In this document: one piece after another, positions 1-64,000 of the stretch
How positions within the stretch are numbered: position 1 is the first letter of the stretch
How the letters are laid out: each line of letters begins with the position of its first letter
Source: Psychrobacillus sp. FSL K6-4046
GTDB taxonomy: Bacteria; Bacillota; Bacilli; Bacillales_A; Planococcaceae
Length of the DNA: 64,000 nt
Assembly: GCF_038624605.1 (NCBI RefSeq)
Contig: NZ_CP152020.1
Span: 3,775,312-3,839,311, forward strand
Reading direction: 5' to 3'
Notes under the pieces: model-generated
The model's database searches: none
The model's input: only the letters and a program-made list of their open reading frames with translations
Told to the model about the DNA's origin: nothing
Made by a program: the position numbers and the translations under genes

Positions 1-288
1 ATAAAACCAAGACAGACTTGATCCTTATTTAATATTCCTTAGCTATGGGCAGCTTATGAATAGCTTCATTTGGTACGGACCATACTTTAAGAGACACTAT
101 CGCAAACATAATCGAATCGGCCCCTACAATTCGGTCTGGTCATGCTAGTACTCATTAAAATTATTACCAAATAATGTTTAATATGGATAATATATGTTTA
201 TCAAATTAATACTCATAGATTTTATCGTATAAAATACCTAAAAAAAGCGTTTAAGTTGATTGAAAAACGGTTATTCTGGGCATATGGG
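1..288. other. Gene-poor left edge
   Basis: No complete gene is visible before the BCCT transporter promoter. On the minus strand a 36-codon open frame (about 139 down to a TAA at 29-31) has gene-like composition but no convincing start or ribosome binding site. It may be the decayed tail of a gene. A GTTTAA-N14-GGTTAT string at 249-274 weakly resembles a sigma-B promoter. Confidence 0.4.
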
Positions 289-317
289 TTGATTAAACAA
301 CTTTATCTTAGTATAGT
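289..317 (+). promoter_or_regulatory. Sigma-A promoter of the BCCT transporter
   Basis: TTGATT at 289-294 and TATAGT at 312-317 are separated by exactly 17 nt, and the start codon follows about 40 nt downstream. This fits a vegetative promoter for the osmolyte transporter. Confidence 0.7.
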
Positions 318-354
318 AATAGACTTAACTTAGTTGATTTTAAAAGGAGGAAAC

Positions 355-1845
355 ATGAAGAATATTTCAAAAGTATTTTATATCACGATCGGCCTTATTA
401 TTATAGCGGTCGGTTATGGAGCACTAGCTCCGGAAAGTTTTGAGGCGCTTACTACACGAGGTAAGTCGTTTGTTTCAACATCATTTGGTTGGTATTACAT
501 GCTACTCATGTCAGTGATGTTGTTAGTTAGTATATTTTTTATCTTCAGTCCGTACGGGAAGATACGATTAGGTAAGGATACTGATCGACCAGATTTCAGT
601 TTAATTTCCTGGTTAGCCATGCTATTCTCAGCAGGAATGGGAATCGGTCTTGTCTTTTATGGTGCCGCTGAACCTCTATCTCACTTCGCAACTAGTCCTG
701 CTACTGAAGAACCTAATACGGATGCTGCATTTAAAGAAGGATTACGACAATCCTTTTTTCATTGGGGATTACACGTTTGGGCAATGTATGGAGTAATTGC
801 TTTAACACTTGCTTACTTCCAGTTCCGTAAAGGGGAACCGGGGTTAATTTCGGCAACACTGAAGCCAATCTTTGGCAAAAAAATGGAAGGTCCTTGGGGT
901 GTCCTTGTCGATGTGCTAGCTGTCTTTGCAACAGCATTTGGAGTTGCTACTTCCCTTGGCTTCGGCGCTGTTCAAATTAACGCAGGTCTTAACTACTTAT
1001 TCGGTTTTGAAATAGGTATCTTTTCACAATTTATCATTATTTCTGTGGTTACTGTCTTATTTGTGGCCTCTGCATGGTCAGGGTTGAGTAAAGGTATTAA
1101 GTATCTTTCAAATCTAAACTTAATACTTGCTCTTGCCCTTTTACTTTTTGTAATTGTTCTAGGACCAACTTTACTAATTCTAAATATGTTCACGGATTCA
1201 TTTGGTGGTTATTTAGCAAATATTATTCAAATGAGCTTTAGAACGGCTCCATTAAGTTCTACCAATAGAGATTGGTTGGATATGTGGACGATCTTTTACT
1301 GGGCTTGGTGGATATCCTGGGCTCCATTTGTGAGCATGTTCATCGCTCGAGTTTCTAAAGGTAGAACCATTCGCGAGTTTATGATTGGAGTATTACTAGT
1401 ACCTACTCTTTTGGGTGCAATTTGGTTCTCATCTTTCGGAACAACAGCTATTGATATACAAAAAAGAGGCGTGGCAGATTTAGCAAGCCTTTCAACGGAG
1501 CTAACTATTTTCGAGATGTTTAATACCATGCCATTCTCTTTTATTATTTCTTTGGTAGCAATTTTGTTAATAGCATCGTTCTTTATTACGTCAGCGGACT
1601 CTGCAACATTTGTTCTCGGTATGCAGTCTACTAATGGGTCACTTACCCCACCTAATAGTGTCAAGCTTACGTGGGGAGTAATCCAGTCGACCATTGCGCT
1701 TATATTACTATCGGTCAATGGGCTCACTGCTTTACAAAACACTATCATCATTGCAGCTCTACCGTTCTCTTTTATTATGATACTCATGGTCATATCATTA
1801 TTTAAATCATTAAACGGTGAAACTAAGTTAAAAAAGAAAAGATAA
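355..1845 (+). CDS. opuD: BCCT-family glycine betaine/choline-type transporter
   Basis: Sodium-coupled secondary transporter of the betaine/carnitine/choline family in the cytoplasmic membrane, importing quaternary-ammonium osmoprotectants. About 12 hydrophobic segments are visible. The aromatic signature WAWWISW sits near residue 325, within the TM8 region where the family's substrate-binding tryptophans lie, and WSGLSKGIKYLSNLNL near residue 240 is also typical. I chose the ATG at 355 because AAAGGAGG lies 5 nt upstream; an in-frame TTG at 334 would lie upstream of that ribosome binding site. The length of about 496 aa fits OpuD/BetL. It is monocistronic, with its own sigma-A promoter and terminator. 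The exact substrate (betaine, choline or carnitine) cannot be read from the sequence. Confidence 0.88.
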   Translation: MKNISKVFYITIGLIIIAVGYGALAPESFEALTTRGKSFVSTSFGWYYMLLMSVMLLVSIFFIFSPYGKIRLGKDTDRPDFSLISWLAMLFSAGMGIGLVFYGAAEPLSHFATSPATEEPNTDAAFKEGLRQSFFHWGLHVWAMYGVIALTLAYFQFRKGEPGLISATLKPIFGKKMEGPWGVLVDVLAVFATAFGVATSLGFGAVQINAGLNYLFGFEIGIFSQFIIISVVTVLFVASAWSGLSKGIKYLSNLNLILALALLLFVIVLGPTLLILNMFTDSFGGYLANIIQMSFRTAPLSSTNRDWLDMWTIFYWAWWISWAPFVSMFIARVSKGRTIREFMIGVLLVPTLLGAIWFSSFGTTAIDIQKRGVADLASLSTELTIFEMFNTMPFSFIISLVAILLIASFFITSADSATFVLGMQSTNGSLTPPNSVKLTWGVIQSTIALILLSVNGLTALQNTIIIAALPFSFIMILMVISLFKSLNGETKLKKKR

Positions 1846-1847
1846 AC

Positions 1848-1884
1848 AAAAATGCCAGGGAAAACCCCTTGGCATTTTTGTTTT
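1848..1884 (+). terminator. Rho-independent terminator after BCCT gene
   Basis: AATGCCAGGG and CCTTGGCATT pair around a short A/C loop, followed by a T-rich run. It lies directly after the stop codon. Confidence 0.85.
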
Positions 1885-1947
1885 AATATTTTTCATTGGG
1901 ATATTATGAGATAATATACAAAGATCTGGTGAAAGTGTGGTTTCTTT

Positions 1948-2910
1948 ATGATAAGTACAATAGGCAGGACAGTCAACCAAGAGGTCATTATGGATTTTCC
2001 TTTAGAATATATACAAACAAACGAACTGGAATGGTATTGGGTGGATATTGGTGAACCGACAAAAGAAGAGGAACAACTTTTAAGCTCCTTCTTTCACTTC
2101 CATCCACTTGCTATCGAGGATTGTTTGCAAATGTTGCAACGTCCTAAGTTAGATCACTATGGTGATTATGAATTTTTTGTTTTACATGCCTTTAATGAGA
2201 AAGAAATGGAGGCTGAGGAGCTCAACCTTTTTGTCGGAAAGGATTTTGTTGTAAGTTTCCACTTTCCCCCTATGCAAGAGTTACAAGAAGCTAGAGAGAG
2301 AATTAGAAGTAACCCTAGAAATTGGGATCGTGGCAACATCCTCATTACGTACAATATCGTGGATAAAGTAGTAGACACCTACTTCCCAATTGTTTACCAC
2401 ATCGAGGATTATTTGAATGAGGTAGACGAAAGGCTATCGATGGACATGGATCATTTGTCTATGGATCAAGTATTTGACCTACGAAGTGACTTATTGCGTT
2501 TACGAAGAACTATCATTCCTATGCGAGACTTGCTATACCGAGTGATGTACTCCGAGCGTATTAACTTAAACCAGAGTGAGCGTGCATATTTTGATGACAT
2601 TTATGATCATCTTCTGAAGTTAACCGAGATGGTAGAAGCTAATCGAGAGTTAACTGCAGATATAAGGGACAGCTATGATTCAATCAATGCTAGCCGAATG
2701 AATCGTATTATGATGATACTGACCACGGTTTCTACCGTCTTTATCCCGTTAACGTTTATCGTTGGAGTGTACGGCATGAATTTTATTAATATGCCTGAGT
2801 TAGAGTGGAAGTATGGCTACTTTATTGTCGTTGGTTTAATGGTAGTAATTGCTACTGGGATGATTGCTTGGTTCAAGTATAAGGGCTGGTTTAATTTGTT
2901 TAGAAGTTAA
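1948..2910 (+). CDS. corA: CorA-family magnesium/divalent cation channel
   Basis: Pentameric Mg2+ (or Co2+/Ni2+) channel of the CorA family. The first 260 residues form the acidic cytoplasmic funnel domain with the long stalk helix. Two C-terminal transmembrane segments carry the hallmark YGMNF selectivity motif (about residue 276), followed by MPELEWKYGY in the periplasmic loop. Length of 320 aa is normal. The start ATG at 1948 has only a weak upstream GGTGAAAG, so an internal start such as the ATG before DFPLEY (codon 15) is possible. It is followed after 20 nt by rtcB, and the two may be cotranscribed, with a shared terminator at 4029. Confidence 0.92.
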   Translation: MISTIGRTVNQEVIMDFPLEYIQTNELEWYWVDIGEPTKEEEQLLSSFFHFHPLAIEDCLQMLQRPKLDHYGDYEFFVLHAFNEKEMEAEELNLFVGKDFVVSFHFPPMQELQEARERIRSNPRNWDRGNILITYNIVDKVVDTYFPIVYHIEDYLNEVDERLSMDMDHLSMDQVFDLRSDLLRLRRTIIPMRDLLYRVMYSERINLNQSERAYFDDIYDHLLKLTEMVEANRELTADIRDSYDSINASRMNRIMMILTTVSTVFIPLTFIVGVYGMNFINMPELEWKYGYFIVVGLMVVIATGMIAWFKYKGWFNLFRS

Positions 2911-2930
2911 AATTTACTTAGGGGGATAAT

Positions 2931-4025
2931 ATGATTGAGATTAAAGGAACACATAATAATGCATTAGTTTTTACAGATACAATAGAAGAAACTGCAAAAT
3001 CTCAGGTAGAACAGCTTTGTAGTCTTCCATTTCTTCAGGACACCAAAATTAGAATGATGCCAGATTTACATGCTGGAAAAGGCTGTACGGTAGGCACTAC
3101 TATGACGATTACTGATAAAGTAGTCCCTAATTTTGTAGGAGTCGATTTAGGATGCGGAATGATTTGTGCAAAGCTAGATACTAGAAAAGAAGATGTGGAT
3201 TTTGCCAAGCTTGATAAGACAATCAAGAAAAATGTACCAAGCGGAACTCGTATTCGCCAAAAAGAACATCGTAATACAATAGAAATACCTTTCGAAGAAG
3301 TAGCTGCTCCTATTAATGAACAGCGCGCAAGGTTAAGCCTAGGTTCACTAGGAGGGGGAAACCACTTTATAGAACTGAATGAAGGGGAAGATGGCAGTAT
3401 CTATCTAGTCATTCACTCTGGAAGTAGAAACTTAGGAAAACAAATTGCAGAGCATTATCAGCAAGTAGCAGCCGATACTTTAGGTAACAGCGTATCAAGA
3501 GATCTTGCATATGTAGAAGGAGACAATATGAAGGATTATTTATATGATCTTTCCATTGCCCAAAAGTACGCCGCATTTAATCGTAAGACAATGGTTGATG
3601 TTATTTGTAGAGGAATGAACTGGAGTGTTCAATCAGAGTTTGATACCATTCATAATTATATTGACTTAGATAACATGATTTTACGCAAGGGAGCAATATC
3701 GGCTCAAGCTGATGAAATCGTAATTATACCAATGAATATGCGTGATGGCTCACTTATCTGTCGCGGAAAAGGAAATCCTGAATGGAATTATTCTGGCCCT
3801 CATGGAGCTGGCCGTTTAATGAGCCGTTCTCAAGCAAGAAAACAAGTAGCGTTAGAGGACTTTCAAGCTTCAATGGAAGGAATTTGGAGTACTTCCGTAG
3901 TGTCTGCCACAGTAGATGAATCTCCTTTTGCCTACAAGGCTATGGAGAATATACTTGCTCATATTCATGACACGGTTGATGTATTAGAGGTTATTAAGCC
4001 CATCTATAATTATAAAGCACACTAA
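2931..4025 (+). CDS. rtcB: RtcB-family RNA-splicing ligase
   Basis: GTP- and Mn2+-dependent ligase that joins 2',3'-cyclic phosphate (or 3'-phosphate) RNA ends to 5'-OH ends. The catalytic set is complete: DLHAGKGCTVG (residue 45 on), VDLGCGM with metal ligands D72 and C75, GGGNHFIE with N144/H145, VIHSGSRNLG with H162, and GPHGAGRLMSR with H291, the expected GMP-linked histidine. At 364 aa it is shorter than E. coli RtcB (408 aa) and matches the compact bacterial subfamily. AGGGGGATAAT lies before the ATG. The neighbour is CorA; there is no RtcA, RtcR or archease nearby. The physiological RNA substrate in Bacillales is unknown; tRNA or mRNA repair is an inference. Confidence 0.93.
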   Translation: MIEIKGTHNNALVFTDTIEETAKSQVEQLCSLPFLQDTKIRMMPDLHAGKGCTVGTTMTITDKVVPNFVGVDLGCGMICAKLDTRKEDVDFAKLDKTIKKNVPSGTRIRQKEHRNTIEIPFEEVAAPINEQRARLSLGSLGGGNHFIELNEGEDGSIYLVIHSGSRNLGKQIAEHYQQVAADTLGNSVSRDLAYVEGDNMKDYLYDLSIAQKYAAFNRKTMVDVICRGMNWSVQSEFDTIHNYIDLDNMILRKGAISAQADEIVIIPMNMRDGSLICRGKGNPEWNYSGPHGAGRLMSRSQARKQVALEDFQASMEGIWSTSVVSATVDESPFAYKAMENILAHIHDTVDVLEVIKPIYNYKAH

Positions 4026-4028
4026 TAT

Positions 4029-4070
4029 AAAGGAGGCACATCATATTTTCTTATGATGAGCCTCCTTCTT
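4029..4070 (+). terminator. Terminator after corA-rtcB
   Basis: AAGGAGGC and GCCTCCTT enclose a second stem (CATCATA/TATGATG). The hairpin ends in a T-rich stretch and separates the convergent gene on the other strand. Confidence 0.75.
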
Positions 4071-4085
4071 ATATCTCCATTTAAA

Positions 4086-4895
4086 TCAGGACTGATTAGC
4101 AGTCCAGTAATAAAATAAAGCTGTAAAAGTTAGTTTTTCTACATATGATAGGCCTTCTGCAAATGAAACGTGAACATTCATCCCTTGCAGCTCAAAGGCC
4201 GGGTGTGTAGCATACGGAAACATACCAAAGCGATAGGTTGCTAATCTTTTACCCTTCAAATCATTTACGTCTATATCACCGTACGCACTCTTTGCTTCCA
4301 TTTGATGTGTTTTTTCCCGATTTGGGTCAAATACTAGTGCTCTATTTTTTACTGAAAAAACTGGAAGTACTGCAGTTGAAAGGTGTACCTGCTTATGATC
4401 AAACACTTGTATCTCCATAAATTTAAATTTGTTTGCAATAGTAAACTTACTAACCACTTGACCATCCATTGTTATAACATCATAAGTTACTGGAAATATC
4501 ATTCCTTTTCGAATAAGTGGAAATGCATTTAGCCTTCTTATGACCGGCTGTTCCACTGTAGGACTGATGCTATAAAGCCTTTCACCAGTAGGGGATACTA
4601 AAAAACTCCTCGGAATAATCGAGACATCACTTTGGAAATTTAACTCCTTTAATGTAAACTCAGATGGAGTTTGTTCTGTAACTGTGCTCTGCTCCACTGG
4701 TAGCTTGTTCGCTGCTTGTTGGAACAAGAAAGTCAAACTAAAGAAAATGAGAAGCGTCCATCCTACAGATATATGTAATTCCCAATCCGTTAATAAAGTC
4801 TCCCTAAAGCCCAAAATTACTGCTATGTAAATTATTAATACAGTAATAGAGGCAATTTTAGCATATTTAGCTGTCCGTTCATAAATATGTTTCAT
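4086..4895 (-). CDS. Uncharacterised membrane-anchored protein
   Basis: Not recognised. The 269-residue protein has two hydrophobic segments near the N-terminus (about 12-32 and 42-60), a short polar linker rich in Gln, Thr and Glu, and then a mostly beta-predicted soluble domain of about 180 residues. The topology suggests a membrane-anchored domain, with its side of the membrane undetermined. Repeated phrases such as FLVSPTGERLYSIS and YDVITMDGQVVSKF look like alternating beta strands. AGGGGGGATGTAA precedes the ATG at 4895. It lies downstream of two other minus-strand genes but is separated from them by a terminator at 4945-4983, so it probably has its own promoter in 4896-4944. Confidence 0.65.
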   Translation of the reverse strand: MKHIYERTAKYAKIASITVLIIYIAVILGFRETLLTDWELHISVGWTLLIFFSLTFLFQQAANKLPVEQSTVTEQTPSEFTLKELNFQSDVSIIPRSFLVSPTGERLYSISPTVEQPVIRRLNAFPLIRKGMIFPVTYDVITMDGQVVSKFTIANKFKFMEIQVFDHKQVHLSTAVLPVFSVKNRALVFDPNREKTHQMEAKSAYGDIDVNDLKGKRLATYRFGMFPYATHPAFELQGMNVHVSFAEGLSYVEKLTFTALFYYWTANQS

Positions 4896-4944
4896 TTACA
4901 TCCCCCCTATTCTTTTTACGAAGAGCTTCAGGAAATAGTTTCAT

Positions 4945-4983
4945 AAAAAAATCCCTCCTAAAGATTTCTCTTTTGGAGGGTCT
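4945..4983 (-). terminator. Terminator after the 124-aa membrane protein
   Basis: On the minus strand GACCCTCC...GGAGGG forms the stem, followed by ATTTTTTTATG. Confidence 0.8.
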
Positions 4984-4986
4984 TCC

Positions 4987-5361
4987 TTAATGCTCTAATG
5001 CTCGCTTAAACAGTTTTCGTAAAAATTGCCACAAAATATAAAGACCAAACGCTAGAAATAATACCACTAAAATGGTCTCTACTGCGTGTGGTAGATTAAA
5101 TGGGTTTAAGAAGATTTGAAGCGTAACTAGCAAATAGATGAGTCCAGCGATTCCAGCAATAACTACAATACCCATTATTGCAATCTGCATATAACTAAGT
5201 TGCTTCATTTGATGACGGTGTATAAATAATTCTAAAATGATAACCAAAAGGATAACCATAATTGTAATTGTCATCTCATGGAGATAGATAGAATTTATTA
5301 AATAGATGCCAAGAAATAAAATCATTAAGTACTTATAATTCTCATCTATTAGCTTTATCAT
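4987..5361 (-). CDS. Small four-helix membrane protein of unknown function
   Basis: Not recognised. 124 residues with four hydrophobic segments (about 9-24, 29-47, 58-82 and 92-112), short basic loops (HRHQMKQ) and a basic C-terminal tail (RKLFKRALEH). GAGGTGACTGT precedes the ATG at 5361. It follows the acyl-CoA thioesterase gene by only 16 nt, so the two are probably one transcription unit ending at the terminator at 4945-4983. Nothing in it points to a specific role. Confidence 0.65.
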   Translation of the reverse strand: MIKLIDENYKYLMILFLGIYLINSIYLHEMTITIMVILLVIILELFIHRHQMKQLSYMQIAIMGIVVIAGIAGLIYLLVTLQIFLNPFNLPHAVETILVVLFLAFGLYILWQFLRKLFKRALEH

Positions 5362-5377
5362 ACAGTCACCTCAGTTT

Positions 5378-5851
5378 TTAGTATTTCATCGCTAGACGTT
5401 GTTTACGGTGGGCCCTTCTTGCTGGTCCCGTTTCATATAGACGTTTTTCATCCTCACTTTCTGGATGAATGCCCGGGACTGGAACTGGTTTCCCCTCTTC
5501 ATCTACTGCAACCATTGTCAGGAAAGATTCGGTTGTAAGTTTCTCTTCTCCTGTCAGTAGATTCATGGAAGTTACGCGAACGTATACCTCCATTGAACTG
5601 CGTCCCGTTGAGGATACAATTGCATCTAATTCAATTACATCTCCAACTTTTGCTGAAGATAAAAAGTCTACAGAATCAATAGAAGCAGTCACGACAGCTC
5701 CTTTTGCATGTTTCATCGCAGTGATGGCTGCGATTTCATCTATAAATGCTAAAACCTTGCCACCAAATATAGTTTCATGATGATTAGTATCTGGAGGTAA
5801 GATTAAATGGGTTTGAATTGTTCTAGATTGACTCATTGGATTTGTATTCAC
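5378..5851 (-). CDS. ykhA: Hotdog-fold acyl-CoA thioesterase, YkhA type
   Basis: Hydrolyses acyl-CoA to free acid and CoA. The single hotdog domain carries the family motif HHETIFGGKVLAFIDEIAA (residues 24-42), with the Asp/Glu of the catalytic helix, and a second conserved strand VTASIDSVDFLSSAKVGD. 157 aa matches the BACH/YciA/YkhA subgroup. The start is GTG at 5851 with AAGGAGA 7 nt upstream; the internal ATG at codon 6 lacks a good ribosome binding site. It is first in a probable two-gene unit with the small membrane protein downstream. Substrate chain length cannot be inferred. Confidence 0.85.
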   Translation of the reverse strand: MNTNPMSQSRTIQTHLILPPDTNHHETIFGGKVLAFIDEIAAITAMKHAKGAVVTASIDSVDFLSSAKVGDVIELDAIVSSTGRSSMEVYVRVTSMNLLTGEEKLTTESFLTMVAVDEEGKPVPVPGIHPESEDEKRLYETGPARRAHRKQRLAMKY

Positions 5852-5929
5852 GAAAATCTCTCCTTGATGTTTAACTTCAATGTGTAGATCTTTCTTATAT
5901 TCTTACTTACTTAGTATAGCACTCCTTCT

Positions 5930-6892
5930 TTAATTTGAGTTGGAAGAAGATGCGAAACTTGTCGCAGCAATAGATGAAATCATCATGGCCTGCTGAGCCT
6001 GCAAAAGTATTTCAAGGGAGGTAGTCATTGATATTGCCGTAGTTTCATGTATGTCCCTAGAAGAGTTCAACGTCAGTCCAAGAGCAATAGGAAGTGCTGA
6101 TTCCTTGTACCAGGTAAAAAGCTTCATATTAGTCAATGCTCTGTATGTCTCTACTATATCCATTAGCTGATTCTCGTTTAATTTGAGAGCAGCCATGAAA
6201 CCAATAAGTGGGTACTGCGGAAGAGAGAATTTTATCTTCACACTTTTAAAACCATCCCTAATAACCACTACCCTTGGTACTGTTTCCTTATCATACCCTG
6301 GATTTGTATAAGTAAGCACTTGAGATAACCACTGGAGCTCATTTCCTGAATAAAATTTATGATTTTTTAACTCTTCATAGTATCTATTCATGGTCGCTGC
6401 CCTCGTTGTAATATCCCCTTCCAGCTTACCTAAAAAGATGGCAAATGGATAATCATCACTGTTAGTCAAGAAACGATGATGGACCTTCATCGCTGACATA
6501 AGCTCCATAGCTCTACTGATTTCAAAATCCCACTTATCTGGTTCATCCGACATCATTAGAGCAGCAACGTATGTGTAATCATTCATCTTAAATGATTTTT
6601 TCTTCAATTCCTCTACCTTCAGTAATAACTGATCGATTGCTTCTTCCGGTTCTTGGCCACTTACATCCAAAACGGAAGTAACCAATGGCTGTAGGTGGGA
6701 ACGTAAGGGAGAGAACACACTTACTCTGTTCTTCATAATCTCTTTTATCTTGTTAAAGCGAACTGGATCCACATCTTTTTCTAGGGAAGTATAATAGCCA
6801 GCAAGGGACAGCGTTACTCTTTTATCCACTGACCATCCTAAAACCTCTTTGAGCTTATTATAATTATGCTCTACTTTTTGTATCTTCAACAT
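5930..6892 (-). CDS. DUF4003-like cytoplasmic protein
   Basis: Soluble, mostly helical protein of about 320 aa with no signal peptide or membrane segment. It resembles, from memory, the DUF4003 family common in Bacillales; function unknown. The C-terminal tail is low complexity (SSIAATSFASSSNSN). I place the start at ATG 6892 because AAAGGAG lies 8 nt upstream. The in-frame GTG at 6901 overlaps that ribosome binding site and so cannot be the start. It is divergent from rluF with about 90 nt between them, and no terminator was seen in the short gap before ykhA. Confidence 0.6.
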   Translation of the reverse strand: MLKIQKVEHNYNKLKEVLGWSVDKRVTLSLAGYYTSLEKDVDPVRFNKIKEIMKNRVSVFSPLRSHLQPLVTSVLDVSGQEPEEAIDQLLLKVEELKKKSFKMNDYTYVAALMMSDEPDKWDFEISRAMELMSAMKVHHRFLTNSDDYPFAIFLGKLEGDITTRAATMNRYYEELKNHKFYSGNELQWLSQVLTYTNPGYDKETVPRVVVIRDGFKSVKIKFSLPQYPLIGFMAALKLNENQLMDIVETYRALTNMKLFTWYKESALPIALGLTLNSSRDIHETTAISMTTSLEILLQAQQAMMISSIAATSFASSSNSN

Positions 6893-6983
6893 TTTACCCA
6901 CTCCTTTACTTTTTTACTGCTTAAAACCCATGAAAGTTTCACTAATTTGTTATACTAATACCACAAAGAAAAGTAGGTGTTAA

Positions 6984-7691
6984 ATGATGCGTATAAATAA
7001 GTTTTTAAGTGAGGCTGGCATTGTATCTAGACGTGGTGCAGACAAATGGATAGCAGAGGGCAAGGTCACCATTAATGGTTCAGTTGCTGAACTAGGAAGT
7101 AAAGTAGAGGCTGGCGATGATGTACGTGTAGATGGAAAGCCGGTAACTGTGGAGCAGCCTTTAGTATACCTTGCTTTAAATAAGCCAGTAGGTATAACTA
7201 GCACAACAGAGCGTAATATTAAAGGAAATATCGTGGACTTTGTTAATCACCCACTCCGCATCTTCCATATTGGTCGCTTAGACAAAGATTCTGATGGCTT
7301 AATATTACTAACAAACGATGGGGATATTGTGAATGAAATTCTTCGCGCAGAAAACAAGCATGAAAAAGAATATATTGTAACTGTCAATGAGAAAATCACA
7401 GACACTTTTATTGAAAAAATGTCGTCTGGAGTTAACATTCTTGATACAACTACTTTACCATGTAAAGTAAAAAAAATAGGACCAAAAACATTTAATATTA
7501 TTTTAACTCAAGGCTTAAATCGCCAAATACGTAGGATGTGTTCTGCCTTAGGATTTACAGTTAAGAGATTACAACGAGTTCGTATTATGAACATTTCCAT
7601 TGATGGTCTTGCTATTGGTGAATGGCGCGATTTAACTGAGCAAGAAAGAAAAGAACTATTTATGGAATTAGATTATCATCCTAAACGATAA
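6984..7691 (+). CDS. rluF: 23S rRNA pseudouridine synthase RluF
   Basis: Converts a uridine of 23S rRNA (U2604 in E. coli) to pseudouridine. An S4 RNA-binding domain covers about residues 1-60 ([20 protein letters not shown]). It is followed by the RsuA/RluF catalytic domain with [10 protein letters not shown] (catalytic Asp near residue 99) and [16 protein letters not shown] near residue 175. The string HEKEYIVTV and the ending IGEWRDLT match E. coli RluF closely from memory, without its basic C-terminal extension. Two adjacent ATG codons (6984, 6987) are both possible starts; AGGTG is the only upstream ribosome binding signal. Monocistronic with its own terminator. Confidence 0.9.
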
Positions 7692-7696
7692 TAAAA

Positions 7697-7734
7697 GAAA
7701 GCAGTCCACACTTTAAATGTGGACTGCTTTTGTC
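7697..7734 (+). terminator. Terminator after rluF
   Basis: AAAGCAGTCCACA and TGTGGACTGCTTT pair perfectly around a 7-nt loop. A-run and T-run flanks make it usable from both sides, serving also the convergent MurE-like gene. Confidence 0.9.
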
Positions 7735-7738
7735 TTAT

Positions 7739-9277
7739 CTAGTTTCCAGCCACACGTTTCTCTAATGGTTGGAATAATTTCTTTTTATCTACATCTGGTC
7801 GAAGGGATTCTAGCTGTTCTAAAGCAATCTTAGCACCATAGTCCATTCCTTGACATCCACCTAGCAGAACAAGATCGCCTTCAGACACCTCACTCAAGCC
7901 AAAGCTAATGGCCTCTGGTAGTTCTTCATATAAATGAACCGTAATGCCTGCTTCGTCCATTACTTCTTTAAATACTTGTAACTCTTGTTCAGACACAACA
8001 TCTTTCTTAGTAACGTGGGATTTACTAATGGTAGCAGTGATCTCATGAATACCTAATCTTGGTGCCCATTTAGCGATAGCTTCTGCATTTTCTCTATTGA
8101 CGGTTACCCCTCTATCTCCACGAATTGCATATACAAGGGACAAGCGGTTAAAATCCATTTTTTCTAAAGTTCCAAGTGTAATATCTATGTTCCCACTATT
8201 TGCAAAGTGGTCATCTATAATTTTAAAATCTTCCTCAAAGATGATTTCAAAACGTCTTTCTACCCCTACAAATTCGTATAGGCTTTTTTGGATGGTCTCC
8301 ACTGGAACACCACATAACAAGCCGGCTACAATACTAACCATCGAATTGTAAACGGAGTGGTAACCCGGTGTAGAAAGCTCAATTGAAAATTGTTGCTTGG
8401 GTATGATCATATCATTTGTAACTAAATCACGTTGAATAACTAGATTGAATTTTGCTCTTCCTGTTGATAAATCCAATTCTTCACATATTACATCTGCCGA
8501 TTGGTCTTCTACACCAATAGTAATAACTGTAGCCTTTGTTTTGTTAATTAGAGAGGCAGAATAAGCATCATCTAAATTCAGAATCGCTACCTTGTCTGCT
8601 CCAGCGTCTCGTATAAGACTAGATTTATGTTCAAAATATTTTTCAAAGGATGAATGTAAGTCGATATGTTCTCGACTTATATTGTTTAACGTCACAATGT
8701 CAAAATCGACACAGCCTACACGTTTTAACTCTAAAGCAGAGGATGAAACCTCCATAGTAGCGTGAGTCACGCCTTCATCGACCATCTTAGCGTAAAATCG
8801 CTGTAGATCCAGCGATTCTGGTGTTGTCAGTTCAGAAGGCTCTGCATAATCACCAATTTTAACTACGACAGTTCCCATTAGACCTGTTTTAAGACCATGA
8901 TTCTCTAAAATCGCATTAGTCATAAAGGAGGTTGATGTCTTTCCATTAGTTGCCGTAATACCTATCGTTTTAAGCTTATGGGTTGGATGATCATAGTAAG
9001 CAGCAGCAAGTGCAGCTAGAGCTTTACGTGCATCCCCAACTTTATATTGTGGAACTTCTAAAGCATCTATAAACTCCTCTACCACAAGTGCTACAGCACC
9101 ATTTTCCACTGCTTGTCCAGCAAACTTATGCCCGTCCGCTTTAAAGCCTTTTATACAAACAAATACTTGGCCCTTCTCCACCTTCTGTGAATTATAAGCA
9201 AGTCCTGTAATATTAATATTTTTAGCATTTTTGACGTCAATTATAGATAGTTGATTCATCAAATTTGTTAGTTCCAT
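7739..9277 (-). CDS. Divergent MurE-like Mur ligase
   Basis: Three-domain ATP-dependent amide ligase of the MurE type. The N-terminal domain contains YNSQKVEKGQVFVCIKG. The central ATPase domain has the P-loop GITATNGKTSTSF (about residue 106) and EHIDLHSSFEKYFEHKSSLI with the candidate carbamylated Lys. The C-terminal domain is unusual: the canonical YAHTP motif is replaced by DDHFANSGNI, and the substrate motif DNPR (DAP type) or DNPA (Lys type) is absent, with TATISKSH in its place. A MurE paralog acting on another substrate is therefore plausible; it is also outside a dcw cluster. I use ATG 9277 (8 nt after AAAGGTGG); the upstream in-frame GTG overlaps that ribosome binding site. Monocistronic. 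Confidence 0.75.
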   Translation of the reverse strand: MELTNLMNQLSIIDVKNAKNINITGLAYNSQKVEKGQVFVCIKGFKADGHKFAGQAVENGAVALVVEEFIDALEVPQYKVGDARKALAALAAAYYDHPTHKLKTIGITATNGKTSTSFMTNAILENHGLKTGLMGTVVVKIGDYAEPSELTTPESLDLQRFYAKMVDEGVTHATMEVSSSALELKRVGCVDFDIVTLNNISREHIDLHSSFEKYFEHKSSLIRDAGADKVAILNLDDAYSASLINKTKATVITIGVEDQSADVICEELDLSTGRAKFNLVIQRDLVTNDMIIPKQQFSIELSTPGYHSVYNSMVSIVAGLLCGVPVETIQKSLYEFVGVERRFEIIFEEDFKIIDDHFANSGNIDITLGTLEKMDFNRLSLVYAIRGDRGVTVNRENAEAIAKWAPRLGIHEITATISKSHVTKKDVVSEQELQVFKEVMDEAGITVHLYEELPEAISFGLSEVSEGDLVLLGGCQGMDYGAKIALEQLESLRPDVDKKKLFQPLEKRVAGN

Positions 9278-9561
9278 CAAAACAGCCACCTTTATATGTA
9301 AAATCTTCTCAGTTAAGTTTACATCAATTCAAATAAGAAGGAAACTAAAAGGAAATACAAAACTATTTCCTTAATAGTCCTTCAATTGAGTCTATTCCAT
9401 CATTTCTCTTGTTAAAAAGTCACGCCCGTTCATGGAAAAAATGACGACATAAAATATATGCTTTTCGTGAGAAGAAAGTAATCGGTTTTTCACTCACACC
9501 GAGACACCTTTCGTCTAGGCACCCCGCCTTTATTCTGTCTACCTTCACCTAAAATAAAATG

Positions 9562-9592
9562 AAAAAACGTGATATCCTAATGATTTCACGTC
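9562..9592 (-). terminator. Terminator after the 97-aa protein gene
   Basis: On the minus strand ACGTGAAATC pairs with GATATCACGT, followed by TTTTTTCATTTTATTTT. The region 9290-9560 upstream of the MurE-like gene holds no gene that I can see. Confidence 0.7.
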
Positions 9593-9616
9593 TTTCATTA
9601 TTTGAGGCTAGTTGCG

Positions 9617-9910
9617 TTATTCCGCCTCGTTATAGTGTTCCATGCAAAAAGCAAGAACTACAGACTCTTCATTTTCTTCTAAGCCGTAATCTAATACTTT
9701 TCCATTACTGCGATCAAGAATGTGATATTGAACAATTTTTGACCCCGTATCTAAAACAGCTAAAATAACTCTCAAATCTAATGAGCTTGCCTCTTCAAAT
9801 AACTCGTCATCCTCTGGAACTTCAAAGCCCAATAAAAATTCATATCGATCCCCAGCAATTATTCCTGTTGGGTCCTTTATCTTTTCAATCTCATAAGATG
9901 TAATATTCAC
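9617..9910 (-). CDS. DUF6509-like small cytoplasmic protein
   Basis: A 97-residue acidic protein with a mixed alpha/beta pattern, resembling from memory the small DUF6509 family of Bacillales (sometimes mislabelled pullulanase); function unknown. The N-terminus NITSYEIEKIKDPTGIIAGDRYEF is the most family-like part, described here in segments: DPTGI at about residue 13 and GDRYEF at about 20. The start is GTG at 9910, 6 nt after GGAGGTG; an in-frame GTG at 9919 overlaps the ribosome binding site and is unlikely. Single gene with its own terminator, divergent from the 60-aa membrane protein. Confidence 0.6.
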   Translation of the reverse strand: MNITSYEIEKIKDPTGIIAGDRYEFLLGFEVPEDDELFEEASSLDLRVILAVLDTGSKIVQYHILDRSNGKVLDYGLEENEESVVLAFCMEHYNEAE

Positions 9911-10008
9911 AAAGTCCACCTCCGTCTATAGTTTATCATTTTTACAGAGCATTTTCTTATTTTGTTCGCTATAATAAAGAGATTATAAAAAGAAGGAGAG
10001 AATCTCTC

Positions 10009-10191
10009 ATGCTTAACCCCGAAAAAATAATATATATACTTGTACCTGTTTTTCTTCTCGTATTAGTTTTCGGTGAAGGACTAAACAATATCGTATATTC
10101 TATCCTATCTTTCCTCTTAGGACTATCGATGCTTTACCTTGCTTATTCCCTTTTACGTAAACAACGCGAGGAGCGAAAGCAGCGCAAATAA
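10009..10191 (+). CDS. 60-aa two-helix membrane peptide
   Basis: Small protein with two hydrophobic segments (about residues 7-21 and 26-47) and a strongly basic, charged C-terminal tail (LLRKQREERKQRK) expected to stay in the cytoplasm. AGAAGGAGAGAATCTCTC precedes the ATG, so translation is likely real. CGCTATAATAAAG just upstream offers a good -10 (TATAAT at 9970-9975). Not recognised; no functional clue from the convergent serine hydrolase gene that ends 4 nt downstream. Confidence 0.65.
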   Translation: MLNPEKIIYILVPVFLLVLVFGEGLNNIVYSILSFLLGLSMLYLAYSLLRKQREERKQRK

Positions 10192-10194
10192 TAT

Positions 10195-11214
10195 TTAAAG
10201 GCATTGCATTTGCTCCAACACTTTCATCATAGTAAAAGCACCCTCAGACTTATTGGAACAGATAGCTAATTTAAGTTGTTGAGCAGGATAGTACGCCGAG
10301 TGAAAGCTAACTCCAGGGTCATATCCCATTACGTGGTATTTGCTAATATTGTTCCCGTCTTTCTTTATCCATACCCCATATCCATAGTAATCATCATCCT
10401 GTTCTTTTACGTATGGTTGGAGTAAGGCTGCCGTTGTTTGCTCTTCTAATAATTTATTGTCTAGGAGGGCATCCCAAAAATGAAGCATATCCTGAGCCGT
10501 TGTAAAAGCTCCTCCATCCGACCCGCCTATGACGGGTAGAGAATAAATATTGGTTTTCCATGATCCATCCTCATAGTCTATATAACCTAGTGCCGTATTA
10601 TTTGGTAAGGCATCCATCGGAAAATACCCTGAGTCCTTCATTCCCGCTTTCTCAAAAATATTTTTTTCTACATATCGTTGAAACGAAAGCCCTGTAGTTT
10701 CTTCTACGATTAAACCAAGTAAGATATAACCTGCGTTGTTGTAATGAAATTGTTCTCCTGGCGTAAATTTCATCTTACCATTCTGAAATAATGGTAAGAA
10801 GTCCTCTAACTTACGCATATGGTACATCGGCTTTTCAATCCAAAGTTCTTCAAAGTCATCCATCACTTCTTCATCAAAATAGTCTGGGACTCCAGAAGTA
10901 TGTGTCAGTAAGTGATGAATAGTTATTGAATTATCAAAGTGAGGAAGAGTGATGGACGTACTATCCTTTAATTTTTGGTCATAAGCTAATTTCCCTGCCT
11001 CTACTAGCTGGCTAATGGCAACCGCTGTAAAAATTTTGCAACCAGATGCAATACCAAACCTGGTATCTATCGTGTTAAGTAGCAGATCGGAGCGGTTAGC
11101 ATATCCAAAACTAGATTCTACTAGCGAGGATTCCTTATTTTTTAATACAATACTTCCTGAAAACTGCGATTCTTTTTGAGCCACTTCTATTTGTTGATTG
11201 TTCATCTCTCCCAT
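10195..11214 (-). CDS. Beta-lactamase-fold serine hydrolase (class C/PBP4* type)
   Basis: Penicillin-binding/esterase fold enzyme. The active-site tetrad SGCK (S-x-x-K, about residue 57) is present, as are YNN (about residue 159, in HYNNAGY) and a third motif HVMGYDPG near residue 295 in place of KTG. No signal peptide or lipobox is visible, so the protein appears cytoplasmic, unlike most family members. 339 aa is the usual length. The ATG at 11214 has GGGGGA 6-7 nt upstream. It follows the P-type ATPase gene by 24 nt on the same strand and may share its transcript. Physiological substrate unknown; small ester or peptide hydrolysis is more likely than beta-lactam resistance. Confidence 0.8.
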   Translation of the reverse strand: MGEMNNQQIEVAQKESQFSGSIVLKNKESSLVESSFGYANRSDLLLNTIDTRFGIASGCKIFTAVAISQLVEAGKLAYDQKLKDSTSITLPHFDNSITIHHLLTHTSGVPDYFDEEVMDDFEELWIEKPMYHMRKLEDFLPLFQNGKMKFTPGEQFHYNNAGYILLGLIVEETTGLSFQRYVEKNIFEKAGMKDSGYFPMDALPNNTALGYIDYEDGSWKTNIYSLPVIGGSDGGAFTTAQDMLHFWDALLDNKLLEEQTTAALLQPYVKEQDDDYYGYGVWIKKDGNNISKYHVMGYDPGVSFHSAYYPAQQLKLAICSNKSEGAFTMMKVLEQMQCL

Positions 11215-11238
11215 AACATTTCCCCCTGATGATTATCT

Positions 11239-13854
11239 CTATTTTCTAAAAATCTTTACTACCTCGTTTACGATTAGTGGTAGTAAGCTAAGCCCAATAA
11301 CAATTAACCAGTCCTCTAGTTGTAGCGACTGTACACTAAACACATCTGCAATTGGTCCAATTGAAACAATGAGCACCTGCAATACAACACCTAACAAAAT
11401 AGAATATATTAATAACTTATTTTTAAACAACCCCGCTTTAAACACTGACTGGTTCATAGATCGGAAATTTAAGGAATGAACTAGCTGAGAAAAGCTTAAA
11501 GTGATAAAGGCCATCGTCTGAGCATGTGTCAATACTTCCTCGGACACATTCTTTGTAACTCCCTCTAGCCCAATTAAAAAGGCAACTAAAGTTGCAATAC
11601 CTATTAGTAGACCGTTTAGCAATAAGAAAGGAATCATTCCATGAAATAATTGTTCCTTTTTTGGTCTTGGCTTTTCCTTCATTACTCCCGGTTCCTCAGG
11701 ATCCATCCCAAGAGCAAGAGCTGGGAAAGTATCGGTCACTAGGTTAATCCATAAAATGTGAATGGAACGTAAAGGAGTCGGCCATCCAGCAATGATTGCG
11801 AAAAATAATGCTATGATTTCTCCAAGATTGCAAGACAAAAGGAAGATAATAGACTTTTTTATGTTTTTATAAATATTTCGACCTTCTTCAACTGCTTTTA
11901 CAATGGAAGAAAAATTATCATCCGTAAGTACCATGTCTGAGGCACCTTTTGCTACATCCGTTCCGGTTATACCCATAGCAACTCCTATATCTGCCTCTTT
12001 TAAGGATGGTGCATCGTTCACTCCATCTCCTGTCATCGAAACCGTATTACCAGCGGCCTTCATGGCTTGGACAATTTTCACCTTGTGCTCAGGAGAAACA
12101 CGAGCAAACACATTGATGTTTTGACATGTCTTAACCAATTGCGCTTGGTCTAAGGAGTCTAATTCAACGCCCTCCATAACCTCCGCATCAGAAGAAGCAA
12201 TTCCAAGATCCTTGGCAATAGCAAATGCAGTATCCTTGTGATCTCCCGTTATCATTACCGTACGAATACCAGCACTCTTACATAGTGAAATAGAGTCTTT
12301 AACTTCTAATCTAGGAGGGTCAATCATTCCAACGAATCCAACGAAAATAAGGTCATTTTCAGCCTGCTCCAGCTCTATCTCTGCATCCACCTTATATGCC
12401 GCAGCTAACACTCGCAGTGCCTCGTTAGACATCGAGTGAGATGCATTTAAAATGATTACTTTATCCTCTTCCGTTAATGGTTTAACTTCTCCATTACTCC
12501 AAATTCTATTACATCGACCAAGTAATCGATCTATTGCCCCTTTGGTCATATAGTAATAGCCGTCTTCAGACTCGTGGATCGTCGTCATTAACTTTCGTTC
12601 CGAATCAAATGGAATCTCTGCGACTCTTTTTAACTCCGCTTCTAGGACATTTTTGTCTATCCCATGGCTCGCTCCTGCAGCGATTAATGCAATTTCAGTT
12701 GGATCACCTGTTTCAGCACCTCTCGTATAGGTAGCATCATTACATAAAACAAAAATTCTCATTAAACGTTCATGGCCAGTACTAGCCTTTTTTAGATTTG
12801 CTATTTCCTGAGTCTCTCCATTTAAGAAAAACTTTGTTACAGTCATTTTGTTTTGCGTAAGTGTGCCGGTCTTATCAGAACAGATTACATTTACGGATCC
12901 TAAAGCCTCAACCGCTGGGAGCTTACGAATGATTACATGTTGTTTAATCATTCTTTGTACACCAATTGCCAACACAATAGAGACTATAGCTGGCATACCT
13001 TCAGGAATAGCAGCAACTGCAAGACTGATCGCAATCATGAACATTTCTAGTAAATCTCTTCCTTGAAACATTCCGATTAAGAAAATCAGCAAAGAAATCC
13101 CCATTGCTGCAAAACCTAAATACTTACCTACTTGAGCAAGGCTTTTTTGTAATGGAGTTTGCTCATCCCCCGTATGTAGCATGCCTGCTATTTTACCAAT
13201 TTGGGTGTTCATACCTGTTCCTACTGCTATGCCTGTTCCTCTACCAGCTGTGACTAGGGTGGACATGAATAACATATTTTTTTGATCACCTAGAGGAATT
13301 GTCTTTTCCTCTGTTTTAAGCTTTACATGTGCATCCTTTTCAACGGGAACAGATTCTCCAGTTAAAGCTGCTTCCTCTACTTTGAGGTTGGCGGATTCAA
13401 TTAACCTAATATCACATGGAATATACGATCCCGCACCTACCACAATAATGTCACCCGTTACTACCTCAATCGAATCTATCTCTTTAGATTGACCATCCCT
13501 TTTGACTACAGCCTTTGGAGTGGACATATTTTTTAGTGCTTCTAATGCTTCCTCTGCTTTTGACTCTTGAACGACACCTACAACTGCATTGATAATAACT
13601 ACTATCCCAATAATAATTGCGTCTGCCACTTCTCCTACAAAAGCTGAAACCGCTGCAGCAACTATAAGTACATAAATAAGCACATTGTTAATTTGAGCAA
13701 ATATTCTTTCAAACCATGATTTCTTTTTGGCAGCTGCCAGTCGGTTAGGTCCATTTTTTTCTAATCTCTGCCGTGCTTCATCAGTGGTTAGACCTTCTTG
13801 TAGATTAACCTGTAACTCTGTTGCTATCTCTTCGGCCCTTTTGTTATACCACAT
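11239..13854 (-). CDS. Calcium-type P-type ATPase (P2A-like, YloB related)
   Basis: Cation-pumping ATPase of the P2 class in the cytoplasmic membrane. In order: N-terminal cation-ATPase domain, actuator domain with ALTGESVPVEKD (about 160-175), M4 motif PEGMPAI (about 285), phosphorylation site CSDKTGTLT (Asp near 325), nucleotide domain, TGDGVNDAPSLKEADIG hinge (about 600), and a C-terminal cation-ATPase domain. The M6 sequence NLVTDTFPALALGMDP has the N..TD pattern of SERCA-type pumps, and M5 has an N...E pair (CNLGEI); with E in M4 this suggests Ca2+ export. 871 aa is typical. AAAGGAGG lies before the ATG. It is followed by the serine hydrolase gene. Confidence 0.9.
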   Translation of the reverse strand: MWYNKRAEEIATELQVNLQEGLTTDEARQRLEKNGPNRLAAAKKKSWFERIFAQINNVLIYVLIVAAAVSAFVGEVADAIIIGIVVIINAVVGVVQESKAEEALEALKNMSTPKAVVKRDGQSKEIDSIEVVTGDIIVVGAGSYIPCDIRLIESANLKVEEAALTGESVPVEKDAHVKLKTEEKTIPLGDQKNMLFMSTLVTAGRGTGIAVGTGMNTQIGKIAGMLHTGDEQTPLQKSLAQVGKYLGFAAMGISLLIFLIGMFQGRDLLEMFMIAISLAVAAIPEGMPAIVSIVLAIGVQRMIKQHVIIRKLPAVEALGSVNVICSDKTGTLTQNKMTVTKFFLNGETQEIANLKKASTGHERLMRIFVLCNDATYTRGAETGDPTEIALIAAGASHGIDKNVLEAELKRVAEIPFDSERKLMTTIHESEDGYYYMTKGAIDRLLGRCNRIWSNGEVKPLTEEDKVIILNASHSMSNEALRVLAAAYKVDAEIELEQAENDLIFVGFVGMIDPPRLEVKDSISLCKSAGIRTVMITGDHKDTAFAIAKDLGIASSDAEVMEGVELDSLDQAQLVKTCQNINVFARVSPEHKVKIVQAMKAAGNTVSMTGDGVNDAPSLKEADIGVAMGITGTDVAKGASDMVLTDDNFSSIVKAVEEGRNIYKNIKKSIIFLLSCNLGEIIALFFAIIAGWPTPLRSIHILWINLVTDTFPALALGMDPEEPGVMKEKPRPKKEQLFHGMIPFLLLNGLLIGIATLVAFLIGLEGVTKNVSEEVLTHAQTMAFITLSFSQLVHSLNFRSMNQSVFKAGLFKNKLLIYSILLGVVLQVLIVSIGPIADVFSVQSLQLEDWLIVIGLSLLPLIVNEVVKIFRK

Positions 13855-13960
13855 AAGTTTTCATGCCTCCTTTTTATGTATATCTTTCCCCTAGAAAAAA
13901 TTTTAATGTAAATAATTTTAAATATCAGTTGTACTTTAGGGTCTAAAAAAGCGACATTCT

Positions 13961-14001
13961 AAAAAAAGCGACTGTAACACTAGAAGTGTTACCTAGTCGC
14001 T
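13961..14001 (-). terminator. Terminator overlapping the end of the VOC gene
   Basis: GCGACT...AGTCGC with inner TAACACT/AGTGTTA forms a long hairpin, followed on the minus strand by TTTTTTT. The stem includes the stop codon of the VOC gene. Confidence 0.85.
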
Positions 14002-14655
14002 CTCATCCTCTGATAACTCGCCTTTTTCATTAATTGCAACTCTTTTACCATTCGTAAAATGAATGTCTATTGGAGAGGTAACACTCATCTTTCTAGAGAA
14101 ATACCATCTGCGTTGTGGAGGGACGAGTAATATAAATGTATCTTTTCTACCTATAAAGTTTAGCACCTCAGGCTCGATCCGAACATGACCTGACACAGCA
14201 ATACCTAGATTTTGAAGCTGTTCTCCTACCTGTTTTACAAAAGGAGTTGTTATACTTACCTCACTTATATTCAGTAAGGATTCAATACTGAAGTCACTCC
14301 ATTTATCTACATGTCTTCTAGCGATAAACTCGATTACATTACCAGCCGGGTCCTCAAAATAGAATGCGTCTGCGTCAAACCGACTATAGTATATATCGTC
14401 TAACCCATCCTCTCTATTTAGCACAACTCTTTCCTTTGCCCAAAGTTTAGCAAGTGTGTATTGATTGCCTGGAATATTAATCGCAAAATGATACAACGAA
14501 GCATGTTCTGTTTCTTGAAAGACAAGGGTTGAATCGCCAATTTCTACTTGAAAGTAATGGTCATCTGCTGCTGTAACATTGAGCTCTAGCACATTCCCAT
14601 AAAATCCTCGCAGCTCCTGTAACTTATTTGTATACATGGTTACTGTTTTAAACAT
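13993..14655 (-). CDS. VOC/glyoxalase-superfamily protein
   Basis: Vicinal-oxygen-chelate fold protein. Residues 1-115 form a glyoxalase-like module: HFAINIP with a metal-ligand-type His near residue 56, and FYFEDPAGNVIEFIARR near 97-113 with the ligand Glu. The C-terminal 100 residues look like a second, more divergent module (SLLNISEVSITTPFVKQVGEQLQNLG). Members act as dioxygenases, isomerases or antibiotic-binding proteins; the substrate is unknown. The stop of the upstream ASCH gene lies 14 nt before this start, and AAAAGGGGTG precedes the ATG, so the two genes form an operon ended by the terminator at 13961. Confidence 0.8.
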   Translation of the reverse strand: MFKTVTMYTNKLQELRGFYGNVLELNVTAADDHYFQVEIGDSTLVFQETEHASLYHFAINIPGNQYTLAKLWAKERVVLNREDGLDDIYYSRFDADAFYFEDPAGNVIEFIARRHVDKWSDFSIESLLNISEVSITTPFVKQVGEQLQNLGIAVSGHVRIEPEVLNFIGRKDTFILLVPPQRRWYFSRKMSVTSPIDIHFTNGKRVAINEKGELSEDESD

Positions 14656-14669
14656 ACTCGCACCCCTTT

Positions 14670-15113
14670 TTATTTAACATCAATTACTTCAAATCGTTCA
14701 CAGACTAACAATAAATCTTCTTCAAACTTCAACCCAACTTTGTCTAATTCATTTGTGAAAAAATTTATGTGCGTTTTTTTCCAATAATCATAACTTCTGT
14801 CTCCTTCGCCCTCTGCATGCGCAAATTCTTCAGAAATTCTATTCATCGGTTTAATGGTGACATCCTTTGTTTTTATAATACAAACTGGTTCATCCTTGGT
14901 ATTTAAGATAATATTATACTCACCAACCTGTGGAAGTGGCTCATTTTCTTTTTCATATAGAATATGAGCGGAACAAGTAGCAGTTTTTATTCTGTTTACA
15001 ACTAGTTGTGCCAAAGTGTCCGCATCTTCTCCAAATTGCCAAGCGGAGACCTTGGGCTCATACTCTTTGTCTTTCCAAAAACTGTTCCAGTATTCTCTAG
15101 CAGCTACATTCAT
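14670..15113 (-). CDS. ASCH-domain protein
   Basis: Single ASCH (PUA-like) domain protein of 147 aa. Diagnostic features are TATCSAHILYE near residue 45, GEYNIILNTKDEPVCIIKTKDV (80-100 region) and GEGDRSYDYWKKTH followed by FF near residues 115-135. ASCH proteins are thought to bind RNA or modified nucleosides, and some hydrolyse N4-acetylcytidine; which applies here is unknown. AAGAGGTAATCCAT precedes the ATG. First gene of a two-gene unit with the VOC protein, divergent from the alanyl-tRNA editing gene. Confidence 0.85.
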   Translation of the reverse strand: MNVAAREYWNSFWKDKEYEPKVSAWQFGEDADTLAQLVVNRIKTATCSAHILYEKENEPLPQVGEYNIILNTKDEPVCIIKTKDVTIKPMNRISEEFAHAEGEGDRSYDYWKKTHINFFTNELDKVGLKFEEDLLLVCERFEVIDVK

Positions 15114-15250
15114 ATGGATTACCTCTTTTATTTAATATTTCGTTAATTTTAGTATAGAGAAGGATTTTTCAAAATACTATTGATATTTTCACTATTTCTT
15201 TCAAGGTTACCAGAACTAACTAGAAGTAATGGAGGATTTATAAGATATTA

Positions 15251-15343
15251 GTGTATACAGTAAGACAAGAAGAACAATCATACAGGGATGCAATCGCTAA
15301 TGAAGCCATCGGGACATCCTACATAAGGGAGCTAATGAAATGA
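15251..15343 (+). CDS. Possible 30-codon upstream ORF overlapping the tRNA-editing gene
   Basis: A GTG-initiated frame of 30 codons (starting VYTVRQEEQSYRDAI, ending YIRELMK) stops at TGA 15341-15343 and overlaps the next start codon by ATGA, the classic coupling arrangement. The ribosome binding site GGAGG at 15231-15235 is too far (15 nt) from the GTG; an in-frame ATA at 15245 has ideal spacing, as if an ATG start had mutated or an AUA start is used. Composition is protein-like. It may be a small coupled peptide or the remnant of a gene; not recognised. Confidence 0.3.
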   Translation: MYTVRQEEQSYRDAIANEAIGTSYIRELMK

Positions 15344-16512
15344 CTAAAAAATTATATTACGAAGATCCTTACCTAACTACTTTTACTGCCTCTATCATAA
15401 AAAAAGAACCTGAATATGTAATAATTTCAGAAACAGCTTTCTATCCTACTGGAGGCGGGCAACCATGTGATACAGGTAGCCTAAATGGTATTTCCGTAAT
15501 CAACGTAGAGATTATAGATGGAGAACTAAGACATTTTCTAGCTGAGCCATTAGATTCTCAGTCCATAGAAGTGAAGGGGAGTATTAACTGGAGGAGACGT
15601 TTCGACCATATGCAACAGCATGCCGGTCAGCACATCTTATCTGCAGCCTTTGCGGAGCTTTTCCAAATGCAAACAGTAAGCTTCCACCTTGGTAAAGAAA
15701 CTGCAACAATTGATTTAGATACAACCGAAGTTACTGCGGAGCAATTGAAAAAAGTAGAAGAATTAGCTAATCAAATAATTCTTGAAAACCGCGCTATTGA
15801 AACAAAGTGGGTGACAGAAGATGAGCTTACTCAATACAAATTACGTAAAGCAACTAGTATTAAGGAAGATATCCGATTAGTCATCATTCCTGATTTCGAT
15901 TACAACGCTTGCGGCGGCACTCATCCATCTTCGACTGGACAAGTAGGTTCCATTAAAATCCTACAGACAGAGAAACAAAAACGGCATATTCGAGTGGAAT
16001 TTGTCTGCGGTAAAAGAGTGTTAACACAACTTGACCGTAAGCAGGATGTATTACTTAGCCTAATTAGCAAGCTGAGTTCACCGGAGGAAAAGCTAGTCGA
16101 TGCTGCAAATAACCTATTGCATACTAACAAAAATTTAGAAAAGCTATTAAATGAGCACAAACAGGAGCTTTTAAAGTTCGAAGCCAAGGAGTTATTAAAA
16201 CAATCTATTAACGATATAGTAGGTGTTACTTTTGAAAATAGAACTATTCAGGATCTACAAAGGCTTGCTCGCTTCCTTGTAGAGGAATCCCCTTCCTCCC
16301 TATGTGTATTAGTTTCACATAATGAAGAAAAGCTTCAAATCGTAACTGCCCGTGGTACAAATAGAGAAGAGAGTATGAAAGCATTGCTTCTACAGCTACT
16401 TCCTCTAATTAATGGTAAGGGTGGAGGAAACGATACACTTGCCCAAGGTGGAGGCGAAGCAGCGCTCTCTAGTACAGAGCTCTTAAATAAGGCTTTAACT
16501 TACATTAAGTAG
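15340..16512 (+). CDS. Alanyl-tRNA editing protein with DHHA1 domain (AlaX-L type)
   Basis: Hydrolyses mischarged Ser- or Gly-tRNA(Ala) in trans. The N-terminal part has FYPTGGGQPCDTG (about 32-44), the zinc-site motif HAGQHILSAAF (HxxxH, about 92-96) and CGGTHPSSTG (C-x-x-x-H, about 191-195), all intact. A helical linker follows, then a C-terminal DHHA1 domain ending in GGGNDTLAQGGGEA. This is the long form, 390 aa. AAGGGAG lies 8 nt before the ATG, inside the preceding small frame, giving a 4-nt ATGA overlap. Cytoplasmic. The downstream collagen-like gene is separated by a hairpin. Confidence 0.9.
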   Translation: MTKKLYYEDPYLTTFTASIIKKEPEYVIISETAFYPTGGGQPCDTGSLNGISVINVEIIDGELRHFLAEPLDSQSIEVKGSINWRRRFDHMQQHAGQHILSAAFAELFQMQTVSFHLGKETATIDLDTTEVTAEQLKKVEELANQIILENRAIETKWVTEDELTQYKLRKATSIKEDIRLVIIPDFDYNACGGTHPSSTGQVGSIKILQTEKQKRHIRVEFVCGKRVLTQLDRKQDVLLSLISKLSSPEEKLVDAANNLLHTNKNLEKLLNEHKQELLKFEAKELLKQSINDIVGVTFENRTIQDLQRLARFLVEESPSSLCVLVSHNEEKLQIVTARGTNREESMKALLLQLLPLINGKGGGNDTLAQGGGEAALSSTELLNKALTYIK

Positions 16513-16526
16513 CCGTGCCATAAAAG

Positions 16527-16564
16527 CTCCTTCTACATATACTAACTTGACTAAGTAGAAGGAG
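16527..16564 (+). promoter_or_regulatory. Hairpin hiding the ribosome binding site of the collagen-like gene
   Basis: CTCCTTCTAC at 16527-16536 is a perfect 10-nt complement of GTAGAAGGAG at 16555-16564. The right arm contains the AAGGAG ribosome binding site of the TTG start at 16574. There is no T-run after the hairpin, so it is not a typical terminator. Any transcript entering from upstream would have this site masked. Confidence 0.6.
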
Positions 16565-16573
16565 GATATTATT

Positions 16574-17098
16574 TTGACGAATCAATTTAATTTTCCGGGT
16601 TTATTTCCCGGCGGATTTCCGGGAAGACCACCTGGTGGACCTGGAAGCACAGGAAGACCGCCAGGAGGGCCAGGTGGCTTTCCGGGTATACCAGGTTTTC
16701 CAGGATCACCGGGTTCGCCAGGTTTTCCAGGGTCTCCGGGTTTTCCGGGCTCGCCAGGGATGCCTGGATTTCCAAATAGACCGCCAGGTGGCGGGCAGAC
16801 TCCAGGTACACCAGGTAGGCCTCCAGGACAAAATACACAAGGAGGGCCACCTACTAGCCCTCCGCCCTCGTTTATTCCTCAACAAAGACAGGATGTAGGC
16901 GTGTTTGCGGTTGACCCTGGCGCTATTAGAAATTGCTTGTTCCGGAACACTTATATTTGGTTAAATAACGGAAGAGGCTTTTGGATCTACCCAACCTATG
17001 TAGGTAGAAATTCAGTTTCTGGTTTTCGCTGGAATGGTTTTCGTTGGACCTTCTACGGTACAGACCTAGGAAGAATAACATCTTTTCAATGCTTTTAA
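16574..17098 (+). CDS. Proline/glycine-rich collagen-like protein with conserved C-terminal domain
   Basis: The first 95 residues are almost only Gly, Pro, Phe and Ser, with a run of GFPGSP-type G-x-P triplets from residue 35 to 67. The last 60 residues form a compact aromatic-rich domain: IRNCLFRNTYIWL, GRGFWIYPTYVGR, GFRWNGFRW and a final FQCF, with two Cys. Similar Pro/Gly-rich proteins with this tail occur in Bacillales and are often mislabelled transporters. Neither a signal peptide nor a membrane segment is visible, so a spore-surface or structural role is an inference. The start is TTG at 16574 after GGAGGATATTAT. Its ribosome binding site lies inside a hairpin, and a strong terminator follows. 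Confidence 0.75.
   Translation: MTNQFNFPGLFPGGFPGRPPGGPGSTGRPPGGPGGFPGIPGFPGSPGSPGFPGSPGFPGSPGMPGFPNRPPGGGQTPGTPGRPPGQNTQGGPPTSPPPSFIPQQRQDVGVFAVDPGAIRNCLFRNTYIWLNNGRGFWIYPTYVGRNSVSGFRWNGFRWTFYGTDLGRITSFQCF
16676..16774 (+). repeat. Collagen-like GFPGSP-type triplet repeat inside the gene
   Basis: Tandem degenerate units (tttccaggatcaccgggt-like) encode G-F-P-G-S-P. The repeated DNA also opens long frames on both strands, which are artefacts. Such tracts are prone to copy-number change between strains. Confidence 0.8.
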
Positions 17099-17123
17099 AA
17101 AGCCGAGTCTTCTCGGCTTTTTC
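17097..17123 (+). terminator. Terminator after the collagen-like gene
   Basis: AAAAGCCGAG, a TCTT loop, then CTCGGCTTTTTC: a compact, near-perfect intrinsic terminator immediately after the stop codon. Confidence 0.92.
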
Positions 17124-17219
17124 TTATTTCTCCAGTTTTCTCCCACTTTACAAAGTGTATAATGAGGATTAAAATAAAACTTAGCTAGTTAAATAATTTT
17201 CCAGACAAGGAGCTAGAAG

Positions 17220-17624
17220 ATGACAAATCCACTTATTCATGAGCTTTTCCAAAAGACTCGTTATTTATCGTATGAGGTAAACAAAACGCTAAAGGATTAT
17301 AATCTTTATTCATCTCAATGGTCTGTCTTGAATTGCGTCTATCGACATAATGAAATGACACTGACTCAAATTTGGAAGTATTTAAATGTGGAAGCCCCTA
17401 CGATCACTCGTACAGTCAATCGATTGGCTGTTTTAGGTTGGCTAGACATAAAGGCTGGAAAAGACCGTCGTGAAAAAATAGTAAGACTTTCAACCAAAGC
17501 GCTAGAAACCTTTCCTACTATTGAAAACTCTATGAATGCTTTCGAAAACGAAATGATTTCTGCCCTGTCTAAAGAAGACCAACAGCTTTTAATGGAGTTG
17601 TTAAAAAAAATTAATAAGGAGTAA
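17220..17624 (+). CDS. MarR-family transcriptional regulator
   Basis: Winged-helix repressor of 134 aa. The recognition region reads MTLTQIWKYLNVEAPTITRTVNRLAVLGWLDIKAGKDRREKIVRLS (residues about 44-90, cited in parts), with the typical wing sequence KDRREK. N- and C-terminal helices form the dimer interface. CAAGGAGCTAGAAG precedes the ATG. The MFS transporter gene starts 7 nt after its stop, so it most likely represses itself and that exporter, in the usual MarR arrangement. Ligand unknown. Confidence 0.88.
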   Translation: MTNPLIHELFQKTRYLSYEVNKTLKDYNLYSSQWSVLNCVYRHNEMTLTQIWKYLNVEAPTITRTVNRLAVLGWLDIKAGKDRREKIVRLSTKALETFPTIENSMNAFENEMISALSKEDQQLLMELLKKINKE

Positions 17625-17630
17625 TGTTTT

Positions 17631-18806
17631 TTGACTAACAAGGAACCAATATGGACTAAACCTTTTATCAGTTTGTTCAGTACAAACTTCTCCATATTTA
17701 TCATCTTCTATGGCTTAGTAACTGTTCTTCCTCTTTACGCTACAGATGTATTAGAGCGTTCGGATGAAGATGCCGGTTTACTAATGACCATTTTTTTAAT
17801 TTCTGCAATTATTATGCGTCCGTTTACCGGTAAGCTTTTAGATTTAGCTGGTAAGAGAAAGATGCTATGGATCAGTTTATTTTTATACTTGATTTGCACA
17901 GTTATGTATTACTTCATAGAACCCTTTAGTATCTTGCTTATTTTGCGCTTTGTCCAAGGTATTTGGTTTAGTATCGCTACAACCGCCAGTGGCTCCCTTG
18001 CTGCAGACAATATTCCACCATCTAGACGTGGTGCAGGATTAGGATACTTTACTATGTCTACAAATTTAGCTGTTGTAGTAGGTCCCTTCATCGCTTTGAC
18101 GATTGTTCAGTACTTCTCATATGATATTTTCTTTATAGCTATGAGCCTACTTTTATTAATTGGTGCTTTAACGGCATTATCCATTCCACCTGAGAAACAG
18201 CCAGCCGTGCCACCTGTCAGAGCAAAAATGACTTTAAACGATCTTTTTGAAAAGAAATCTTTACCAATCGCATTAATCGGGAGCTTAGTCGCTTTTTCAT
18301 ACGCAAGCATTCTATCTTATCTTTCTATATACTCCCAACAAAAAGATTTGTTGTATCTAACTAGTAGCTTCTTTGCAGTTTTTGCTATTGTGATGCTTGT
18401 AAGTAGACCATTTACCGGAAGAATTTTTGATGAAAAAGGACCAAGATACATAATAATACCGGGATTAGTCTTCTTTATGTTTGGACTTATTTTATTAGCA
18501 TATATGGATAGTCCCTTTACATTCTTATTGTCTGGCGCTTTTATTGGTTTAGGATATGGAGCGATTGTGCCTAGCTTCCAAACACTAGCTATACAATCGA
18601 CTACTCATGAGAGAAGTGGCTATGCAACAGCTACCTTCTTTACATTGTTCGATACTGGTATTGCTATAGGTTCTTTCATCCTCGGAATTGTTGCATCGAA
18701 ACTTGGGTATCAAGGGCTTTACCTGCTATCTAGCGGAATTGTTGCCTTGACCTTGATTGTATTCTTAATGCAAATGAAGCGATTGAGAGCAAACCTTAAT
18801 CGCTAA
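17631..18806 (+). CDS. MFS-family efflux transporter
   Basis: 391-residue major facilitator with 12 predicted membrane segments. The loop 2-3 motif reads RPFTGKLLDLAGKRKMLW (about residues 63-80), and a matching copy RPFTGRIFDEKGPRYII begins the second half. A short Pro-rich basic central loop (PPEKQPAVPPVRAK) separates the halves. The start is TTG at 17631 with AAGGAGTAATGTTT upstream. It forms an operon with the preceding marR-type gene, which supports drug or metabolite export under ligand control; the substrate is not identifiable. Confidence 0.87.
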   Translation: MTNKEPIWTKPFISLFSTNFSIFIIFYGLVTVLPLYATDVLERSDEDAGLLMTIFLISAIIMRPFTGKLLDLAGKRKMLWISLFLYLICTVMYYFIEPFSILLILRFVQGIWFSIATTASGSLAADNIPPSRRGAGLGYFTMSTNLAVVVGPFIALTIVQYFSYDIFFIAMSLLLLIGALTALSIPPEKQPAVPPVRAKMTLNDLFEKKSLPIALIGSLVAFSYASILSYLSIYSQQKDLLYLTSSFFAVFAIVMLVSRPFTGRIFDEKGPRYIIIPGLVFFMFGLILLAYMDSPFTFLLSGAFIGLGYGAIVPSFQTLAIQSTTHERSGYATATFFTLFDTGIAIGSFILGIVASKLGYQGLYLLSSGIVALTLIVFLMQMKRLRANLNR

Positions 18807-18862
18807 GCTTAATGCCTTTTGAGGGACAAACGCTTTGTTCCGAGTTAATCCGTTTATATTAT

Positions 18863-18902
18863 AAAAAGCACAATGCAGAAGTCGACTGCATTGTGCTTTT
18901 TA
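18863..18902 (+). terminator. Terminator after the marR-MFS operon
   Basis: AAAAAGCACAATGCAG and CTGCATTGTGCTTTTT form a perfect 16-bp stem with a 7-nt loop. Confidence 0.95.
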
Positions 18903-18979
18903 TTTAAATAGATGTATATAAACCCTATATTTGGTAAGACTTATGTGGACTTAAAAATGTAAAATTAGGAGGGACATAA

Positions 18980-19516
18980 GTGTATAAACATATTACAGTT
19001 ACTTTAGTAATTACTAGCGTTTTATTGGCAGGGTGTAGCTTTTCTTCAGTTGATGCAGATAAAGGTGAGATGGTGGATGTTTCATTGATGAATTCAGAAG
19101 GTAAACAAGTAGGAACTGCAACGCTTTCAGAAACCTCCAAGGGTACCCACATTTTATTAAAAGCAGAGGGGTTAGCTCCTGGAATTAAGGCCATCCATTT
19201 TCATGAGAAGGCTAGCTGTGAAAAACCAACGTTTGAATCCGCCGGAGGTCATTTTAATCCTACTGGAAAAGAGCATGGATTTCAAAATCATAAGGGGTAT
19301 CATGCCGGAGATCTACCCAATATTGAAATAGACAAGGATGGAACTGTTGAGTTAGAAACTATTTCACCTGCTGTAGTGTTAACACAAGGGAAAAGTAATT
19401 CTTTGTTAGATGCTGATGGTAGTGCTATTGTTATTCATGAAAGTGCTGATGACTATAAAACCGATCCTGCAGGTAATTCTGGCAAAAGAATTGTATGCGG
19501 AGAAATTAAGAAATAA
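18980..19516 (+). CDS. sodC: Cu/Zn superoxide dismutase-family lipoprotein
   Basis: Extracytoplasmic lipoprotein: signal peptide with lipobox LLAGC (Cys19). The SOD domain has every ligand expected for an active enzyme: H73 and H75 (copper), H91 (bridging), H99, H108 and D111 (zinc), H153 (copper), plus the C80/C173 disulfide pair and R170. B. subtilis YojM is reported to lack copper ligands, so this homolog looks more complete. The start is GTG at 18980 after AGGAGGGACATAA. The CAP-domain gene follows by 17 nt. Role: removal of superoxide outside the membrane. Confidence 0.9.
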   Translation: MYKHITVTLVITSVLLAGCSFSSVDADKGEMVDVSLMNSEGKQVGTATLSETSKGTHILLKAEGLAPGIKAIHFHEKASCEKPTFESAGGHFNPTGKEHGFQNHKGYHAGDLPNIEIDKDGTVELETISPAVVLTQGKSNSLLDADGSAIVIHESADDYKTDPAGNSGKRIVCGEIKK

Positions 19517-19533
19517 GTTGGAGTGTGAAACAC

Positions 19534-20616
19534 ATGAGAAAAGTAGGCTGGTTTCTTCTTTTGTTAGTAGCCATTTTCTTCTCCAGACCTTTGTGGGAGG
19601 AATATACAACTGAATATGTTGATCTTTCTTTTCTTCAGCCTGTAGATGAATGGATAGAGTCTATGGAGGTTGGTCAGTATCTAAATGAAGCGAAGGCTTA
19701 CTGGCAAGAGATGAAATCTAATCCTACTTCCTCCCCAACTAAAACGAGCATTCCTCTTTCTGATGCAGGCATTGAGCTAGATCAGATTAAGATGGGTATG
19801 AAAAAAAGCGAGATTGAAACGGTATATGGAAAAGCTCAAAGAGTTAGTCTAAACGAATACGGGTTAGTTTGGCATACTCACCATGAAAACTATCAAAATT
19901 TCATGATGGTTTCTTATGATTCTCAAAATAAGGTAAATGCCATGTTCACTAATCAGCCCTCTAACTCCATGTTTTTAGGGATGACTATGGATAGTAATAG
20001 AGAGCAGGTGCTTGCTGCTTTAGGAGAACCTATCAAACGTTTAAAAAAGGGTAACATCGTCTATATACTCCCAGACTCGGGGGAATATGATTTGTTTTTG
20101 GTCAATAACAACTATGTTACTTTTTTTTATGATATACATGAGAGCAGTACTATTACAGCAATACAAATTGTAGAGGAATCCGTGGAAAAAAATCATAAAA
20201 AAACATTTGGTGAGCCTTCTGAGGAATTGAAAAAAGGATTTGAATATCAGCTTTTCGATTTAACAAATGCTGCTCGTGCGATTCGTGGTTTACCTATCCT
20301 TGCGTACGATGAATCAGTAAGTGACACCGCTCGGAAGCATAGTGAGGATATGGCTATCCATAATTATTTTAGTCATGACAACTTACAGGGGCTAACTCCT
20401 TTTGACCGAATGGAGCAGGATGGTCTTAGCTTTACCTATGCTGGTGAAAATTTAGCATACGGACAAAGCAGCAGTATATTTGCCCATGAGGGATTGATGA
20501 ACTCACTTGGTCACCGTAAAAATATTCTAAGTCCAAATTATAGGAATTTAGGAGTCGGAACTGCTTTTAATGATACTGCCACACCCTACTACACTGAAAA
20601 CTTTTTTACACAGTGA
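19534..20616 (+). CDS. ylbC: YlbC-like CAP-domain protein
   Basis: Exported protein: N-terminal signal/anchor helix (about 5-18). It continues with a linker, a CAP-associated N-terminal region repeated twice (IELDQIKMGMKKSEIETVYG and MFLGMTMDSNREQVLAALGEP, cited in parts), and a C-terminal CAP/SCP domain from about residue 235 (LTNAARAIRGLP, HSEDMA, FSHDN, GENLAYG, LGHRKNILSPNY). The CAP-domain His and Glu residues are present. Function is unknown; spore or cell-wall-associated roles have been suggested for relatives. ATG 19534 is 10 nt after GGAG, whereas the GTG at 19525 is too close. Probably cotranscribed with sodC. Confidence 0.82.
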   Translation: MRKVGWFLLLLVAIFFSRPLWEEYTTEYVDLSFLQPVDEWIESMEVGQYLNEAKAYWQEMKSNPTSSPTKTSIPLSDAGIELDQIKMGMKKSEIETVYGKAQRVSLNEYGLVWHTHHENYQNFMMVSYDSQNKVNAMFTNQPSNSMFLGMTMDSNREQVLAALGEPIKRLKKGNIVYILPDSGEYDLFLVNNNYVTFFYDIHESSTITAIQIVEESVEKNHKKTFGEPSEELKKGFEYQLFDLTNAARAIRGLPILAYDESVSDTARKHSEDMAIHNYFSHDNLQGLTPFDRMEQDGLSFTYAGENLAYGQSSSIFAHEGLMNSLGHRKNILSPNYRNLGVGTAFNDTATPYYTENFFTQ

Positions 20617-20625
20617 AAAGCTATA

Positions 20626-20664
20626 GAGAGGATCACGACTAATGTCGGGATCCTCTCTTCTAAA
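20626..20664 (+). terminator. Terminator between ylbC-like gene and nitroreductase
   Basis: GAGAGGATC and GATCCTCTC enclose an inner CGAC/GTCG stem. It lies between convergent genes and could serve both. Confidence 0.75.
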
Positions 20665-20670
20665 TTTCAC

Positions 20671-21402
20671 TTACTTTAAGTTAAATCCTTTACTTGCTAA
20701 GAAATCTCTCACATGGGGTCTGCGAGGACTTTCTAGGAAGTCTGCCATTTGACTTGTCCAAGTAGATACTTTTTGGTTAGATCCACGACTCAAGTAATAT
20801 TCCTTCATCGTTTCATCATACTCTTTCAGAAGCTCTCCGTATTTACCAGAATTATAATCATTTTCGTGGAGAATGGCCTCCACTGGTAGACGTGGCTTCA
20901 CCTCATTTTGTTGGTCAGGCACACCTAGTGTAATTGCAAAGAGTGGAAATACCCCTTCTGGCAGATTAAACAAAGTACTAATTTCATCTAATGCATTTCT
21001 TACCCCACCTATGTAGCAGATGCCATAGCCTTTGTCTTCGGCAGCAATAACAAGATTTTGCGCGAACAGGGCTACGTCTACTGTTCCGACAATTACATTT
21101 TCAACCGTATCAATCGTTATTTCTTTTTCTTGAATTTTGCCAGCCGCTTGTAAGCGATTGAAGTCTGCACACATTAGAAGAGCTGCTCCTGCAGTAGCAA
21201 ATTGAGTAGGGTTTTTGGATAGTCTACCTAGTTCTTCTTTTTTCTCCTCATCGGAAACCCATATCACGCTATAGGCTTGTACGAAGTGGGAGCTGGCTGC
21301 ATGTTGAGCAGTTTCTATAAGCTCTACTACTTCTTCTCTCGGCAACTTATAGTCTTTATATTTTCTCACAGAAGCATGCGCTCGTAACAGTTCTTTAACC
21401 AT
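20671..21402 (-). CDS. NfsA/NfrA-type FMN nitroreductase
   Basis: Oxygen-insensitive NAD(P)H nitroreductase/flavin reductase, 243 aa. N-terminal HASVRKYKD with the FMN-phosphate-binding Arg/Ser pair, central AAEDKGYGICYIGGVRN near residue 120-136, and FALITLGVPDQQNEVKPRLP-like NADPH-side segment (observed AITLGVPDQQNEVKPRLP). Dimeric cytoplasmic flavoprotein acting on quinones, nitroaromatics or FMN. AAAGAAGGAATACGA precedes the ATG. Monocistronic on the minus strand. The physiological electron acceptor cannot be inferred. Confidence 0.88.
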   Translation of the reverse strand: MVKELLRAHASVRKYKDYKLPREEVVELIETAQHAASSHFVQAYSVIWVSDEEKKEELGRLSKNPTQFATAGAALLMCADFNRLQAAGKIQEKEITIDTVENVIVGTVDVALFAQNLVIAAEDKGYGICYIGGVRNALDEISTLFNLPEGVFPLFAITLGVPDQQNEVKPRLPVEAILHENDYNSGKYGELLKEYDETMKEYYLSRGSNQKVSTWTSQMADFLESPRRPHVRDFLASKGFNLK

Positions 21403-21552
21403 TCGTATTCCTTCTTTCGTTGTTTTTTCTAAAGTAAGTATAGCTTAATTTATTTTAAGAATGAAACAAATCACACTCTAAGGAAACGGAATGGCTATTA
21501 AAGACGGCAAGTAACAAGCTATGGGCTCTGCAGTGCTTGTTGAGTCAATTAC

Positions 21553-21592
21553 AAATAAGCACAGGAAGGGGATACCATTACTGTGCTTATTT
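21553..21592 (-). terminator. Terminator after the aldehyde dehydrogenase operon
   Basis: AAATAAGCACAG and CTGTGCTTATTT form a 12-bp stem just past the stop codon of the DUF779 gene. Upstream of it (21513-21540) is a second smaller inverted repeat, ACAAGC/GCTTGT. Confidence 0.8.
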
Positions 21593-21595
21593 CCA

Positions 21596-21958
21596 TTATT
21601 CATAACTACTAAGCTGAGTGTTCTCGTCAGAGGTAAATGCCCGGGATCTTGTTAGGAATCGTTTGCCCTCTACTCCTTCTAAAGAAAACATTCCTCCTCT
21701 TCCCTCTACCACATCAATGATTAGCTGGGTATGCTTCCAGTATTCAAACTGATTCTTGTGCATGTAAAACGGAACATCCCCAATATGTCCTAAGAGTATA
21801 TCCTGATCTCCGATAATTAGCTCCCCATTGGGATAGCACATAGGAGAGGACCCGTCACAGCACCCTCCTGATTGATGAAACATTAAGGGACCGTGCTTAC
21901 TTTTCAATTGCTCGATTAGCTCTAGTGAAGTATCTGTTGCGATGACCCTTTCGACCAT
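21596..21958 (-). CDS. DUF779 protein, aldehyde dehydrogenase partner
   Basis: 120-residue protein of the DUF779 family, with the conserved cysteine cluster HQSGGCCDGSSPMCY (residues 28-42), which could bind a metal, and QFEYWKHTQLIIDVVEGRGGMFSLEG-like C-terminal part (cited in brief). In many bacteria this family sits immediately after acetaldehyde dehydrogenase genes, as here: 22 nt after the dehydrogenase stop codon, same strand. The function is not established. The sequence supports only a role linked to the dehydrogenase. AGAGAGGATGAATGTAG precedes the ATG. Confidence 0.88.
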   Translation of the reverse strand: MVERVIATDTSLELIEQLKSKHGPLMFHQSGGCCDGSSPMCYPNGELIIGDQDILLGHIGDVPFYMHKNQFEYWKHTQLIIDVVEGRGGMFSLEGVEGKRFLTRSRAFTSDENTQLSSYE

Positions 21959-21980
21959 CTACATTCATCCTCTCTGTTGC

Positions 21981-23501
21981 TTAAAAGAATCCTAATTTAT
22001 TTTCACTATAGCTCACTAATAGATTTTTGGTTTGTTGATAGTGACTGAGCATCATCAAATGATTTTCTCGGCCTATTCCAGACATTTTGTAGCCTCCGAA
22101 AGCAGCATGGGCCGGGTATTGATGATAACAATTTGTCCATACACGTCCTGCTTGAATAGCACGTCCAAAACGATATGCTGTATTCATATTGCGTGTCCAT
22201 ATTCCAGAACCTAAGCCGTATAACGTGTCATTAGCAATTTCCAGAGCTTCTTCTTTCGTCTTAAATGTGGTAACCGACACCACTGGACCAAAAATTTCTT
22301 CCTGGAATATACGCATTTTGTTATGACCCTTAAAGACTGTCGGCTTAATGTAATAGCCCTCTGCCAATTCACCTTCTAATGTATTCCGTTCGCCACCGAT
22401 CAGGCACTCTGCTCCCTCTTGTTTTCCAATATCCAAGTAGGATAGAATTTTCTCCATTTGCTCTGTGGAAGCCTGTGCTCCCATCATTACATCAGGGTCT
22501 AAAGGATTTCCTATGTTAATAGACTCTACTCGAGCAATTACTCGTTCCATAAATTTATCGTAAATAGACTCTTGAATAAGCACCCTTGAAGGACATGTAC
22601 ACACTTCTCCTTGATTTAAAGCGAACAATACAAAGCCCTCTATTGCTTTGTCTAAAAATGCATCATCTTCATCCATTATGTCCTCAAAGAAGATATTTGG
22701 TGATTTCCCACCAAGCTCTAGTGTTACTGGAATAAGGTTTTGAGAAGCATACTGCATGATTAAACGGCCAGTGGTAGTTTCTCCGGTAAAGGCAATTTTA
22801 CTGATTCTAGGACTAGAGGCTAAAGGTTTACCAGCTTCTAAGCCAAATCCATTTACGATATTCACCACGCCAGCGGGAAGTAAATCCTCAATCAGCTCCA
22901 TTAGTACTAATATAGAGGCTGGCGTTTGCTCTGCTGGTTTTAGCACGACACAGTTACCAGCTGCTAAGGCCGGGGCTAGCTTCCATACTGCCATTAGGAT
23001 AGGGAAATTCCAAGGAATAATTTGTCCCACTACACCAAGAGGTTCATGGAAATGATATGCAACTGTATCATTGTCTATTTGGCTAAGCCGACCTTCTTGT
23101 GCTCTAATGGCACCAGCAAAATAACGAAAGTGGTCAATAGCTAAAGGTAAATCAGCATTTAAAGTCTCTCGTACCGCTTTACCGTTGTCCCAAGTCTCTG
23201 CAATAGCTAACATCTCTAAATTTTCTTCTAAACGGTTAGCAATTTTGTTTAAAATATTTGATCGCTCAGTTACCGATGTCAATCCCCAAGCTTCCTTGGC
23301 CGCATGAGCTGCATCTAAAGCCAATTCGATATCCTCCGATGTGGAACGAGCAACCATTGTAAATACCTTTCCTGTCACAGGTGTGACATTCTCAAAGTAC
23401 TGCCCATTAACCGGTGGTGTCCACTCTCCGTTGATATAATTATCATACTTGTCCTTAAAGGAAACCTTTGCCCCTTCAGTATTAGGAAATGCATAAACCA
23501 T
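21981..23501 (-). CDS. NAD-dependent acetaldehyde/aldehyde dehydrogenase
   Basis: Oxidises short-chain aldehydes to acids. 506 aa of the ExaC/AldB type. Visible motifs: [21 protein letters not shown] (about 157), FTGETTTGR for NAD binding (about 235), [11 protein letters not shown] with the general-base Glu (about 258), and [13 protein letters not shown] with the catalytic Cys (about 292). The C-terminal end [19 protein letters not shown] is typical of this subgroup. GGGGAGGAATAGGG precedes the ATG. It is the first gene of an operon with the DUF779 gene. A cre-like site 57-72 nt upstream suggests carbon catabolite control. Confidence 0.92.
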
Positions 23502-23557
23502 CCCTATTCCTCCCCCACATTTTTTTGCGCATTTAAATAATATGCAAAAGAATAATT

Positions 23558-23573
23558 ATGTATGCGCTTACAT
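23558..23573 (-). promoter_or_regulatory. cre-like catabolite-control site
   Basis: On the minus strand the site reads ATGTAAGCGCATACAT, one mismatch from TGWAANCGNTNWCA, the CcpA target consensus. It lies in the promoter region of the aldehyde dehydrogenase, so repression in the presence of preferred sugars is inferred. Confidence 0.55.
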
Positions 23574-23913
23574 TTTTAATTACTTTCCATGAGATGAATC
23601 TTATATCCCTCCTCCAATAATATCAATCTTATAATAATATTAACAGATTAAAATGAATATTCAAACTATATAATTTGATAAACTTATTTAAAGATGGGCT
23701 CTGTTATTTTCATAATTTCTCTATCAGCCACGTGCAATATTAAAGCCTTCATTATTCTTTTCAGAAAGGACTACATAAATTTAAATAGATAGATTAAAAA
23801 TGCTTATAACATTTTTTGGATAATTTTATTAATATATAGAAAACACTCTTTTAATTTTTTGAATTTTTTATAAAATAGAAGAATGGCTATTTTTTAGAAA
23901 AGAGGAGATTAAA
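23574..23913. other. Intergenic region between divergent aldehyde dehydrogenase and YitT genes
   Basis: About 340 nt, very AT-rich. It must hold both promoters. No small ORF with a ribosome binding site, no repeat copy and no clear terminator were seen. Confidence 0.5.
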
Positions 23914-24810
23914 TTGAGTGATATAGCGATTGAGCTGGCAAAAGTTAAAATACCTCACAGAAAAACCCCCAAAAAAGTTGTTGCTGGGCGCATGATCATG
24001 ATAGCAATTGGAGCTATCCTGATGGCGGTCGGTCTAGAACTTTTCTTAGTTCCCAATCAAATTCTCGATGGTGGAGTAGTAGGAGTTTCTATCATTATTT
24101 CACATTTAACGGGAGTAAGATTAGGAGTTTTTATCTTCATACTAAACATTCCATTCTTTTTCTTAGGATACAAGCAAATCGGAAAAACCTTTGCACTATC
24201 CACTCTTTTTGGTATTACTATACTGTCACTCTGTACATCTTATTTACACCATATTGATGCTTTTACAAAAGATTTACTGCTATCAACTGTATTTGGAGGC
24301 ATCGTTCTTGGAGTCGGAGTAGGATTAGTTATTCGTCATGGAGGTTCCTTGGATGGCTCTGAAATTTTAGCTATTCTTTTTAATAAAGCATTACCTTTTT
24401 CAGTTGGCGAGATTATTATGATAATAAATCTAGTCATATTCTCTGTTGCCGGTTTCGTCTTCACTTGGGAGCAAGCCATGTATTCCTTTTTAGCCTACTT
24501 TGTAGCATTTAAAACTATTGATATCGTTATTCAAGGTTTAGATGAATCTAAATCCGTCTTTATTATTAGTGAGAAAGTAGAGATTATTGGAGACACTGTC
24601 ATGGACCGTCTTGGTCGGGGAGTAACATATCTTCATGGGGAAGGTGCCTATACAGGGGATAGTAAGAAGGTAATCTTTACAGTAGTTACTCGATTAGAGG
24701 AAGCCAAGTTAAAATCTATTGTGGAAGAAATAGATTCCCATGCCTTTTTAGCAGTAGGCAACATAGCCGAGGTACAAGGCGGCAGATTTAAGAAAAAAGA
24801 CATTCATTAA
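23914..24810 (+). CDS. YitT-family membrane protein (DUF161/DUF2179)
   Basis: Five or six hydrophobic segments between residues 25 and 190, then a cytoplasmic C-terminal DUF2179 domain (about 215-290) containing VTYLHGEGAYTGDSKKVIFTVV-type sequence, here cited as GEGAYTGDSKK. Conserved family string GGSLDGSEILAI near residue 148. Members are widespread in Firmicutes; transport or export functions are proposed but unproven. The start is TTG at 23914 after AGAGGAGATTAAA. 298 aa is the usual size. The 126-bp repeat begins directly after the stop codon and may act as its transcript end. Confidence 0.85.
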   Translation: MSDIAIELAKVKIPHRKTPKKVVAGRMIMIAIGAILMAVGLELFLVPNQILDGGVVGVSIIISHLTGVRLGVFIFILNIPFFFLGYKQIGKTFALSTLFGITILSLCTSYLHHIDAFTKDLLLSTVFGGIVLGVGVGLVIRHGGSLDGSEILAILFNKALPFSVGEIIMIINLVIFSVAGFVFTWEQAMYSFLAYFVAFKTIDIVIQGLDESKSVFIISEKVEIIGDTVMDRLGRGVTYLHGEGAYTGDSKKVIFTVVTRLEEAKLKSIVEEIDSHAFLAVGNIAEVQGGRFKKKDIH

Positions 24811-24936
24811 CAAGAAAAGCGCAACCGCCTATGTCTGCCCCGACAGGCAAATGGGGAAATGCGAGGAGGCAGTTCCTCAGCCACCGGAGCTTTTCTCCAT
24901 TTGACCCCGAGGGGCAAGGCGGTGGAGCTAGACATC
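24811..24936. repeat. Structured interspersed repeat, copy 1
   Basis: 126-bp element, 121/126 identical by eye to 46111-46236. It begins AAGAAAAGCGCAACCGCC and ends GGTGGAGCTAGACATC. Internal complementary segments: CAAATGG with CCATTTG, GAGGA with TTCCTC, CCGCC with GGCGG, TGCCCC with GGGGCA, and ATGTCT with AGACAT. The last pair crosses the others, so a pseudoknot or alternative folds are possible. It resembles in style the short GC-rich repeats scattered through Bacillaceae genomes; no transposase is encoded. Confidence 0.85.
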
Positions 24937-24956
24937 GAGAAAAGCGCAACCGCCTG
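24937..24956. repeat. Partial repeat copy adjoining copy 1
   Basis: GAGAAAAGCGCAACCGCCTG repeats the left end of copy 1 directly after its right end, as if a second unit inserted in tandem and was then truncated. Confidence 0.7.
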
Positions 24957-24987
24957 TTTTTACCACTACTTTTTATTTTGCATATTT

Positions 24988-25023
24988 AAAACCCCGTACC
25001 TTGTAGAAGGATACGGGGTTTTA
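24988..25023 (-). terminator. Terminator after CoA transferase gene
   Basis: AAAACCCCGTA(T/C)C and GGTACGGGGTTTT pair around a small loop; A-run and T-run flanks allow bidirectional use. Confidence 0.85.
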
Positions 25024-25029
25024 TTGGTT

Positions 25030-26547
25030 TTAAGCTAATGATTCTTCTTTATCTAACATAGTTCCAGTTTCAGCAAATTTCGTGTGGAAAGAGAATGCTT
25101 TCTCTAATACATGAGGAGTTTGTCCGCCTCTAGTTAGGGCCTCCACGAAATAACTGCTTAACTGGTCTCTATACATTGGATGCACACAATTATTAATAAT
25201 TAAAGATGCACGCTCTCGAGGAGCTAAACCGCGTAAATCAGCATAGCCTTGCTCTGTCACTACTACATCTACGTCATGCTCGGTATGATCGACATGAGAT
25301 ACAAATGGAACGATACTAGAGATATTTCCACCCTTAGCAATAGATTTGGTTACAAATATAGCCAGTTTGGCATTGCGTGCAAAGTCTCCGGAACCTCCGA
25401 TACCATTCATCATCTTTGTACCACATACGTGTGTAGAGTTTACATTTCCGTATATATCAAACTCTAACGCTGTATTAATAGAGATTAGTCCAAGACGACG
25501 GATTATTTCTGGATGATTTGTAATCTCCTGTGGTCTTAGCACAAGCTTTTCACGATATTGATCGAAGCTACCGAATACCTGGTTCATCTTTTCTTCTGAT
25601 AGTGTAACCGAACATCCAGAAGCAAAGTCGACCTTTCCTGCATCGATCAAATCAAAAACAGAGTCTTGCAATACTTCGGAGTAAACCTCAAGGTTCTCAA
25701 ATTCCGAATCAATCATTCCGTGTAATACGGCATTAGCGACAGAGCCTATACCAGCTTGAATAGGCGCTAGCTTCTCTGTTAATCTTCCAGCCTTTACTTC
25801 CTCACGAAGGAAAGTGATTAAGTGATCTGCCATTTCCTTTGTTTCCTCATCCGGAGGAACAATTGTAGATGGAGAATCCAAATACTTAGTAAAAACGATT
25901 CCTTTAACCTTAGATGCATCAAAAGGGATACCAATGGTACCAATTCGTTCACCTACGGAGGTTACAGGGATTGGTTGTCTATTGTCTCCTTGTGCGACTG
26001 GCTCATAAACATCATGTAAGCCTTCGAACTCCTCAAGTTGCGCTAAGTTTATTTCAATAATAATGTTATTTGCATGAGTAACAAAGGTTGCAGAGTTACC
26101 AACTGAAGTAGTTGGTATAATCATTCCATCCTCTGTGATTGAAACCGCTTCCACAATAGCGAAGTCAATTGTAGGTAAAACCCCGTTACGAATTAATTCG
26201 GATGTATGAGATAAGTGTTGGTCAACAAATAGATGATCACCTGCATTAATATGCTTTCTCATAGTTGCATCCGCCTGGAATGGTAAACGTTTATTAATGA
26301 TTCCTGCTTCTGATAGAAGCTTATCTATGTCAGAGCCTACTGAAGCTCCTGTAAATACGTTAACTTTAAAAGTATCTTTCTTAGCTCTATCTACTAATGC
26401 TAATGGCACCGCTTTCGCATCACCCGCACGTGTAAATCCGCTTAATCCTAAAGTCATTCCGTCTTGAATCCAGGAAGCCGCTTCTTCTGCGCTTACTATT
26501 AAGCTATGTAATTTAGTATTTTTTATACGATTAAGTTCTTTTAACAT
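25030..26547 (-). CDS. Acetyl-CoA hydrolase/succinate:acetate CoA-transferase family enzyme
   Basis: 505-residue family I CoA-transferase. N-terminal half: MTLGLSGFTRAGDAKAVP (about 31-48) with the CoA-binding Gly-rich loop. C-terminal half: ALEFDIYGNVNSTHV with the catalytic Glu (about 300 on) and GIGGSGDFARNAK, the signature of AarC/Cat1 enzymes, then TEQGYADLRGLAPRERA. It transfers CoA between acetate and succinate (or hydrolyses acetyl-CoA) in the cytoplasm. AGGGGGATGTCTGT precedes the ATG. The LytTR regulator lies upstream on the same strand, 223 nt away, likely controlling it. Substrate preference is not readable. Confidence 0.88.
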   Translation of the reverse strand: MLKELNRIKNTKLHSLIVSAEEAASWIQDGMTLGLSGFTRAGDAKAVPLALVDRAKKDTFKVNVFTGASVGSDIDKLLSEAGIINKRLPFQADATMRKHINAGDHLFVDQHLSHTSELIRNGVLPTIDFAIVEAVSITEDGMIIPTTSVGNSATFVTHANNIIIEINLAQLEEFEGLHDVYEPVAQGDNRQPIPVTSVGERIGTIGIPFDASKVKGIVFTKYLDSPSTIVPPDEETKEMADHLITFLREEVKAGRLTEKLAPIQAGIGSVANAVLHGMIDSEFENLEVYSEVLQDSVFDLIDAGKVDFASGCSVTLSEEKMNQVFGSFDQYREKLVLRPQEITNHPEIIRRLGLISINTALEFDIYGNVNSTHVCGTKMMNGIGGSGDFARNAKLAIFVTKSIAKGGNISSIVPFVSHVDHTEHDVDVVVTEQGYADLRGLAPRERASLIINNCVHPMYRDQLSSYFVEALTRGGQTPHVLEKAFSFHTKFAETGTMLDKEESLA

Positions 26548-26770
26548 ACAGACATCCCCCTCATTAGTTGCCTTGTCTAATTATTTTACTTCGTATCGTC
26601 ACAAATTTGATAAAAACAGTCAAAGACACTTATAAAATGAATGAAGCAGAAAAAATAATGACTAAAACAGAATGGATTTTAAAAAAATTCATATTTTGCT
26701 ATATCAAAAAAAGGAATAAATAAAAAAAGCTTGAATAAAAAGAGATTAACCCCTTATCCATGCCTTCTTT

Positions 26771-27415
26771 TTAAAAACCTAATAATTTCCTAAAATAGCT
26801 AGAATACGACTGGCTAACAGATACCTTTTCTCCGGTTTGCATAGCTAATACAAAGGTAGAATGTGTATCCGGGTATATTTCTTTAATCTGATGCACATTG
26901 ACGATAAAAGAACGGTGACACCGTATAAAGGATTCTCTTGGTAGTCTATATTCAAAATCCTGGAGTGAACCAGCATGTGTACCAGTAAAATTTTTAGTCA
27001 CGATTCTCGTTTTTCGATCTCTTGCTTCTAAATAGATAACATCTGAAAAAGGAACAGGCATCCAGCCGTCTAGTGTTTTGACTGTAATAACTGATTTTCC
27101 ATCTGTCAGAGCAGGATAGATGGCTAAAACAGTTCCTTCTACCTCACCGTTGTGCTGCAAGGGTACAGCCATCCCATGATAAGGAATCCCAAACATTTCT
27201 CGATTGATAAACTCAGAGACCTTTTGGTTACTATGCAGCGCTTTATACGCTAAAGTTCCTTCCTTTATAGGGTCCCCTGGTTTTATCTTTAAATCAATGC
27301 GTGTGCTTGGTCTATAGTATATATACTTTTCTTTGTCTGAAACGGCTATGGATATTTCGTCCGAAAATAACTGGCCAACTACATCTAAAAGTCCACCTAA
27401 AGAGAGCTCATGCAC
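26771..27415 (-). CDS. LytTR-type DNA-binding regulator with sensory N-terminal domain
   Basis: 214 aa. Residues 1-105 form a GAF/PAS-like input region (DVVGQLFSDEISIAVSDKEKY, cited in part; GIPYHGMAVPL near 77). Residues 115-214 form a LytTR domain: VIYLEARDRKTRIVT, LPRESFIRCHRSFIVNVHQIKEI, and VSVSQSYSSYFRKLLGF. This is not a classic response regulator, because no receiver domain with a phosphorylatable Asp is present. Its position directly before the CoA-transferase gene suggests it activates that gene in response to a metabolite. AGGGGGAGAAAAGGGTGC precedes the ATG. Confidence 0.82.
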   Translation of the reverse strand: MHELSLGGLLDVVGQLFSDEISIAVSDKEKYIYYRPSTRIDLKIKPGDPIKEGTLAYKALHSNQKVSEFINREMFGIPYHGMAVPLQHNGEVEGTVLAIYPALTDGKSVITVKTLDGWMPVPFSDVIYLEARDRKTRIVTKNFTGTHAGSLQDFEYRLPRESFIRCHRSFIVNVHQIKEIYPDTHSTFVLAMQTGEKVSVSQSYSSYFRKLLGF

Positions 27416-27433
27416 CCTTTTCTCCCCCTTTCA

Positions 27434-28393
27434 CTACTTTGATTCACAAACTAAAATCTCTCGCTCAAACTGTTGTTTCGTTGTAATACAGCGATCCTTT
27501 ATATGAAGACCAATCGATTCTAACCGATCATCCATAGATTCGATTGTGACAATGATTACCCGCCTAGCAATTCTTTTCGCATGCTTTAATATGGTCAGTT
27601 GCTCCTCCCATGAGGCATGAGTATATAAATTATAAGGTAAATCGATAATTGCTACGTCATAGGCTTCCTCTATGTCTTGAATAGCCCCCTTCTCTACCTG
27701 TCCAGTTAGCCCAAAATAAGCCAGATTTTCTCTAGATCCTATACAAACTAAGGGATTAATATCTCTTCCTACAATATCGATATCCATAGATCTCGCTTCT
27801 ACTAGGACAGTTCCAATTCCACAGCACGGGTCGATTGCTCGTACGCCGGAAGGATGAGGAACGGCTATATTAGCTACAGCTCTAGCTACTCTCGTACTTA
27901 GGGCAGTAGAATATTCTTTTGGTTTTTTTATATGATTAAACCAAATAGGTTCACTCTTTGTATAAGTACCAAAATACCATCGCTGTTGGTATGGAGCTAT
28001 TGCAAAGAATTGTTCTGGATTATGAAGGTCAAAATCTCCCTTCATCTCTGATCCAATAGCTCGTTCAATGTGGAGACGCTCCTTGTTTTCAATCTTATCC
28101 TCACCTTGCCTATCATTTATTTTAAGAAAGATCACTTTGTTGGTCTCTCCTTCTTCACCAAATAAATGGGCAGCAGCAATAATTTCTTCTACAGTGTCCC
28201 CCTCCGCTAAGATATCCATTCTTCCCTTCATGAATGGGCTTCTACTAGGATCTATCTTTGTATCACTTTTAAGTATTTTCATGTCTGTATCGTACCCAAA
28301 AAAAGAGCGCATCTCTAGATGACAAAGAGAGCGTTCTGCATCGTTATAAGCAAATGTATAAATAAATGACGGATGATCGTTTAAATTTTTCAA
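27434..28393 (-). CDS. TRM11/UPF0020-type RNA methyltransferase
   Basis: SAM-dependent methyltransferase of 319 aa. The N-terminal region is a short RNA-binding-type domain. The Rossmann domain starts near residue 192 with DPCCGIGTVLVEA (motif I), VGRDINPLVC (motif II) and the catalytic-type IIDLPYNLYTH (motif IV, DPPY-like, near residue 255). This pattern is that of guanine-N2 tRNA methyltransferases; the target base is inferred. The start is TTG at 28393 after GGAGGTAATACG. The LytTR gene begins 18 nt downstream, so the two may share a transcript. Confidence 0.78.
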   Translation of the reverse strand: MKNLNDHPSFIYTFAYNDAERSLCHLEMRSFFGYDTDMKILKSDTKIDPSRSPFMKGRMDILAEGDTVEEIIAAAHLFGEEGETNKVIFLKINDRQGEDKIENKERLHIERAIGSEMKGDFDLHNPEQFFAIAPYQQRWYFGTYTKSEPIWFNHIKKPKEYSTALSTRVARAVANIAVPHPSGVRAIDPCCGIGTVLVEARSMDIDIVGRDINPLVCIGSRENLAYFGLTGQVEKGAIQDIEEAYDVAIIDLPYNLYTHASWEEQLTILKHAKRIARRVIIVTIESMDDRLESIGLHIKDRCITTKQQFEREILVCESK

Positions 28394-28545
28394 CGTATTA
28401 CCTCCAATAATATTTTCATTATAACATGTGGTACTTTTTAAAGTCCGTTATCATAACCCAATAGTTAATTAGCATAAAAAGGAAGTATAATAAGGATTGA
28501 CAGTAATTTTCAGAACTATTAGATATTTAAAAAGGGGATAAGCGA

Positions 28546-30204
28546 ATGGAATTTGATGTAATCGTTGTAGGAGCCGGCTTAGCAGGGCTCGTGGCAACAG
28601 CTGAGTTAGTAGATGCTAGAAAGCGAGTTTTGTTATTGGATCAAGAACCGGAAAGTTCCCTAGGTGGGCAAGCCTGGTGGTCGTTTGGAGGGTTATTTCT
28701 TGTAGATTCTCCGGAGCAAAGAAGGATGGGTATTAAGGACTCCTACGAACTTGCATGGCAGGACTGGCTAGGGACAGCGGGGTTTGATGGAGATAACGAG
28801 GAAGAATACTGGGCAAAAAAATGGGCAGAGGCTTATGTACAGTTTGCCCATGAAGAAAAAAGAGACTGGCTGCATGAAAAAGGTATTCGTTTCTTTCCTG
28901 TAGTTGGATGGGCAGAACGTGGTGGATATTTAGCACAAGGACATGGCAATTCAGTTCCTCGCTTCCATATTGTATGGGGTACAGGCCCAGCAATTGTTAC
29001 CCCGTTTAAAAAACAGGTACAAGGAGCAGTATCCGAGGGATTGGTTACTTATAAGCCACGTCATCAAGTGGACCGATTGTTAACTAATAATGGTCGTGTG
29101 ACAGGTGTTGCCGGATCCATTTTAGTAGAAAGTGACGTTGAACGCGGACAACCAAGTTCTAGAGAGGTTATGGAAAAGTTCGAATATGTCTCCAAATCGG
29201 TAGTAGTCACAAGTGGAGGCATTGGAGCTAACCTTGAACTAGTACGTCAAAATTGGCCAGCACGTCTCGGCTCCCCTCCTAAAAACATGATTTCCGGGGT
29301 TCCAGAGTATGTAGACGGAAGAATGATGGGAATCACTGAAAAAGCAGGTGGCCGTATAGTCAATAAGGACCGAATGTGGCACTATACTGAAGGTATTAAG
29401 AATTGGAATCCAATATGGAAGGAACACGGAATTCGTATCTTGCCTGGTCCATCATCCATTTGGCTAGATGCAGAGGGTAATCGTTTTCCCGCTCCAAACT
29501 TCCCAGGCTTCGATACATTGGGTACCTTAAAAGCCATTCAAGATACTGGATATGATTATTCCTGGTTTATACTCACAGAAAAAATTATCGAGAAGGAATT
29601 TGCACTATCTGGTTCAGAGCAGAATCCTGATCTTACTGAAAAAAGCATCAAACAAGTGCTAAAACGTATTTTACCTGGGCCGACTGATCCAGTTAAGGCT
29701 TTCATGGATAAGGGTGAAGATTTTGTAGTCGCCACAACTCTACAAGAACTAGTAGCTGGGATGAATAGAATTACCGGAAATAGCCTGTTACATTACGAAC
29801 ATCTAGAAAAACAAATTATGGCTCGTGATCGTGAGATGGATAATAAGTTTACAAAGGATCTTCAAATCACTGCCTTAAGGGGAGCCCGTCATTATATTGG
29901 AGATAAGCTTATACGTGTAGCTGCCCCTCATAAAATATTAGATGTTAAAAATGGTCCCCTGATTGCAGTTCGTTTGAATATCTTGACTCGCAAAACACTA
30001 GGGGGTCTTCAAACAGATTTAGGCGGTCGTGTCCTTAACTCAGAAGGTAATCTCGTTCCCGGTCTTTATGCAGCTGGAGAGGTCACAGGCTTTGGTGGTG
30101 GAGGAATGCATGGCTATCGTGCTCTAGAGGGAACCTTCTTGGGAGGATGTCTGTTCACAGGAAGAGAAACAGGGAGAGCATTGGCCAAGGACTTATCCAA
30201 GTAA
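28546..30204 (+). CDS. FAD-binding dehydrogenase, KstD/fumarate-reductase flavoprotein type
   Basis: 552-residue flavoenzyme. N-terminal dinucleotide fold VIVVGAGLAGLVATAEL (6-22) with LLLDQEPESSLGGQAWWSFGG binding FAD; a second FAD signature GLYAAGEVTGFGGGGMHGYRALEGTFLGG lies near residue 500, quoted here only by its core GGGGMHGYRALEGT. The mid-region is the capping substrate domain. Related enzymes are annotated as 3-ketosteroid dehydrogenases, but many act on other substrates, so steroid activity should not be assumed. Probably cytoplasmic, with no signal peptide. AAAGGGGATAAGCGA precedes the ATG. Monocistronic. Confidence 0.82.
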   Translation: MEFDVIVVGAGLAGLVATAELVDARKRVLLLDQEPESSLGGQAWWSFGGLFLVDSPEQRRMGIKDSYELAWQDWLGTAGFDGDNEEEYWAKKWAEAYVQFAHEEKRDWLHEKGIRFFPVVGWAERGGYLAQGHGNSVPRFHIVWGTGPAIVTPFKKQVQGAVSEGLVTYKPRHQVDRLLTNNGRVTGVAGSILVESDVERGQPSSREVMEKFEYVSKSVVVTSGGIGANLELVRQNWPARLGSPPKNMISGVPEYVDGRMMGITEKAGGRIVNKDRMWHYTEGIKNWNPIWKEHGIRILPGPSSIWLDAEGNRFPAPNFPGFDTLGTLKAIQDTGYDYSWFILTEKIIEKEFALSGSEQNPDLTEKSIKQVLKRILPGPTDPVKAFMDKGEDFVVATTLQELVAGMNRITGNSLLHYEHLEKQIMARDREMDNKFTKDLQITALRGARHYIGDKLIRVAAPHKILDVKNGPLIAVRLNILTRKTLGGLQTDLGGRVLNSEGNLVPGLYAAGEVTGFGGGGMHGYRALEGTFLGGCLFTGRETGRALAKDLSK

Positions 30205-30209
30205 TATAG

Positions 30210-30246
30210 AAAAAACTTTGACTACCGTCTGTCAAAGTTTTTCTTT
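30210..30246 (+). terminator. Terminator between FAD dehydrogenase and beta-lactamase-like gene
   Basis: AAAAACTTTGAC and GTCAAAGTTTTT pair perfectly, followed by CTTTT; usable from both strands. Confidence 0.9.
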
Positions 30247-30264
30247 TGGAAGGGAATATGCTCT

Positions 30265-31074
30265 TTATACTTCCTTACATAAATATTGATATATTTCATA
30301 GCCTATTTGAGAAAGTATTCTTTTGGATAGGACATCATCCTCCTTCTCCGATAGGACTGTTGCAACTAGTTTTCTATTTCCTACAAAAAATATTCCTACA
30401 TCATGTCTGGTACCAGGTATCCAACCTGTTTTGTTTGCCAGTTCCCAGGCAGGCATCCCATTATTGAAGTTGGAATATGGAGAAGGAAGTTTTTCCGGCA
30501 AACAATCACGGACCTGTTGTTTTTTCATCATATCTATCATTTGCTTACTTGCTTGTTCACTAACTAGCTGTCCCTGAGCCATTTTAGATAGTAAGTTGCC
30601 GACATCCTTTGCAGCAATACGATTGGCACCATGTGGATTTGGCTCACTCAACATAAGCTTGTTATAAAATGTACTGTATTCCATACCGGCTTCCTTCATT
30701 GTTTGTTGAATATTTTCTACTCCAACTAAATCTATTAAAAGATTCGTAGCTGTATTGTCACTTTGAATAATCATCAGAAGCATGATATCTAGTAATGGTA
30801 GTGAAGTTCCTGGAGTTAAATGCTGGAGGACTCCGGACCCTCCCACATACTCATCTTTTTCCAATCTGACTAAATCGGTCAGGGACAATTGTTGACGTTC
30901 TACTGCCTGAAAAACTGCTGTCATTATTGGTACCTTAATGACACTAGCTGCATAAAACAGCTCTTGCTCATTGTGTTCCCACTTCTCTCCCGTATTCAAA
31001 TCCTCTAATACAATCCCCCATGTCCCTTTGGAAGGTTTAATCAACTTTTGAACTTTACCTATTAGCTCCTCCAC
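30265..31074 (-). CDS. Class A beta-lactamase-related serine hydrolase without signal peptide
   Basis: 270-residue protein with the class A core: S44-V-I-K47 (AASVIKVPIM), S105-D-N107 (IQSDNTATN), an omega-loop-like EPNPHGAN at 144, and K215-T-G217 (ANKTGWIPG). I choose GTG 31074 because AGGAGG lies 7 nt upstream; the longer frame up to 31197 overlaps the divergent AraC gene and has no ribosome binding site. With this start there is no signal peptide, so the enzyme should be cytoplasmic. Similar chromosomal proteins in Bacillales are not proven beta-lactamases. Whether it hydrolyses penicillins is open. Confidence 0.8.
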   Translation of the reverse strand: MEELIGKVQKLIKPSKGTWGIVLEDLNTGEKWEHNEQELFYAASVIKVPIMTAVFQAVERQQLSLTDLVRLEKDEYVGGSGVLQHLTPGTSLPLLDIMLLMIIQSDNTATNLLIDLVGVENIQQTMKEAGMEYSTFYNKLMLSEPNPHGANRIAAKDVGNLLSKMAQGQLVSEQASKQMIDMMKKQQVRDCLPEKLPSPYSNFNNGMPAWELANKTGWIPGTRHDVGIFFVGNRKLVATVLSEKEDDVLSKRILSQIGYEIYQYLCKEV

Positions 31075-31165
31075 TATCCATCCTCCTCTAGTCATTCTCT
31101 TTGTTTTATTATAGACTATTATAAGATTTATTTTTAGAAAATTCGAATTTATGGAGAGCATGTGC

Positions 31166-32065
31166 ATGACACAACTTTTTCTATTACAAAAAGTCATTGA
31201 TTATATAGACGAACATATTAAAGATGATATAAATACCGAAAGCCTTGCAAAGCTTATCAGCTATTCCCCTTTTCATTTTTCTCGTATTTTCCATCAGACT
31301 ACTGGTTATACACCAATGGATTATGTGCAAAAAAGGAAGCTACAATTTGCCTTAGTTGACTTACTGAAGGAGAAAAGAATTATAGATATAGCATTAGAAT
31401 ATGGGTTTGAAACACATGCAGGCTTTACTAAATCATTTAAACGCTGCTTTGGGAGTCCCCCTAGCTTATATAAGATGCACTGCCCCATTTCGGTTCCACA
31501 AAGACTATGTTTAGAGAGCCTTATACAAAAGAAAACTGGGGGAGTAGTTCTTCAGCCTAAAATCATTTCTAAGCCCCCTTTTAGGGTAGCAGGTAAGACG
31601 TTTGAAACACGGATGGGAAATATAGCCTTTACGAGAGATGCCCCCGCCTTTTGGAATCAACGAATACTCTCTGAGGAATCCATTGAAACTACTCTATATA
31701 ACCTCTTAACACCTAAAAAGCACGGAGAATATTGTTTTAATCTTAGTGCACCAGAGTCAGAAGATCATTTCACCTATTTATTTGCGGTGAATTTTGACGA
31801 GGGCACAACAGTACCTGAAGGAATCCTTAAATTTACCGTTAAGGCCACCACTTATGCAGTTTTCAAAACACCTCTTGTACCGGTAGAGCAATTTGTTTCC
31901 TCTATCAAAGGTACTTGGCAATATATTTTAGAAGACTGGCTACCTGATTCCCAATATGAAGTCGATGAAGACAGCTATGACTTTGAATATTATGATGAAC
32001 ACTGCCATGATTGGGAGTACGACAAAGTTTATATGGAGATTTACCTTCCTATTAAAGAAAAATGA
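31166..32065 (+). CDS. AraC-family regulator with GyrI-like effector domain
   Basis: Residues about 10-105 hold two helix-turn-helix motifs (LAKLISYSPFHFSRIFHQTTGYTP and IIDIALEYGFETHAGFTKSFKR, cited in parts). Residues 125-300 form a GyrI-like small-molecule-binding domain ending in YDKVYMEIYLPIKEK. The arrangement resembles Rob and BmrR-type regulators that sense drugs. I choose ATG 31166 because GGAGAG lies 7 nt upstream; earlier ATGs at 31151 and 31160 lack a site. It is divergent from the beta-lactamase-like gene with about 90 nt between them, so control of that gene is possible. Confidence 0.85.
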   Translation: MTQLFLLQKVIDYIDEHIKDDINTESLAKLISYSPFHFSRIFHQTTGYTPMDYVQKRKLQFALVDLLKEKRIIDIALEYGFETHAGFTKSFKRCFGSPPSLYKMHCPISVPQRLCLESLIQKKTGGVVLQPKIISKPPFRVAGKTFETRMGNIAFTRDAPAFWNQRILSEESIETTLYNLLTPKKHGEYCFNLSAPESEDHFTYLFAVNFDEGTTVPEGILKFTVKATTYAVFKTPLVPVEQFVSSIKGTWQYILEDWLPDSQYEVDEDSYDFEYYDEHCHDWEYDKVYMEIYLPIKEK

Positions 32066-32116
32066 TAGAAACTTTAATTTAATAGATAAGCTACTGCTTT
32101 TTTCGAATTACCACTA

Positions 32117-33343
32117 TTACCGCACCCCCTTCTTTAGAAGAGAACGGTAAAAAAATAGAACTGGACTTAAAATAAGCGCACTTACTATAATTGCAGTCTT
32201 AATAGTAAGGGTTGTGGCAATATACCCAATAACAGGTCCACCGCTTATTTGCCCAACTGCATCCACCTGCCCTTTTACAGAGAAAAATGTTGCCCGAGTA
32301 GAAGAGTCAGGTATGATTTTATTTAACCAAATGTCCTCTAATGGGGACATTACCTTCCGACTAACTTGGATTATTACATAGCAAATAAACAAACCAATAA
32401 TATAGCTCGAAAATGCAAAGCCTATTAATGCTACCACTATACTGGAGCAACCAATAAAAAGAGCGATATATATTCGGTGCAATTCTTGATAAATCGTACT
32501 TTTATTTAAAAAGTGAAGCAACATATATGACAGCAGCACGACAACTAATTGAATTCCTCCAGTTAATAGCACCAGTCGTTCATTGGACAAGGTAGTTATT
32601 TTAGCCATTTCTAATAGATGAGGAAGCCACAGACGATCAAAACCTTCACTATAAAAACCTATAAACAGAGCGATTAGAAATAGCATACGAAGTATAAAGC
32701 TAGTTCTGGAGAAAAGAATGATTTTCTCCAAGTTCTCTTTCATTGTCTCCCATGCACCAATTCTTTCGCTTCTTTTCAAAGGTTTAAAATGATCCTCTTT
32801 CATAAATATTATTAGTAAAACAGCTAAACCAATCATACATAATCCTCCTACTATAATCGGTAGATGGATTAGGTACGAGCCGATTAATACGCTTAACGGA
32901 ATGGCAACTAATTGGCCTAGGTTTCCAGCCTTAGCTCCTCTCATATATGCAGATGAGGCCTTTTCTTCTCCTATTTCATCAGCTATCCAGGCTTGCAATG
33001 ACCCGCTAGTAAAGGTATACCCTATCCCCCATGCCACTTGAGCCAATAAAACCGTAATAAAAAAAGGAAACAAGCCTTCTAATAAAAAACCAACTCCTAT
33101 TAGAAAGTAACCAATGATAACGGATAGCTTCCGGCTCTTTAAATCAGACATGATACCAGTTGGAATTTCAAAGAGAAATACGGTTAACTCCAACACAGTT
33201 CCCACTAAAACTAGTTGCAACGGATCCAGCTTAACAACGCTTACTTGATACAACAAACTGACTGTAAATATAAAAGTAAAAAATAATTGCGATAGAAAGC
33301 AAATATAAATATACAGCCGATATGGGTCCTTTAAACTACTCAT
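32117..33343 (-). CDS. MFS transporter
   Basis: 408-residue major facilitator with about 12 hydrophobic segments. Loop 2-3 reads FEIPTGIMSDLKSRKLSVIIG, containing the family motif as PTGIMSDLKSRK (about residue 60). The halves are joined by a basic loop (FKPLKRSERIGAWE). It belongs to the TetA/permease-like MFS group that carries xenobiotics, but no substrate can be assigned. AGAGGTGAGGTAA precedes the ATG. It ends convergently 52 nt from the AraC gene. The cobalamin riboswitch starts on the other strand just upstream of its promoter region. Confidence 0.8.
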   Translation of the reverse strand: MSSLKDPYRLYIYICFLSQLFFTFIFTVSLLYQVSVVKLDPLQLVLVGTVLELTVFLFEIPTGIMSDLKSRKLSVIIGYFLIGVGFLLEGLFPFFITVLLAQVAWGIGYTFTSGSLQAWIADEIGEEKASSAYMRGAKAGNLGQLVAIPLSVLIGSYLIHLPIIVGGLCMIGLAVLLIIFMKEDHFKPLKRSERIGAWETMKENLEKIILFSRTSFILRMLFLIALFIGFYSEGFDRLWLPHLLEMAKITTLSNERLVLLTGGIQLVVVLLSYMLLHFLNKSTIYQELHRIYIALFIGCSSIVVALIGFAFSSYIIGLFICYVIIQVSRKVMSPLEDIWLNKIIPDSSTRATFFSVKGQVDAVGQISGGPVIGYIATTLTIKTAIIVSALILSPVLFFYRSLLKKGVR

Positions 33344-33408
33344 TTACCTCACCTCTCCACTTGATTATAAAAAGAGAAGCAGTCTACGACTTATCCAAAT
33401 TTGCTATA

Positions 33409-33434
33409 TTGACTAACTTTTTTTATGTTATAGT
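33409..33434 (+). promoter_or_regulatory. Probable extended -10 promoter for the cobalamin riboswitch
   Basis: TATAGT at 33429-33434 is preceded by TGT (extended -10 TGN). TTGACT at 33409 is a -35-like string, but its spacing of 14 nt is short, so the extended -10 probably carries recognition. Confidence 0.45.
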
Positions 33435-33462
33435 GAAAGAACAATTAAATAATGTGTAGATT

Positions 33463-33640
33463 TAGGTGTTCTTTTAATTACAAAAGAACTTAAAAGGGAA
33501 GTTCGGTGAAAGACCGACGCTGTCCCGCAACTGTAAATGTGAGCAATACTTTATAAACCACTGTATGTATCGATACTACGGGAAGGAAGGTAACGCAATG
33601 ACCATGAGCCAGGAGACCTGCCTATTTCAAGTACACACCA
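33463..33640 (+). ncRNA. Cobalamin (B12) riboswitch aptamer
   Basis: The conserved series is present in order: AAAAGGGAA at 33492, GGTGAAAGACC (33504 on), the B12 box GCTGTCCCGCAACTGTAA at 33519-33536, ACGGGAAGGAAGG near 33578, and GAGCCAGGAGACCTGCC at 33605-33621. The outer strands (AGGTGT at 33464, ACACC at 33633) can close P1. All core elements seem intact, so ligand binding is likely. Downstream genes have no link to B12, which is unusual. Confidence 0.93.
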
Positions 33641-33715
33641 CGACCCTACGAGGATAGGAGGTGCTAAGTGCAACTATGACAAGCAAAGCTTGAAAATACT
33701 GCCGTACGAAAAGAC

Positions 33716-33770
33716 ATACTAAAATCCACTGGAGTGAACAGACTCCTTATTTAATCGTGGTTTTTATTTG
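33716..33770 (+). terminator. Possible riboswitch expression-platform terminator
   Basis: CTAAAATCCAC pairs with GTGGTTTTTA, enclosing an inner GGAGT/ACTCC hairpin, and TTTTTATTTG follows. Upstream, CACC...CCTA and TAGGAGGTG (33637-33664) can form a competing hairpin that masks a ribosome-binding-like TAGGAGGTG. Only 3- to 5-codon frames follow that site. Confidence 0.5.
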
Positions 33771-33805
33771 TTTCCTAGCGTACTGACTATTAAATCATAC
33801 TAACC

Positions 33806-33841
33806 AAGCATCCTCTTTTATAAAAAAGAGGATGCTTTTTA
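33806..33841 (+). terminator. Strong terminator after the cobalamin riboswitch region
   Basis: AAGCATCCTCTTTT and AAAAGAGGATGCTTTTT form a perfect long stem with T-tail. It lies before the small 72-aa gene and would end the riboswitch transcript. Confidence 0.92.
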
Positions 33842-33866
33842 TGTTAAAAACGAAAGGATTTTGGAA

Positions 33867-34085
33867 ATGAGAAAAGAGATTTTTATGGAGCAATTTAAGC
33901 AAGTATTAATGACAAACCAGGTTGCAAGTACCTCGATATCTCTACAGTCTACCTTTGAGGAAATGAAAAAAGAAATTGAGCTTAACTCAGTATGGAGTAT
34001 AGAAGAAAGAAATCTTTTTCTTCACCACTTAAATGTTGCACACCGTCAGATTAAACAAGAGATTGCTGGAATAAAGCAGGAATAA
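33867..34085 (+). CDS. Small helical hypothetical protein
   Basis: 72 residues, soluble, with charged amphipathic helices (STFEEMKKEIELNS, HRQIKQEIAGIKQE). Not recognised. ATG 33867 has AAAGGA 9 nt upstream; an in-frame TTG at 33861 is too close. It starts only 26 nt after a strong terminator, so either it is transcribed through that terminator from the B12 riboswitch promoter or the terminator acts as an attenuator. Nothing in it suggests a cobalamin function. Confidence 0.55.
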   Translation: MRKEIFMEQFKQVLMTNQVASTSISLQSTFEEMKKEIELNSVWSIEERNLFLHHLNVAHRQIKQEIAGIKQE

Positions 34086-34153
34086 ATAAAATACATATGT
34101 CAGTCAATTTCATAAATAGAGCTTTACCGATTAACACGAACATTTTATCCGTA

Positions 34154-34283
34154 TTGATTGTAGCGACAGACGGCGACTCCTACGGGATAAGTGAGACAGA
34201 TAGACATCACAACCACGCGCGTAAGCGATGGGTGATGGCTTATCGCTCACCCCGCGGAAAGCATCCGTCAGAGCGGAAGCAAT
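34154..34283. repeat. Bacillales-type interspersed palindromic repeat
   Basis: The element runs from TTGATTGTAGCGACAGACGG to GCATCCGTCAGAGCGGAAGC. It has GACGG/CCGTC ends, GATAAG/CTTATC, and an inner CATCAC/GTGATG stem, with the phrase GACTCCTACGGGA and the near-end CCCCGCGGAAAGC. From memory this matches the non-autonomous repeats (GACTCCTGCGGGA ... CCCGCGGAAAGC) found in many copies in Bacillaceae genomes. Long frames through it on both strands are artefacts. Confidence 0.7.
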
Positions 34284-34387
34284 TATGCTTCTACACATAT
34301 AAAAGCATATATAAATCATTGTTTTCTACTATTTGTTCGTGTTTTGCTTTTTAAATATGAATTATGAAATTGACACTTAAAATAATT

Positions 34388-34425
34388 AAAAAAGCGAACC
34401 AATGACGTTAGTCATTTGGTTCGCT
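34388..34425 (-). terminator. Terminator after the 58-aa gene
   Basis: GCGAACCA...TGGTTCGC with inner ATGAC/GTCAT, followed on the minus strand by TTTTTTAATT. Confidence 0.88.
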
Positions 34426-34430
34426 AATTA

Positions 34431-34607
34431 CTATAGATCTTGATAATCCCTTTGATATTTACCGCCATCTTTAACCTCTGAATGATACAAAGCCTTTAGA
34501 GCAAAGCTTTTTTCTAAATCATGCTCCTTCATTACTTCCTTCAATCTTTTAGCTAAATCAGGACTGAACTTAACAAGCTCTTCCATTTTAGATTTTGAAT
34601 ATTGCAT
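34431..34607 (-). CDS. 58-aa small helical protein
   Basis: A 58-codon gene (starts MQYSKSKMEELVKF, ends YQRDYQDL). GGAGGTAATGTA lies 7 nt before its ATG at 34607, and a strong terminator follows within 10 nt, so it looks like a real monocistronic gene. The protein is charged and helical in the first 45 residues (LAKRLKEVMKEHDLEKSFALKALYHSE, in parts) with no membrane segment. Not recognised. It lies between the interspersed repeat and the mnt promoter. Confidence 0.7.
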   Translation of the reverse strand: MQYSKSKMEELVKFSPDLAKRLKEVMKEHDLEKSFALKALYHSEVKDGGKYQRDYQDL

Positions 34608-34754
34608 TACATTACCTCCCCACTATCATTGTTTATACAGTATAGCACTTTGTATTAAAGACATACGAAAATTTCAGTTTAGGCTAATTAAAATTGGCTC
34701 ACTCCAACTCCTAAAATAGACAATCACATTTTTTCCATTTTCGCATAAATTAAT

Positions 34755-34783
34755 TTGACAATTCAAATAATATGAGTTAACCT
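34755..34783 (+). promoter_or_regulatory. Candidate promoter of mntABCD
   Basis: TTGACA at 34755-34760 is a perfect -35. A 17-nt spacer leads to TAACCT, a poor -10. The transcription start would fall just before the first MntR-like palindrome, a position suited to repression. Confidence 0.4.
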
Positions 34784-34795
34784 ATTGAACAAATG

Positions 34796-34809
34796 TTTCC
34801 TTAAGGAAA
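34796..34809 (+). promoter_or_regulatory. MntR-like operator 1
   Basis: TTTCCTTAAGGAAA is a perfect 14-nt palindrome very close to the known MntR box (TTTGCCTTAAGGAAAC in B. subtilis mntH/mntA). It is located upstream of the manganese transporter operon. Confidence 0.75.
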
Positions 34810-34851
34810 ATAATTATCTCGCATGAAATTTATATTTTTTTATTCTAAAAG

Positions 34852-34865
34852 TTTCCCGCGGGAAA
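34852..34865 (+). promoter_or_regulatory. MntR-like operator 2
   Basis: TTTCCCGCGGGAAA, another perfect palindrome with the same outer half-sites as operator 1, 56 bp downstream and 32 nt before the mntA start. The core (CGCG) differs, so its affinity may differ. Confidence 0.55.
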
Positions 34866-34897
34866 TAATTTATAACAAAGGAAAAGGAGTGTAGTAA

Positions 34898-35815
34898 ATG
34901 AAAAAAATATTTTTATTATTTTTTGCTATGGTTTTATTGGCTGGATGTAATGACAAAAACAATGGGAAGGCTGAAGTTGATAAGCCACTAGTAGTTACAA
35001 CTACAGGTCAAGTTGCTGATGCCGTAAAGAGGATTGCCGGGGATATGGTAGAAGTTAAATCCTTGATGGGACCAGGAGTAGACCCGCATCTTTACAAGGC
35101 CACTCAAGGTGATTTACAAGTATTAGAGGACGCGGATATCATTTTTTACAATGGGCTAGAGCTTGAAGGAAAAATGAGTGATATTTTTGAGAAGATGAAA
35201 AAAGAGAAATCGGTAGTTGCCATTGGAGAAGTAGTTCCAAAGGAGAGAATTTTAAATGACGAAGCTCATCCTGAACTATTTGATCCCCATATTTGGTTTG
35301 ATATAGATGTGTGGAAGATTGCAACTCAGGAAATCACCAAAACACTTACAAAAGAATTCTCTACTAACGAAGAGCAATTTAAGGAAAATGAAATTAAGTT
35401 TTTTCAAGAACTAGATGAGCTAAATGAATGGACGAAAGAACGTATTATTGAAATACCAAAGGAGCAGCGAGTGCTTGTTACTGCCCATGATGCATTTAAC
35501 TACTTTGGTGAAAGTAATGGAATGGAAGTCAGAGGTTTACAAGGTCTTAGCACAGATGCCGAGTATGGATTAAAGGATATACAGAACGTCGTAAACTTCT
35601 TAGTAGAGCAAAATATTAAAGCAGTATTTATTGAATCCAGCGTTTCTGATAAAGCCATGAATGCTGTCATTGAAGGTGCAAAGGAAAAAGGACACACGAT
35701 ACAAATTGGAGGAGAGCTTTACTCGGATGCCATGGGTGCTGAAGGAACAGAGGAAGGAACTTATATAGGAATGTATAAGCATAATGTCAACACAATAGTT
35801 GATTCACTTAAATAG
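34898..35815 (+). CDS. mntA: Manganese ABC transporter substrate-binding lipoprotein
   Basis: Cluster A-I metal-binding lipoprotein (TroA/PsaA type). The signal peptide ends in LLAGC (Cys17). Metal ligands are visible: His in GVDPHLYKATQGD (about 64), His in FDPHIWFDIDVW (about 130), Glu in FIESSVSDK (about 246) and Asp in LYSDAMGAEGTEEGTYIGMY (about 277). It captures Mn2+ (or Zn2+) outside the membrane and hands it to MntCD. 305 aa. AAAAGGAGTGTAGTAA precedes the ATG. First gene of a four-gene operon with 11, -1 and -8 nt gaps. The two palindromes upstream point to manganese-responsive repression. Confidence 0.9.
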   Translation: MKKIFLLFFAMVLLAGCNDKNNGKAEVDKPLVVTTTGQVADAVKRIAGDMVEVKSLMGPGVDPHLYKATQGDLQVLEDADIIFYNGLELEGKMSDIFEKMKKEKSVVAIGEVVPKERILNDEAHPELFDPHIWFDIDVWKIATQEITKTLTKEFSTNEEQFKENEIKFFQELDELNEWTKERIIEIPKEQRVLVTAHDAFNYFGESNGMEVRGLQGLSTDAEYGLKDIQNVVNFLVEQNIKAVFIESSVSDKAMNAVIEGAKEKGHTIQIGGELYSDAMGAEGTEEGTYIGMYKHNVNTIVDSLK

Positions 35816-35826
35816 GAGGTAGCAAA

Positions 35827-36588
35827 ATGAACGCATTACAGGTAAAGGATTTATCTGTAGCTTATGAGGAAAAGATAGTTTTAAGCGAAATTAACCTAAC
35901 TATTCCCAAGGGACAGATTACTGGGATTGTTGGACCAAACGGAGCTGGTAAATCTACACTGATTAAAGCGGTGTTAAATCAGCTTCCCAATAAAACAGGT
36001 ACCGTTTCTATATTAGAGCAACCACTTAATCCAAAAGATCTCCTTGTAGGGTATGTCCCTCAAAGAAATGCTGTAGATTGGGACTTCCCAACTAATGCTT
36101 TAGACGTTGTCTTAATGGGAAGATACGGTCATATTGGATCTATTAAAAGACCATCTGCTAAGGATAAGGAAATAGCTTTAAGCTGCTTAAAGAATGTGGG
36201 AATGGAAGCTTTCACAGATCGTTCCATCGGTCAACTATCTGGCGGACAACAACAGCGTGTCTTCCTCGCTAGGGCTCTCGCACAAGAAGCAGAGGTTTAC
36301 TTTATGGATGAACCATTTGTGGGAGTAGATGCAGCCACAGAGCGAACTATTATTTCCATTTTAAAAAAGTTAAAATCTCAAGGAAAATCAGTCTTTGTAG
36401 TTCATCACGACCTCCAGACAGCAGCTGACTATTTTGATTGGATTGTTTTACTAAATCAAACAATTATAGCCTCAGGTCCTACCGTTCTTACGTTTACACC
36501 AGATAATCTGCAGGAAGCATATGGTGGTAAATTATTCTTCATGGACCAAGCAAGCTCGGGTAAAACTGCTGAAGAGGTGAAAAACTAA
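35827..36588 (+). CDS. mntB: Manganese ABC transporter ATP-binding protein
   Basis: Cytoplasmic ATPase of the metal-ion uptake system, 253 aa. Walker A GPNGAGKST (about 37-45), Q-loop YVPQRNAVDWDFP (about 77-90), signature LSGGQQQR (about 138), Walker B VYFMDEPFVGVD (about 158), and H-loop VVHHD (about 193). The QRNAVDWDFP segment is typical of Mn/Zn/Fe importers. It follows the lipoprotein gene after 11 nt (TAGGAGGTAGCAAA before ATG) and overlaps mntC by 1 nt (TAATG). Confidence 0.93.
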   Translation: MNALQVKDLSVAYEEKIVLSEINLTIPKGQITGIVGPNGAGKSTLIKAVLNQLPNKTGTVSILEQPLNPKDLLVGYVPQRNAVDWDFPTNALDVVLMGRYGHIGSIKRPSAKDKEIALSCLKNVGMEAFTDRSIGQLSGGQQQRVFLARALAQEAEVYFMDEPFVGVDAATERTIISILKKLKSQGKSVFVVHHDLQTAADYFDWIVLLNQTIIASGPTVLTFTPDNLQEAYGGKLFFMDQASSGKTAEEVKN

Positions 36589-37481
36589 TGTTGACAGGTA
36601 ACCTTCTTTGGGTACTCGCAGGAGCTATTCTTTTAGGGATAGCAGCAGGTTTAAATGGAACGTTTGCCTTTCTCCAAAAGCAAAGCTTGGTCGGAGATGC
36701 TGCAGCGCATGCAGCACTCCCTGGCATTGCGCTTGCCTATCTTATTTTTGAAAAAAAAGATTTGCCTATTCTCATGTTAGGTGCTGCTATTACAGCTGCC
36801 CTTTCTGTTTATATGATTCAATGGATTGTCAGTCACTCCAAGCTAAAGGCGGATGCTGCAATTGGGCTCATCCTCTCTGTATTTTTTGGGATTGGTATTG
36901 TTTTAATAACAATCGTTAATCAGAGTGGTACTGGCAACCAAAGTGGGTTAAATGATTTTATCTTTGGAAAGGCTGCAACAATGGCAAAAAGTGATCTCAT
37001 TTGGTTGTCTAGCAGCGCTATATTAATCATCCTCATGTGCTTGCTTTTCTTTAAGGAATGGAAGCTTATGATTTTTGATCCTATTTTCGCAAAGGGTATT
37101 GGCTTACCAGTGGAGCGGCTGCGCATTCTATTGACGGCTTTAACAGTTCTGACAATCGTAACCGGTATTCAGGCAGTAGGCGTTATTTTAATGGCAGCCA
37201 TGCTAATCATCCCAGCAGCTGCAGCAAGATTTTGGTCTAGCCATCTAGGTATAATTTTGGTTACTAGTGCTTTTTTTGGAGCACTCTCTGGAGCATTAGG
37301 CACTATGATAAGCTCTCTCCGCATAGGTTTGTCTACTGGTCCTATTATCGTCTTAGTAGCAGCTACTCTGTTTAGCCTATCCTACTTTTTTGCACCTAAT
37401 AGAGGGCTTATTTCTAAGCTTCATAAAAAGCGTGCGTTTAAAAGGCAGCGCATTGTAAATGAGGTGACTACCCATGAATGA
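36588..37481 (+). CDS. mntC: Manganese ABC transporter permease C
   Basis: ABC-3 family permease, 297 aa, with about eight hydrophobic segments. Early motif AGLNGTFAFLQKQSLVGDAAAHAALPGI (about 20-47, in parts) and LKADAAIGLILSVFFGIG (about 84-101) are typical of metal importers of the ZnuB/MntC class. The C-terminal tail is basic (HKKRAFKRQR). GAGGTGAAAAACTA precedes the ATG, which overlaps the mntB stop. It forms a heterodimeric channel with MntD, whose gene overlaps it by 8 nt. Confidence 0.92.
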   Translation: MLTGNLLWVLAGAILLGIAAGLNGTFAFLQKQSLVGDAAAHAALPGIALAYLIFEKKDLPILMLGAAITAALSVYMIQWIVSHSKLKADAAIGLILSVFFGIGIVLITIVNQSGTGNQSGLNDFIFGKAATMAKSDLIWLSSSAILIILMCLLFFKEWKLMIFDPIFAKGIGLPVERLRILLTALTVLTIVTGIQAVGVILMAAMLIIPAAAARFWSSHLGIILVTSAFFGALSGALGTMISSLRIGLSTGPIIVLVAATLFSLSYFFAPNRGLISKLHKKRAFKRQRIVNEVTTHE

Positions 37482-38361
37482 GTTTTGGGTTTTATTAACC
37501 GGATCGCTTGTAGGAATAACGTGTGGCTTAACAGGCGTTTTCCTTATTCTTAGAAAGACAGCCATGATAGCTGATGCTATAAGTCATACAGTATTATTTG
37601 GAATTGTAGTGGCCTTTATGATTACCCAATCCTTAAACGGGGCTTGGATGCTAATTGGGGCTGCCCTTGCTGGTTTACTGACTACCTTTCTAGTGCAACT
37701 CCTTCAATCAGGTGGATTGCAAGAGGATGCCGCTATTGGAGTAGTTTTCACTTCTCTTTTTGCCTTAGGCGTATTACTAATCACCTTATTCGCTGGCAAT
37801 GTACATTTAGATGTGGAACATGTGCTGATGGGAGAAATTGCATTTGTCCCTTGGGATACATGGAGTATTTTAGGCATTGAAATGCCTAAAGCAGTTTGGA
37901 TGCTAATGTTTGTACTATTACTTAATATCGCTTTCCTTGTTTTATTTTATAAAGAGATTAAATTGTCTACGTTTGATCCTGTTTTCGCTTTATCAATAGG
38001 CGTGCCTATTATTGGTATGCATTACTCTTACATGACTCTTGTCTCCCTTACTACTGTCGCTGCATTTGATAGTGTGGGTGCAGTTCTAGTAGTTGCTATG
38101 CTTATTGGACCTCCTGCTACAGCCTATTTAATGAGTAAAAGTGTAAGAGGAATGATTATTTGGAGTATGACATTCGGTATCACTGCAGCTATTACTGGAT
38201 ACTACTTAGCAAAGCTTTGGAACACCTCCATCGCTGGTATGATGGCAGCGATGATTGGTGTGCTTTTCATGCTTGTGTTTTTATTTAAGCCTCATGATGG
38301 CTTGGTTTCAAAAGCTGTTAAGCGACGCCGAGGAAATGGTTTAAAAGCATTTTCTAGATAG
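37474..38361 (+). CDS. mntD: Manganese ABC transporter permease D
   Basis: Second ABC-3 permease of the operon, 295 aa. GLTGVFLILRKTAMIADAISHTVLFGI (about 19-45, in parts) and LQEDAAIGVVFTSLFALGV (about 82-100) match MntC at corresponding positions, showing that the two are paralogs. The central loop contains FVPWDTWSILG. The start ATG lies 8 nt before the mntC stop, after GAGGTG. No terminator is obvious between its stop and the Tet-like gene 70 nt later. Confidence 0.92.
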   Translation: MNEFWVLLTGSLVGITCGLTGVFLILRKTAMIADAISHTVLFGIVVAFMITQSLNGAWMLIGAALAGLLTTFLVQLLQSGGLQEDAAIGVVFTSLFALGVLLITLFAGNVHLDVEHVLMGEIAFVPWDTWSILGIEMPKAVWMLMFVLLLNIAFLVLFYKEIKLSTFDPVFALSIGVPIIGMHYSYMTLVSLTTVAAFDSVGAVLVVAMLIGPPATAYLMSKSVRGMIIWSMTFGITAAITGYYLAKLWNTSIAGMMAAMIGVLFMLVFLFKPHDGLVSKAVKRRRGNGLKAFSR

Positions 38362-38431
38362 TACTCTCTCACCTTTTGTTTCCCCTTTCGTTTGTTATAA
38401 TACAAGGAAGGACAAAACAAAAGGTGATCAT

Positions 38432-40357
38432 ATGCATAAAACAATTGGAATTTTAGCACATGTTGATGCAGGGAAAACTACATTTTCGGAGCAATTGCTC
38501 TTTCATACAAACTCAATAAGACAACGGGGTAGGGTCGATCATAAAGACTCCTTCCTTGATAGCCATACGATAGAGAAAGATAGAGGCATCACCATCTTTG
38601 CTGACCAGGGTGTCTTTTCCTATAATAACTCCACTTATTATATTATTGATACTCCTGGTCACGTTGATTTTTCTCCGGAAATGGAACGTGCTATTCAGGT
38701 CATGGACTATGCCATTGTATTAATAAGTGCTGTAGATGGAGTCGAAGGACATACTGAGACAGTTTGGCAGCTGCTCCGCAAGCATAAAATACCTACCTTC
38801 TTTTTTATCAACAAAATCGATTACGAAGATAGTGATCCTACTGCAGTTCTCCAGGAGATTAAAGCAAGTCTAAGTAAGGATGTTTGCCACCTAACTACTG
38901 GCTATACGGAGGAATTGATTGAATTTATTGCTGAGCGAGATGAGGCTCTTATAGAAGCCTACATGGATAATAGGTTCACTGAACAGCTATGGACAACAAA
39001 GTTCAAGCAAATGATTAAGGAATGTACCGTATTTCCTTGTGCATTCGGATCAGCCTTAAAGGATATTGGAGTATCAGAGTTTTTGGAAGCTATTGATAAA
39101 CTTACGGAAACAAACTATAACTCCAGCCAAAATTTTACCGCTCAGGTATACAGGATTCGTCACGACGAAAGTGGAAATCGCGTAACCTTTCTAAAGTTGT
39201 TAAGTGGAAAGCTGAAAGTAAGAGATGAGGTAACTATCGGAGACGCATTAGAGAAGATAACTCAGATACGTCAATATAGTGGCAGCAAATTTAAAACAAT
39301 AGATGAGGTAAAAGCAGGTGAACTAGTAGCTGTGACAGGATTAACAGTTGCCTCTATTGGAGATACAATTGGTGCTATTCATCATAAGACCCATTTCGAT
39401 TTAATACCTACCTTAAAATCAAAGGTCGTCTTTGATCCTTCTATACATGTTAAAGAAGTACTAAAATCTTTTAGACTTTTAGACGCGGAAGACCCTTCTC
39501 TACAAGTTTTTTGGGATGAGTATTTTCAAGAGGTACACGTACACGTTATGGGGGTCATTCAGCTCGAGGTGCTCGCTCAAATCGTTAAAGAGCGTTTCCA
39601 AATGGATGTGACGTTTGGGGAGCCTAAAATTTTATATAAAGAAACGATTGAGGAGTCTGTCAAAGGCTACGGTCATTTTGAGCCATTGAAGCATTATGCT
39701 GAGGTACACCTTTTAATCGAACCTGCAGAGCGGGGTTCTGGAGTTACCTTCCACAATGTGTGTCATGCCAATGATTTGTCTATAGGTAACCAAAACCTAG
39801 TAAGGCATCACCTTTTAGAAAAAGATCATCATGGACTACTGACTGGCTCTGCATTGACAGACGTTAAGATTACTTTGCTGACAGGACGCGGACATAATGA
39901 ACATACCTCTGGAGGTGACTTTAGAGAAGCTACTTACCGAGCATTACGACAAGGATTAGAGAAGGCAAAAAATGTTCTGTTAGAGCCTTTTTATGATTTC
40001 AAAATTAAAGTGGAGATGGATTTAATCGGAAGAGTTTTATCGGATATTCAGCAGGCACATGGGACATTTGAGTCGCCTGAAAATATTGGCGATAAGGTTA
40101 TCATAAAGGGAAGAGTGCCTGTTGCTACTTTTATGAATTATAGTACTACCTTTGCATCCTATACTCACGGGAAAGGAACGTTGAACCTATTGTTTAGTGG
40201 ATATGACCGTTGTCATAACCAAGAACATATAGTTGAAAGAATCGGATACAACAAAGACGCGGATCCGGAATACACCTCAACCTCTATCTTTTGTGCCAAG
40301 GGTACTGGATATAAGGTACCCTGGGATGAAGCAGAAAAGGCAATGCATTGCTTATAA
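38432..40357 (+). CDS. Tet(M)-like translational GTPase (ribosomal-protection family, non-canonical)
   Basis: 641-residue EF-G-related GTPase with G1 AHVDAGKTT (9-17), G2 DRGITI (about 51), G3 DTPGHVDF (about 73), G4 NKID (about 127), then EF-G domains II-V. Loop 3 of domain IV, which in Tet(M) carries YSPVS and displaces tetracycline, reads GRGHNEHTSGGDFREAT here. The protein therefore belongs to a related Firmicutes clade whose resistance function is unproven. C-terminal CAKGTGYKVPWDEAEKAMHCL-type end is clade-typical (cited GTGYKVPWDEAEKAM). AAAGGTGATCAT precedes the ATG. It acts on the ribosome; possible antibiotic protection or ribosome rescue. Inverted repeat follows. Confidence 0.85.
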   Translation: MHKTIGILAHVDAGKTTFSEQLLFHTNSIRQRGRVDHKDSFLDSHTIEKDRGITIFADQGVFSYNNSTYYIIDTPGHVDFSPEMERAIQVMDYAIVLISAVDGVEGHTETVWQLLRKHKIPTFFFINKIDYEDSDPTAVLQEIKASLSKDVCHLTTGYTEELIEFIAERDEALIEAYMDNRFTEQLWTTKFKQMIKECTVFPCAFGSALKDIGVSEFLEAIDKLTETNYNSSQNFTAQVYRIRHDESGNRVTFLKLLSGKLKVRDEVTIGDALEKITQIRQYSGSKFKTIDEVKAGELVAVTGLTVASIGDTIGAIHHKTHFDLIPTLKSKVVFDPSIHVKEVLKSFRLLDAEDPSLQVFWDEYFQEVHVHVMGVIQLEVLAQIVKERFQMDVTFGEPKILYKETIEESVKGYGHFEPLKHYAEVHLLIEPAERGSGVTFHNVCHANDLSIGNQNLVRHHLLEKDHHGLLTGSALTDVKITLLTGRGHNEHTSGGDFREATYRALRQGLEKAKNVLLEPFYDFKIKVEMDLIGRVLSDIQQAHGTFESPENIGDKVIIKGRVPVATFMNYSTTFASYTHGKGTLNLLFSGYDRCHNQEHIVERIGYNKDADPEYTSTSIFCAKGTGYKVPWDEAEKAMHCL

Positions 40358-40363
40358 AAGGAA

Positions 40364-40394
40364 AGGGTGCATGAAATTTAATTCATGCACCTTT
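40364..40394 (+). terminator. Inverted repeat after the Tet-like gene
   Basis: GGGTGCATGAA and TTCATGCACC pair around a 6-nt loop; only a short T-run follows, so it is a weak intrinsic terminator. Confidence 0.55.
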
Positions 40395-40480
40395 AATGGG
40401 AATTATTGATAAAAAGATGCGTTATCTCGTTAGAAGATGTCCTTTCATAAATTATTTCGATATAACTTCTCCAATTTCCT

Positions 40481-40513
40481 AAAAGAAGCCTGATTTCCCG
40501 TAGGCTTCTTTTA
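40481..40513 (-). terminator. Terminator at the end of the methyltransferase gene
   Basis: On the minus strand AAAAGAAGCCT and AGGCTTCTTTT pair, followed by AGGAAATT. The stem overlaps the stop codon. Confidence 0.7.
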
Positions 40514-41119
40514 TAATTCAGAACGATATATCATCAAACGCTCATTGCTGTTTTCTTCATAATGCTTAGGAATATGTATTTCCTTCCATAACTCGAAAAC
40601 AGTCTCCCGCTCCAAAAATTCAATATAGTCTGAGGTTGGATAGTAGAGAATAATATCCATTGTTCTCGGATGGTCTTCCAACGACTCTAAAATATTATGA
40701 ACTACCTTTTGAAATATAGGAGTGGAGAAAGGATTAAAGAAATAGAAACAGTCTTCCTGTGGCCCTATCTTGTACTCCTCTGCTAAACAACATTCAAAGC
40801 TAATAGAAGCTCGCGTTGGCTTTGCTCTTTCCGTATACTTCATGAGGTTTTCCATTGACTGCTGGTAAAGCTGCCCACTCATCTCTATCCCTGTTACAGA
40901 AATGTGATGGAAATGATGGACATAAAAAGGAACTCTTCCCTTACCACAACCGAAATCAACCATCCCCTTCACCCTCTGCCATTCATACGCTTCAAACAAT
41001 ACTTTTAATGCATCATACGGGGTTGCCTCGTAACGATTATAATGGGAGGATTGATATTTCCATTCTCTCATTCCAACTGTCTGTATTCTTAATAATCGTT
41101 CATAATCAGATTCGTTCAT
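40511..41119 (-). CDS. Class I SAM-dependent methyltransferase
   Basis: 202-residue soluble enzyme. SAM-binding motif I is MVDFGCGKGRVPFYVHH (about 53-69), with motif II VTGIEMSGQLY (about 75-85), and a later FYFFNPFS motif near 122 in place of the NPPY seen in base methyltransferases. The target is unknown. The start is ATG 41119, with AAGGAGGTTGCA just upstream; the longer frame to 41173 would run into capA. It follows capA by 20 nt and could be part of the MFS-capA transcript. Confidence 0.78.
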   Translation of the reverse strand: MNESDYERLLRIQTVGMREWKYQSSHYNRYEATPYDALKVLFEAYEWQRVKGMVDFGCGKGRVPFYVHHFHHISVTGIEMSGQLYQQSMENLMKYTERAKPTRASISFECCLAEEYKIGPQEDCFYFFNPFSTPIFQKVVHNILESLEDHPRTMDIILYYPTSDYIEFLERETVFELWKEIHIPKHYEENSNERLMIYRSEL

Positions 41120-41138
41120 TGCAACCTCCTTGATTCCT

Positions 41139-42200
41139 TTATTCGCCCAAAATATGCTGCTGGACCCAGTCATTTTTTTGACTATTAACCTCTTCTAGCA
41201 AGGATACTTTATACGGATTTCCTTTTGATACAATTGTCCCTGTAAAAGAAGGGTTTTCAATACGAATCATCACCTTGTCCTGTACTTCTCTTTTCGTGAT
41301 TTGTAGCTTGGCTATACCACCGATATTTGTACTATCAAATTGCTGAGCAGAAAAAAAGTTACCTAGTGAGAAGAATACATGGCTTTCTCCCTTACTCGTT
41401 GTAATTTTTTCATAGGGCTGAATGACATGTGGATGATGACCAAAAATGATATCTGCTCCTGCATTAGCTAACAAATGGGCAAGCTCTCTTTGGTTCTGAT
41501 TGGGCTCTAGTGTATACTCTTCTCCCCAATGGATACTAACTACTACCACATCTACCTTTTTCCTTAAAGATTGGATGTCTTGCTCCATCTGCACATTGTT
41601 TATTATGTTCACTAAATATTCTTTGCCTTCTGGCACTCTATGTCCATTTAATCCGTAAGTATAACTTAAAAATCCTAGTTTAATATCCTTCACTTCAACT
41701 ATTCGTTCCGTTTGTTGATCTTCTAGTGATTTATGAGCACCGATATAAGGAAGTTCATTTGCCTCCAATGTTTCTATAGCAGCTAATAATCCCTCCTCCT
41801 TTTTATCCAACGTATGATTGTTGGCTAAGGATATTAAATCGAAGCCAACTGCTTTCAGATCACGAATAATATGGGATGGACTAGAAAAGTTAGGGTATCC
41901 AGATAATCCGAATGTTGTTCCTGCCGGTATGGATTCCTGGTTTGCAAGCAAAAAGTCCAGATTAGTAAGTTCTTCCTCCACATTTGCAAAGGATGGGAGA
42001 AAGCTAGAATAGTTATAGAGAGGGCTATGCAATAATATATCTCCAACCATCCCTATTTCTATCTGATTTTCTTTATAAATCTGTTGAAAATTGGTTACTT
42101 GTTTACCTGTAAAGTTTTCTTTCATAGGACTAACGATTTGTGCATTAAAAAAAGATAATACGATGATAAATACTAATAGAAAAGGGAGTAAAATTTTCAA
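41139..42200 (-). CDS. CapA-family (PGA_cap) metallophosphoesterase-like protein
   Basis: 353 residues with an N-terminal signal anchor (MKILLPFLLVFIIVLSFF), so it acts outside the membrane. The PGA_cap domain shows MVGDILLHSP (about 51), NQES (about 90), SLANNHTLDK (about 123), VSIHWGEEYT (about 221) and GHHPHVIQPY (about 253), the metal-binding set of this calcineurin-like family. Members include CapA of poly-gamma-glutamate systems, but no CapB or CapC genes are adjacent. Its substrate is unknown. The start is TTG at 42200 after AGGAGGAGGTTAACATT. Confidence 0.85.
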   Translation of the reverse strand: MKILLPFLLVFIIVLSFFNAQIVSPMKENFTGKQVTNFQQIYKENQIEIGMVGDILLHSPLYNYSSFLPSFANVEEELTNLDFLLANQESIPAGTTFGLSGYPNFSSPSHIIRDLKAVGFDLISLANNHTLDKKEEGLLAAIETLEANELPYIGAHKSLEDQQTERIVEVKDIKLGFLSYTYGLNGHRVPEGKEYLVNIINNVQMEQDIQSLRKKVDVVVVSIHWGEEYTLEPNQNQRELAHLLANAGADIIFGHHPHVIQPYEKITTSKGESHVFFSLGNFFSAQQFDSTNIGGIAKLQITKREVQDKVMIRIENPSFTGTIVSKGNPYKVSLLEEVNSQKNDWVQQHILGE

Positions 42201-42224
42201 AATGTTAACCTCCTCCTATCATCT

Positions 42225-43424
42225 TTATCTATTTCTTTGTCTAATATACACATATAAAAAACCGCCAGCACTTAGCAACCGCAAACAGGAATTAATAGTC
42301 ATAGCAGACTCCATACCAACCATCTCTAATAAAACAATACCCATTTGAGGTGCTATAAACGCGACTAATGCCAATAATATATTATAAGTAGTAATACAAT
42401 AAGTCCTTGACTGTTCAGGTGACTTCTCCAAAAGTAAATTAAACAGAATGAGTACAGTACCAGAAAGAAAGAAGCCCGATGTCGTTTGAATTATAGTTAA
42501 GTAATATAAATTGGTCGATAATACAACAAGAAAGGGTGTGGTAGCCATCCCGGCTGCTGCCCAAATGAACATTCGAAGATTGCTATATTTCTCTGCCCAG
42601 CGCCTCCATAAAGGAAAGGTAAAAAATTGCATGAGCATACTGCCCACCGAGAACATACTTATCCAAAAAATCGTAGCTCCTGCTATTCTAACATTATAAA
42701 TATTGAATAGACCCCACGCCATCTGCCATGCAAAGTTAAAAAAGAGAGCTGCTGCTAAGAAAGAAACATATTTGGAATCTTTAAATATAGACCAATCCAT
42801 TGATTTCTTTTTTTCAACGCTTTCATCTATTTGAACAGGTGCTTCTTCATGCTTCATAACAAAGTACACTTCTAATATTCCAAATAATAAGGCTACCAAA
42901 AACAAAATTTGATATGCACTTACACTTGCAGAAGCCTCTCTCATTACGATACCGATCATTAACGTGGCTACAAGACCAACTAAAGTCAACAATCGATTTC
43001 GATCACTAAAAAATTGACCTCTCCGCTCTTCTGCAATCATCCCACTGATAAACGTTTGCCAACCTATATTGGCAACGGTATTGGGTACACTGATAAGGGC
43101 AATAATAATTAAAAAAGACCAGGCCTGCATAGATGGCGAAGGCAAATAAATCAATAATACAATAAATAAGAAACATAATCTTGCAAGTAAAATTGACCCT
43201 GCGACTAGCTTCTTTTGAGTATAGGCTTTGTTCAAAAGGATAGCTGCAGGCACTGTCATTAGCAATGCGATTAGAGGAGGAAGTGAACTGATTAATCCAA
43301 CCTGATAGTTAGTTGCCCCTAATATAGTGATCGCAAAGATCGGGAAAAAATTATTAGAAAAATTTAAAGCAATAGTAGAAGCCATGCCATGATATATACT
43401 GACTTTCTCGTTATACGTTCTCAA
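42225..43424 (-). CDS. MFS transporter
   Basis: 399-residue major facilitator with about 11-12 hydrophobic segments. Central basic loop KHEEAPVQIDESVEKKKSMDW separates the halves, with FAWQMAWGLFNIYNVRIAG just after it. No signature points to a substrate. The start assigned is TTG at 43424 with only a weak upstream GGAAT. A later ATG (codon 14, before ASTIAL) would remove part of the first helix and is less likely. capA follows 24 nt after its stop on the same strand. Confidence 0.72.
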   Translation of the reverse strand: MRTYNEKVSIYHGMASTIALNFSNNFFPIFAITILGATNYQVGLISSLPPLIALLMTVPAAILLNKAYTQKKLVAGSILLARLCFLFIVLLIYLPSPSMQAWSFLIIIALISVPNTVANIGWQTFISGMIAEERRGQFFSDRNRLLTLVGLVATLMIGIVMREASASVSAYQILFLVALLFGILEVYFVMKHEEAPVQIDESVEKKKSMDWSIFKDSKYVSFLAAALFFNFAWQMAWGLFNIYNVRIAGATIFWISMFSVGSMLMQFFTFPLWRRWAEKYSNLRMFIWAAAGMATTPFLVVLSTNLYYLTIIQTTSGFFLSGTVLILFNLLLEKSPEQSRTYCITTYNILLALVAFIAPQMGIVLLEMVGMESAMTINSCLRLLSAGGFLYVYIRQRNR

Positions 43425-43695
43425 GATTCATTCCGTCCATTTCATATGAGATAGATAGAATTATATACCTCATTTCCAGGAAAACAAGAGTATTATTTAC
43501 AAATATTTCCCTTATAAATCTAACGGAAAATATACAAATTTAAACCAACCTTTAATAAAGCAATGTGTTAGACAATATTTCTTCATAGAAAGTACACAAA
43601 AGGGTAGCTTTAAATATTTCATTTTATTCGTTAAACCCTTAGAATATAAGGAGTTATCAGTTTTATCCTGATATGACAATTATAAAGTTTTCTAG
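43425..43695. other. Intergenic region before tatC
   Basis: AT-rich, no ORF with ribosome binding site. A short inverted repeat ATCAG...CTGAT occurs at about 43658-43672. The MFS gene on the minus strand and tatC on the plus strand must both be driven from here. Confidence 0.4.
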
Positions 43696-43723
43696 TTTAC
43701 AAATTGACTGGAAAGAGTATAAT
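43696..43723 (+). promoter_or_regulatory. Sigma-A promoter of tatC-tatA
   Basis: TTTACA at 43696-43701 and a perfect TATAAT at 43718-43723 with a 16-nt spacer. The start codon of tatC is about 97 nt downstream. Confidence 0.6.
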
Positions 43724-43820
43724 GGGTAGTTGGTACAGGACATTCATGTAACAATATGCTAACTTTAGCACTAATATAAACTGCTTCCCTTTTGTTTTAA
43801 AGAAGATGGGGTGAACAAAA

Positions 43821-44594
43821 ATGGCAATTACACAAGAGCCGGAGCTTACACTAGTTGAACATTTAGCTGAGCTTAGAAAACGCCTAATAATTATAGCAGC
43901 TACCTTTATCCTATCTCTTGCAGCAGGATTTTGGTTTGCTCCTAAAACATTAAACTTTCTTAAGCAACAGCCCACAGCAGCACATGTAGAATGGAACATA
44001 TTCGGTTACACGGATGGTTTATTGATCTATGTAAAATGTGCTTTAGTCTTGGCTATTCTTGTAACCTTACCAATTGCTATGCATCAATTATGGTTATTCG
44101 TAAGACCTGGGCTATTGGACAAGGAAGCTAGAGGGACTATTTACTTTATACCAGTTTCTTTTTTCTTATTTTTAGCTGGTATTAGCTTTAGCTACTTTAT
44201 TTTATTTCCTTTGATGTTAGATTTCATGTCTAATATTAATGAATCTATAGGTGCCACAGAAACCTATGGAATGCAGCAATACTTTACATTTATGTTTAAT
44301 TTAATTATTCCTGTTGGAATAGTGTTTGAACTGCCTGTAATTATTTTATTCCTTACGAAGCTGGGAATTATCACGCCAGATCGACTGCGTAAGATGAGAA
44401 AAGTTTCATACTTCGTATTAGTAGTTGTAGGGGTTTCCATTACACCTCCAGACTTTATCTCAGATTTCATCATTATCATACCTTTATTGTTATTATTTGA
44501 AATAAGCATTTTAGTATCATCTTGGTCTTATAAGCGTCGGTTAGCCAAAGAGGCTCTTTTAGAAAAAGAACTCGAGGACAGCCAAAGTGAATAA
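43821..44594 (+). CDS. tatC: Twin-arginine translocase subunit TatC
   Basis: Core receptor of the Tat export system, recognising twin-arginine signal peptides of folded proteins. Six membrane segments. The N-terminal region LVEHLAELRKRL (about 10-21) with the essential FxxHLxELRxR-type motif is intact, and the cytoplasmic loop 1-2 has FVRPGLLDKEARG (about 93-105). A conserved acidic residue in TM4 region GIVFELPVI (Glu about 173) is present. 257 aa. GGGGTGAACAAAA precedes the ATG. tatA follows 82 nt downstream. With TatA it forms a minimal TatAC system as in B. subtilis. Confidence 0.95.
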   Translation: MAITQEPELTLVEHLAELRKRLIIIAATFILSLAAGFWFAPKTLNFLKQQPTAAHVEWNIFGYTDGLLIYVKCALVLAILVTLPIAMHQLWLFVRPGLLDKEARGTIYFIPVSFFLFLAGISFSYFILFPLMLDFMSNINESIGATETYGMQQYFTFMFNLIIPVGIVFELPVIILFLTKLGIITPDRLRKMRKVSYFVLVVVGVSITPPDFISDFIIIIPLLLLFEISILVSSWSYKRRLAKEALLEKELEDSQSE

Positions 44595-44676
44595 GCATGA
44601 TATAATAACGATACACTTGACTAATACTTAAGCCATTTGAATAGATAGACAATTATATTCATTAGGAGGAAACACC

Positions 44677-44880
44677 ATGCCAAACATCGGCGTACCAGGT
44701 TTAATCATTATTCTAATCATTGCTTTAATCGTCTTCGGACCTTCTAAATTACCTCAACTAGGTAGAGCAGTTGGACAAACATTAAAAGAATTTAAAAAGT
44801 CTACAAAAGACATCGTTGACGATGTAGCTGAAGAATTCAAGTTAGAAGACAATGATACAAACGCTAAAAAGAAAGCATAA
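44677..44880 (+). CDS. tatA: Twin-arginine translocase subunit TatA
   Basis: 67-residue pore-forming subunit: one N-terminal membrane helix (about 6-20) with the hallmark [22 protein letters not shown] hinge and amphipathic helix (cited [14 protein letters not shown]), then a charged tail. TAGGAGGAAACACC precedes the ATG. It lies downstream of tatC, the reverse of the B. subtilis order (tatA-tatC). Strong terminator follows. Confidence 0.95.
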
Positions 44881-44881
44881 T

Positions 44882-44921
44882 AAAAAAAACCGAGCATATA
44901 TTTTGCTCGGTTTTTTTGTTC
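44882..44921 (+). terminator. Bidirectional terminator after tatA
   Basis: AAAAAACCGAGCA and TGCTCGGTTTTTTT pair around an AT loop between tatA and the convergent EAL gene. Confidence 0.92.
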
Positions 44922-44925
44922 TTGA

Positions 44926-45918
44926 TCACTTATATTCCAAGGGATGCGGGAGAGGTTTTCCAAAGTAGTATCCTTGAAATAATTGATAGCCTGCGTCTTT
45001 CAGCCATTCAAAATCCTCTTTTTGCTCTACCCCCTCTGCTAATGGGATGGAATGGATTTCTAATGCTTTTTCTAAAAATTGCAATGCAACTCTTTGTTTC
45101 TCTTTATCAGAGGTCACCCCTTGAACATATTTCATGTCCAGCTTCATATAATGGGGCTTAATATCCTCTAGCATTTGCAGAGTGCTATGTCCTTCTCCTA
45201 CATCGTCTAAGGCATATTGGTAGCCCCTTGCTTTATAAAAGGCCAGAATCTTTTTTAAGTGGTTAACATCTTCTATTTTTTCGGTTTCTACAACTTCAAA
45301 AACCAAGTTTCTAGGATTAACACCTAGACGATCGGCTACCTCGTTGGTAGATTTAAGACAATGCTCAGGCGAATAGATAGAGGTCGGTATAAAATTTATG
45401 AACGCTTTTTTATTGTCTAGCTTTGCAGCATATTTTACAGCTGTCATTCTACAAATCCGGTCTAACGCATACAGTCTTCCTCTCTCTTTAGCAGCGCTAA
45501 AAACCTGGCCAGGATATAAGATTTCCCCATCCTCATTTAAAAATCTAGAAAGAATTTCATAGGCATATATCTTGTTATTTTTATCTACAATTGGCTGATA
45601 ATAGCAAATTACTTGTTCGTTCCTAATTACACTGTCCACCCACTCTACCTTAAATAATTCCTCTATCTTATAGAAAGGTTGCCAATCCTTATTAGGAATC
45701 TTATAGGACATCTTCGTAATATCTAAATGATCTATACTATAGTCAACAAAGTCCTTCGCATCATTCTCGCGAAGAGTAAAATAACGATTATTCTCTTCTA
45801 ACTTTAATGTCCTACTTTGAATAAACTCTATTATATCCGGGAACACCTGATTATTCAGGTCACCGTCCATTTTGAACTCAACTATCAAATCTCTTACTGC
45901 ACAACCGCTACATTCCAA
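44926..45918 (-). CDS. EAL-domain cyclic-di-GMP phosphodiesterase
   Basis: 330 residues. The first 90 form a variable N-terminal region starting with MECSGCAV (a CxxC pair). The EAL domain spans about 95-330. Catalytic residues appear intact though the name motif is EIL: YAYEILSR (Glu about 121), INF (Asn about 174), FEVVETE (Glu about 207), YALDDVGEG (two Asp about 238), YMKLD (Lys about 258), AEGVE (Glu about 297), and FQGYYFGKP at the end. Loop 6 is DDVG rather than the usual DDFG. It should hydrolyse c-di-GMP to pGpG, unless it acts only as a binder. TAGGAGGGATTAT precedes the ATG. Confidence 0.85.
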   Translation of the reverse strand: MECSGCAVRDLIVEFKMDGDLNNQVFPDIIEFIQSRTLKLEENNRYFTLRENDAKDFVDYSIDHLDITKMSYKIPNKDWQPFYKIEELFKVEWVDSVIRNEQVICYYQPIVDKNNKIYAYEILSRFLNEDGEILYPGQVFSAAKERGRLYALDRICRMTAVKYAAKLDNKKAFINFIPTSIYSPEHCLKSTNEVADRLGVNPRNLVFEVVETEKIEDVNHLKKILAFYKARGYQYALDDVGEGHSTLQMLEDIKPHYMKLDMKYVQGVTSDKEKQRVALQFLEKALEIHSIPLAEGVEQKEDFEWLKDAGYQLFQGYYFGKPLPHPLEYK

Positions 45919-46110
45919 TATAATCCCTCCTACCTATACCCATAATTATGTATTTTTTCCTATTATAATGATTATATTAAATCTTTTGTTACATGCATAA
46001 TCAGAAGTCTTTGATTTATGAAAATAAAAAAACATGGGAGGATAGGTGTAGCAACAAGAAGTAATTTCAAAATTTACAAACACATTCAACGGCTGTTGGA
46101 TAAGGAAACA
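45919..46110. other. Intergenic region left of repeat copy 2
   Basis: 192 nt without a supported gene. A 101-codon frame starting at 46018 runs through the repeat; it has no ribosome binding site and is read as non-coding. Confidence 0.5.
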
Positions 46111-46236
46111 CAAGAAAAGCGCAAGCGCCTATGTCTGCCCCGACAGGCAAATAGAGAAAAGCGAGGAGGCAGTTCCTCAGCCACCGGAGCTTTTATCCAT
46201 TTGACCCCGAGGGGCAAGGCGGTGGAGCTAGACATC
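46111..46236. repeat. Structured interspersed repeat, copy 2
   Basis: Second copy of the 126-bp element of 24811-24936 in the same orientation. The five differences fall mainly in the CAAATGG/CCATTTG stem and the GCAAGCGCC end. Located between two minus-strand genes (EAL and TraB); here the left end reads GCGCAAGCGCC. Confidence 0.85.
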
Positions 46237-46277
46237 AATTTATCCACAGGTTCCGAGTTTTATAATTTCCTAAACAA

Positions 46278-46309
46278 CAAAAAAGAGAAGCGCATCACAC
46301 GCTCCTCCT
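46278..46309 (-). terminator. Terminator after the TraB-family gene
   Basis: On the minus strand GAGGAGCG and CGCTTCTC pair (one G-T), followed by TTTTTTG. Confidence 0.75.
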
Positions 46310-47476
46310 TTACAGGTTTTTAAAGAATACTCTGATGACATCAGCACCACCGATAATTGTACCGAGAGAACCAAACAGGTTAGTTAACACTAAAACTAGC
46401 AAGACTCTGGTCACCTTATTTTTCCAGAACCCTTTTATCGTAAATACATCTTCTGACAGCCTTTCAAAATCCCCTATTGTTGGTCGTTTCATATAAGCCT
46501 GCACTAATCCTGAAAACCAACCAGAGGCTAATATAGGGTGCAATGCGGTTATTGGTGCCACGATAAAGGCTGTAACTATAGCTAAAGGATGACCTAATGC
46601 TACAATTGCTCCTATTGCCGCCATGGATCCCGTCCAAATAATCCAGCTCCATGCCTGGTCCCATCCTGCCGTAGGATTAGCTATAAAAGTATAAGCAACC
46701 AAAGCGATTAAAAGGATAGGCAAGGACCATCCAATGATTTTAGGTAAAATAGATTTCGGAGGGACAGCTGATAGTCCTTCTAAATCTTGATGCTTGTAGA
46801 TTTCTTTTGTAATCCCTGGAACATGAGCTGCCCCTAAAACTGCTACAACTTTTTTCCCTGGAGCTTCCTTAATCTTTTGAGCTAAAAACTGGTCTCTTTC
46901 ATCGATTAATGGTGTTTTCAACCTTGGAAATGACTCTGTGAATTCTGCAAGCACTGCATTTAGAGTGTCTTGTGACTTCATATTCTCTAGCTCTTCTTCT
47001 GAAATGGTATCTTTACTAAAAATGCTATAAAATACTGACGTTAAGAGCTGAGACTTACCAAGCCAACCAAGATTATGCCAGATACGTGAAAATGTTATTT
47101 GGATATTACGATCCGCTAGTACAAGTTCTGCCCCATTTTCTTTTGCACTCTCTATCCCTTGTATCATTTCCTGACCGGGTTTAATATCAAACTGCTTCGC
47201 CATACGGTTTTGAAAGGAAGAAATAGCTAAGTTCATCAATAGCAATGTCGCTTTCTTCTCTTTTATGATTTTAAAAATATCTGTCTCTTTCCATTTGTTA
47301 TTATCTGTAATAGATTGATATCTCTGTTCGTCCAACTCTATACACACGGAATCCGGTTTTTCTTTTTCGATCACTTCTTTTACCTGCTCAGCACTTAACC
47401 TTGAAACGTGAGCAGTACCAATCAAAATAATTTCCTTGCCATCGACCTCTAAACGAGTTATATTTGCTTCCGACAT
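46310..47476 (-). CDS. TraB/PrgY-family membrane protein
   Basis: 388 residues. The N-terminal TraB domain begins with ILIGTAHVSRLSAEQV (about 17-32), followed by IELDEQRY (about 45), LADRNIQITFSR (about 118) and LGAAHVPGI (about 217), repeating the GxxH motif of the family. Four hydrophobic segments lie in the C-terminal part (about 245-380). Enterococcal PrgY/TraB relatives block self-sensing of mating pheromones; mostly the chromosomal homologs have no known role, and a metal-dependent protease activity is suggested for the Tiki-like fold. ACGAAGGAAGTAGTTT precedes the ATG. Monocistronic. Confidence 0.85.
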   Translation of the reverse strand: MSEANITRLEVDGKEIILIGTAHVSRLSAEQVKEVIEKEKPDSVCIELDEQRYQSITDNNKWKETDIFKIIKEKKATLLLMNLAISSFQNRMAKQFDIKPGQEMIQGIESAKENGAELVLADRNIQITFSRIWHNLGWLGKSQLLTSVFYSIFSKDTISEEELENMKSQDTLNAVLAEFTESFPRLKTPLIDERDQFLAQKIKEAPGKKVVAVLGAAHVPGITKEIYKHQDLEGLSAVPPKSILPKIIGWSLPILLIALVAYTFIANPTAGWDQAWSWIIWTGSMAAIGAIVALGHPLAIVTAFIVAPITALHPILASGWFSGLVQAYMKRPTIGDFERLSEDVFTIKGFWKNKVTRVLLVLVLTNLFGSLGTIIGGADVIRVFFKNL

Positions 47477-47672
47477 AAACTACTTCCTTCGTGTAAATGT
47501 ATTTCTTTACATATCGACTGAGCATGTAAAGACTTGTATATATAATAATGAAGTACTTGGGCATAAAATTCAATTTGTTTATACAAAAAAATAGGAGATA
47601 TAATCATAACCTAATCTGTTTATTTTTAGTTTTTTTCCTTGTATTATGTGATTCTTCTTAGTACATGAAACG

Positions 47673-47700
47673 TTTAAATTTGAGGCTGAAATGTTATACT
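47673..47700 (+). promoter_or_regulatory. Extended -10 promoter of the heme monooxygenase gene
   Basis: TATACT at 47695-47700 is preceded by TGT (extended -10); TTTAAA at 47673 is a weak -35 with a 16-nt spacer. No clear Fur box was seen, although this family is often iron-regulated. Confidence 0.45.
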
Positions 47701-47738
47701 TACATTGATTCAAATAAGTTAAAAGAGGAGAATGGCCA

Positions 47739-48074
47739 ATGATTATCGTTACGAATCGTATTAAAACAAAACCAGGATTTGCAGAAAGAATGGCTCCAAA
47801 CTTTACAAAACCAAGTCCACTTCAAGAAATGGAAGGCTTCGTAAAAGTAGAGGTTACTATTACACAGGGTACCACTGAATATGATGAAATGAATGTCAAT
47901 ATGTATTGGGAAAACGAAGAAAGTTTCCAAGCATGGAAAAATAGCGACCTCTTCAAGGCAGCACATAAACGACCAGAACCAGGTTCTGAAGAAGCATCGA
48001 AAGAATCTCCACTATTAGGTAGTGAGTTAATCATTTCTAAAGTTGCTTCTACTGTTGGAGCAATTTCCAACTAA
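47739..48074 (+). CDS. IsdG/HmoA-type heme-degrading monooxygenase
   Basis: 111-residue dimeric ABM-fold enzyme that opens the porphyrin ring of heme to release iron. The active-site triad of IsdG (Asn7, Trp67, His77 in S. aureus) is matched by N6 (VTNRIKTKPG), W66 (FQAWKNSD) and H76 (KAAHKRPEP). AGAGGAGAATGGCCA precedes the ATG. Monocistronic with its own terminator. No heme importer is adjacent, so it may serve heme brought in by a distant system or turn over endogenous heme. Confidence 0.9.
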   Translation: MIIVTNRIKTKPGFAERMAPNFTKPSPLQEMEGFVKVEVTITQGTTEYDEMNVNMYWENEESFQAWKNSDLFKAAHKRPEPGSEEASKESPLLGSELIISKVASTVGAISN

Positions 48075-48085
48075 ATAAATTATTA

Positions 48086-48126
48086 AAAGGAGCAAGTGAT
48101 GTTAATTCGCTTGCTCCTTTGCTTTT
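48086..48126 (+). terminator. Bidirectional terminator after heme monooxygenase
   Basis: AAAGGAGCAAG and CTTGCTCCTTT pair perfectly; T-rich flanks on both sides serve this gene and the convergent GNAT gene. Confidence 0.88.
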
Positions 48127-48832
48127 ATTTATCGATACGATAGATTCCTTTTTTATCCCTTAATAAGCATCCATTGGCTTTAAAAATCCGAATCATGTAT
48201 TCATTGTTCTCATCTGTACTACCTACATAATATGTCGCATGCATATTCTTTAAAAGCTCTAATGAATATAAGTGAAGTACCTTACCGAAACCTTTACCTC
48301 TATGCTCTGGAGTTACTCCAAAGTAAAACAACCTACCTTCCTCAGTTGTTCCGTCTTCTATATGAGGAATGCTGATACCCAAAGGTTCTTTTGCTTTATA
48401 GAAGATATGACAATGGTTACGCCAGTTAGGACCTAACTCATTTAAGAAGGCTTCCATGATTTGATCAATAGAGAACAAATTATTTTTGTTCGCCGATCCG
48501 CTTCGACATTCATCATATAGTTTGGCGAATTCCTCATCTGTCATTAAGCTATCCGAAAGAGATTGCACAAAAATAGAGCTATCTAAAATAAAGCGTTCCT
48601 CTAGTGTTCTTGTATATTCCACCACGGAAGAAACCTTATGAAAACCTTCATTTAATAATTGTTCCTCATACTCCGCATCCATCAGAAGCGACAGATAATT
48701 TACCTGATTGCTTTCCCAAGCTGCTAAAAGGGTTTTTAGTTCTGCCCAATATACTTCTTTAGATTGATTCATTTTTATTTGATCGGCAAGCCAGTATTCC
48801 TGGTCTTTTTTTATGACGTTAAAAGCAACCAT
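48125..48832 (-). CDS. GNAT-family N-acetyltransferase
   Basis: 235 residues. The C-terminal half holds the acetyl-CoA motif A: LFYFGVTPEHRGKGFGKVLHLYSLELL (about 165-191, the R-G-K-G-F-G core is the pyrophosphate loop), and motif B ending TDENNEYMIRIFKANGC. The first 100 residues may be a second, degenerate GNAT fold (LLDAEYEEQLLNEGFHKVSSVVEYTR, cited in part). Acceptor unknown. AGGGGGGCGCACAA precedes the ATG. The PAS-GGDEF gene ends 13 nt upstream on the same strand, so this gene is probably the third member of the RsbQ-GGDEF transcript. Confidence 0.8.
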   Translation of the reverse strand: MVAFNVIKKDQEYWLADQIKMNQSKEVYWAELKTLLAAWESNQVNYLSLLMDAEYEEQLLNEGFHKVSSVVEYTRTLEERFILDSSIFVQSLSDSLMTDEEFAKLYDECRSGSANKNNLFSIDQIMEAFLNELGPNWRNHCHIFYKAKEPLGISIPHIEDGTTEEGRLFYFGVTPEHRGKGFGKVLHLYSLELLKNMHATYYVGSTDENNEYMIRIFKANGCLLRDKKGIYRIDK

Positions 48833-48845
48833 TTGTGCGCCCCCC

Positions 48846-49820
48846 TTATAAATCGTCTATATGCGTAATTCTGTTTCTACCATTTCGCTTGGAATAATAT
48901 AACGCTTGGTCAGCCTTCTCTACCACGCTTGCATGCGTGTCTTCGGATGTATATGTTGCTATCCCCATACTTATCGTCACTTCACCTATAACCCAATCTG
49001 CTGCTTCTATTTCCTGCCTTAAACGTTCTCCCTGGTTTTTAGCCTGTTGTGCATTAGTAAACGGGAGAAGAACGATAAACTCCTCTCCTCCGTATCTAAG
49101 TAATGTATCCACTGGACGTACTGTTAAGTCTGCTATTTTTGCTAGTTGCTCTAGCACTTGATCTCCCATTGTATGACCCCAAGTATCGTTCACTTGCTTA
49201 AAATGATCGATATCAATTAAGCATAAGGAAAAAGCCTGTCCTTTTTGCTCGTATTGAATGATCATCTCTTCTAGCTTGATATGAAAATAACGACGGTTTT
49301 TTAAACCAGTCAATTTATCAGTTATAGCTAATTTCTCTAGCTTGCTATTGAGTTCAAGTAGCTTTTCTTGCTTTTCCTCTATTTCCTCATGAAGCTCTTC
49401 TAATTTAGAAAGAGCCAGTTCTTTTTCTCGAAATGCTTCCTCTAATTGCTTTTTTGCTAACCTAATTTCCTGTTCATATCCTATTCTTTTTCCCATTGAA
49501 ACTAATACACAGTCAATTACATCTGCACCCTCTCGAGTAGCTTTTTTCCCGTTTAACAACACAGGAATGCTCTGCCCATCCTTATGCTGTAGACTAAGAA
49601 ATAACTCTTCCATATGCCCATATAATCGTATATAAGGATAAAAATAAGTATGGAATATAAACTGATTCGTTTTAGACATGATTGTTTCTATATGTTTTTG
49701 AGAAAGATCGTCAAAGGAAAACCCTATCATTTGAAGAAAGGTTTTATTCATATCAATTAGCATACCTTCTTGACTAATAGTGACATAGCCACAAGGTGCC
49801 AAATCCAAACGTTCCTCCAT
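48846..49820 (-). CDS. PAS-GGDEF diguanylate cyclase
   Basis: 324 residues. PAS domain about 1-112 (LAPCGYVTISQEGMLIDMNKTF, cited in part), a coiled-coil linker about 113-165, and a GGDEF domain from 166. The active site is GGEEF at 244-248; the inhibitory I-site RPVD at 235-238 lies exactly five residues before it, so product feedback control is expected. Makes c-di-GMP from two GTP; no membrane segment. The RsbQ-type hydrolase gene ends 18 nt upstream, so this PAS domain probably takes the place of RsbP's PAS as the hydrolase partner. AAGGGAATGACATTTT precedes the ATG. Confidence 0.92.
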   Translation of the reverse strand: MEERLDLAPCGYVTISQEGMLIDMNKTFLQMIGFSFDDLSQKHIETIMSKTNQFIFHTYFYPYIRLYGHMEELFLSLQHKDGQSIPVLLNGKKATREGADVIDCVLVSMGKRIGYEQEIRLAKKQLEEAFREKELALSKLEELHEEIEEKQEKLLELNSKLEKLAITDKLTGLKNRRYFHIKLEEMIIQYEQKGQAFSLCLIDIDHFKQVNDTWGHTMGDQVLEQLAKIADLTVRPVDTLLRYGGEEFIVLLPFTNAQQAKNQGERLRQEIEAADWVIGEVTISMGIATYTSEDTHASVVEKADQALYYSKRNGRNRITHIDDL

Positions 49821-49838
49821 AAAATGTCATTCCCTTCC

Positions 49839-50639
49839 CTACACCTGGTATAGATACCCTTTAATGAGCTCCGCTGTTTCACACGGGTGACTTAGGTGAG
49901 GATAATGCCCCTTTACATCCATTATCTTAAATTCACTATTCTCTATATGATGGTGTAAATATTCTCCCACCTGAATAGGAACAATACTGTCTTCTGAGCA
50001 TTGAATGATTAGCACCGGAATAGATGATTTCTCTAAATCTTTACGATGGTCAGAAAAGAAGGTCACCTCTGCAAATTGCTTTGTTATCTTCGGATTTGTT
50101 GAACTAAAACTTTTTTCTACTTCCTTTGCTACCGCGGGGTGTTTTTCAGTGGCAGCCACTATTGGAGCCATATAGCTTGCCCACCCTATAAAATTCATCT
50201 CCATCATATCTAGCATCTCGTGGATATCTCTTTCATCGAATCCACCGTAATACTCGTGATCATTAAGATATCTCGGAGATGGTCCAATCATAACCAACTT
50301 CTGAAAAACATCCGGCTTTTGAATCGCTGCTAACATACCAATCATGGAGCTTACCGAATGACCTACAAATATAACGTCTCTCAATTCCAATGCCTCTACT
50401 ATGTCTAAGACGTCTCGGACATAGCCTTTAAGCGAGGCGTATTTCTCTGCATTATAAACACTTAAATCCGATTCACCGGAACCAACATAATCAAATAATA
50501 CAATTTTATAGTCATCCAAAAATGAAGGAATAATATGCCTCCACATCGTTTGGTCACATCCAAATCCATGCGCAAACATGATTACTTTTTCCTTATTTCC
50601 AATTACTTTTACATTATTTCGTTTTAATACTTCACTCAT
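49839..50639 (-). CDS. rsbQ: RsbQ-type alpha/beta hydrolase
   Basis: 266 residues. Catalytic triad S95 (GHSVSS nucleophile elbow), D217 (CSEDSIVP) and H245 (KGHYPHLSHP), at nearly the same positions as B. subtilis RsbQ S96/D219/H247. In B. subtilis RsbQ activates the PP2C phosphatase RsbP through its PAS domain during energy stress, turning on sigma-B. Here no rsbP is present: the neighbour is a PAS-GGDEF cyclase, so the hydrolase would feed c-di-GMP signalling instead. AGAGGTGTTCCT precedes the ATG. First gene of a probable rsbQ-GGDEF-GNAT operon. Confidence 0.9.
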   Translation of the reverse strand: MSEVLKRNNVKVIGNKEKVIMFAHGFGCDQTMWRHIIPSFLDDYKIVLFDYVGSGESDLSVYNAEKYASLKGYVRDVLDIVEALELRDVIFVGHSVSSMIGMLAAIQKPDVFQKLVMIGPSPRYLNDHEYYGGFDERDIHEMLDMMEMNFIGWASYMAPIVAATEKHPAVAKEVEKSFSSTNPKITKQFAEVTFFSDHRKDLEKSSIPVLIIQCSEDSIVPIQVGEYLHHHIENSEFKIMDVKGHYPHLSHPCETAELIKGYLYQV

Positions 50640-50669
50640 AGGAACACCTCTAGTTTATTTCGTACCTTA

Positions 50670-50706
50670 TATAAAAGGCTTCCTTTTCTTTTGAAAGGGA
50701 AGCCTT
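50670..50706 (-). terminator. Terminator of the amino-acid ABC transporter operon
   Basis: AAGGCTTCC and GGAAGCCTT with inner TTTC/GAAA pair, followed on the minus strand by TTTTATAT. It ends the ABC operon before rsbQ. Confidence 0.8.
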
Positions 50707-50807
50707 ACATAGATTTGATAATTTATCCAATGTATATATTACCAATATACTATTTTATTGAATTTTATTCTAGATAAAAAGATGAAATGCTACTAACATC
50801 CTAGAGT

Positions 50808-51542
50808 CTACTTCCGCGTTCTTTTTAGGAATTCTCTCGTCCGTTCCTGTAAAGGATGATTAAAAATTTGATCGGGGGGACCTTCCTCTGCAATGACCCC
50901 CTTGTCCATGAAGACTATACGATCAGAGACTTCCTTGGCAAATTCCATTTCATGCGTAACGATCAACATAGTAAGACCAGTATGCGCAAGCTCCTTCATA
51001 ACTTTTAATACCTCGCCGACCATTTCTGGATCAAGTGCCGATGTAGGCTCATCAAACAACATTACATCAGGCTCCATAGACAAAGCTCGTGCGATAGCCA
51101 CTCTTTGCTTTTGTCCACCAGATAATTGCTTTGGCTTAGCATTGACGTAGCCATCCATGCCCACCACCTTTAAATATCTCGTCGCAATTTTTTCGGCTTC
51201 TTCCTTTGAACGCTTTAATACCTTTACCTGTCCGACTGAACAGTTGCTTAATACATTATGATTATTAAACAAATTAAACTGCTGAAATACCATGCCAAGC
51301 TTTGTCCTATAGGAATTGATATCATGCTTATTGTCTAAAATATTATTTCCTTTATAAATAATTTGTCCTCCACTAGGCTTTTCCAATAAATTAACACATC
51401 GCAGAAGTGTTGATTTACCCGATCCTGAAGAGCCTATGATACATACAACCTCGCCTTTTTTTACAGAGAAATTTATATCTTTTAAAACTTCATGTGCTCC
51501 AAAGGATTTACTTAAATGTTGAATATCAATTACGTGTTCCAT
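50808..51542 (-). CDS. Polar amino-acid ABC transporter ATP-binding protein (lysine uptake)
   Basis: 244-residue ATPase. Walker [10 protein letters not shown] (about 37-45), Q-loop MVFQQFNLF, signature LSGGQKQR (about 138-145), Walker [13 protein letters not shown] (about 154-165), H-loop VTHEM (about 196). It matches the GlnQ/HisP group. Third gene of the SBP-permease-ATPase operon (gap of 18 nt), whose leader carries a lysine riboswitch, so lysine is the inferred substrate. AGGAGGAGCAAAT precedes the ATG. Confidence 0.93.
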
Positions 51543-51559
51543 ATTTGCTCCTCCTTTGT

Positions 51560-52321
51560 TTACTTGTTTTCATAAGGACCTTTTGGCAGTACAGCCATTT
51601 GCATAGGCTGACCAATGACTGTGTAGTTTTCGGGTCCATCTAGTTTCTTTTCAAAATGTCGTAAGATTAATGTAACAGCAAACGTCATGATGAAGTATAA
51701 AATACAAGCTACAAAGAATGACTCAAAATATCTGAAGTTGTTTCCAGCTACAGACTTCGTTTGGAAATATAATTCCGTTACCCCTATCACATTTAAAACA
51801 GAGGTATCTTTAATATTAATGATGAATTGGTTGCCGGTTGCTGGAAGTATGTTACGGATAACCTGGGGTAACACAACATATAGCATAGTTTGAATGTGAT
51901 TCATCCCTATCGCTTGTGATGCCTCAAATTGTCCCTTATCAATTGAAATAACTCCCCCACGAACAATTTCAGCCATATATGCTCCCGTATTAATAGATAC
52001 AATAAAAATTGCTGCTAGTAAACGATCCATATCTAACCCAAAGGCCAGTGATGATCCATAAAAGATGACCATGGCTTGGACGATCATTGGTGTCCCTCGG
52101 AAGAATTCTATATAGATGGATAGGATAAGATTAACCAGCTTTAAAAAATATCTACTTACCCTCTTTTCAGGTAGTGGGATGGTCCTAATAACGCCTGCTA
52201 ATAATCCAATGATTGCTCCTACAATAGTTCCTATAATAGAAATCAACAGGGTTACTCCTGCTCCACGCAAAAACATTGGCCAGTTATTGGTAATAATGGA
52301 GATAATCCATTCTAAACTCAT
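51560..52321 (-). CDS. Polar amino-acid ABC transporter permease (lysine uptake)
   Basis: Permease of the HisMQ type, about 253 aa with five membrane segments. The EAA-loop motif is [28 protein letters not shown] (about 145-172, in parts), with [11 protein letters not shown] in the preceding periplasmic-side helix region typical of amino-acid importers. The start ATG 52321 has AAGGAGGAAGACA immediately upstream; the longer frame to 52357 lacks a site. Middle gene of the operon. A terminator-like hairpin (52383-52419) sits between it and the substrate-binding gene, likely reducing its expression relative to that gene. Confidence 0.88.
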
Positions 52322-52382
52322 TGTCTTCCTCCTTACACATTCTGTTGCCTCGAACATCCACTAACCAATGAAGTAAGTACTT

Positions 52383-52419
52383 TAAAAAAACGAAACGGCT
52401 GCTTTTATTAGCAGCCGTT
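52383..52419 (-). terminator. Attenuating terminator between SBP and permease
   Basis: AACGGCTGCT and AGCAGCCGTT pair around AATAAA, followed on the minus strand by TCGTTTTTTT. Such partial terminators after binding-protein genes are common in ABC operons and keep the lipoprotein in excess. Confidence 0.85.
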
Positions 52420-52426
52420 AGTATAC

Positions 52427-53263
52427 TTATTCTGCAGCTGGTTGATTGGAAATAGCATTATCCATAATTTCTTGACGCTCTTCTTCTGAAATTCCTGCTA
52501 ATATTTCATTTATTTTATCTGTTAAATCGCTACCTTTTTTCAATCCTACTGCAACAGCTGTTTCTTCTTCATCTGCAACAAATCCTTCTTCGAATTCAAC
52601 CATGCTGAAGTTATCATTTGCAGAGGAAGCACTAATTCCTTCTGGACGTTCAGATACATAACCGTCGATCATGCCGGATTCCAGTGCTACACGCATTGCT
52701 GGAAAGTTATCTGATGCAGGCTGTTTTTTTACACCTTTAATTTGGTCTATCACTCCGTAGTGGGAAGTATTTAATTGGCCTGTAACTTTTGCTCCATTAA
52801 AGTCTTGAATGGAAGTGGCATCCTCAAATTTTCCGCCCTTTTTTACAACCATAACAAAGTTGGAAGTATAATAGTTTTCAGAGAAATCGATTGTTTTTTT
52901 ACGCTCTGCTGTTGGTGACATTCCAGCAATAATTGCATCAATCTTACCCGAAGTTAAAGCTGGAACTAGACCGTCCCATTCGGTTTTAACGATTACCAGT
53001 TCTTTACCTAAGCCTTCTGCAATTTTTTTAGCAATTTCTACATCGTATCCACCAGCATACTCTGCGTTACCGTCCAATTTCACTCCACCGTTTTTGTCAT
53101 CCATTTGAGTCCAGTTAAAGGGTGCATATCCTGCCTCTAGTCCTACTGTAAATGTATCTTGGGCAGATGCTGATCCAACGCTTCCTTCCTCTTTCGTTCC
53201 ACAAGCAGCAAGCAATAAAAAAATGGATAGTAAAAATGTGAATGTAAATAGTCTCTTTTTCAT
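52427..53263 (-). CDS. Amino-acid ABC transporter substrate-binding lipoprotein (lysine)
   Basis: 278 residues. Signal peptide with lipobox LLAACG (Cys21). The periplasmic-binding-protein family 3 signature appears as GYDVEIAKKIAEGLGKEL (about 93-110), followed by TEWDGLVPALTSGKIDAIIAGMSPTAERKKTIDFSENYY (about 116-152, in parts). The binding pocket residues WDGL, SPT, R and the DG(Y)VSE motif (GYVSERPEG about 202) match basic or polar amino-acid receptors. First gene of the operon; its leader carries the lysine riboswitch. AAAAAAGGAGATTACTAGAG precedes the ATG. Confidence 0.92.
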   Translation of the reverse strand: MKKRLFTFTFLLSIFLLLAACGTKEEGSVGSASAQDTFTVGLEAGYAPFNWTQMDDKNGGVKLDGNAEYAGGYDVEIAKKIAEGLGKELVIVKTEWDGLVPALTSGKIDAIIAGMSPTAERKKTIDFSENYYTSNFVMVVKKGGKFEDATSIQDFNGAKVTGQLNTSHYGVIDQIKGVKKQPASDNFPAMRVALESGMIDGYVSERPEGISASSANDNFSMVEFEEGFVADEEETAVAVGLKKGSDLTDKINEILAGISEEERQEIMDNAISNQPAAE

Positions 53264-53310
53264 CTCTAGTAATCTCCTTTTTTAAAGTTATTATATGTAT
53301 GCAACCATAC

Positions 53311-53373
53311 AAAAAGGACAACCGTACAAAAAAAGACTTGAGGTAGACTCAGGTCATAATGTATGGTTGCCCT
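53311..53373 (-). terminator. Lysine-riboswitch terminator
   Basis: On the minus strand GGGCAACCATACA pairs with TGTACGGTTGTCC (one mismatch, wobble pairs) enclosing an inner GAC/GTC hairpin; TTTTTG follows. It would form when lysine is bound and stop transcription before the ABC genes. Confidence 0.82.
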
Positions 53374-53590
53374 AAATCCTCTACTTTTCCCCATGAGATA
53401 GCACACCATTATAAACCGGGACGTTTATAACGGACAGTCCTGCAATTCTTCACTGCAGACCCAGCATGTAATAATGAGTTTATTACAAGCTTCGGCGACA
53501 TTTCCTTCTCCTTAGTATCTAAGCTTCTCAAGCTCCTCTAAGGACTGTTAAATATCGCGCCTCTACCTCACTTATAAAAGCGAGGTTATA
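53374..53590 (-). ncRNA. Lysine riboswitch (L-box) aptamer
   Basis: Read on the minus strand, conserved elements occur in order: GAGGTAGAGGCGCGA (53560-53574), the AGGAGA..GGAAATG region, GTCGCCGAAGC (53489-53499), GCTGGG (53460-53465), CTGCAG, GGACTGTC, and GTGTGCTATCTCATGG (53391-53406). This matches the L-box consensus of lysC and lysine transporter leaders. All five-way junction elements seem intact, and a sigma-A promoter lies just upstream. Confidence 0.92.
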
Positions 53591-53607
53591 TTCAATTAGT
53601 TGTTCAT

Positions 53608-53636
53608 AGTCTACAATAGAGATTTTCATCTGTCAA
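53608..53636 (-). promoter_or_regulatory. Sigma-A promoter of the lysine riboswitch transcript
   Basis: Minus strand TTGACA (53631-53636) and TAGACT (53608-53613) with a 17-nt spacer, about 20 nt before the first L-box stem. Confidence 0.8.
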
Positions 53637-53708
53637 CAAACATTCTATTGATTAATCAAAATATTACTATTTTTTAAACTTCATCATTCTAAATAGAAAC
53701 GAACAGTC

Positions 53709-54686
53709 TTATTTAAAAAATGAACCTATAATACGGGGAATAAATAAGAAAAAATCTGCTAAAGTAAATGTATTTTCCACTTTGTCAAAGACATCCATTT
53801 TCGACTTTTCGTTCGGTTTGTAGGTCGTTACTGTATCGCCTTGAATTGGCTCAATCCCATCATAGAAGCTTATACGTATAGAGTGGCAGTTCACATAATC
53901 AGACGAATCCATCACCTGAAAATGTATATGAGGCTCAGAGGAGTTTCCAGAATTTCCACAAAGGCCAATTGTTTGTCCCTGCTTCACCGCGTCTCCTTCT
54001 TTTACTACTATAGAATATTGTTTGAAATGCGCAAGCAAGCTATATTCTCTATTTTCATGCTCCAAAATGACATAGTTTCCGGCTGGTTCTTTTTCATTCA
54101 TTTCTCCGGGAATATTATCTACAATATCATTCATAACCTTTACTACCTTACCGTCTGCTGGCGCAACTACCTCTTTATCAAAAGCATAGTAACTTTCATT
54201 AAGTAATCTATTACCCTTATACGTCTGACCATTCTTCATCTTCACTAAATCATATGCATAGCGCTGAGATTCATAAACGTAATGATAGTTAAGAAATTCA
54301 TTCGTCCCACCCCAGAAAACAAACCATTCTTCTTTAATAGGCATCATATATTTATTTTTGGTGTAACGTTGATCGCTTTTGGGGAAGGTTACATAAGGTT
54401 TTAATACTATGCCCTGGATGTAGTTAGCCGTATCAAAGGTTACACTAACTATTCTCTCCTTATTGTTATCTAACCATAAATACTGAGTTGAATAACCAAT
54501 CTCGGTCTTTTTAATCATTTGGTAGCTTTCAACCTCCTGATTAAAGGAAATGGCTAAATCAATAAATTGGTCCAGTGATACTAGCTCTTTAAATTCTTTG
54601 ACGCATTGGTTATAAATTTCTTCATGGTTTCCATATAGGAATACTTCTCCAAAATTTTCGGGCGATATAAATTTCTCTACATTCAT
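53709..54686 (-). CDS. M23 (LytM-type) peptidase-like protein without signal peptide
   Basis: About 325 residues. The C-terminal M23 domain has H and D ligands in NYHYVYESQRYAYDLV (about 133-148) and the second ligand pair PHIHFQV (about 252-258), with VAPADGKVV, NYVILEH and LLAHFKQYSIVVKEGD between. The first 110 residues are a helical/beta region of unknown function. No signal peptide or lipobox is visible, although the C-terminus ends in a hydrophobic tail (LADFFLFIPRIIGSFF) that could bind membrane. ATG 54686 follows GGAGG at 10 nt; a TTG at 54704 overlaps it. Its site of action is uncertain. Confidence 0.78.
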   Translation of the reverse strand: MNVEKFISPENFGEVFLYGNHEEIYNQCVKEFKELVSLDQFIDLAISFNQEVESYQMIKKTEIGYSTQYLWLDNNKERIVSVTFDTANYIQGIVLKPYVTFPKSDQRYTKNKYMMPIKEEWFVFWGGTNEFLNYHYVYESQRYAYDLVKMKNGQTYKGNRLLNESYYAFDKEVVAPADGKVVKVMNDIVDNIPGEMNEKEPAGNYVILEHENREYSLLAHFKQYSIVVKEGDAVKQGQTIGLCGNSGNSSEPHIHFQVMDSSDYVNCHSIRISFYDGIEPIQGDTVTTYKPNEKSKMDVFDKVENTFTLADFFLFIPRIIGSFFK

Positions 54687-54776
54687 AGATCTGTTTACCT
54701 CCAATTTATAACATTGTAAGTATTTATCATCTAATACGGAAAAAGATAACTAAGGTTTCACTTAATATCAAAAAGA

Positions 54777-54808
54777 AAAGGAAACGAGAGTGTAGACCGT
54801 TTCCTTTT
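54777..54808 (-). terminator. Hairpin upstream of the M23 gene
   Basis: AAAAGGAAACG and CGTTTCCTTTT pair perfectly, and on the minus strand CTTTTT follows. It looks like a second terminator behind the one at 54931-54972, or an attenuator of the M23 gene. Confidence 0.75.
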
Positions 54809-54930
54809 GCAGACTTTATTTATTTCTTTTTTGTATTGTTGATATCGAAGGAAAAGTTTCACATGGAACATAAACAGAAATGAAAATAGCCTACATCTAC
54901 ACTTTGAAGGGCAGACATAGGCCGTAAACT

Positions 54931-54972
54931 AAAAGAGTGGAAATGACAACACTTACGTCGTCATTCCCACCC
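54931..54972 (-). terminator. Terminator after the LysM-CAP gene
   Basis: GTGGGAATGAC and GTCATTTCCAC pair on the minus strand, followed by TCTTTT. Confidence 0.8.
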
Positions 54973-54980
54973 TAAATCAA

Positions 54981-55586
54981 TTATTTTTGTATAAACATTT
55001 GAGTCCAATAGTTTCCGTCTTTCACGTAACCTACCCCAATATGAGTATAGTTTTTGTTTAAGATATTGGCTCTATGTCCTTCACTATTCATCCAAGCGTT
55101 AACTACTGCTTTCGCAGTCGTTTGACCTTGTGCGATATTTTCTCCTGCTGATTTATAGCTAATTCCAAAATTCTTCATCATTGTAAATGGAGTTCCATAA
55201 ACAGGACTTGTATGGCTAAAATATTTTTGATCGTGCATATCTTGTGATTTATATTGTGCCACTCTTCCTAGCTCCCAGTCATAGCTTAAAGGAGACAGGC
55301 CAGCATTTGCTCTTTCCACATTTACAAGTTTAATTACATCTTGTTCAATGTTATAAGAATCTTTTGTCGGAACATTAATTTTTTGTCCTGGATAAATAAG
55401 ATTTGGATTTTCTAACTGAGGATTTTTCTCAATTAATTCTGAAACTCCGGTTTGTGTTTTTACTGCTATTTTCCAAAGAGAATCTCCTGATACAACTGTA
55501 TAGGTATTAGCTGCAAATGCAGTTAGTGGTAATAATAAAGAAATTGCGACTGCTACTGCAGCAACTTTTAATTTAGTTTTAAACAA
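54981..55586 (-). CDS. Secreted LysM-CAP domain protein
   Basis: 201 residues. Signal peptide (AVAVAISLLLPLTAFAA, cleavage near residue 26), one LysM domain (YTVVSGDSLWKIAVKTQTGV with NPNLIYPGQKINVP, about 28-72), then a CAP domain (VNVERANAGLSPL, SQDMHDQKYFSH, GENIAQGQ, EGHRANILNKNYTHIGVGY). This is the YkwD type with a peptidoglycan-binding LysM, so it is held to the wall or spore. Function unknown. The start is TTG at 55586, with AAAGGAAGATTACC upstream; the longer frame to 55649 has no site. CAP-domain His/Glu residues are present. Confidence 0.88.
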   Translation of the reverse strand: MFKTKLKVAAVAVAISLLLPLTAFAANTYTVVSGDSLWKIAVKTQTGVSELIEKNPQLENPNLIYPGQKINVPTKDSYNIEQDVIKLVNVERANAGLSPLSYDWELGRVAQYKSQDMHDQKYFSHTSPVYGTPFTMMKNFGISYKSAGENIAQGQTTAKAVVNAWMNSEGHRANILNKNYTHIGVGYVKDGNYWTQMFIQK

Positions 55587-55888
55587 GGTAATCTTCCTTT
55601 CTTTTTTTACTCTATTAATATAGTAAAATAAAAAAGTCCTATAAATCATCCCTTAATAATTGGATGTAATTTTACAGTTAGATTACAAAGGAGAACAAAT
55701 AGAAGAGAAAGCTTGATAGTACGGGAAAAATAACTGGTTCAAAGGTAACACTTTTGAAATATTCAAGGAGGAAAATTCCTCTAAATACAAATTCTTTTTA
55801 TAATTTTTCTGTTTTTTTAAAGGTTGAGTTAAGTCTACTGTCCTATACAACAATGAGTGTTTAAGATATATTAAAAATAGGTGATTAC

Positions 55889-56650
55889 ATGAATATTAAA
55901 AATTATTTAAACAACGAACGTTTCCTCTCTGGAACAACTATGAAAGACCCTACTGCCCGGGAAGAGAACAATATGGCCTTACACATCTGTGAAAATCCCT
56001 TACACATACTAGAAAATCGCAAGAAATTAGCAGACCAGCTCAATTGCAGTTTAGAAGATTTTGTTTGTGCCAATCAAACCCATAGTGCAAATTTCTATAA
56101 AGTGACCGCGATTGATAAAGGGCATGGAGCAACGCTTTTGGAAACCGCTATTAAAGACACAGACGCTCTTTACACATTTGAACCAAACCTATTATTATGC
56201 AGTTTTACAGCAGATTGCGTACCAGTCATTTTTTATAATGAAACTAATGGACTTATTGGAGTCATTCACTCTGGTTGGCAAGGAACCATCAAGGAAATTA
56301 CAAGTCAGCTATTTGAGCATCTGAAAACACACGAACAATGTAACCCAGCTGATTTTCACGTACAAATAGGCACTGCACTAAGCCAAGAAAAGTTTGAAGT
56401 GGATGAGGATGTCTACACAAAATTTAAGAACCTAGGGTATGCAGATGACTTTATGTATTACAGAGAAGAAACAGGCAAATATCATATCGATAACCAATTG
56501 ACCGTTCAAAAGCAGTGTGAACTGGCTGGTATACCGCTTGAACAGATTTCGATAGATCGCACATGTACTTTTTTAAGTCCAGATGGCTTCTCTTACCGAG
56601 AGGATAGAAATACTGGGAGACATTTAAGTTTTATAATGAGGAAGAAGTAA
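55889..56650 (+). CDS. pgeF: Peptidoglycan editing factor PgeF/multicopper polyphenol oxidase (YfiH family)
   Basis: 253-residue metal-binding protein. Zinc or copper ligands: H68 (NQTHSAN), C110 (FTADCVPV) and H127 (VIHSGWQGT), followed by the C-terminal RTCTF...FSYREDRNTGRHLSFI pattern. In E. coli the homolog removes misincorporated serine from the peptidoglycan precursor UDP-MurNAc-L-Ser; others report purine-nucleoside activity. TAGGTGATTAC precedes the ATG. Monocistronic, terminator follows. Cytoplasmic. Confidence 0.9.
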   Translation: MNIKNYLNNERFLSGTTMKDPTAREENNMALHICENPLHILENRKKLADQLNCSLEDFVCANQTHSANFYKVTAIDKGHGATLLETAIKDTDALYTFEPNLLLCSFTADCVPVIFYNETNGLIGVIHSGWQGTIKEITSQLFEHLKTHEQCNPADFHVQIGTALSQEKFEVDEDVYTKFKNLGYADDFMYYREETGKYHIDNQLTVQKQCELAGIPLEQISIDRTCTFLSPDGFSYREDRNTGRHLSFIMRKK

Positions 56651-56700
56651 CTTTCTAAAATAGGTTGTAATCTCTTTAATCAATTACTCAAGCTTCATTT

Positions 56701-56738
56701 AAACAGCCCGATTCTGTGAAGAACCGGGCTGTTTTTTT
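56701..56738 (+). terminator. Terminator after pgeF
   Basis: AACAGCCCG and CGGGCTGTT pair with inner ATTC/GAAC, followed by TTTTTTT; reaches the stop codon of the convergent splB. Confidence 0.9.
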
Positions 56739-57765
56739 AAGTAAAGTATTCAAATTTTGCATTAGGAAAGAACTTTTCCATATAACTATATAGATGCTCT
56801 TTGATGTCTTCCTCTTCTTCTTTTTGATAAATGTATTTTCCTATACCATACTTCCCCCATTTTATTCTTCGGGATTCTTCGTCCAGTTCAAGCTTAGTCA
56901 TTGGGTAGTTTTTTTCGATCACCTTTTTAGCAGGCTTCGTAAAACGATGCTGGATGAATTCAAAGGTAATATCATCTCGTGCATCCTTTGGAAGCTCTGC
57001 ATCTAATCGTTCAAACATATGATAATACCCTTCTTTCCAGCCTTCATGAAGATATATAGGAGCGACAATAAACCCAAGTGGATATCCTGCTCTTGCAACC
57101 TTCCCTGCAGCCTCAATCCTCTTGTCTAATGGAGAAGTACCAGGCTCAAAATTTTTAATCACATAATCCGCATTTACACTAAAGCGAAATCTGGTCTTTC
57201 CATTATGCTTCGCATCTAATAAATGATCTACAAAGTGAAATTTCGTCACGAATCGCAGTCTACCGAATTCCGATTTACCAAAATGTTCAATCGCTCTTTT
57301 TAAGGTATGAGTTAAATGGTCTATTCCTACAATGTCAGAGGTACAGGATGCTTCGAATCTTGTGATCTCCGGTGCACGTTCTTCCATATACTTATCAGCG
57401 GCTCCGAGAATTTCCTCTACATTCACATATGTACGGATATAAGGTTTGGTTCCCATGGTTGTTTGTAAATAGCAATAATGGCAATGTCCCATGCAACCAG
57501 TAGCAAAAGGAATGGCATATTCCGCAGAAGGCTTAGAGGAATCAAATTTCAGGGTTTTTCTAATTCCTACAACTAGCGTAGACTTAGCTATGCGGTATTT
57601 TTGAAAGTCATTATCTCCAGGAAGGTTACGTATTTGGTTATGAGAGGTCGTATAATGAATTTCTTTCCCCATTTTCTCAAACTTTTCTTTCAGTTCTCTA
57701 CCTAGTGGATAATCAAGTGCCTTTGGCTCAAAATACACAAGCTGAGGTGTAAAAGGTTTTCTCAT
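56737..57765 (-). CDS. splB: Spore photoproduct lyase
   Basis: Radical-SAM enzyme that repairs the UV lesion 5-thyminyl-5,6-dihydrothymine during germination. Cluster Cys residues C91, C95 and C98 (ATGCMGHCHYCYL), the H-atom donor C141 (EASCTSDIVGIDH) and Tyr97/Tyr99 fall at the same numbers as in B. subtilis SplB when translation starts at ATG 57765, giving 342 aa, equal to that enzyme. GGAGGTTGAAC lies just before this ATG; the frame could extend to a TTG at 57771. The gene follows splA by 12 nt. In B. subtilis the operon is expressed in the forespore under sigma-G. Confidence 0.97.
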   Translation of the reverse strand: MRKPFTPQLVYFEPKALDYPLGRELKEKFEKMGKEIHYTTSHNQIRNLPGDNDFQKYRIAKSTLVVGIRKTLKFDSSKPSAEYAIPFATGCMGHCHYCYLQTTMGTKPYIRTYVNVEEILGAADKYMEERAPEITRFEASCTSDIVGIDHLTHTLKRAIEHFGKSEFGRLRFVTKFHFVDHLLDAKHNGKTRFRFSVNADYVIKNFEPGTSPLDKRIEAAGKVARAGYPLGFIVAPIYLHEGWKEGYYHMFERLDAELPKDARDDITFEFIQHRFTKPAKKVIEKNYPMTKLELDEESRRIKWGKYGIGKYIYQKEEEEDIKEHLYSYMEKFFPNAKFEYFT

Positions 57766-57777
57766 GTTCAACCTCCA

Positions 57778-57999
57778 TTATTGAAAATAGTGACGATACG
57801 CTTGCTCTGCTTCAAAAGCACTTGTATAAATAGCCAAATCAGCTGTTAAAGGATAATATGTTTCATAAACAAAAACAGCCAGTCCATCCGGGTTATCTGG
57901 ATCATTAACTACTGCAGCTGATTGAATGTTAGCTACACTTTGGATATGGGGGTTCCGATAAAAAATATAAACAATATCTCCTGCTGTATAATCTTCCAT
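57778..57999 (-). CDS. splA: SplA-type regulator of spore photoproduct lyase
   Basis: 73-residue protein immediately before splB on the same strand. YTAGDIVYIFYRNPH (4-18), VFVYETYYPL (about 42-51) and FEAEQAYRHYF (about 61-72) fit SplA, the small TRAP-like protein that regulates splB. It is a few residues shorter than the B. subtilis SplA (79 aa). GTGAGAGAAGCAAA precedes the ATG. Expected in the forespore; regulatory mechanism is not visible from sequence. Confidence 0.85.
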   Translation of the reverse strand: MEDYTAGDIVYIFYRNPHIQSVANIQSAAVVNDPDNPDGLAVFVYETYYPLTADLAIYTSAFEAEQAYRHYFQ

Positions 58000-58298
58000 T
58001 TTGCTTCTCTCACACTCCTAGCTTTTTCACTAGCTTGGCTTTCCTAAAAGAATTTATGTAATAAATACAATTGAAAAAACCATATCCGCTAAATCGAATA
58101 ATGGTTTAGTTATTGAAATCAAAATCATAATTTCTTTAAAAGACCCTATAACATATTAAGTACAAAGAAATTTGTGATTCCCTACATATATTGCGGTAAT
58201 CAAGAAATATTTTAATCCTTATTTCATTCAGACAGGCCATCCCTTAGAAAAAATAAATAGGAGAATTTTAAAAAAGTATAAGTTCTACATTTATATTC
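58000..58298. other. Intergenic region between divergent splA and sleL-like genes
   Basis: About 300 nt. It holds a 7-bp inverted repeat AAACCAT/ATGGTTT at 58078-58107 and must contain sporulation promoters for both sides. No clear sigma-G or sigma-E boxes could be fixed by eye. Confidence 0.4.
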
Positions 58299-58327
58299 GG
58301 TTAACTAAACATATGCTTTAGTAAACC
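58299..58327 (+). promoter_or_regulatory. Imperfect palindrome upstream of the sleL-like gene
   Basis: GGTTAACTAAA, a CATATGC centre and TTTAGTAAACC form an imperfect inverted repeat 22 nt before the start codon, just upstream of the ribosome binding site. It could be a protein operator or a leader hairpin. Confidence 0.5.
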
Positions 58328-58348
58328 TAAGAAAAAAGGAGCTGCCCA

Positions 58349-59764
58349 TTGATTATATATGTCGTTAATAATGGAGATACGCTTTGGGAAATTGCTAATC
58401 GGTACCACATAGATATAAATGCGATTTTACAAGCGAACCAATTACCTGATCCAAATACTCTATTGGTTGGTCAATCGCTTATTATTCCTATTTATGGAGT
58501 CTATCATACAGTTCAAACTGGCGAAACTCTTTGGTCAATCGCACAACAGTATGGTATAACGGAACAAACTATTCTTCTTTCTAACAGACTAGCAAATCCA
58601 AATCTTTTATATCCTGGTGAGCGAATTTTTATTCCTCCTATCATTCATGTTGTGCAACCTGGTGAAACACTACGACAAATTGCTAGCCTTTATGGAACAA
58701 CTATTCAAGCACTTATTAATCAAAATAAAATACAAACGCCTGGCCTCCTATATCCAGGAACACAACTAATCATTCCTAGAGTCAAGCCATTAGTCGAAGT
58801 GAACGCCTATACCTATCAGAAAGAAGAGGATGCCGTCCAGACGGTAAACAGTCTTCAATCTCTACTCACCTATATTAGTCCCTTTGCTTACAAGCTTACA
58901 GAAAGTGGTGATTTAGAGCCCTTACAGGACGAACTGTTAATAGAAGCAGCTGTTACCGACAATATTGTACCAATGATGGTGATCACCAATTTTTCATCTA
59001 CTGAGGCTGGAACTAATCTCATGCATGTCATTTTCTCTAATCCAGATATATTAAAGAAATTGATGACAAACGTTCTTCAGATTATGGAGGATAAGGGTTA
59101 TAGAGGATTGAATATTGACCTGGAAAACGTATTACCAGAAGACAGAGATGCTTATACCTCCTTTCTCCAGCTAGCAGCCGATACACTTCATCCTAAAGGG
59201 TACTTTGTTTCTACTGCAGTTGCTCCTAAAGTTAGCGAGACTCAATCCGGCTTGCTATATGAAGCACATGATTATGAAGCACATGGAAGAATTGCAGACT
59301 TTGTGATCCTAATGACGTATGAATGGGGTTGGCGCGGTGCATCTCCTCAAGCGATTTCCCCCGTCAATCAAATGAAAAAGGTAGTAGAATATGCTTTAAC
59401 TGTTATTCCTGCAGACAAACTATTTTTAGGCTTTCAAATATATGCAAGAGACTGGAGAATTCCTCATGAAGCTGGGCAAATTGCAGAGACCTTTAGCCCG
59501 CAGGATGCAATTACATTGGCTACCCAATACGGAGCAAGAATACAGTTTGATACAGTGGCTCAATCACCTTTTTTTAATTACACAGATGAGCAGGGACAGA
59601 AACATGAGGTTTGGTTTGAGGATGCTCGAAGTGCTCAGGCTAAATTTAATTTAGTCAAACAATATCGTTTGCGAGGTATTAGTTATTGGGTGTTAGGTTA
59701 TTCCTTCCCTCAAAACTGGGTATTGTTAGATGATAACTTTGTAGTAAAGAAAATAAAAGATTAA
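58349..59764 (+). CDS. sleL: LysM-GH18 spore cortex/peptidoglycan hydrolase (SleL/YaaH type)
   Basis: 471 residues. Three N-terminal LysM repeats (about 2-46, 51-95, 97-141), each with the GDTLWEIAN or GETLxxIA start and YPGxxxIIP end. A glycosyl hydrolase 18 barrel follows from about 150. The catalytic segment is GLNIDLENVLPEDRD (general acid Glu near residue 254), and VILMTYEWGWRG and ISYWVLGYSFP are typical of germination hydrolases. In Bacillus SleL/YaaH act as N-acetylglucosaminidases on cortex muramic-delta-lactam. No signal peptide: the LysM domains likely anchor it in the spore. The start is TTG at 58349 after AAAAAGGAGCTGCCCA. Confidence 0.88.
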   Translation: MIIYVVNNGDTLWEIANRYHIDINAILQANQLPDPNTLLVGQSLIIPIYGVYHTVQTGETLWSIAQQYGITEQTILLSNRLANPNLLYPGERIFIPPIIHVVQPGETLRQIASLYGTTIQALINQNKIQTPGLLYPGTQLIIPRVKPLVEVNAYTYQKEEDAVQTVNSLQSLLTYISPFAYKLTESGDLEPLQDELLIEAAVTDNIVPMMVITNFSSTEAGTNLMHVIFSNPDILKKLMTNVLQIMEDKGYRGLNIDLENVLPEDRDAYTSFLQLAADTLHPKGYFVSTAVAPKVSETQSGLLYEAHDYEAHGRIADFVILMTYEWGWRGASPQAISPVNQMKKVVEYALTVIPADKLFLGFQIYARDWRIPHEAGQIAETFSPQDAITLATQYGARIQFDTVAQSPFFNYTDEQGQKHEVWFEDARSAQAKFNLVKQYRLRGISYWVLGYSFPQNWVLLDDNFVVKKIKD

Positions 59765-59802
59765 AGCCTATCTCTCATTTACATGTTGAGTGACTATAAA
59801 TA

Positions 59803-59842
59803 AAGAAAAAAACCTACCATCTATTGAAGATGGTAGGTTCTT
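59803..59842 (-). terminator. Terminator between sleL-like gene and mqo
   Basis: AACCTACCATCT and AGATGGTAGGTT form a perfect stem around ATTGA; T-rich on the mqo (minus) side. Confidence 0.88.
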
Positions 59843-59862
59843 GATGATTTATAAAATATCGC

Positions 59863-61413
59863 TTATACAATATCGTCTATAACTTCACTAACGTCTTCCA
59901 AAGGTTCCATGTTCTCTGCTACCTTTTGGTCTATTTTTAGTCGAAGTGTTTCTGCTGTTTCTGCATGTACATCCTTAAGTAGCTCTGGGTTGTTCATAAG
60001 AGACATACCGTAAGATGGAATCATCTCTTTGATCTTTGGCTCCCACTCCGTTATATGATCTGGGAAGCATCGTTTAAGAACGTCCAACATAACTGGTACT
60101 GCAGTAGAGGCACCTGGAGAAGCACCTAATAAGGCCGCGATGGAACCGTCCTCTGCAGTGATAACTTCTGTACCAAATTGAAGAGTTCCTTTTCCTCCAG
60201 CTTCTGTGTCCTTAATCACTTGTACGCGTTGGCCTGCTACAACTAAGTCCCAATCCTCTGCTTTAGCATCTGGGATAAAGATTCGTAGCTCTTCCAAGCG
60301 TTGTTCTTTAGACAGCATTACCTGTTGGACCAAATATTTTGTTAGAGACATCTCTTTGGCACCTGCAGCTAGCATTGTAAAGAGATTATGTGGCTTAACA
60401 GAAGTTACTAAATCCATCATCGATCCAGTTTTTAGGAACTTCGGTGAGAAACCAGCGAAAGGTCCAAATAGTAGTGATTTTTTATTGTCAATAAAGCGAG
60501 TATCCAAATGAGGTACAGACATTGGTGGAGCTCCAACAGCAGCTTTACCATATACCTTAGCATGATGCTTCGCAACTATTTCAGGATTATTACAAACCAT
60601 GAATATACCGCTTACTGGGAAGCCACCGATATGTTTTCCTTCAGGAATACCCGATTTTTGTAGGAGATGTAGACTTCCGCCTCCACCACCAACAAAGACG
60701 AATTTCGCTGTATGGTTCTCGATTTTGCCTTCCGCGAGGTTCTTCACTTTTACTTCCCATTTGCCATCTGGCGTACGGTTTAAATTCTCTACACTAGACT
60801 TATAATTGACCTTAACATTTTTAGTCTTTAAGTGATCGAACAACATACGAGTCAATGCCCCAAAGTTAACATCTGTACCAGTGTCAATTTTAGTTGCAGC
60901 GATCGCTTCATTAGCGGTACGGTTTTCCATGATTAATGGAATCCATTCTTTTAACTGGGCTGGATCATCAGAGAATTCCATTCCTTCAAATAATGGATTC
61001 TGGGTCATCGCTTCAAAGCGCTTCTTCAAGAACTCCACGTTTTCTGTTCCTTGAACCATACTCATATGAGGTAAAGGCATAATAAAGTCCTGAGGATTCT
61101 CGATTAAATTACTTTTTACGAGATGAGACCAAAATTGCATAGAAACCTGAAACTGTTCATTTACATTGATTGCTTTTGTGATATCAATAGAACCATCTGG
61201 TCTTACAGAAGTGTAGTTGAGCTCACAAAGAGCTGCATGTCCTGTTCCCGCATTATTCCATTCATTTGAGCTCTCTTCTCCTGCACTTTCGAGCTTCTCA
61301 AATACTTTTATATCCCACTCCGGTACTAATTCCTTTAAAAGCGTTCCTAAAGTCGCGCTCATAATACCGGCACCAATTAAGATAACATCTGTTTTAGTTT
61401 CTGTGTTGCTCAC
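59863..61413 (-). CDS. mqo: Malate:quinone oxidoreductase
   Basis: FAD-dependent, membrane-associated enzyme that oxidises L-malate to oxaloacetate and passes electrons to menaquinone. N-terminal FAD-binding [17 protein letters not shown] (about 10-26), [30 protein letters not shown] (in parts, about 37-66, [13 protein letters not shown] signature), and C-terminal [17 protein letters not shown] (about 440). About 516 aa. The start is uncertain: an ATG at 61422 is very close to AGGG, so I prefer the GTG at 61413, giving MSNTETKT as in relatives. Monocistronic; terminator downstream. Supplements or replaces malate dehydrogenase in the TCA cycle. Confidence 0.93.
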
Positions 61414-61693
61414 TTTTACCATCCCTATACTTTATATTTGCAGAAGCCTTGTTAACGCTACCAAAACAAAGAGTTAGTTAACCTGCTTCTGACTCTATAT
61501 AACCGTGACTATTGCTTTAAATTTGTTTATAAGTTCAGAATATCTATTCTATTATAATATAATTAATGATTTTTTTAAAGTGTGTAGAAATTGTGAATTA
61601 ATTTAGATAATGGAGCTAAAAAAATCTTCAAAAATAACGAGATTTTTAATTCTAAATCCGTCTAACAGAAGCAAACATTAGGATTGTAGATAA

Positions 61694-62572
61694 TTAATGC
61701 ATCTTCTTTATGAGTTCGAATAGCACTAAAATACTCTTGGAAAATGTACGGCCCCTCATGGTACTTAAATATACGTTCCGATTTAAATATGCACTATGAA
61801 CAGGGCGTGTTAGTAGAGAGTCAGATAGATGCTGCGTAACATAATTTTGGGGTAGAATCGCAATTCCTAAACCTTCCTCTACTAATACTTTTATCATTTC
61901 AAATCTCTCTATTTTATAGGATATATGTGGTGTCACATTTTCCTGTTCAAATGCCTTTAATATTTGTGCACTTGTTTCAAACTCAGGCATCCCTATTATA
62001 AGTGGTTCCTGAGTAAAATCCTTCAGTGTAAGTTGTTCTTTTTGGGCAAAAGGATGATCTTTTTTTATAAGTACAACATAGGGTTCGTTATACAATAATT
62101 CACTTTGTATTTCTTCATCCACAATGTGCTGGTTTGTAATGACTCCATGTACATGTAAGCCTAGCAATGCTTGTCTTACTGTTTGATTATAAAGCGTGTC
62201 AATAAGAGTAAGCTGGTTGGATGGATATAACTTTTGATAATCAGTAATGACTTGTGACAACCAATAATTTGCTGATTCAATTACTCCTAATCTGATTTCT
62301 AACTGTTCTCCTTTTGCCAGCTCCTTTAACTCTGTTTGCATGACCTCGAACTGAGCAACTAAGCCTTTTGACCGTTCCCAAAACTGCTGACCCATTTCTG
62401 TTAATTGAAACTGCTTTGTTGTTCTTTCTATTAACGGAGTATCCATTTCTTGCTCAAGTGCCTTAATGGCATTACTTAATGAAGGCTGAGAAATATGCAA
62501 GGCTTTAGCTGCCCTGGAAAAGCTGCGATATTTCACAGTGGCATTAAAGTAATACATCTTTCGTAAATCCAA
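61694..62572 (-). CDS. LysR-family regulator divergent from hutG
   Basis: 292-residue LysR-type regulator. Helix-turn-helix about 18-40 (FSRAAKALHISQPSLSNAIKALE), then the effector-binding domain (LRLGVIESANYW, LYNEPYVVLIKKDHPFA, VLVEEGLGIAILP near 240). The start is TTG at 62572 after GGGGGCGAAGAA. The divergent hutG starts 117 nt away, with an LTTR-type operator between them, so it most likely controls hutG-gltS and itself. Ligand unknown; a histidine-pathway intermediate or glutamate is an inference. Confidence 0.9.
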   Translation of the reverse strand: MDLRKMYYFNATVKYRSFSRAAKALHISQPSLSNAIKALEQEMDTPLIERTTKQFQLTEMGQQFWERSKGLVAQFEVMQTELKELAKGEQLEIRLGVIESANYWLSQVITDYQKLYPSNQLTLIDTLYNQTVRQALLGLHVHGVITNQHIVDEEIQSELLYNEPYVVLIKKDHPFAQKEQLTLKDFTQEPLIIGMPEFETSAQILKAFEQENVTPHISYKIERFEMIKVLVEEGLGIAILPQNYVTQHLSDSLLTRPVHSAYLNRNVYLSTMRGRTFSKSILVLFELIKKMH

Positions 62573-62588
62573 TTCTTCGCCCCCATTT

Positions 62589-62603
62589 ATAGTTTTAAAC
62601 TAT
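62589..62603 (+). promoter_or_regulatory. LysR-type operator (T-N11-A)
   Basis: ATAGTTTTAAACTAT is a perfect 15-nt dyad with T-N11-A spacing, the usual LysR box (ATAG-N7-CTAT). It lies 16 nt before the regulator start codon and about 87 nt before hutG, suited to autorepression and activation of hutG. A further partly symmetrical ATATTGGTTA ... TAACAATAT pair lies nearer to hutG. Confidence 0.65.
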
Positions 62604-62689
62604 TATAATATAAAAAATTAATATTGGTTATTATAAATGTTTAAAATTATACTAACAATATGATTTTTTAGATAAATGAGGGTGGAAAT

Positions 62690-63619
62690 ATGCATAAACC
62701 TACAGAGTTAAAAATATGGCAAGGTCGCGTGGATCATGAGTCAGACCACACTTACTACCGTTATCATCAAGTAGTGCAGTTGGCATCTACAGATACTCAA
62801 GGGAACATTGGAATAATTGGCTTTGCATGTGATGAAGGAGTACAACGTAACAACGGACGCATTGGAGCAAAGAATGCACCTCTCGCTTTACGTAAACAGT
62901 TAGCAACATTACCTTGGCGTCATCCAAATTATGAAAACGCTTTAATAGATTATGGGGATGTCATTTGCGAAGGCAATGAATTAGAGCAAGCTCAAAGTGA
63001 ACTAGGAGATAAGGTTTCCAACATCTTATCAAATGGAAAGGCGATCGTACTAGGCGGTGGGCATGAAACATTGTACGGACAGTATTTAGGTGTGCGAAAA
63101 GCATTTGGTCCAGATGCTTCCATTGGATTAATTAATATAGATGCACACTTTGACATGCGCTCATACGATAAACAGCCTTCCTCAGGTACGATGTTTAAGC
63201 AAATTTTAGATGAGGATCCAAATGCAGATTATTTCGTTTGCGGTATTCAACAATATGGCAATACCACTGCCTTATTTGATATAGCAGATCAGTATAATGT
63301 GAGTTATTTTACAGATGAACAGTTGGACTTCCCTTCGTTTACTATAGACTTACATAATTTTATGGATACACATGATGTGTTGCTCGTTACACTTTGTATG
63401 GATGTTTTAAATGCTGCGGAGGCGCCTGGAGTCAGTGCACCGTCACCATTTGGCTTATCAGCTGTAAAGGTCCGAGACATTCTACGACAAATGGCTTCTC
63501 ATAAAAAAACAGTCAGCTTTAGTATTTGTGAGGTCAACCCTTTACTTGATGTAGATAACCGGACGGCAAAATTGGGAGCTTACTATATCAATGAAGTAAT
63601 TATGAATAGTTTCGAATAA
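62690..63619 (+). CDS. hutG: Formimidoylglutamase
   Basis: Ureohydrolase-family Mn2+ enzyme that converts N-formimino-L-glutamate and water to glutamate and formamide, the last step of histidine breakdown. Metal motifs are complete: GGGHETLYG (His about 125), NIDAHFDMR (Asp/His/Asp about 152-156) and CMDVLNAAEAPGVSAPSP (Asp about 246). 309 aa fits HutG. GAGGGTGGAAAT precedes the ATG. hutH, hutU and hutI are not adjacent in this window; instead gltS begins 15 nt downstream, and a LysR regulator is divergent. Confidence 0.92.
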   Translation: MHKPTELKIWQGRVDHESDHTYYRYHQVVQLASTDTQGNIGIIGFACDEGVQRNNGRIGAKNAPLALRKQLATLPWRHPNYENALIDYGDVICEGNELEQAQSELGDKVSNILSNGKAIVLGGGHETLYGQYLGVRKAFGPDASIGLINIDAHFDMRSYDKQPSSGTMFKQILDEDPNADYFVCGIQQYGNTTALFDIADQYNVSYFTDEQLDFPSFTIDLHNFMDTHDVLLVTLCMDVLNAAEAPGVSAPSPFGLSAVKVRDILRQMASHKKTVSFSICEVNPLLDVDNRTAKLGAYYINEVIMNSFE

Positions 63620-63634
63620 ACAAGGGGGATACGT

Positions 63635-64000
63635 ATGGTATTAAATCAAATTACAACGCTCAGTCTAGCAGTGGCATTATTTTTAATCGGTACATTTTTA
63701 GTTAAAAGAATTGGATGGTTGAACCGCTTTTGCATCCCAGCACCAGTAGTTGGAGGCTTAATTTTCGCCATTTTAGCAACCGTATTAAAAAGTTTTGATA
63801 TTCTTGACATAACGTTAGATACATCACTTCAATCCATTTTCATGATTACCTTTTTTACAACCATCGGACTTGGGGCAAGCTTCAAGCTTGTAAAATTAGG
63901 AGGAAAACTACTCGTTATATATTGGTTAGCTTGTGGATTTCTAGCTTTCATGCAAAACGTAATTGGCGTTTCGTTGGCAAAGGTAATGGATATTCATCCG
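63635..64000 (+). CDS. gltS: Sodium/glutamate symporter GltS (5' part, runs off the window)
   Basis: The first 122 codons are present. Several hydrophobic segments appear: TLSLAVALFLIGTFLV, IPAPVVGGLIFAILATV with the family motif CIPAPVVGG (about 27-35), and FFTTIGLGASFKLVK (about 70-86), all typical of GltS. AGGGGGATACGT precedes the ATG. Probably one transcript with hutG. The substrate of this homolog, glutamate or formiminoglutamate, cannot be separated by sequence. Confidence 0.88.
   Translation, partial: MVLNQITTLSLAVALFLIGTFLVKRIGWLNRFCIPAPVVGGLIFAILATVLKSFDILDITLDTSLQSIFMITFFTTIGLGASFKLVKLGGKLLVIYWLACGFLAFMQNVIGVSLAKVMDIHP

Follow-up and report, generated by a model that had tools for sequence, protein, structure and literature searches.

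What does a cobalamin (B12) riboswitch control when no B12 gene is recognised behind it? Such a riboswitch is located on the forward strand of contig NZ_CP152020.1 of Psychrobacillus sp. FSL K6-4046, in a window (the whole analysed stretch of 64,000 nt, contig positions 3,775,312–3,839,311) to which all coordinates given without a locus name refer. A sequence-only reading had described it as having no B12 gene behind it and proposed three options: a riboswitch-controlled small RNA, a lost gene, or B12 control of a 72-aa protein through a terminator. Comparative analysis points to the third of these, and a B12-repressed transcription unit of one gene, encoding the 72-aa protein, is very probably the best explanation of the locus.

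The aptamer matches the Rfam model RF00174 over its full length (33447–33639, +; model positions 1–189 of 189; 113.9 bits, E 9e-28, against a gathering score of 31.5 bits), confirming that it is intact and placing its start 16 nt further 5′ than first read. Its B12 box, GAGCCAGGAGACCTGCC, occupies positions 33606–33622. An extended −10 promoter-like box (TG-T-TATAGT; 33426–33434, +) was recognised by eye upstream; its TATGTTATAGT is common to the aligned relatives G007, G008, G014 and G016, and TGTTATAGT, also kept in four relatives as judged by eye, precedes the start site, which is expected near 33441. The box is absent from the output of a consensus promoter scan. A divergent MFS transporter gene (32117–33343, −; PF07690) lies outside the regulated unit and serves as a synteny marker.

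Between the aptamer and the gene lies an expression platform consisting of a switch hairpin, a possible antiterminator and a terminator. The switch hairpin P13 (CACC...GGUG; 33636–33663, +), predicted by folding, has a Shine–Dalgarno-like AGGAGG in its 3′ half; all seven Psychrobacillus leaders compared retain the outer pairs of the hairpin, and five retain the inner ones. The L5 loop of the aptamer, CUGUCCCG (33520–33527, +), could pair with the P13 loop side (33649–33657) at −10.5 kcal/mol as a free duplex, with pair positions assigned by hand, and may be its kissing partner. P13 is followed by a small conserved hairpin, CAAGC-AAA-GCUUG (33680–33692, +), whose five pairs are invariant in seven sequences, and by a long predicted hairpin (33704–33783, +), for which the consensus fold has two-sided changes at some pairs and disruption at others. 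The element at 33716–33770, initially read as a possible platform terminator, does score in a terminator scan, but in the predicted fold it forms the inner part of this long hairpin with its U-run paired; termination may occur there. The perfect terminator (33806–33841, +) stands as originally described, with a 14-bp stem at 33806–33837, a T tail and a folding energy of −19.6 kcal/mol, and is proposed to be the B12-controlled platform. The same scan found four terminator-like sites in 33000–34600, compared with 1.0 (sd 1.1) in shuffled sequences. The leader indeed contains only frames of three to five codons (MQL*, MTSKA*) behind the AGGAGG. A ribosome binding site AAAGGA (33853–33858, +) then precedes the 72-aa ORF (33867–34085, +), which is identified by profile matches, conservation and selection. 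Further downstream, a conserved protein of about 58 aa (MQYSKSKME...; about 34430–34610, −) adjoins the locus; G008 and G016 have it too, and it was recognised by eye in G004, G006 and G013. Elsewhere in the window, an ordinary lysine riboswitch (53391–53573, −; 104.6 bits) precedes genes for proteins of 278, 265 and 244 aa, by eye a likely amino-acid ABC transporter.

When the leader is folded only up to the 5′ arm of the terminator, AGGAGGUGCU (33656–33665, +), the proposed antiterminator strand, pairs with AGCAUCCUCUU (33807–33817) through ten pairs with one bulge (−12.9 kcal/mol). Once the 3′ arm is added, the terminator forms and P13 returns. The leader therefore has the sequence features that fit transcription attenuation. 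The L5–L13 contact of cobalamin riboswitches is B12-dependent in published structures and, since the P13 loop can pair with L5 here, B12 would be expected to close P13 and so halt transcription. In the proposed mechanism, bound B12 would keep P13 closed through this contact, the terminator would form and the gene would be off; without B12, positions 33656–33665 would pair with the terminator arm 33807–33817 and the 72-aa protein would be made. Production of the protein is thus most likely repressed by B12. Of 86 distinct B12 leaders, 81 have a hairpin of −8 kcal/mol or lower before a T run, compared with only 13–14 of 86 shuffled ones, so the terminator noticed at first is an ordinary platform element. 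Hairpins of any energy are frequent in shuffles as well (59–64 of 86, against 84 of 86 leaders), and so only the energy-bounded counts are telling.

We also compared cognate and permuted terminator arms among these leaders (86 in total, 81 usable, 43 without near-duplicates and 42 when the outlier L027 is excluded). Over the whole linker, cognate arms paired better (p 0.0032, n = 43; p 0.017 without the outlier, n = 42). Pairing of the P13 3′ strand with the terminator 5′ arm in linker region 25–50, a region picked after the whole-linker result had shown where the pairs fell, averaged −8.95 kcal/mol for cognate and −8.01 kcal/mol for permuted arms (p 0.0010, n = 42; p 0.0008 with L027 included; p 0.0097 in the 28 leaders with a P13 of CCTACGnGGA type). 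The 5′ linker control gave p 0.54. The terminator 3′ arm, intended as another control, gave p 0.019 over the whole linker, so this control is not clean. Across leaders, the P13 3′ strand and the terminator 5′ arm match modestly better than chance; a leader's own arm outperforms about 62% of foreign arms. A consensus fold of seven leaders keeps P13, the small hairpin, the long hairpin and the terminator, with two-sided changes in 7 of 63 pairs and an unfavourable covariation term (+0.52). A leader of the same design also stands before metE and other B12 genes, which supports the option that the terminator puts the 72-aa protein under B12 control.

Is the 72-aa ORF a genuine partner of the riboswitch? 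With positions 33400–34090 as a query against 61 genomes, the locus was found in six congeners, over the full query in G001 and over parts of it in G008, G007, G014, G016 and G010; all six share the linker, terminator, aptamer and ORF on the correct strand. Riboswitches of other genera also precede ORFs of similar make-up. A profile of 26 rows (A5), seeded mostly with riboswitch-adjacent ORFs, matched 58 places in 56 of the 261 genomes of the bacterial family, covering 9 of 19 genera; the other 205 genomes had no match. A B12 box (up to three mismatches, plus a second aptamer motif) lies less than 600 nt upstream on the same strand in 44 of the 58 places, 172–453 nt from the match (242 nt in our locus), and accompanies 29 of the 31 places with E up to 1.3e-9 and 15 of the 27 weaker ones. 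Matches to RF00174 at the same or overlapping loci bear these riboswitches out and bring in a degenerate one (L084, 33.0 bits). All 261 genomes contain RF00174 matches, 1 to 9 each among the best nine candidates, and we therefore argue, rather than simulate, that adjacency in 44 of 58 places is not expected by chance. The 44 linked places bear eight genus labels, and the names of identical or near-identical proteins include Psychrobacillus, Sporosarcina, Viridibacillus, Kurthia, Rummeliibacillus, Solibacillus and Lysinibacillus.

Among the remaining places, L074 has the small gene behind a riboswitch–metE gene, and twelve lack a riboswitch (L064, L065, L072, L081–L083, L085–L089 and L092), most of them weak profile matches. 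The L065 copy, which contains a stop, precedes a riboswitch–metE gene. Four others may be false hits: L086, L088 and L089 are close to cspA-leader matches and L072 to a tRNA. L087 (genome G084, protein P0090, E 7.7e-14), a clear family member, has no RF00174 match within 5.5 kb upstream, so the link between riboswitch and small gene is not strict. The notion that no gene follows the riboswitch is not sustained by this survey and the neighbourhoods, in which the ORF is a conserved riboswitch partner. The description of the protein as unrelated to B12 fails as to regulation, since the family mostly sits behind B12 riboswitches, though it may hold for molecular function.

The protein from our locus belongs to the family by its profile match, by the conserved residues M15, L26, A58, E65 and G68, and by the B12 riboswitch directly upstream. 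A broader profile (A8, 27 rows) collected 89 proteins; wherever a source is named it lies in this bacterial family, and the protein names read hypothetical or uncharacterized except for one that mentions a YozE SAM-like domain. Members are mostly 55–81 aa long, with a median pI of 5.0 and no conserved Cys or His. Against Pfam and NCBIfam, our protein has no match above cut-off, and weak hits of other members are scattered. Among variants, L131:8997–9350 (G029) encodes a 117-aa form that looks like two domain copies; a tandem pair of B12 riboswitches precedes the small gene in L110 (G033) and L124 (G184); and a Bacillaceae-1 RNA (RF01690) lies behind it in two congeners (L007:2268–2326, −; L011:445–511, +). 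Searches of open-licence PMC articles on the genus, small-protein and B12-riboswitch topics returned no paper naming the protein among the matches listed; in the matching passages of PMC8123684 and PMC8390425, which combine a genus name with "B12 riboswitch", the genus names belong to a list of species and to a reference. Within the scope of these searches, the small-protein family is the undescribed part, and the riboswitch itself is ordinary in build. The regulation of the family is fairly clear.

Substitution patterns in seven Psychrobacillus and eight Sporosarcina-type loci separate the ORF from its leader. The dN/dS of the ORF is 0.27 between our genome and G001, 0.18–0.60 among the seven Psychrobacillus sequences (with high dS in many pairs) and 0.11–0.25 among six close Sporosarcina-type sequences, which places the 72-aa protein under purifying selection. 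For leader frames, the 28 pairs of the eight Sporosarcina-type sequences give dN/dS from 0.30 to 3.3 or undefined, and dS among the six close ones is 0–0.24, compared with 0.05–1.09 for the ORF. Because leader-frame dS is very low and dN/dS ranges so widely, the leader seems to be conserved as RNA.

These values bear on the idea that P13 hides the AGGAGG, so that B12 controls translation of a leader frame, which in turn sets read-through, in the way that uORFs modulate B12 leaders of M. tuberculosis. Many leaders do have an SD-like AGGAGG in P13 with start codons behind it, leader frames reach 60 codons in G010 and G016, and some leader-frame pairs have dN/dS of 0.3–0.6. However, the frames vary in length and reading frame and have just three to five codons in our leader, the 28 pairs favour RNA conservation over coding, and of the metE leaders L015, L017 and L023, only L023 has a plausible start by eye. 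We regard this translational step as unlikely, and it could add to B12-controlled termination rather than replace it. For the same reasons a leader peptide as the product was rejected, if not fully.

A long, conserved and structured leader might also be used twice: at high B12, the terminated transcript of about 400 nt would act as a regulator, and the read-through mRNA would yield the small protein. This is compatible with repression of the 72-aa gene by B12, but the long leader hairpin may only bring antiterminator and terminator together, and we consider the second use rather improbable.

Still less credit goes to a trans-acting small RNA, resembling EutX/Rli55, made from the conserved linker with the ORF incidental. 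The linker is unusually conserved within each of the two aligned groups, its frames have low dS, and it holds a second terminator-like hairpin. Against this, between the genera compared, only P13 and a GUACGA box were recognised as shared. Synteny also weighs on the other side. The divergent MFS gene is present in 11 of 19 Psychrobacillus genomes, and in six of the 11 the riboswitch and ORF follow it. The other five have neither a small gene nor a whole riboswitch within the 1300 nt examined at the syntenic site: all that remains is the 5′ portion of the aptamer in G006, C-terminal ORF codons in G004 (by eye) and a 21-nt trace in G017, and G011 and G013 give no match. In the congener G002, the small ORF occurs at another place, behind a riboswitch–metE gene. 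A selected protein gene that recurs under eight genus labels and is lost together with the riboswitch leaves the small-RNA option without support, and a eut version of it would lack its system in our genome, where EutB is absent.

That the riboswitch is a decaying relic of a lost B12 gene hardly deserves belief: the small gene is missing from 10 of 19 Psychrobacillus genomes and the G006 riboswitch is truncated, but the aptamer is intact in all eight Psychrobacillus genomes with the locus, the ORF is under selection, no other gene stands between the two in the loci read, and the seven aligned Psychrobacillus loci have only leader frames of up to 60 codons there.

If B12 represses the 72-aa gene, its company may indicate its role. 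Our genome has four B12 riboswitches in all. One precedes a ribonucleotide reductase large subunit, which is probably class I because it matches the NrdJ model only below cut-off; another precedes a cobalamin adenosyltransferase match (38.6 bits, cut-off 24) and then a periplasmic-binding-protein gene; and another a further binding-protein gene of BtuF type. Four B12 riboswitches are thus kept although the MetH activation and MetE N-terminal domains are unmatched in this genome. In 40 neighbourhoods, chosen from the hits rather than at random and with one member per cluster put to Pfam, a B12-linked neighbour was recognised in 13; none was recognised in the other 27, where most genes are unidentified. 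A riboswitch–metE gene lies beside the small gene or in one operon with it in L107, L108, L119, L120, L130 and L131. In L115, L125 and L132, a methylcitrate-type operon is found on one side and riboswitched nrdI/ribonucleotide reductase genes on the other. Pyruvate carboxylase is encoded directly behind a riboswitch in L114 and within a riboswitched methylcitrate-type operon in L118, and cbiM-type genes follow a riboswitch in L116 and L123. Given such varied neighbours, the small gene seems to be a partner of the B12-shortage set and not of one pathway. The riboswitches before pyruvate carboxylase or methylcitrate-type operons (L114:8053–11499; L118; L125 from 1208) have what seem to be less usual targets; the operon content is citrate synthase, MmgE/PrpD and PEP mutase.

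Dependence on single B12-linked enzymes was rejected for three candidates. The MetH activation domain (PF02965), present in 205 of 261 genomes, is not matched in our genome, G172 or G001, all of which have the small gene. The MetE N-terminal domain is above cut-off in 3 of 19 Psychrobacillus genomes and EutB (PF06751) occurs in 5 of 19, and neither is found in our genome. Our genome has NrdJ and three mutase-family matches; 258 of 261 genomes have methylmalonyl-CoA mutase/IcmF and all 19 Psychrobacillus genomes have NrdJ, so for these near-universal enzymes absence patterns are uninformative on a partner. In G006 (C23), G010 (C14) and G016 (C3), NrdJ matches come in two pieces 330–340 bp apart.

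Co-regulated and neighbouring genes, encoding B12-free isozymes and B12 or cobalt handling, suggest a role in B12 shortage. The small protein would join the response in which riboswitched ribonucleotide reductase, MetE, methylcitrate enzymes and B12/cobalt handling take part. The lack of conserved Cys and His, the acidic median pI and the absence of a recognised domain lead us to infer, less certainly, a role exerted through protein contacts and not through catalysis or B12 binding; the protein may, for example, act as an adaptor for, or inhibit, a B12-dependent enzyme or the handling of B12. We tentatively speculate, by analogy and as a possibility we would not bet on, that at low B12 it attaches to a B12-dependent enzyme or to the machinery supplying B12, lowering its activity or diverting the cofactor and thereby sparing B12. 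Candidate partners in our genome are class II NrdJ, the methylmalonyl-CoA mutase family, and B12 uptake and adenosylation. Such a B12-sparing effector, if real, would act as the B12-free isozymes are switched on, in parallel with small proteins of metal shortage. The locus also suggests a route to gene finding, namely tracing orphan riboswitches to overlooked short ORFs.

The only lead to a relative is YvfG of B. subtilis (PF09628; PDB 2gsv, 2js1), a weak one because it was picked as the best of 177635 PDB sequences (E 0.027). Of two profile–profile comparisons with different alignments, one scored 78% across 65 columns and the other 67% across 14, with hhalign E-values that count a single comparison. 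YvfG is likewise small and has an insert of 11 residues where long family members have one. The PF09628 cut-off was not reached by any of 27 members (one at E 0.019; our protein none up to E 1), the domain occurs in 0 of 61 genomes of this bacterial family, and no cobalamin riboswitch was found within about 3 kb at any of the 12 YvfG loci tested out of 39. The septation initiation domain SID (PF11778) was rejected (19.7 bits against a cut-off of 25, in one of 27 members).

EutX/Rli55 of Enterococcus and Listeria, a noncoding sponge of EutV according to a passage of PMC5821096, resembles our locus in its AdoCbl aptamer and in a transcript length that depends on B12, as proposed here; it differs in that the RNA is noncoding, whereas here a selected ORF follows, is lost with the riboswitch and stands in a genome without EutB. 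AspocR of Listeria, a B12-riboswitch transcript antisense to the regulator gene pocR (as excerpted from PMC9943018), is a different arrangement, since our transcript points away from the divergent MFS gene and reads an ORF in the sense direction. The metE and ppe2 switches of M. tuberculosis are also B12 OFF switches, one of them before a gene of uncertain function, but the portion of PMC11260477 that describes them presents them as translational and accompanied by translated uORFs, whereas here the leader frames are short and lack conservation. MntS of E. coli, a small protein induced under scarcity of a metal cofactor in the account excerpted from PMC4361602, offers an analogy only, with another cofactor and another mode of control.

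Closer to home, Priestia megaterium, also of the Bacillales, likewise has uncharacterised genes adjoining a B12 riboswitch; the relevant passage of PMC8390425 assigns them polyhistidine motifs, in contrast to our family with its lack of conserved His. The target classes of cobalamin riboswitches listed in a section of PMC3766115 are B12 synthesis, B12 transport, cobalt transport and isozymes, "other or unknown" aside. Known targets of this kind are mostly self-explanatory, in that they make, import or bypass B12, whereas the target here is an uncharacterised small protein. In its layout, the locus agrees with the transcription-attenuating cobalamin riboswitches throughout: aptamer, P13-type hairpin, terminator before the gene and the expected OFF switch are all as in those systems.
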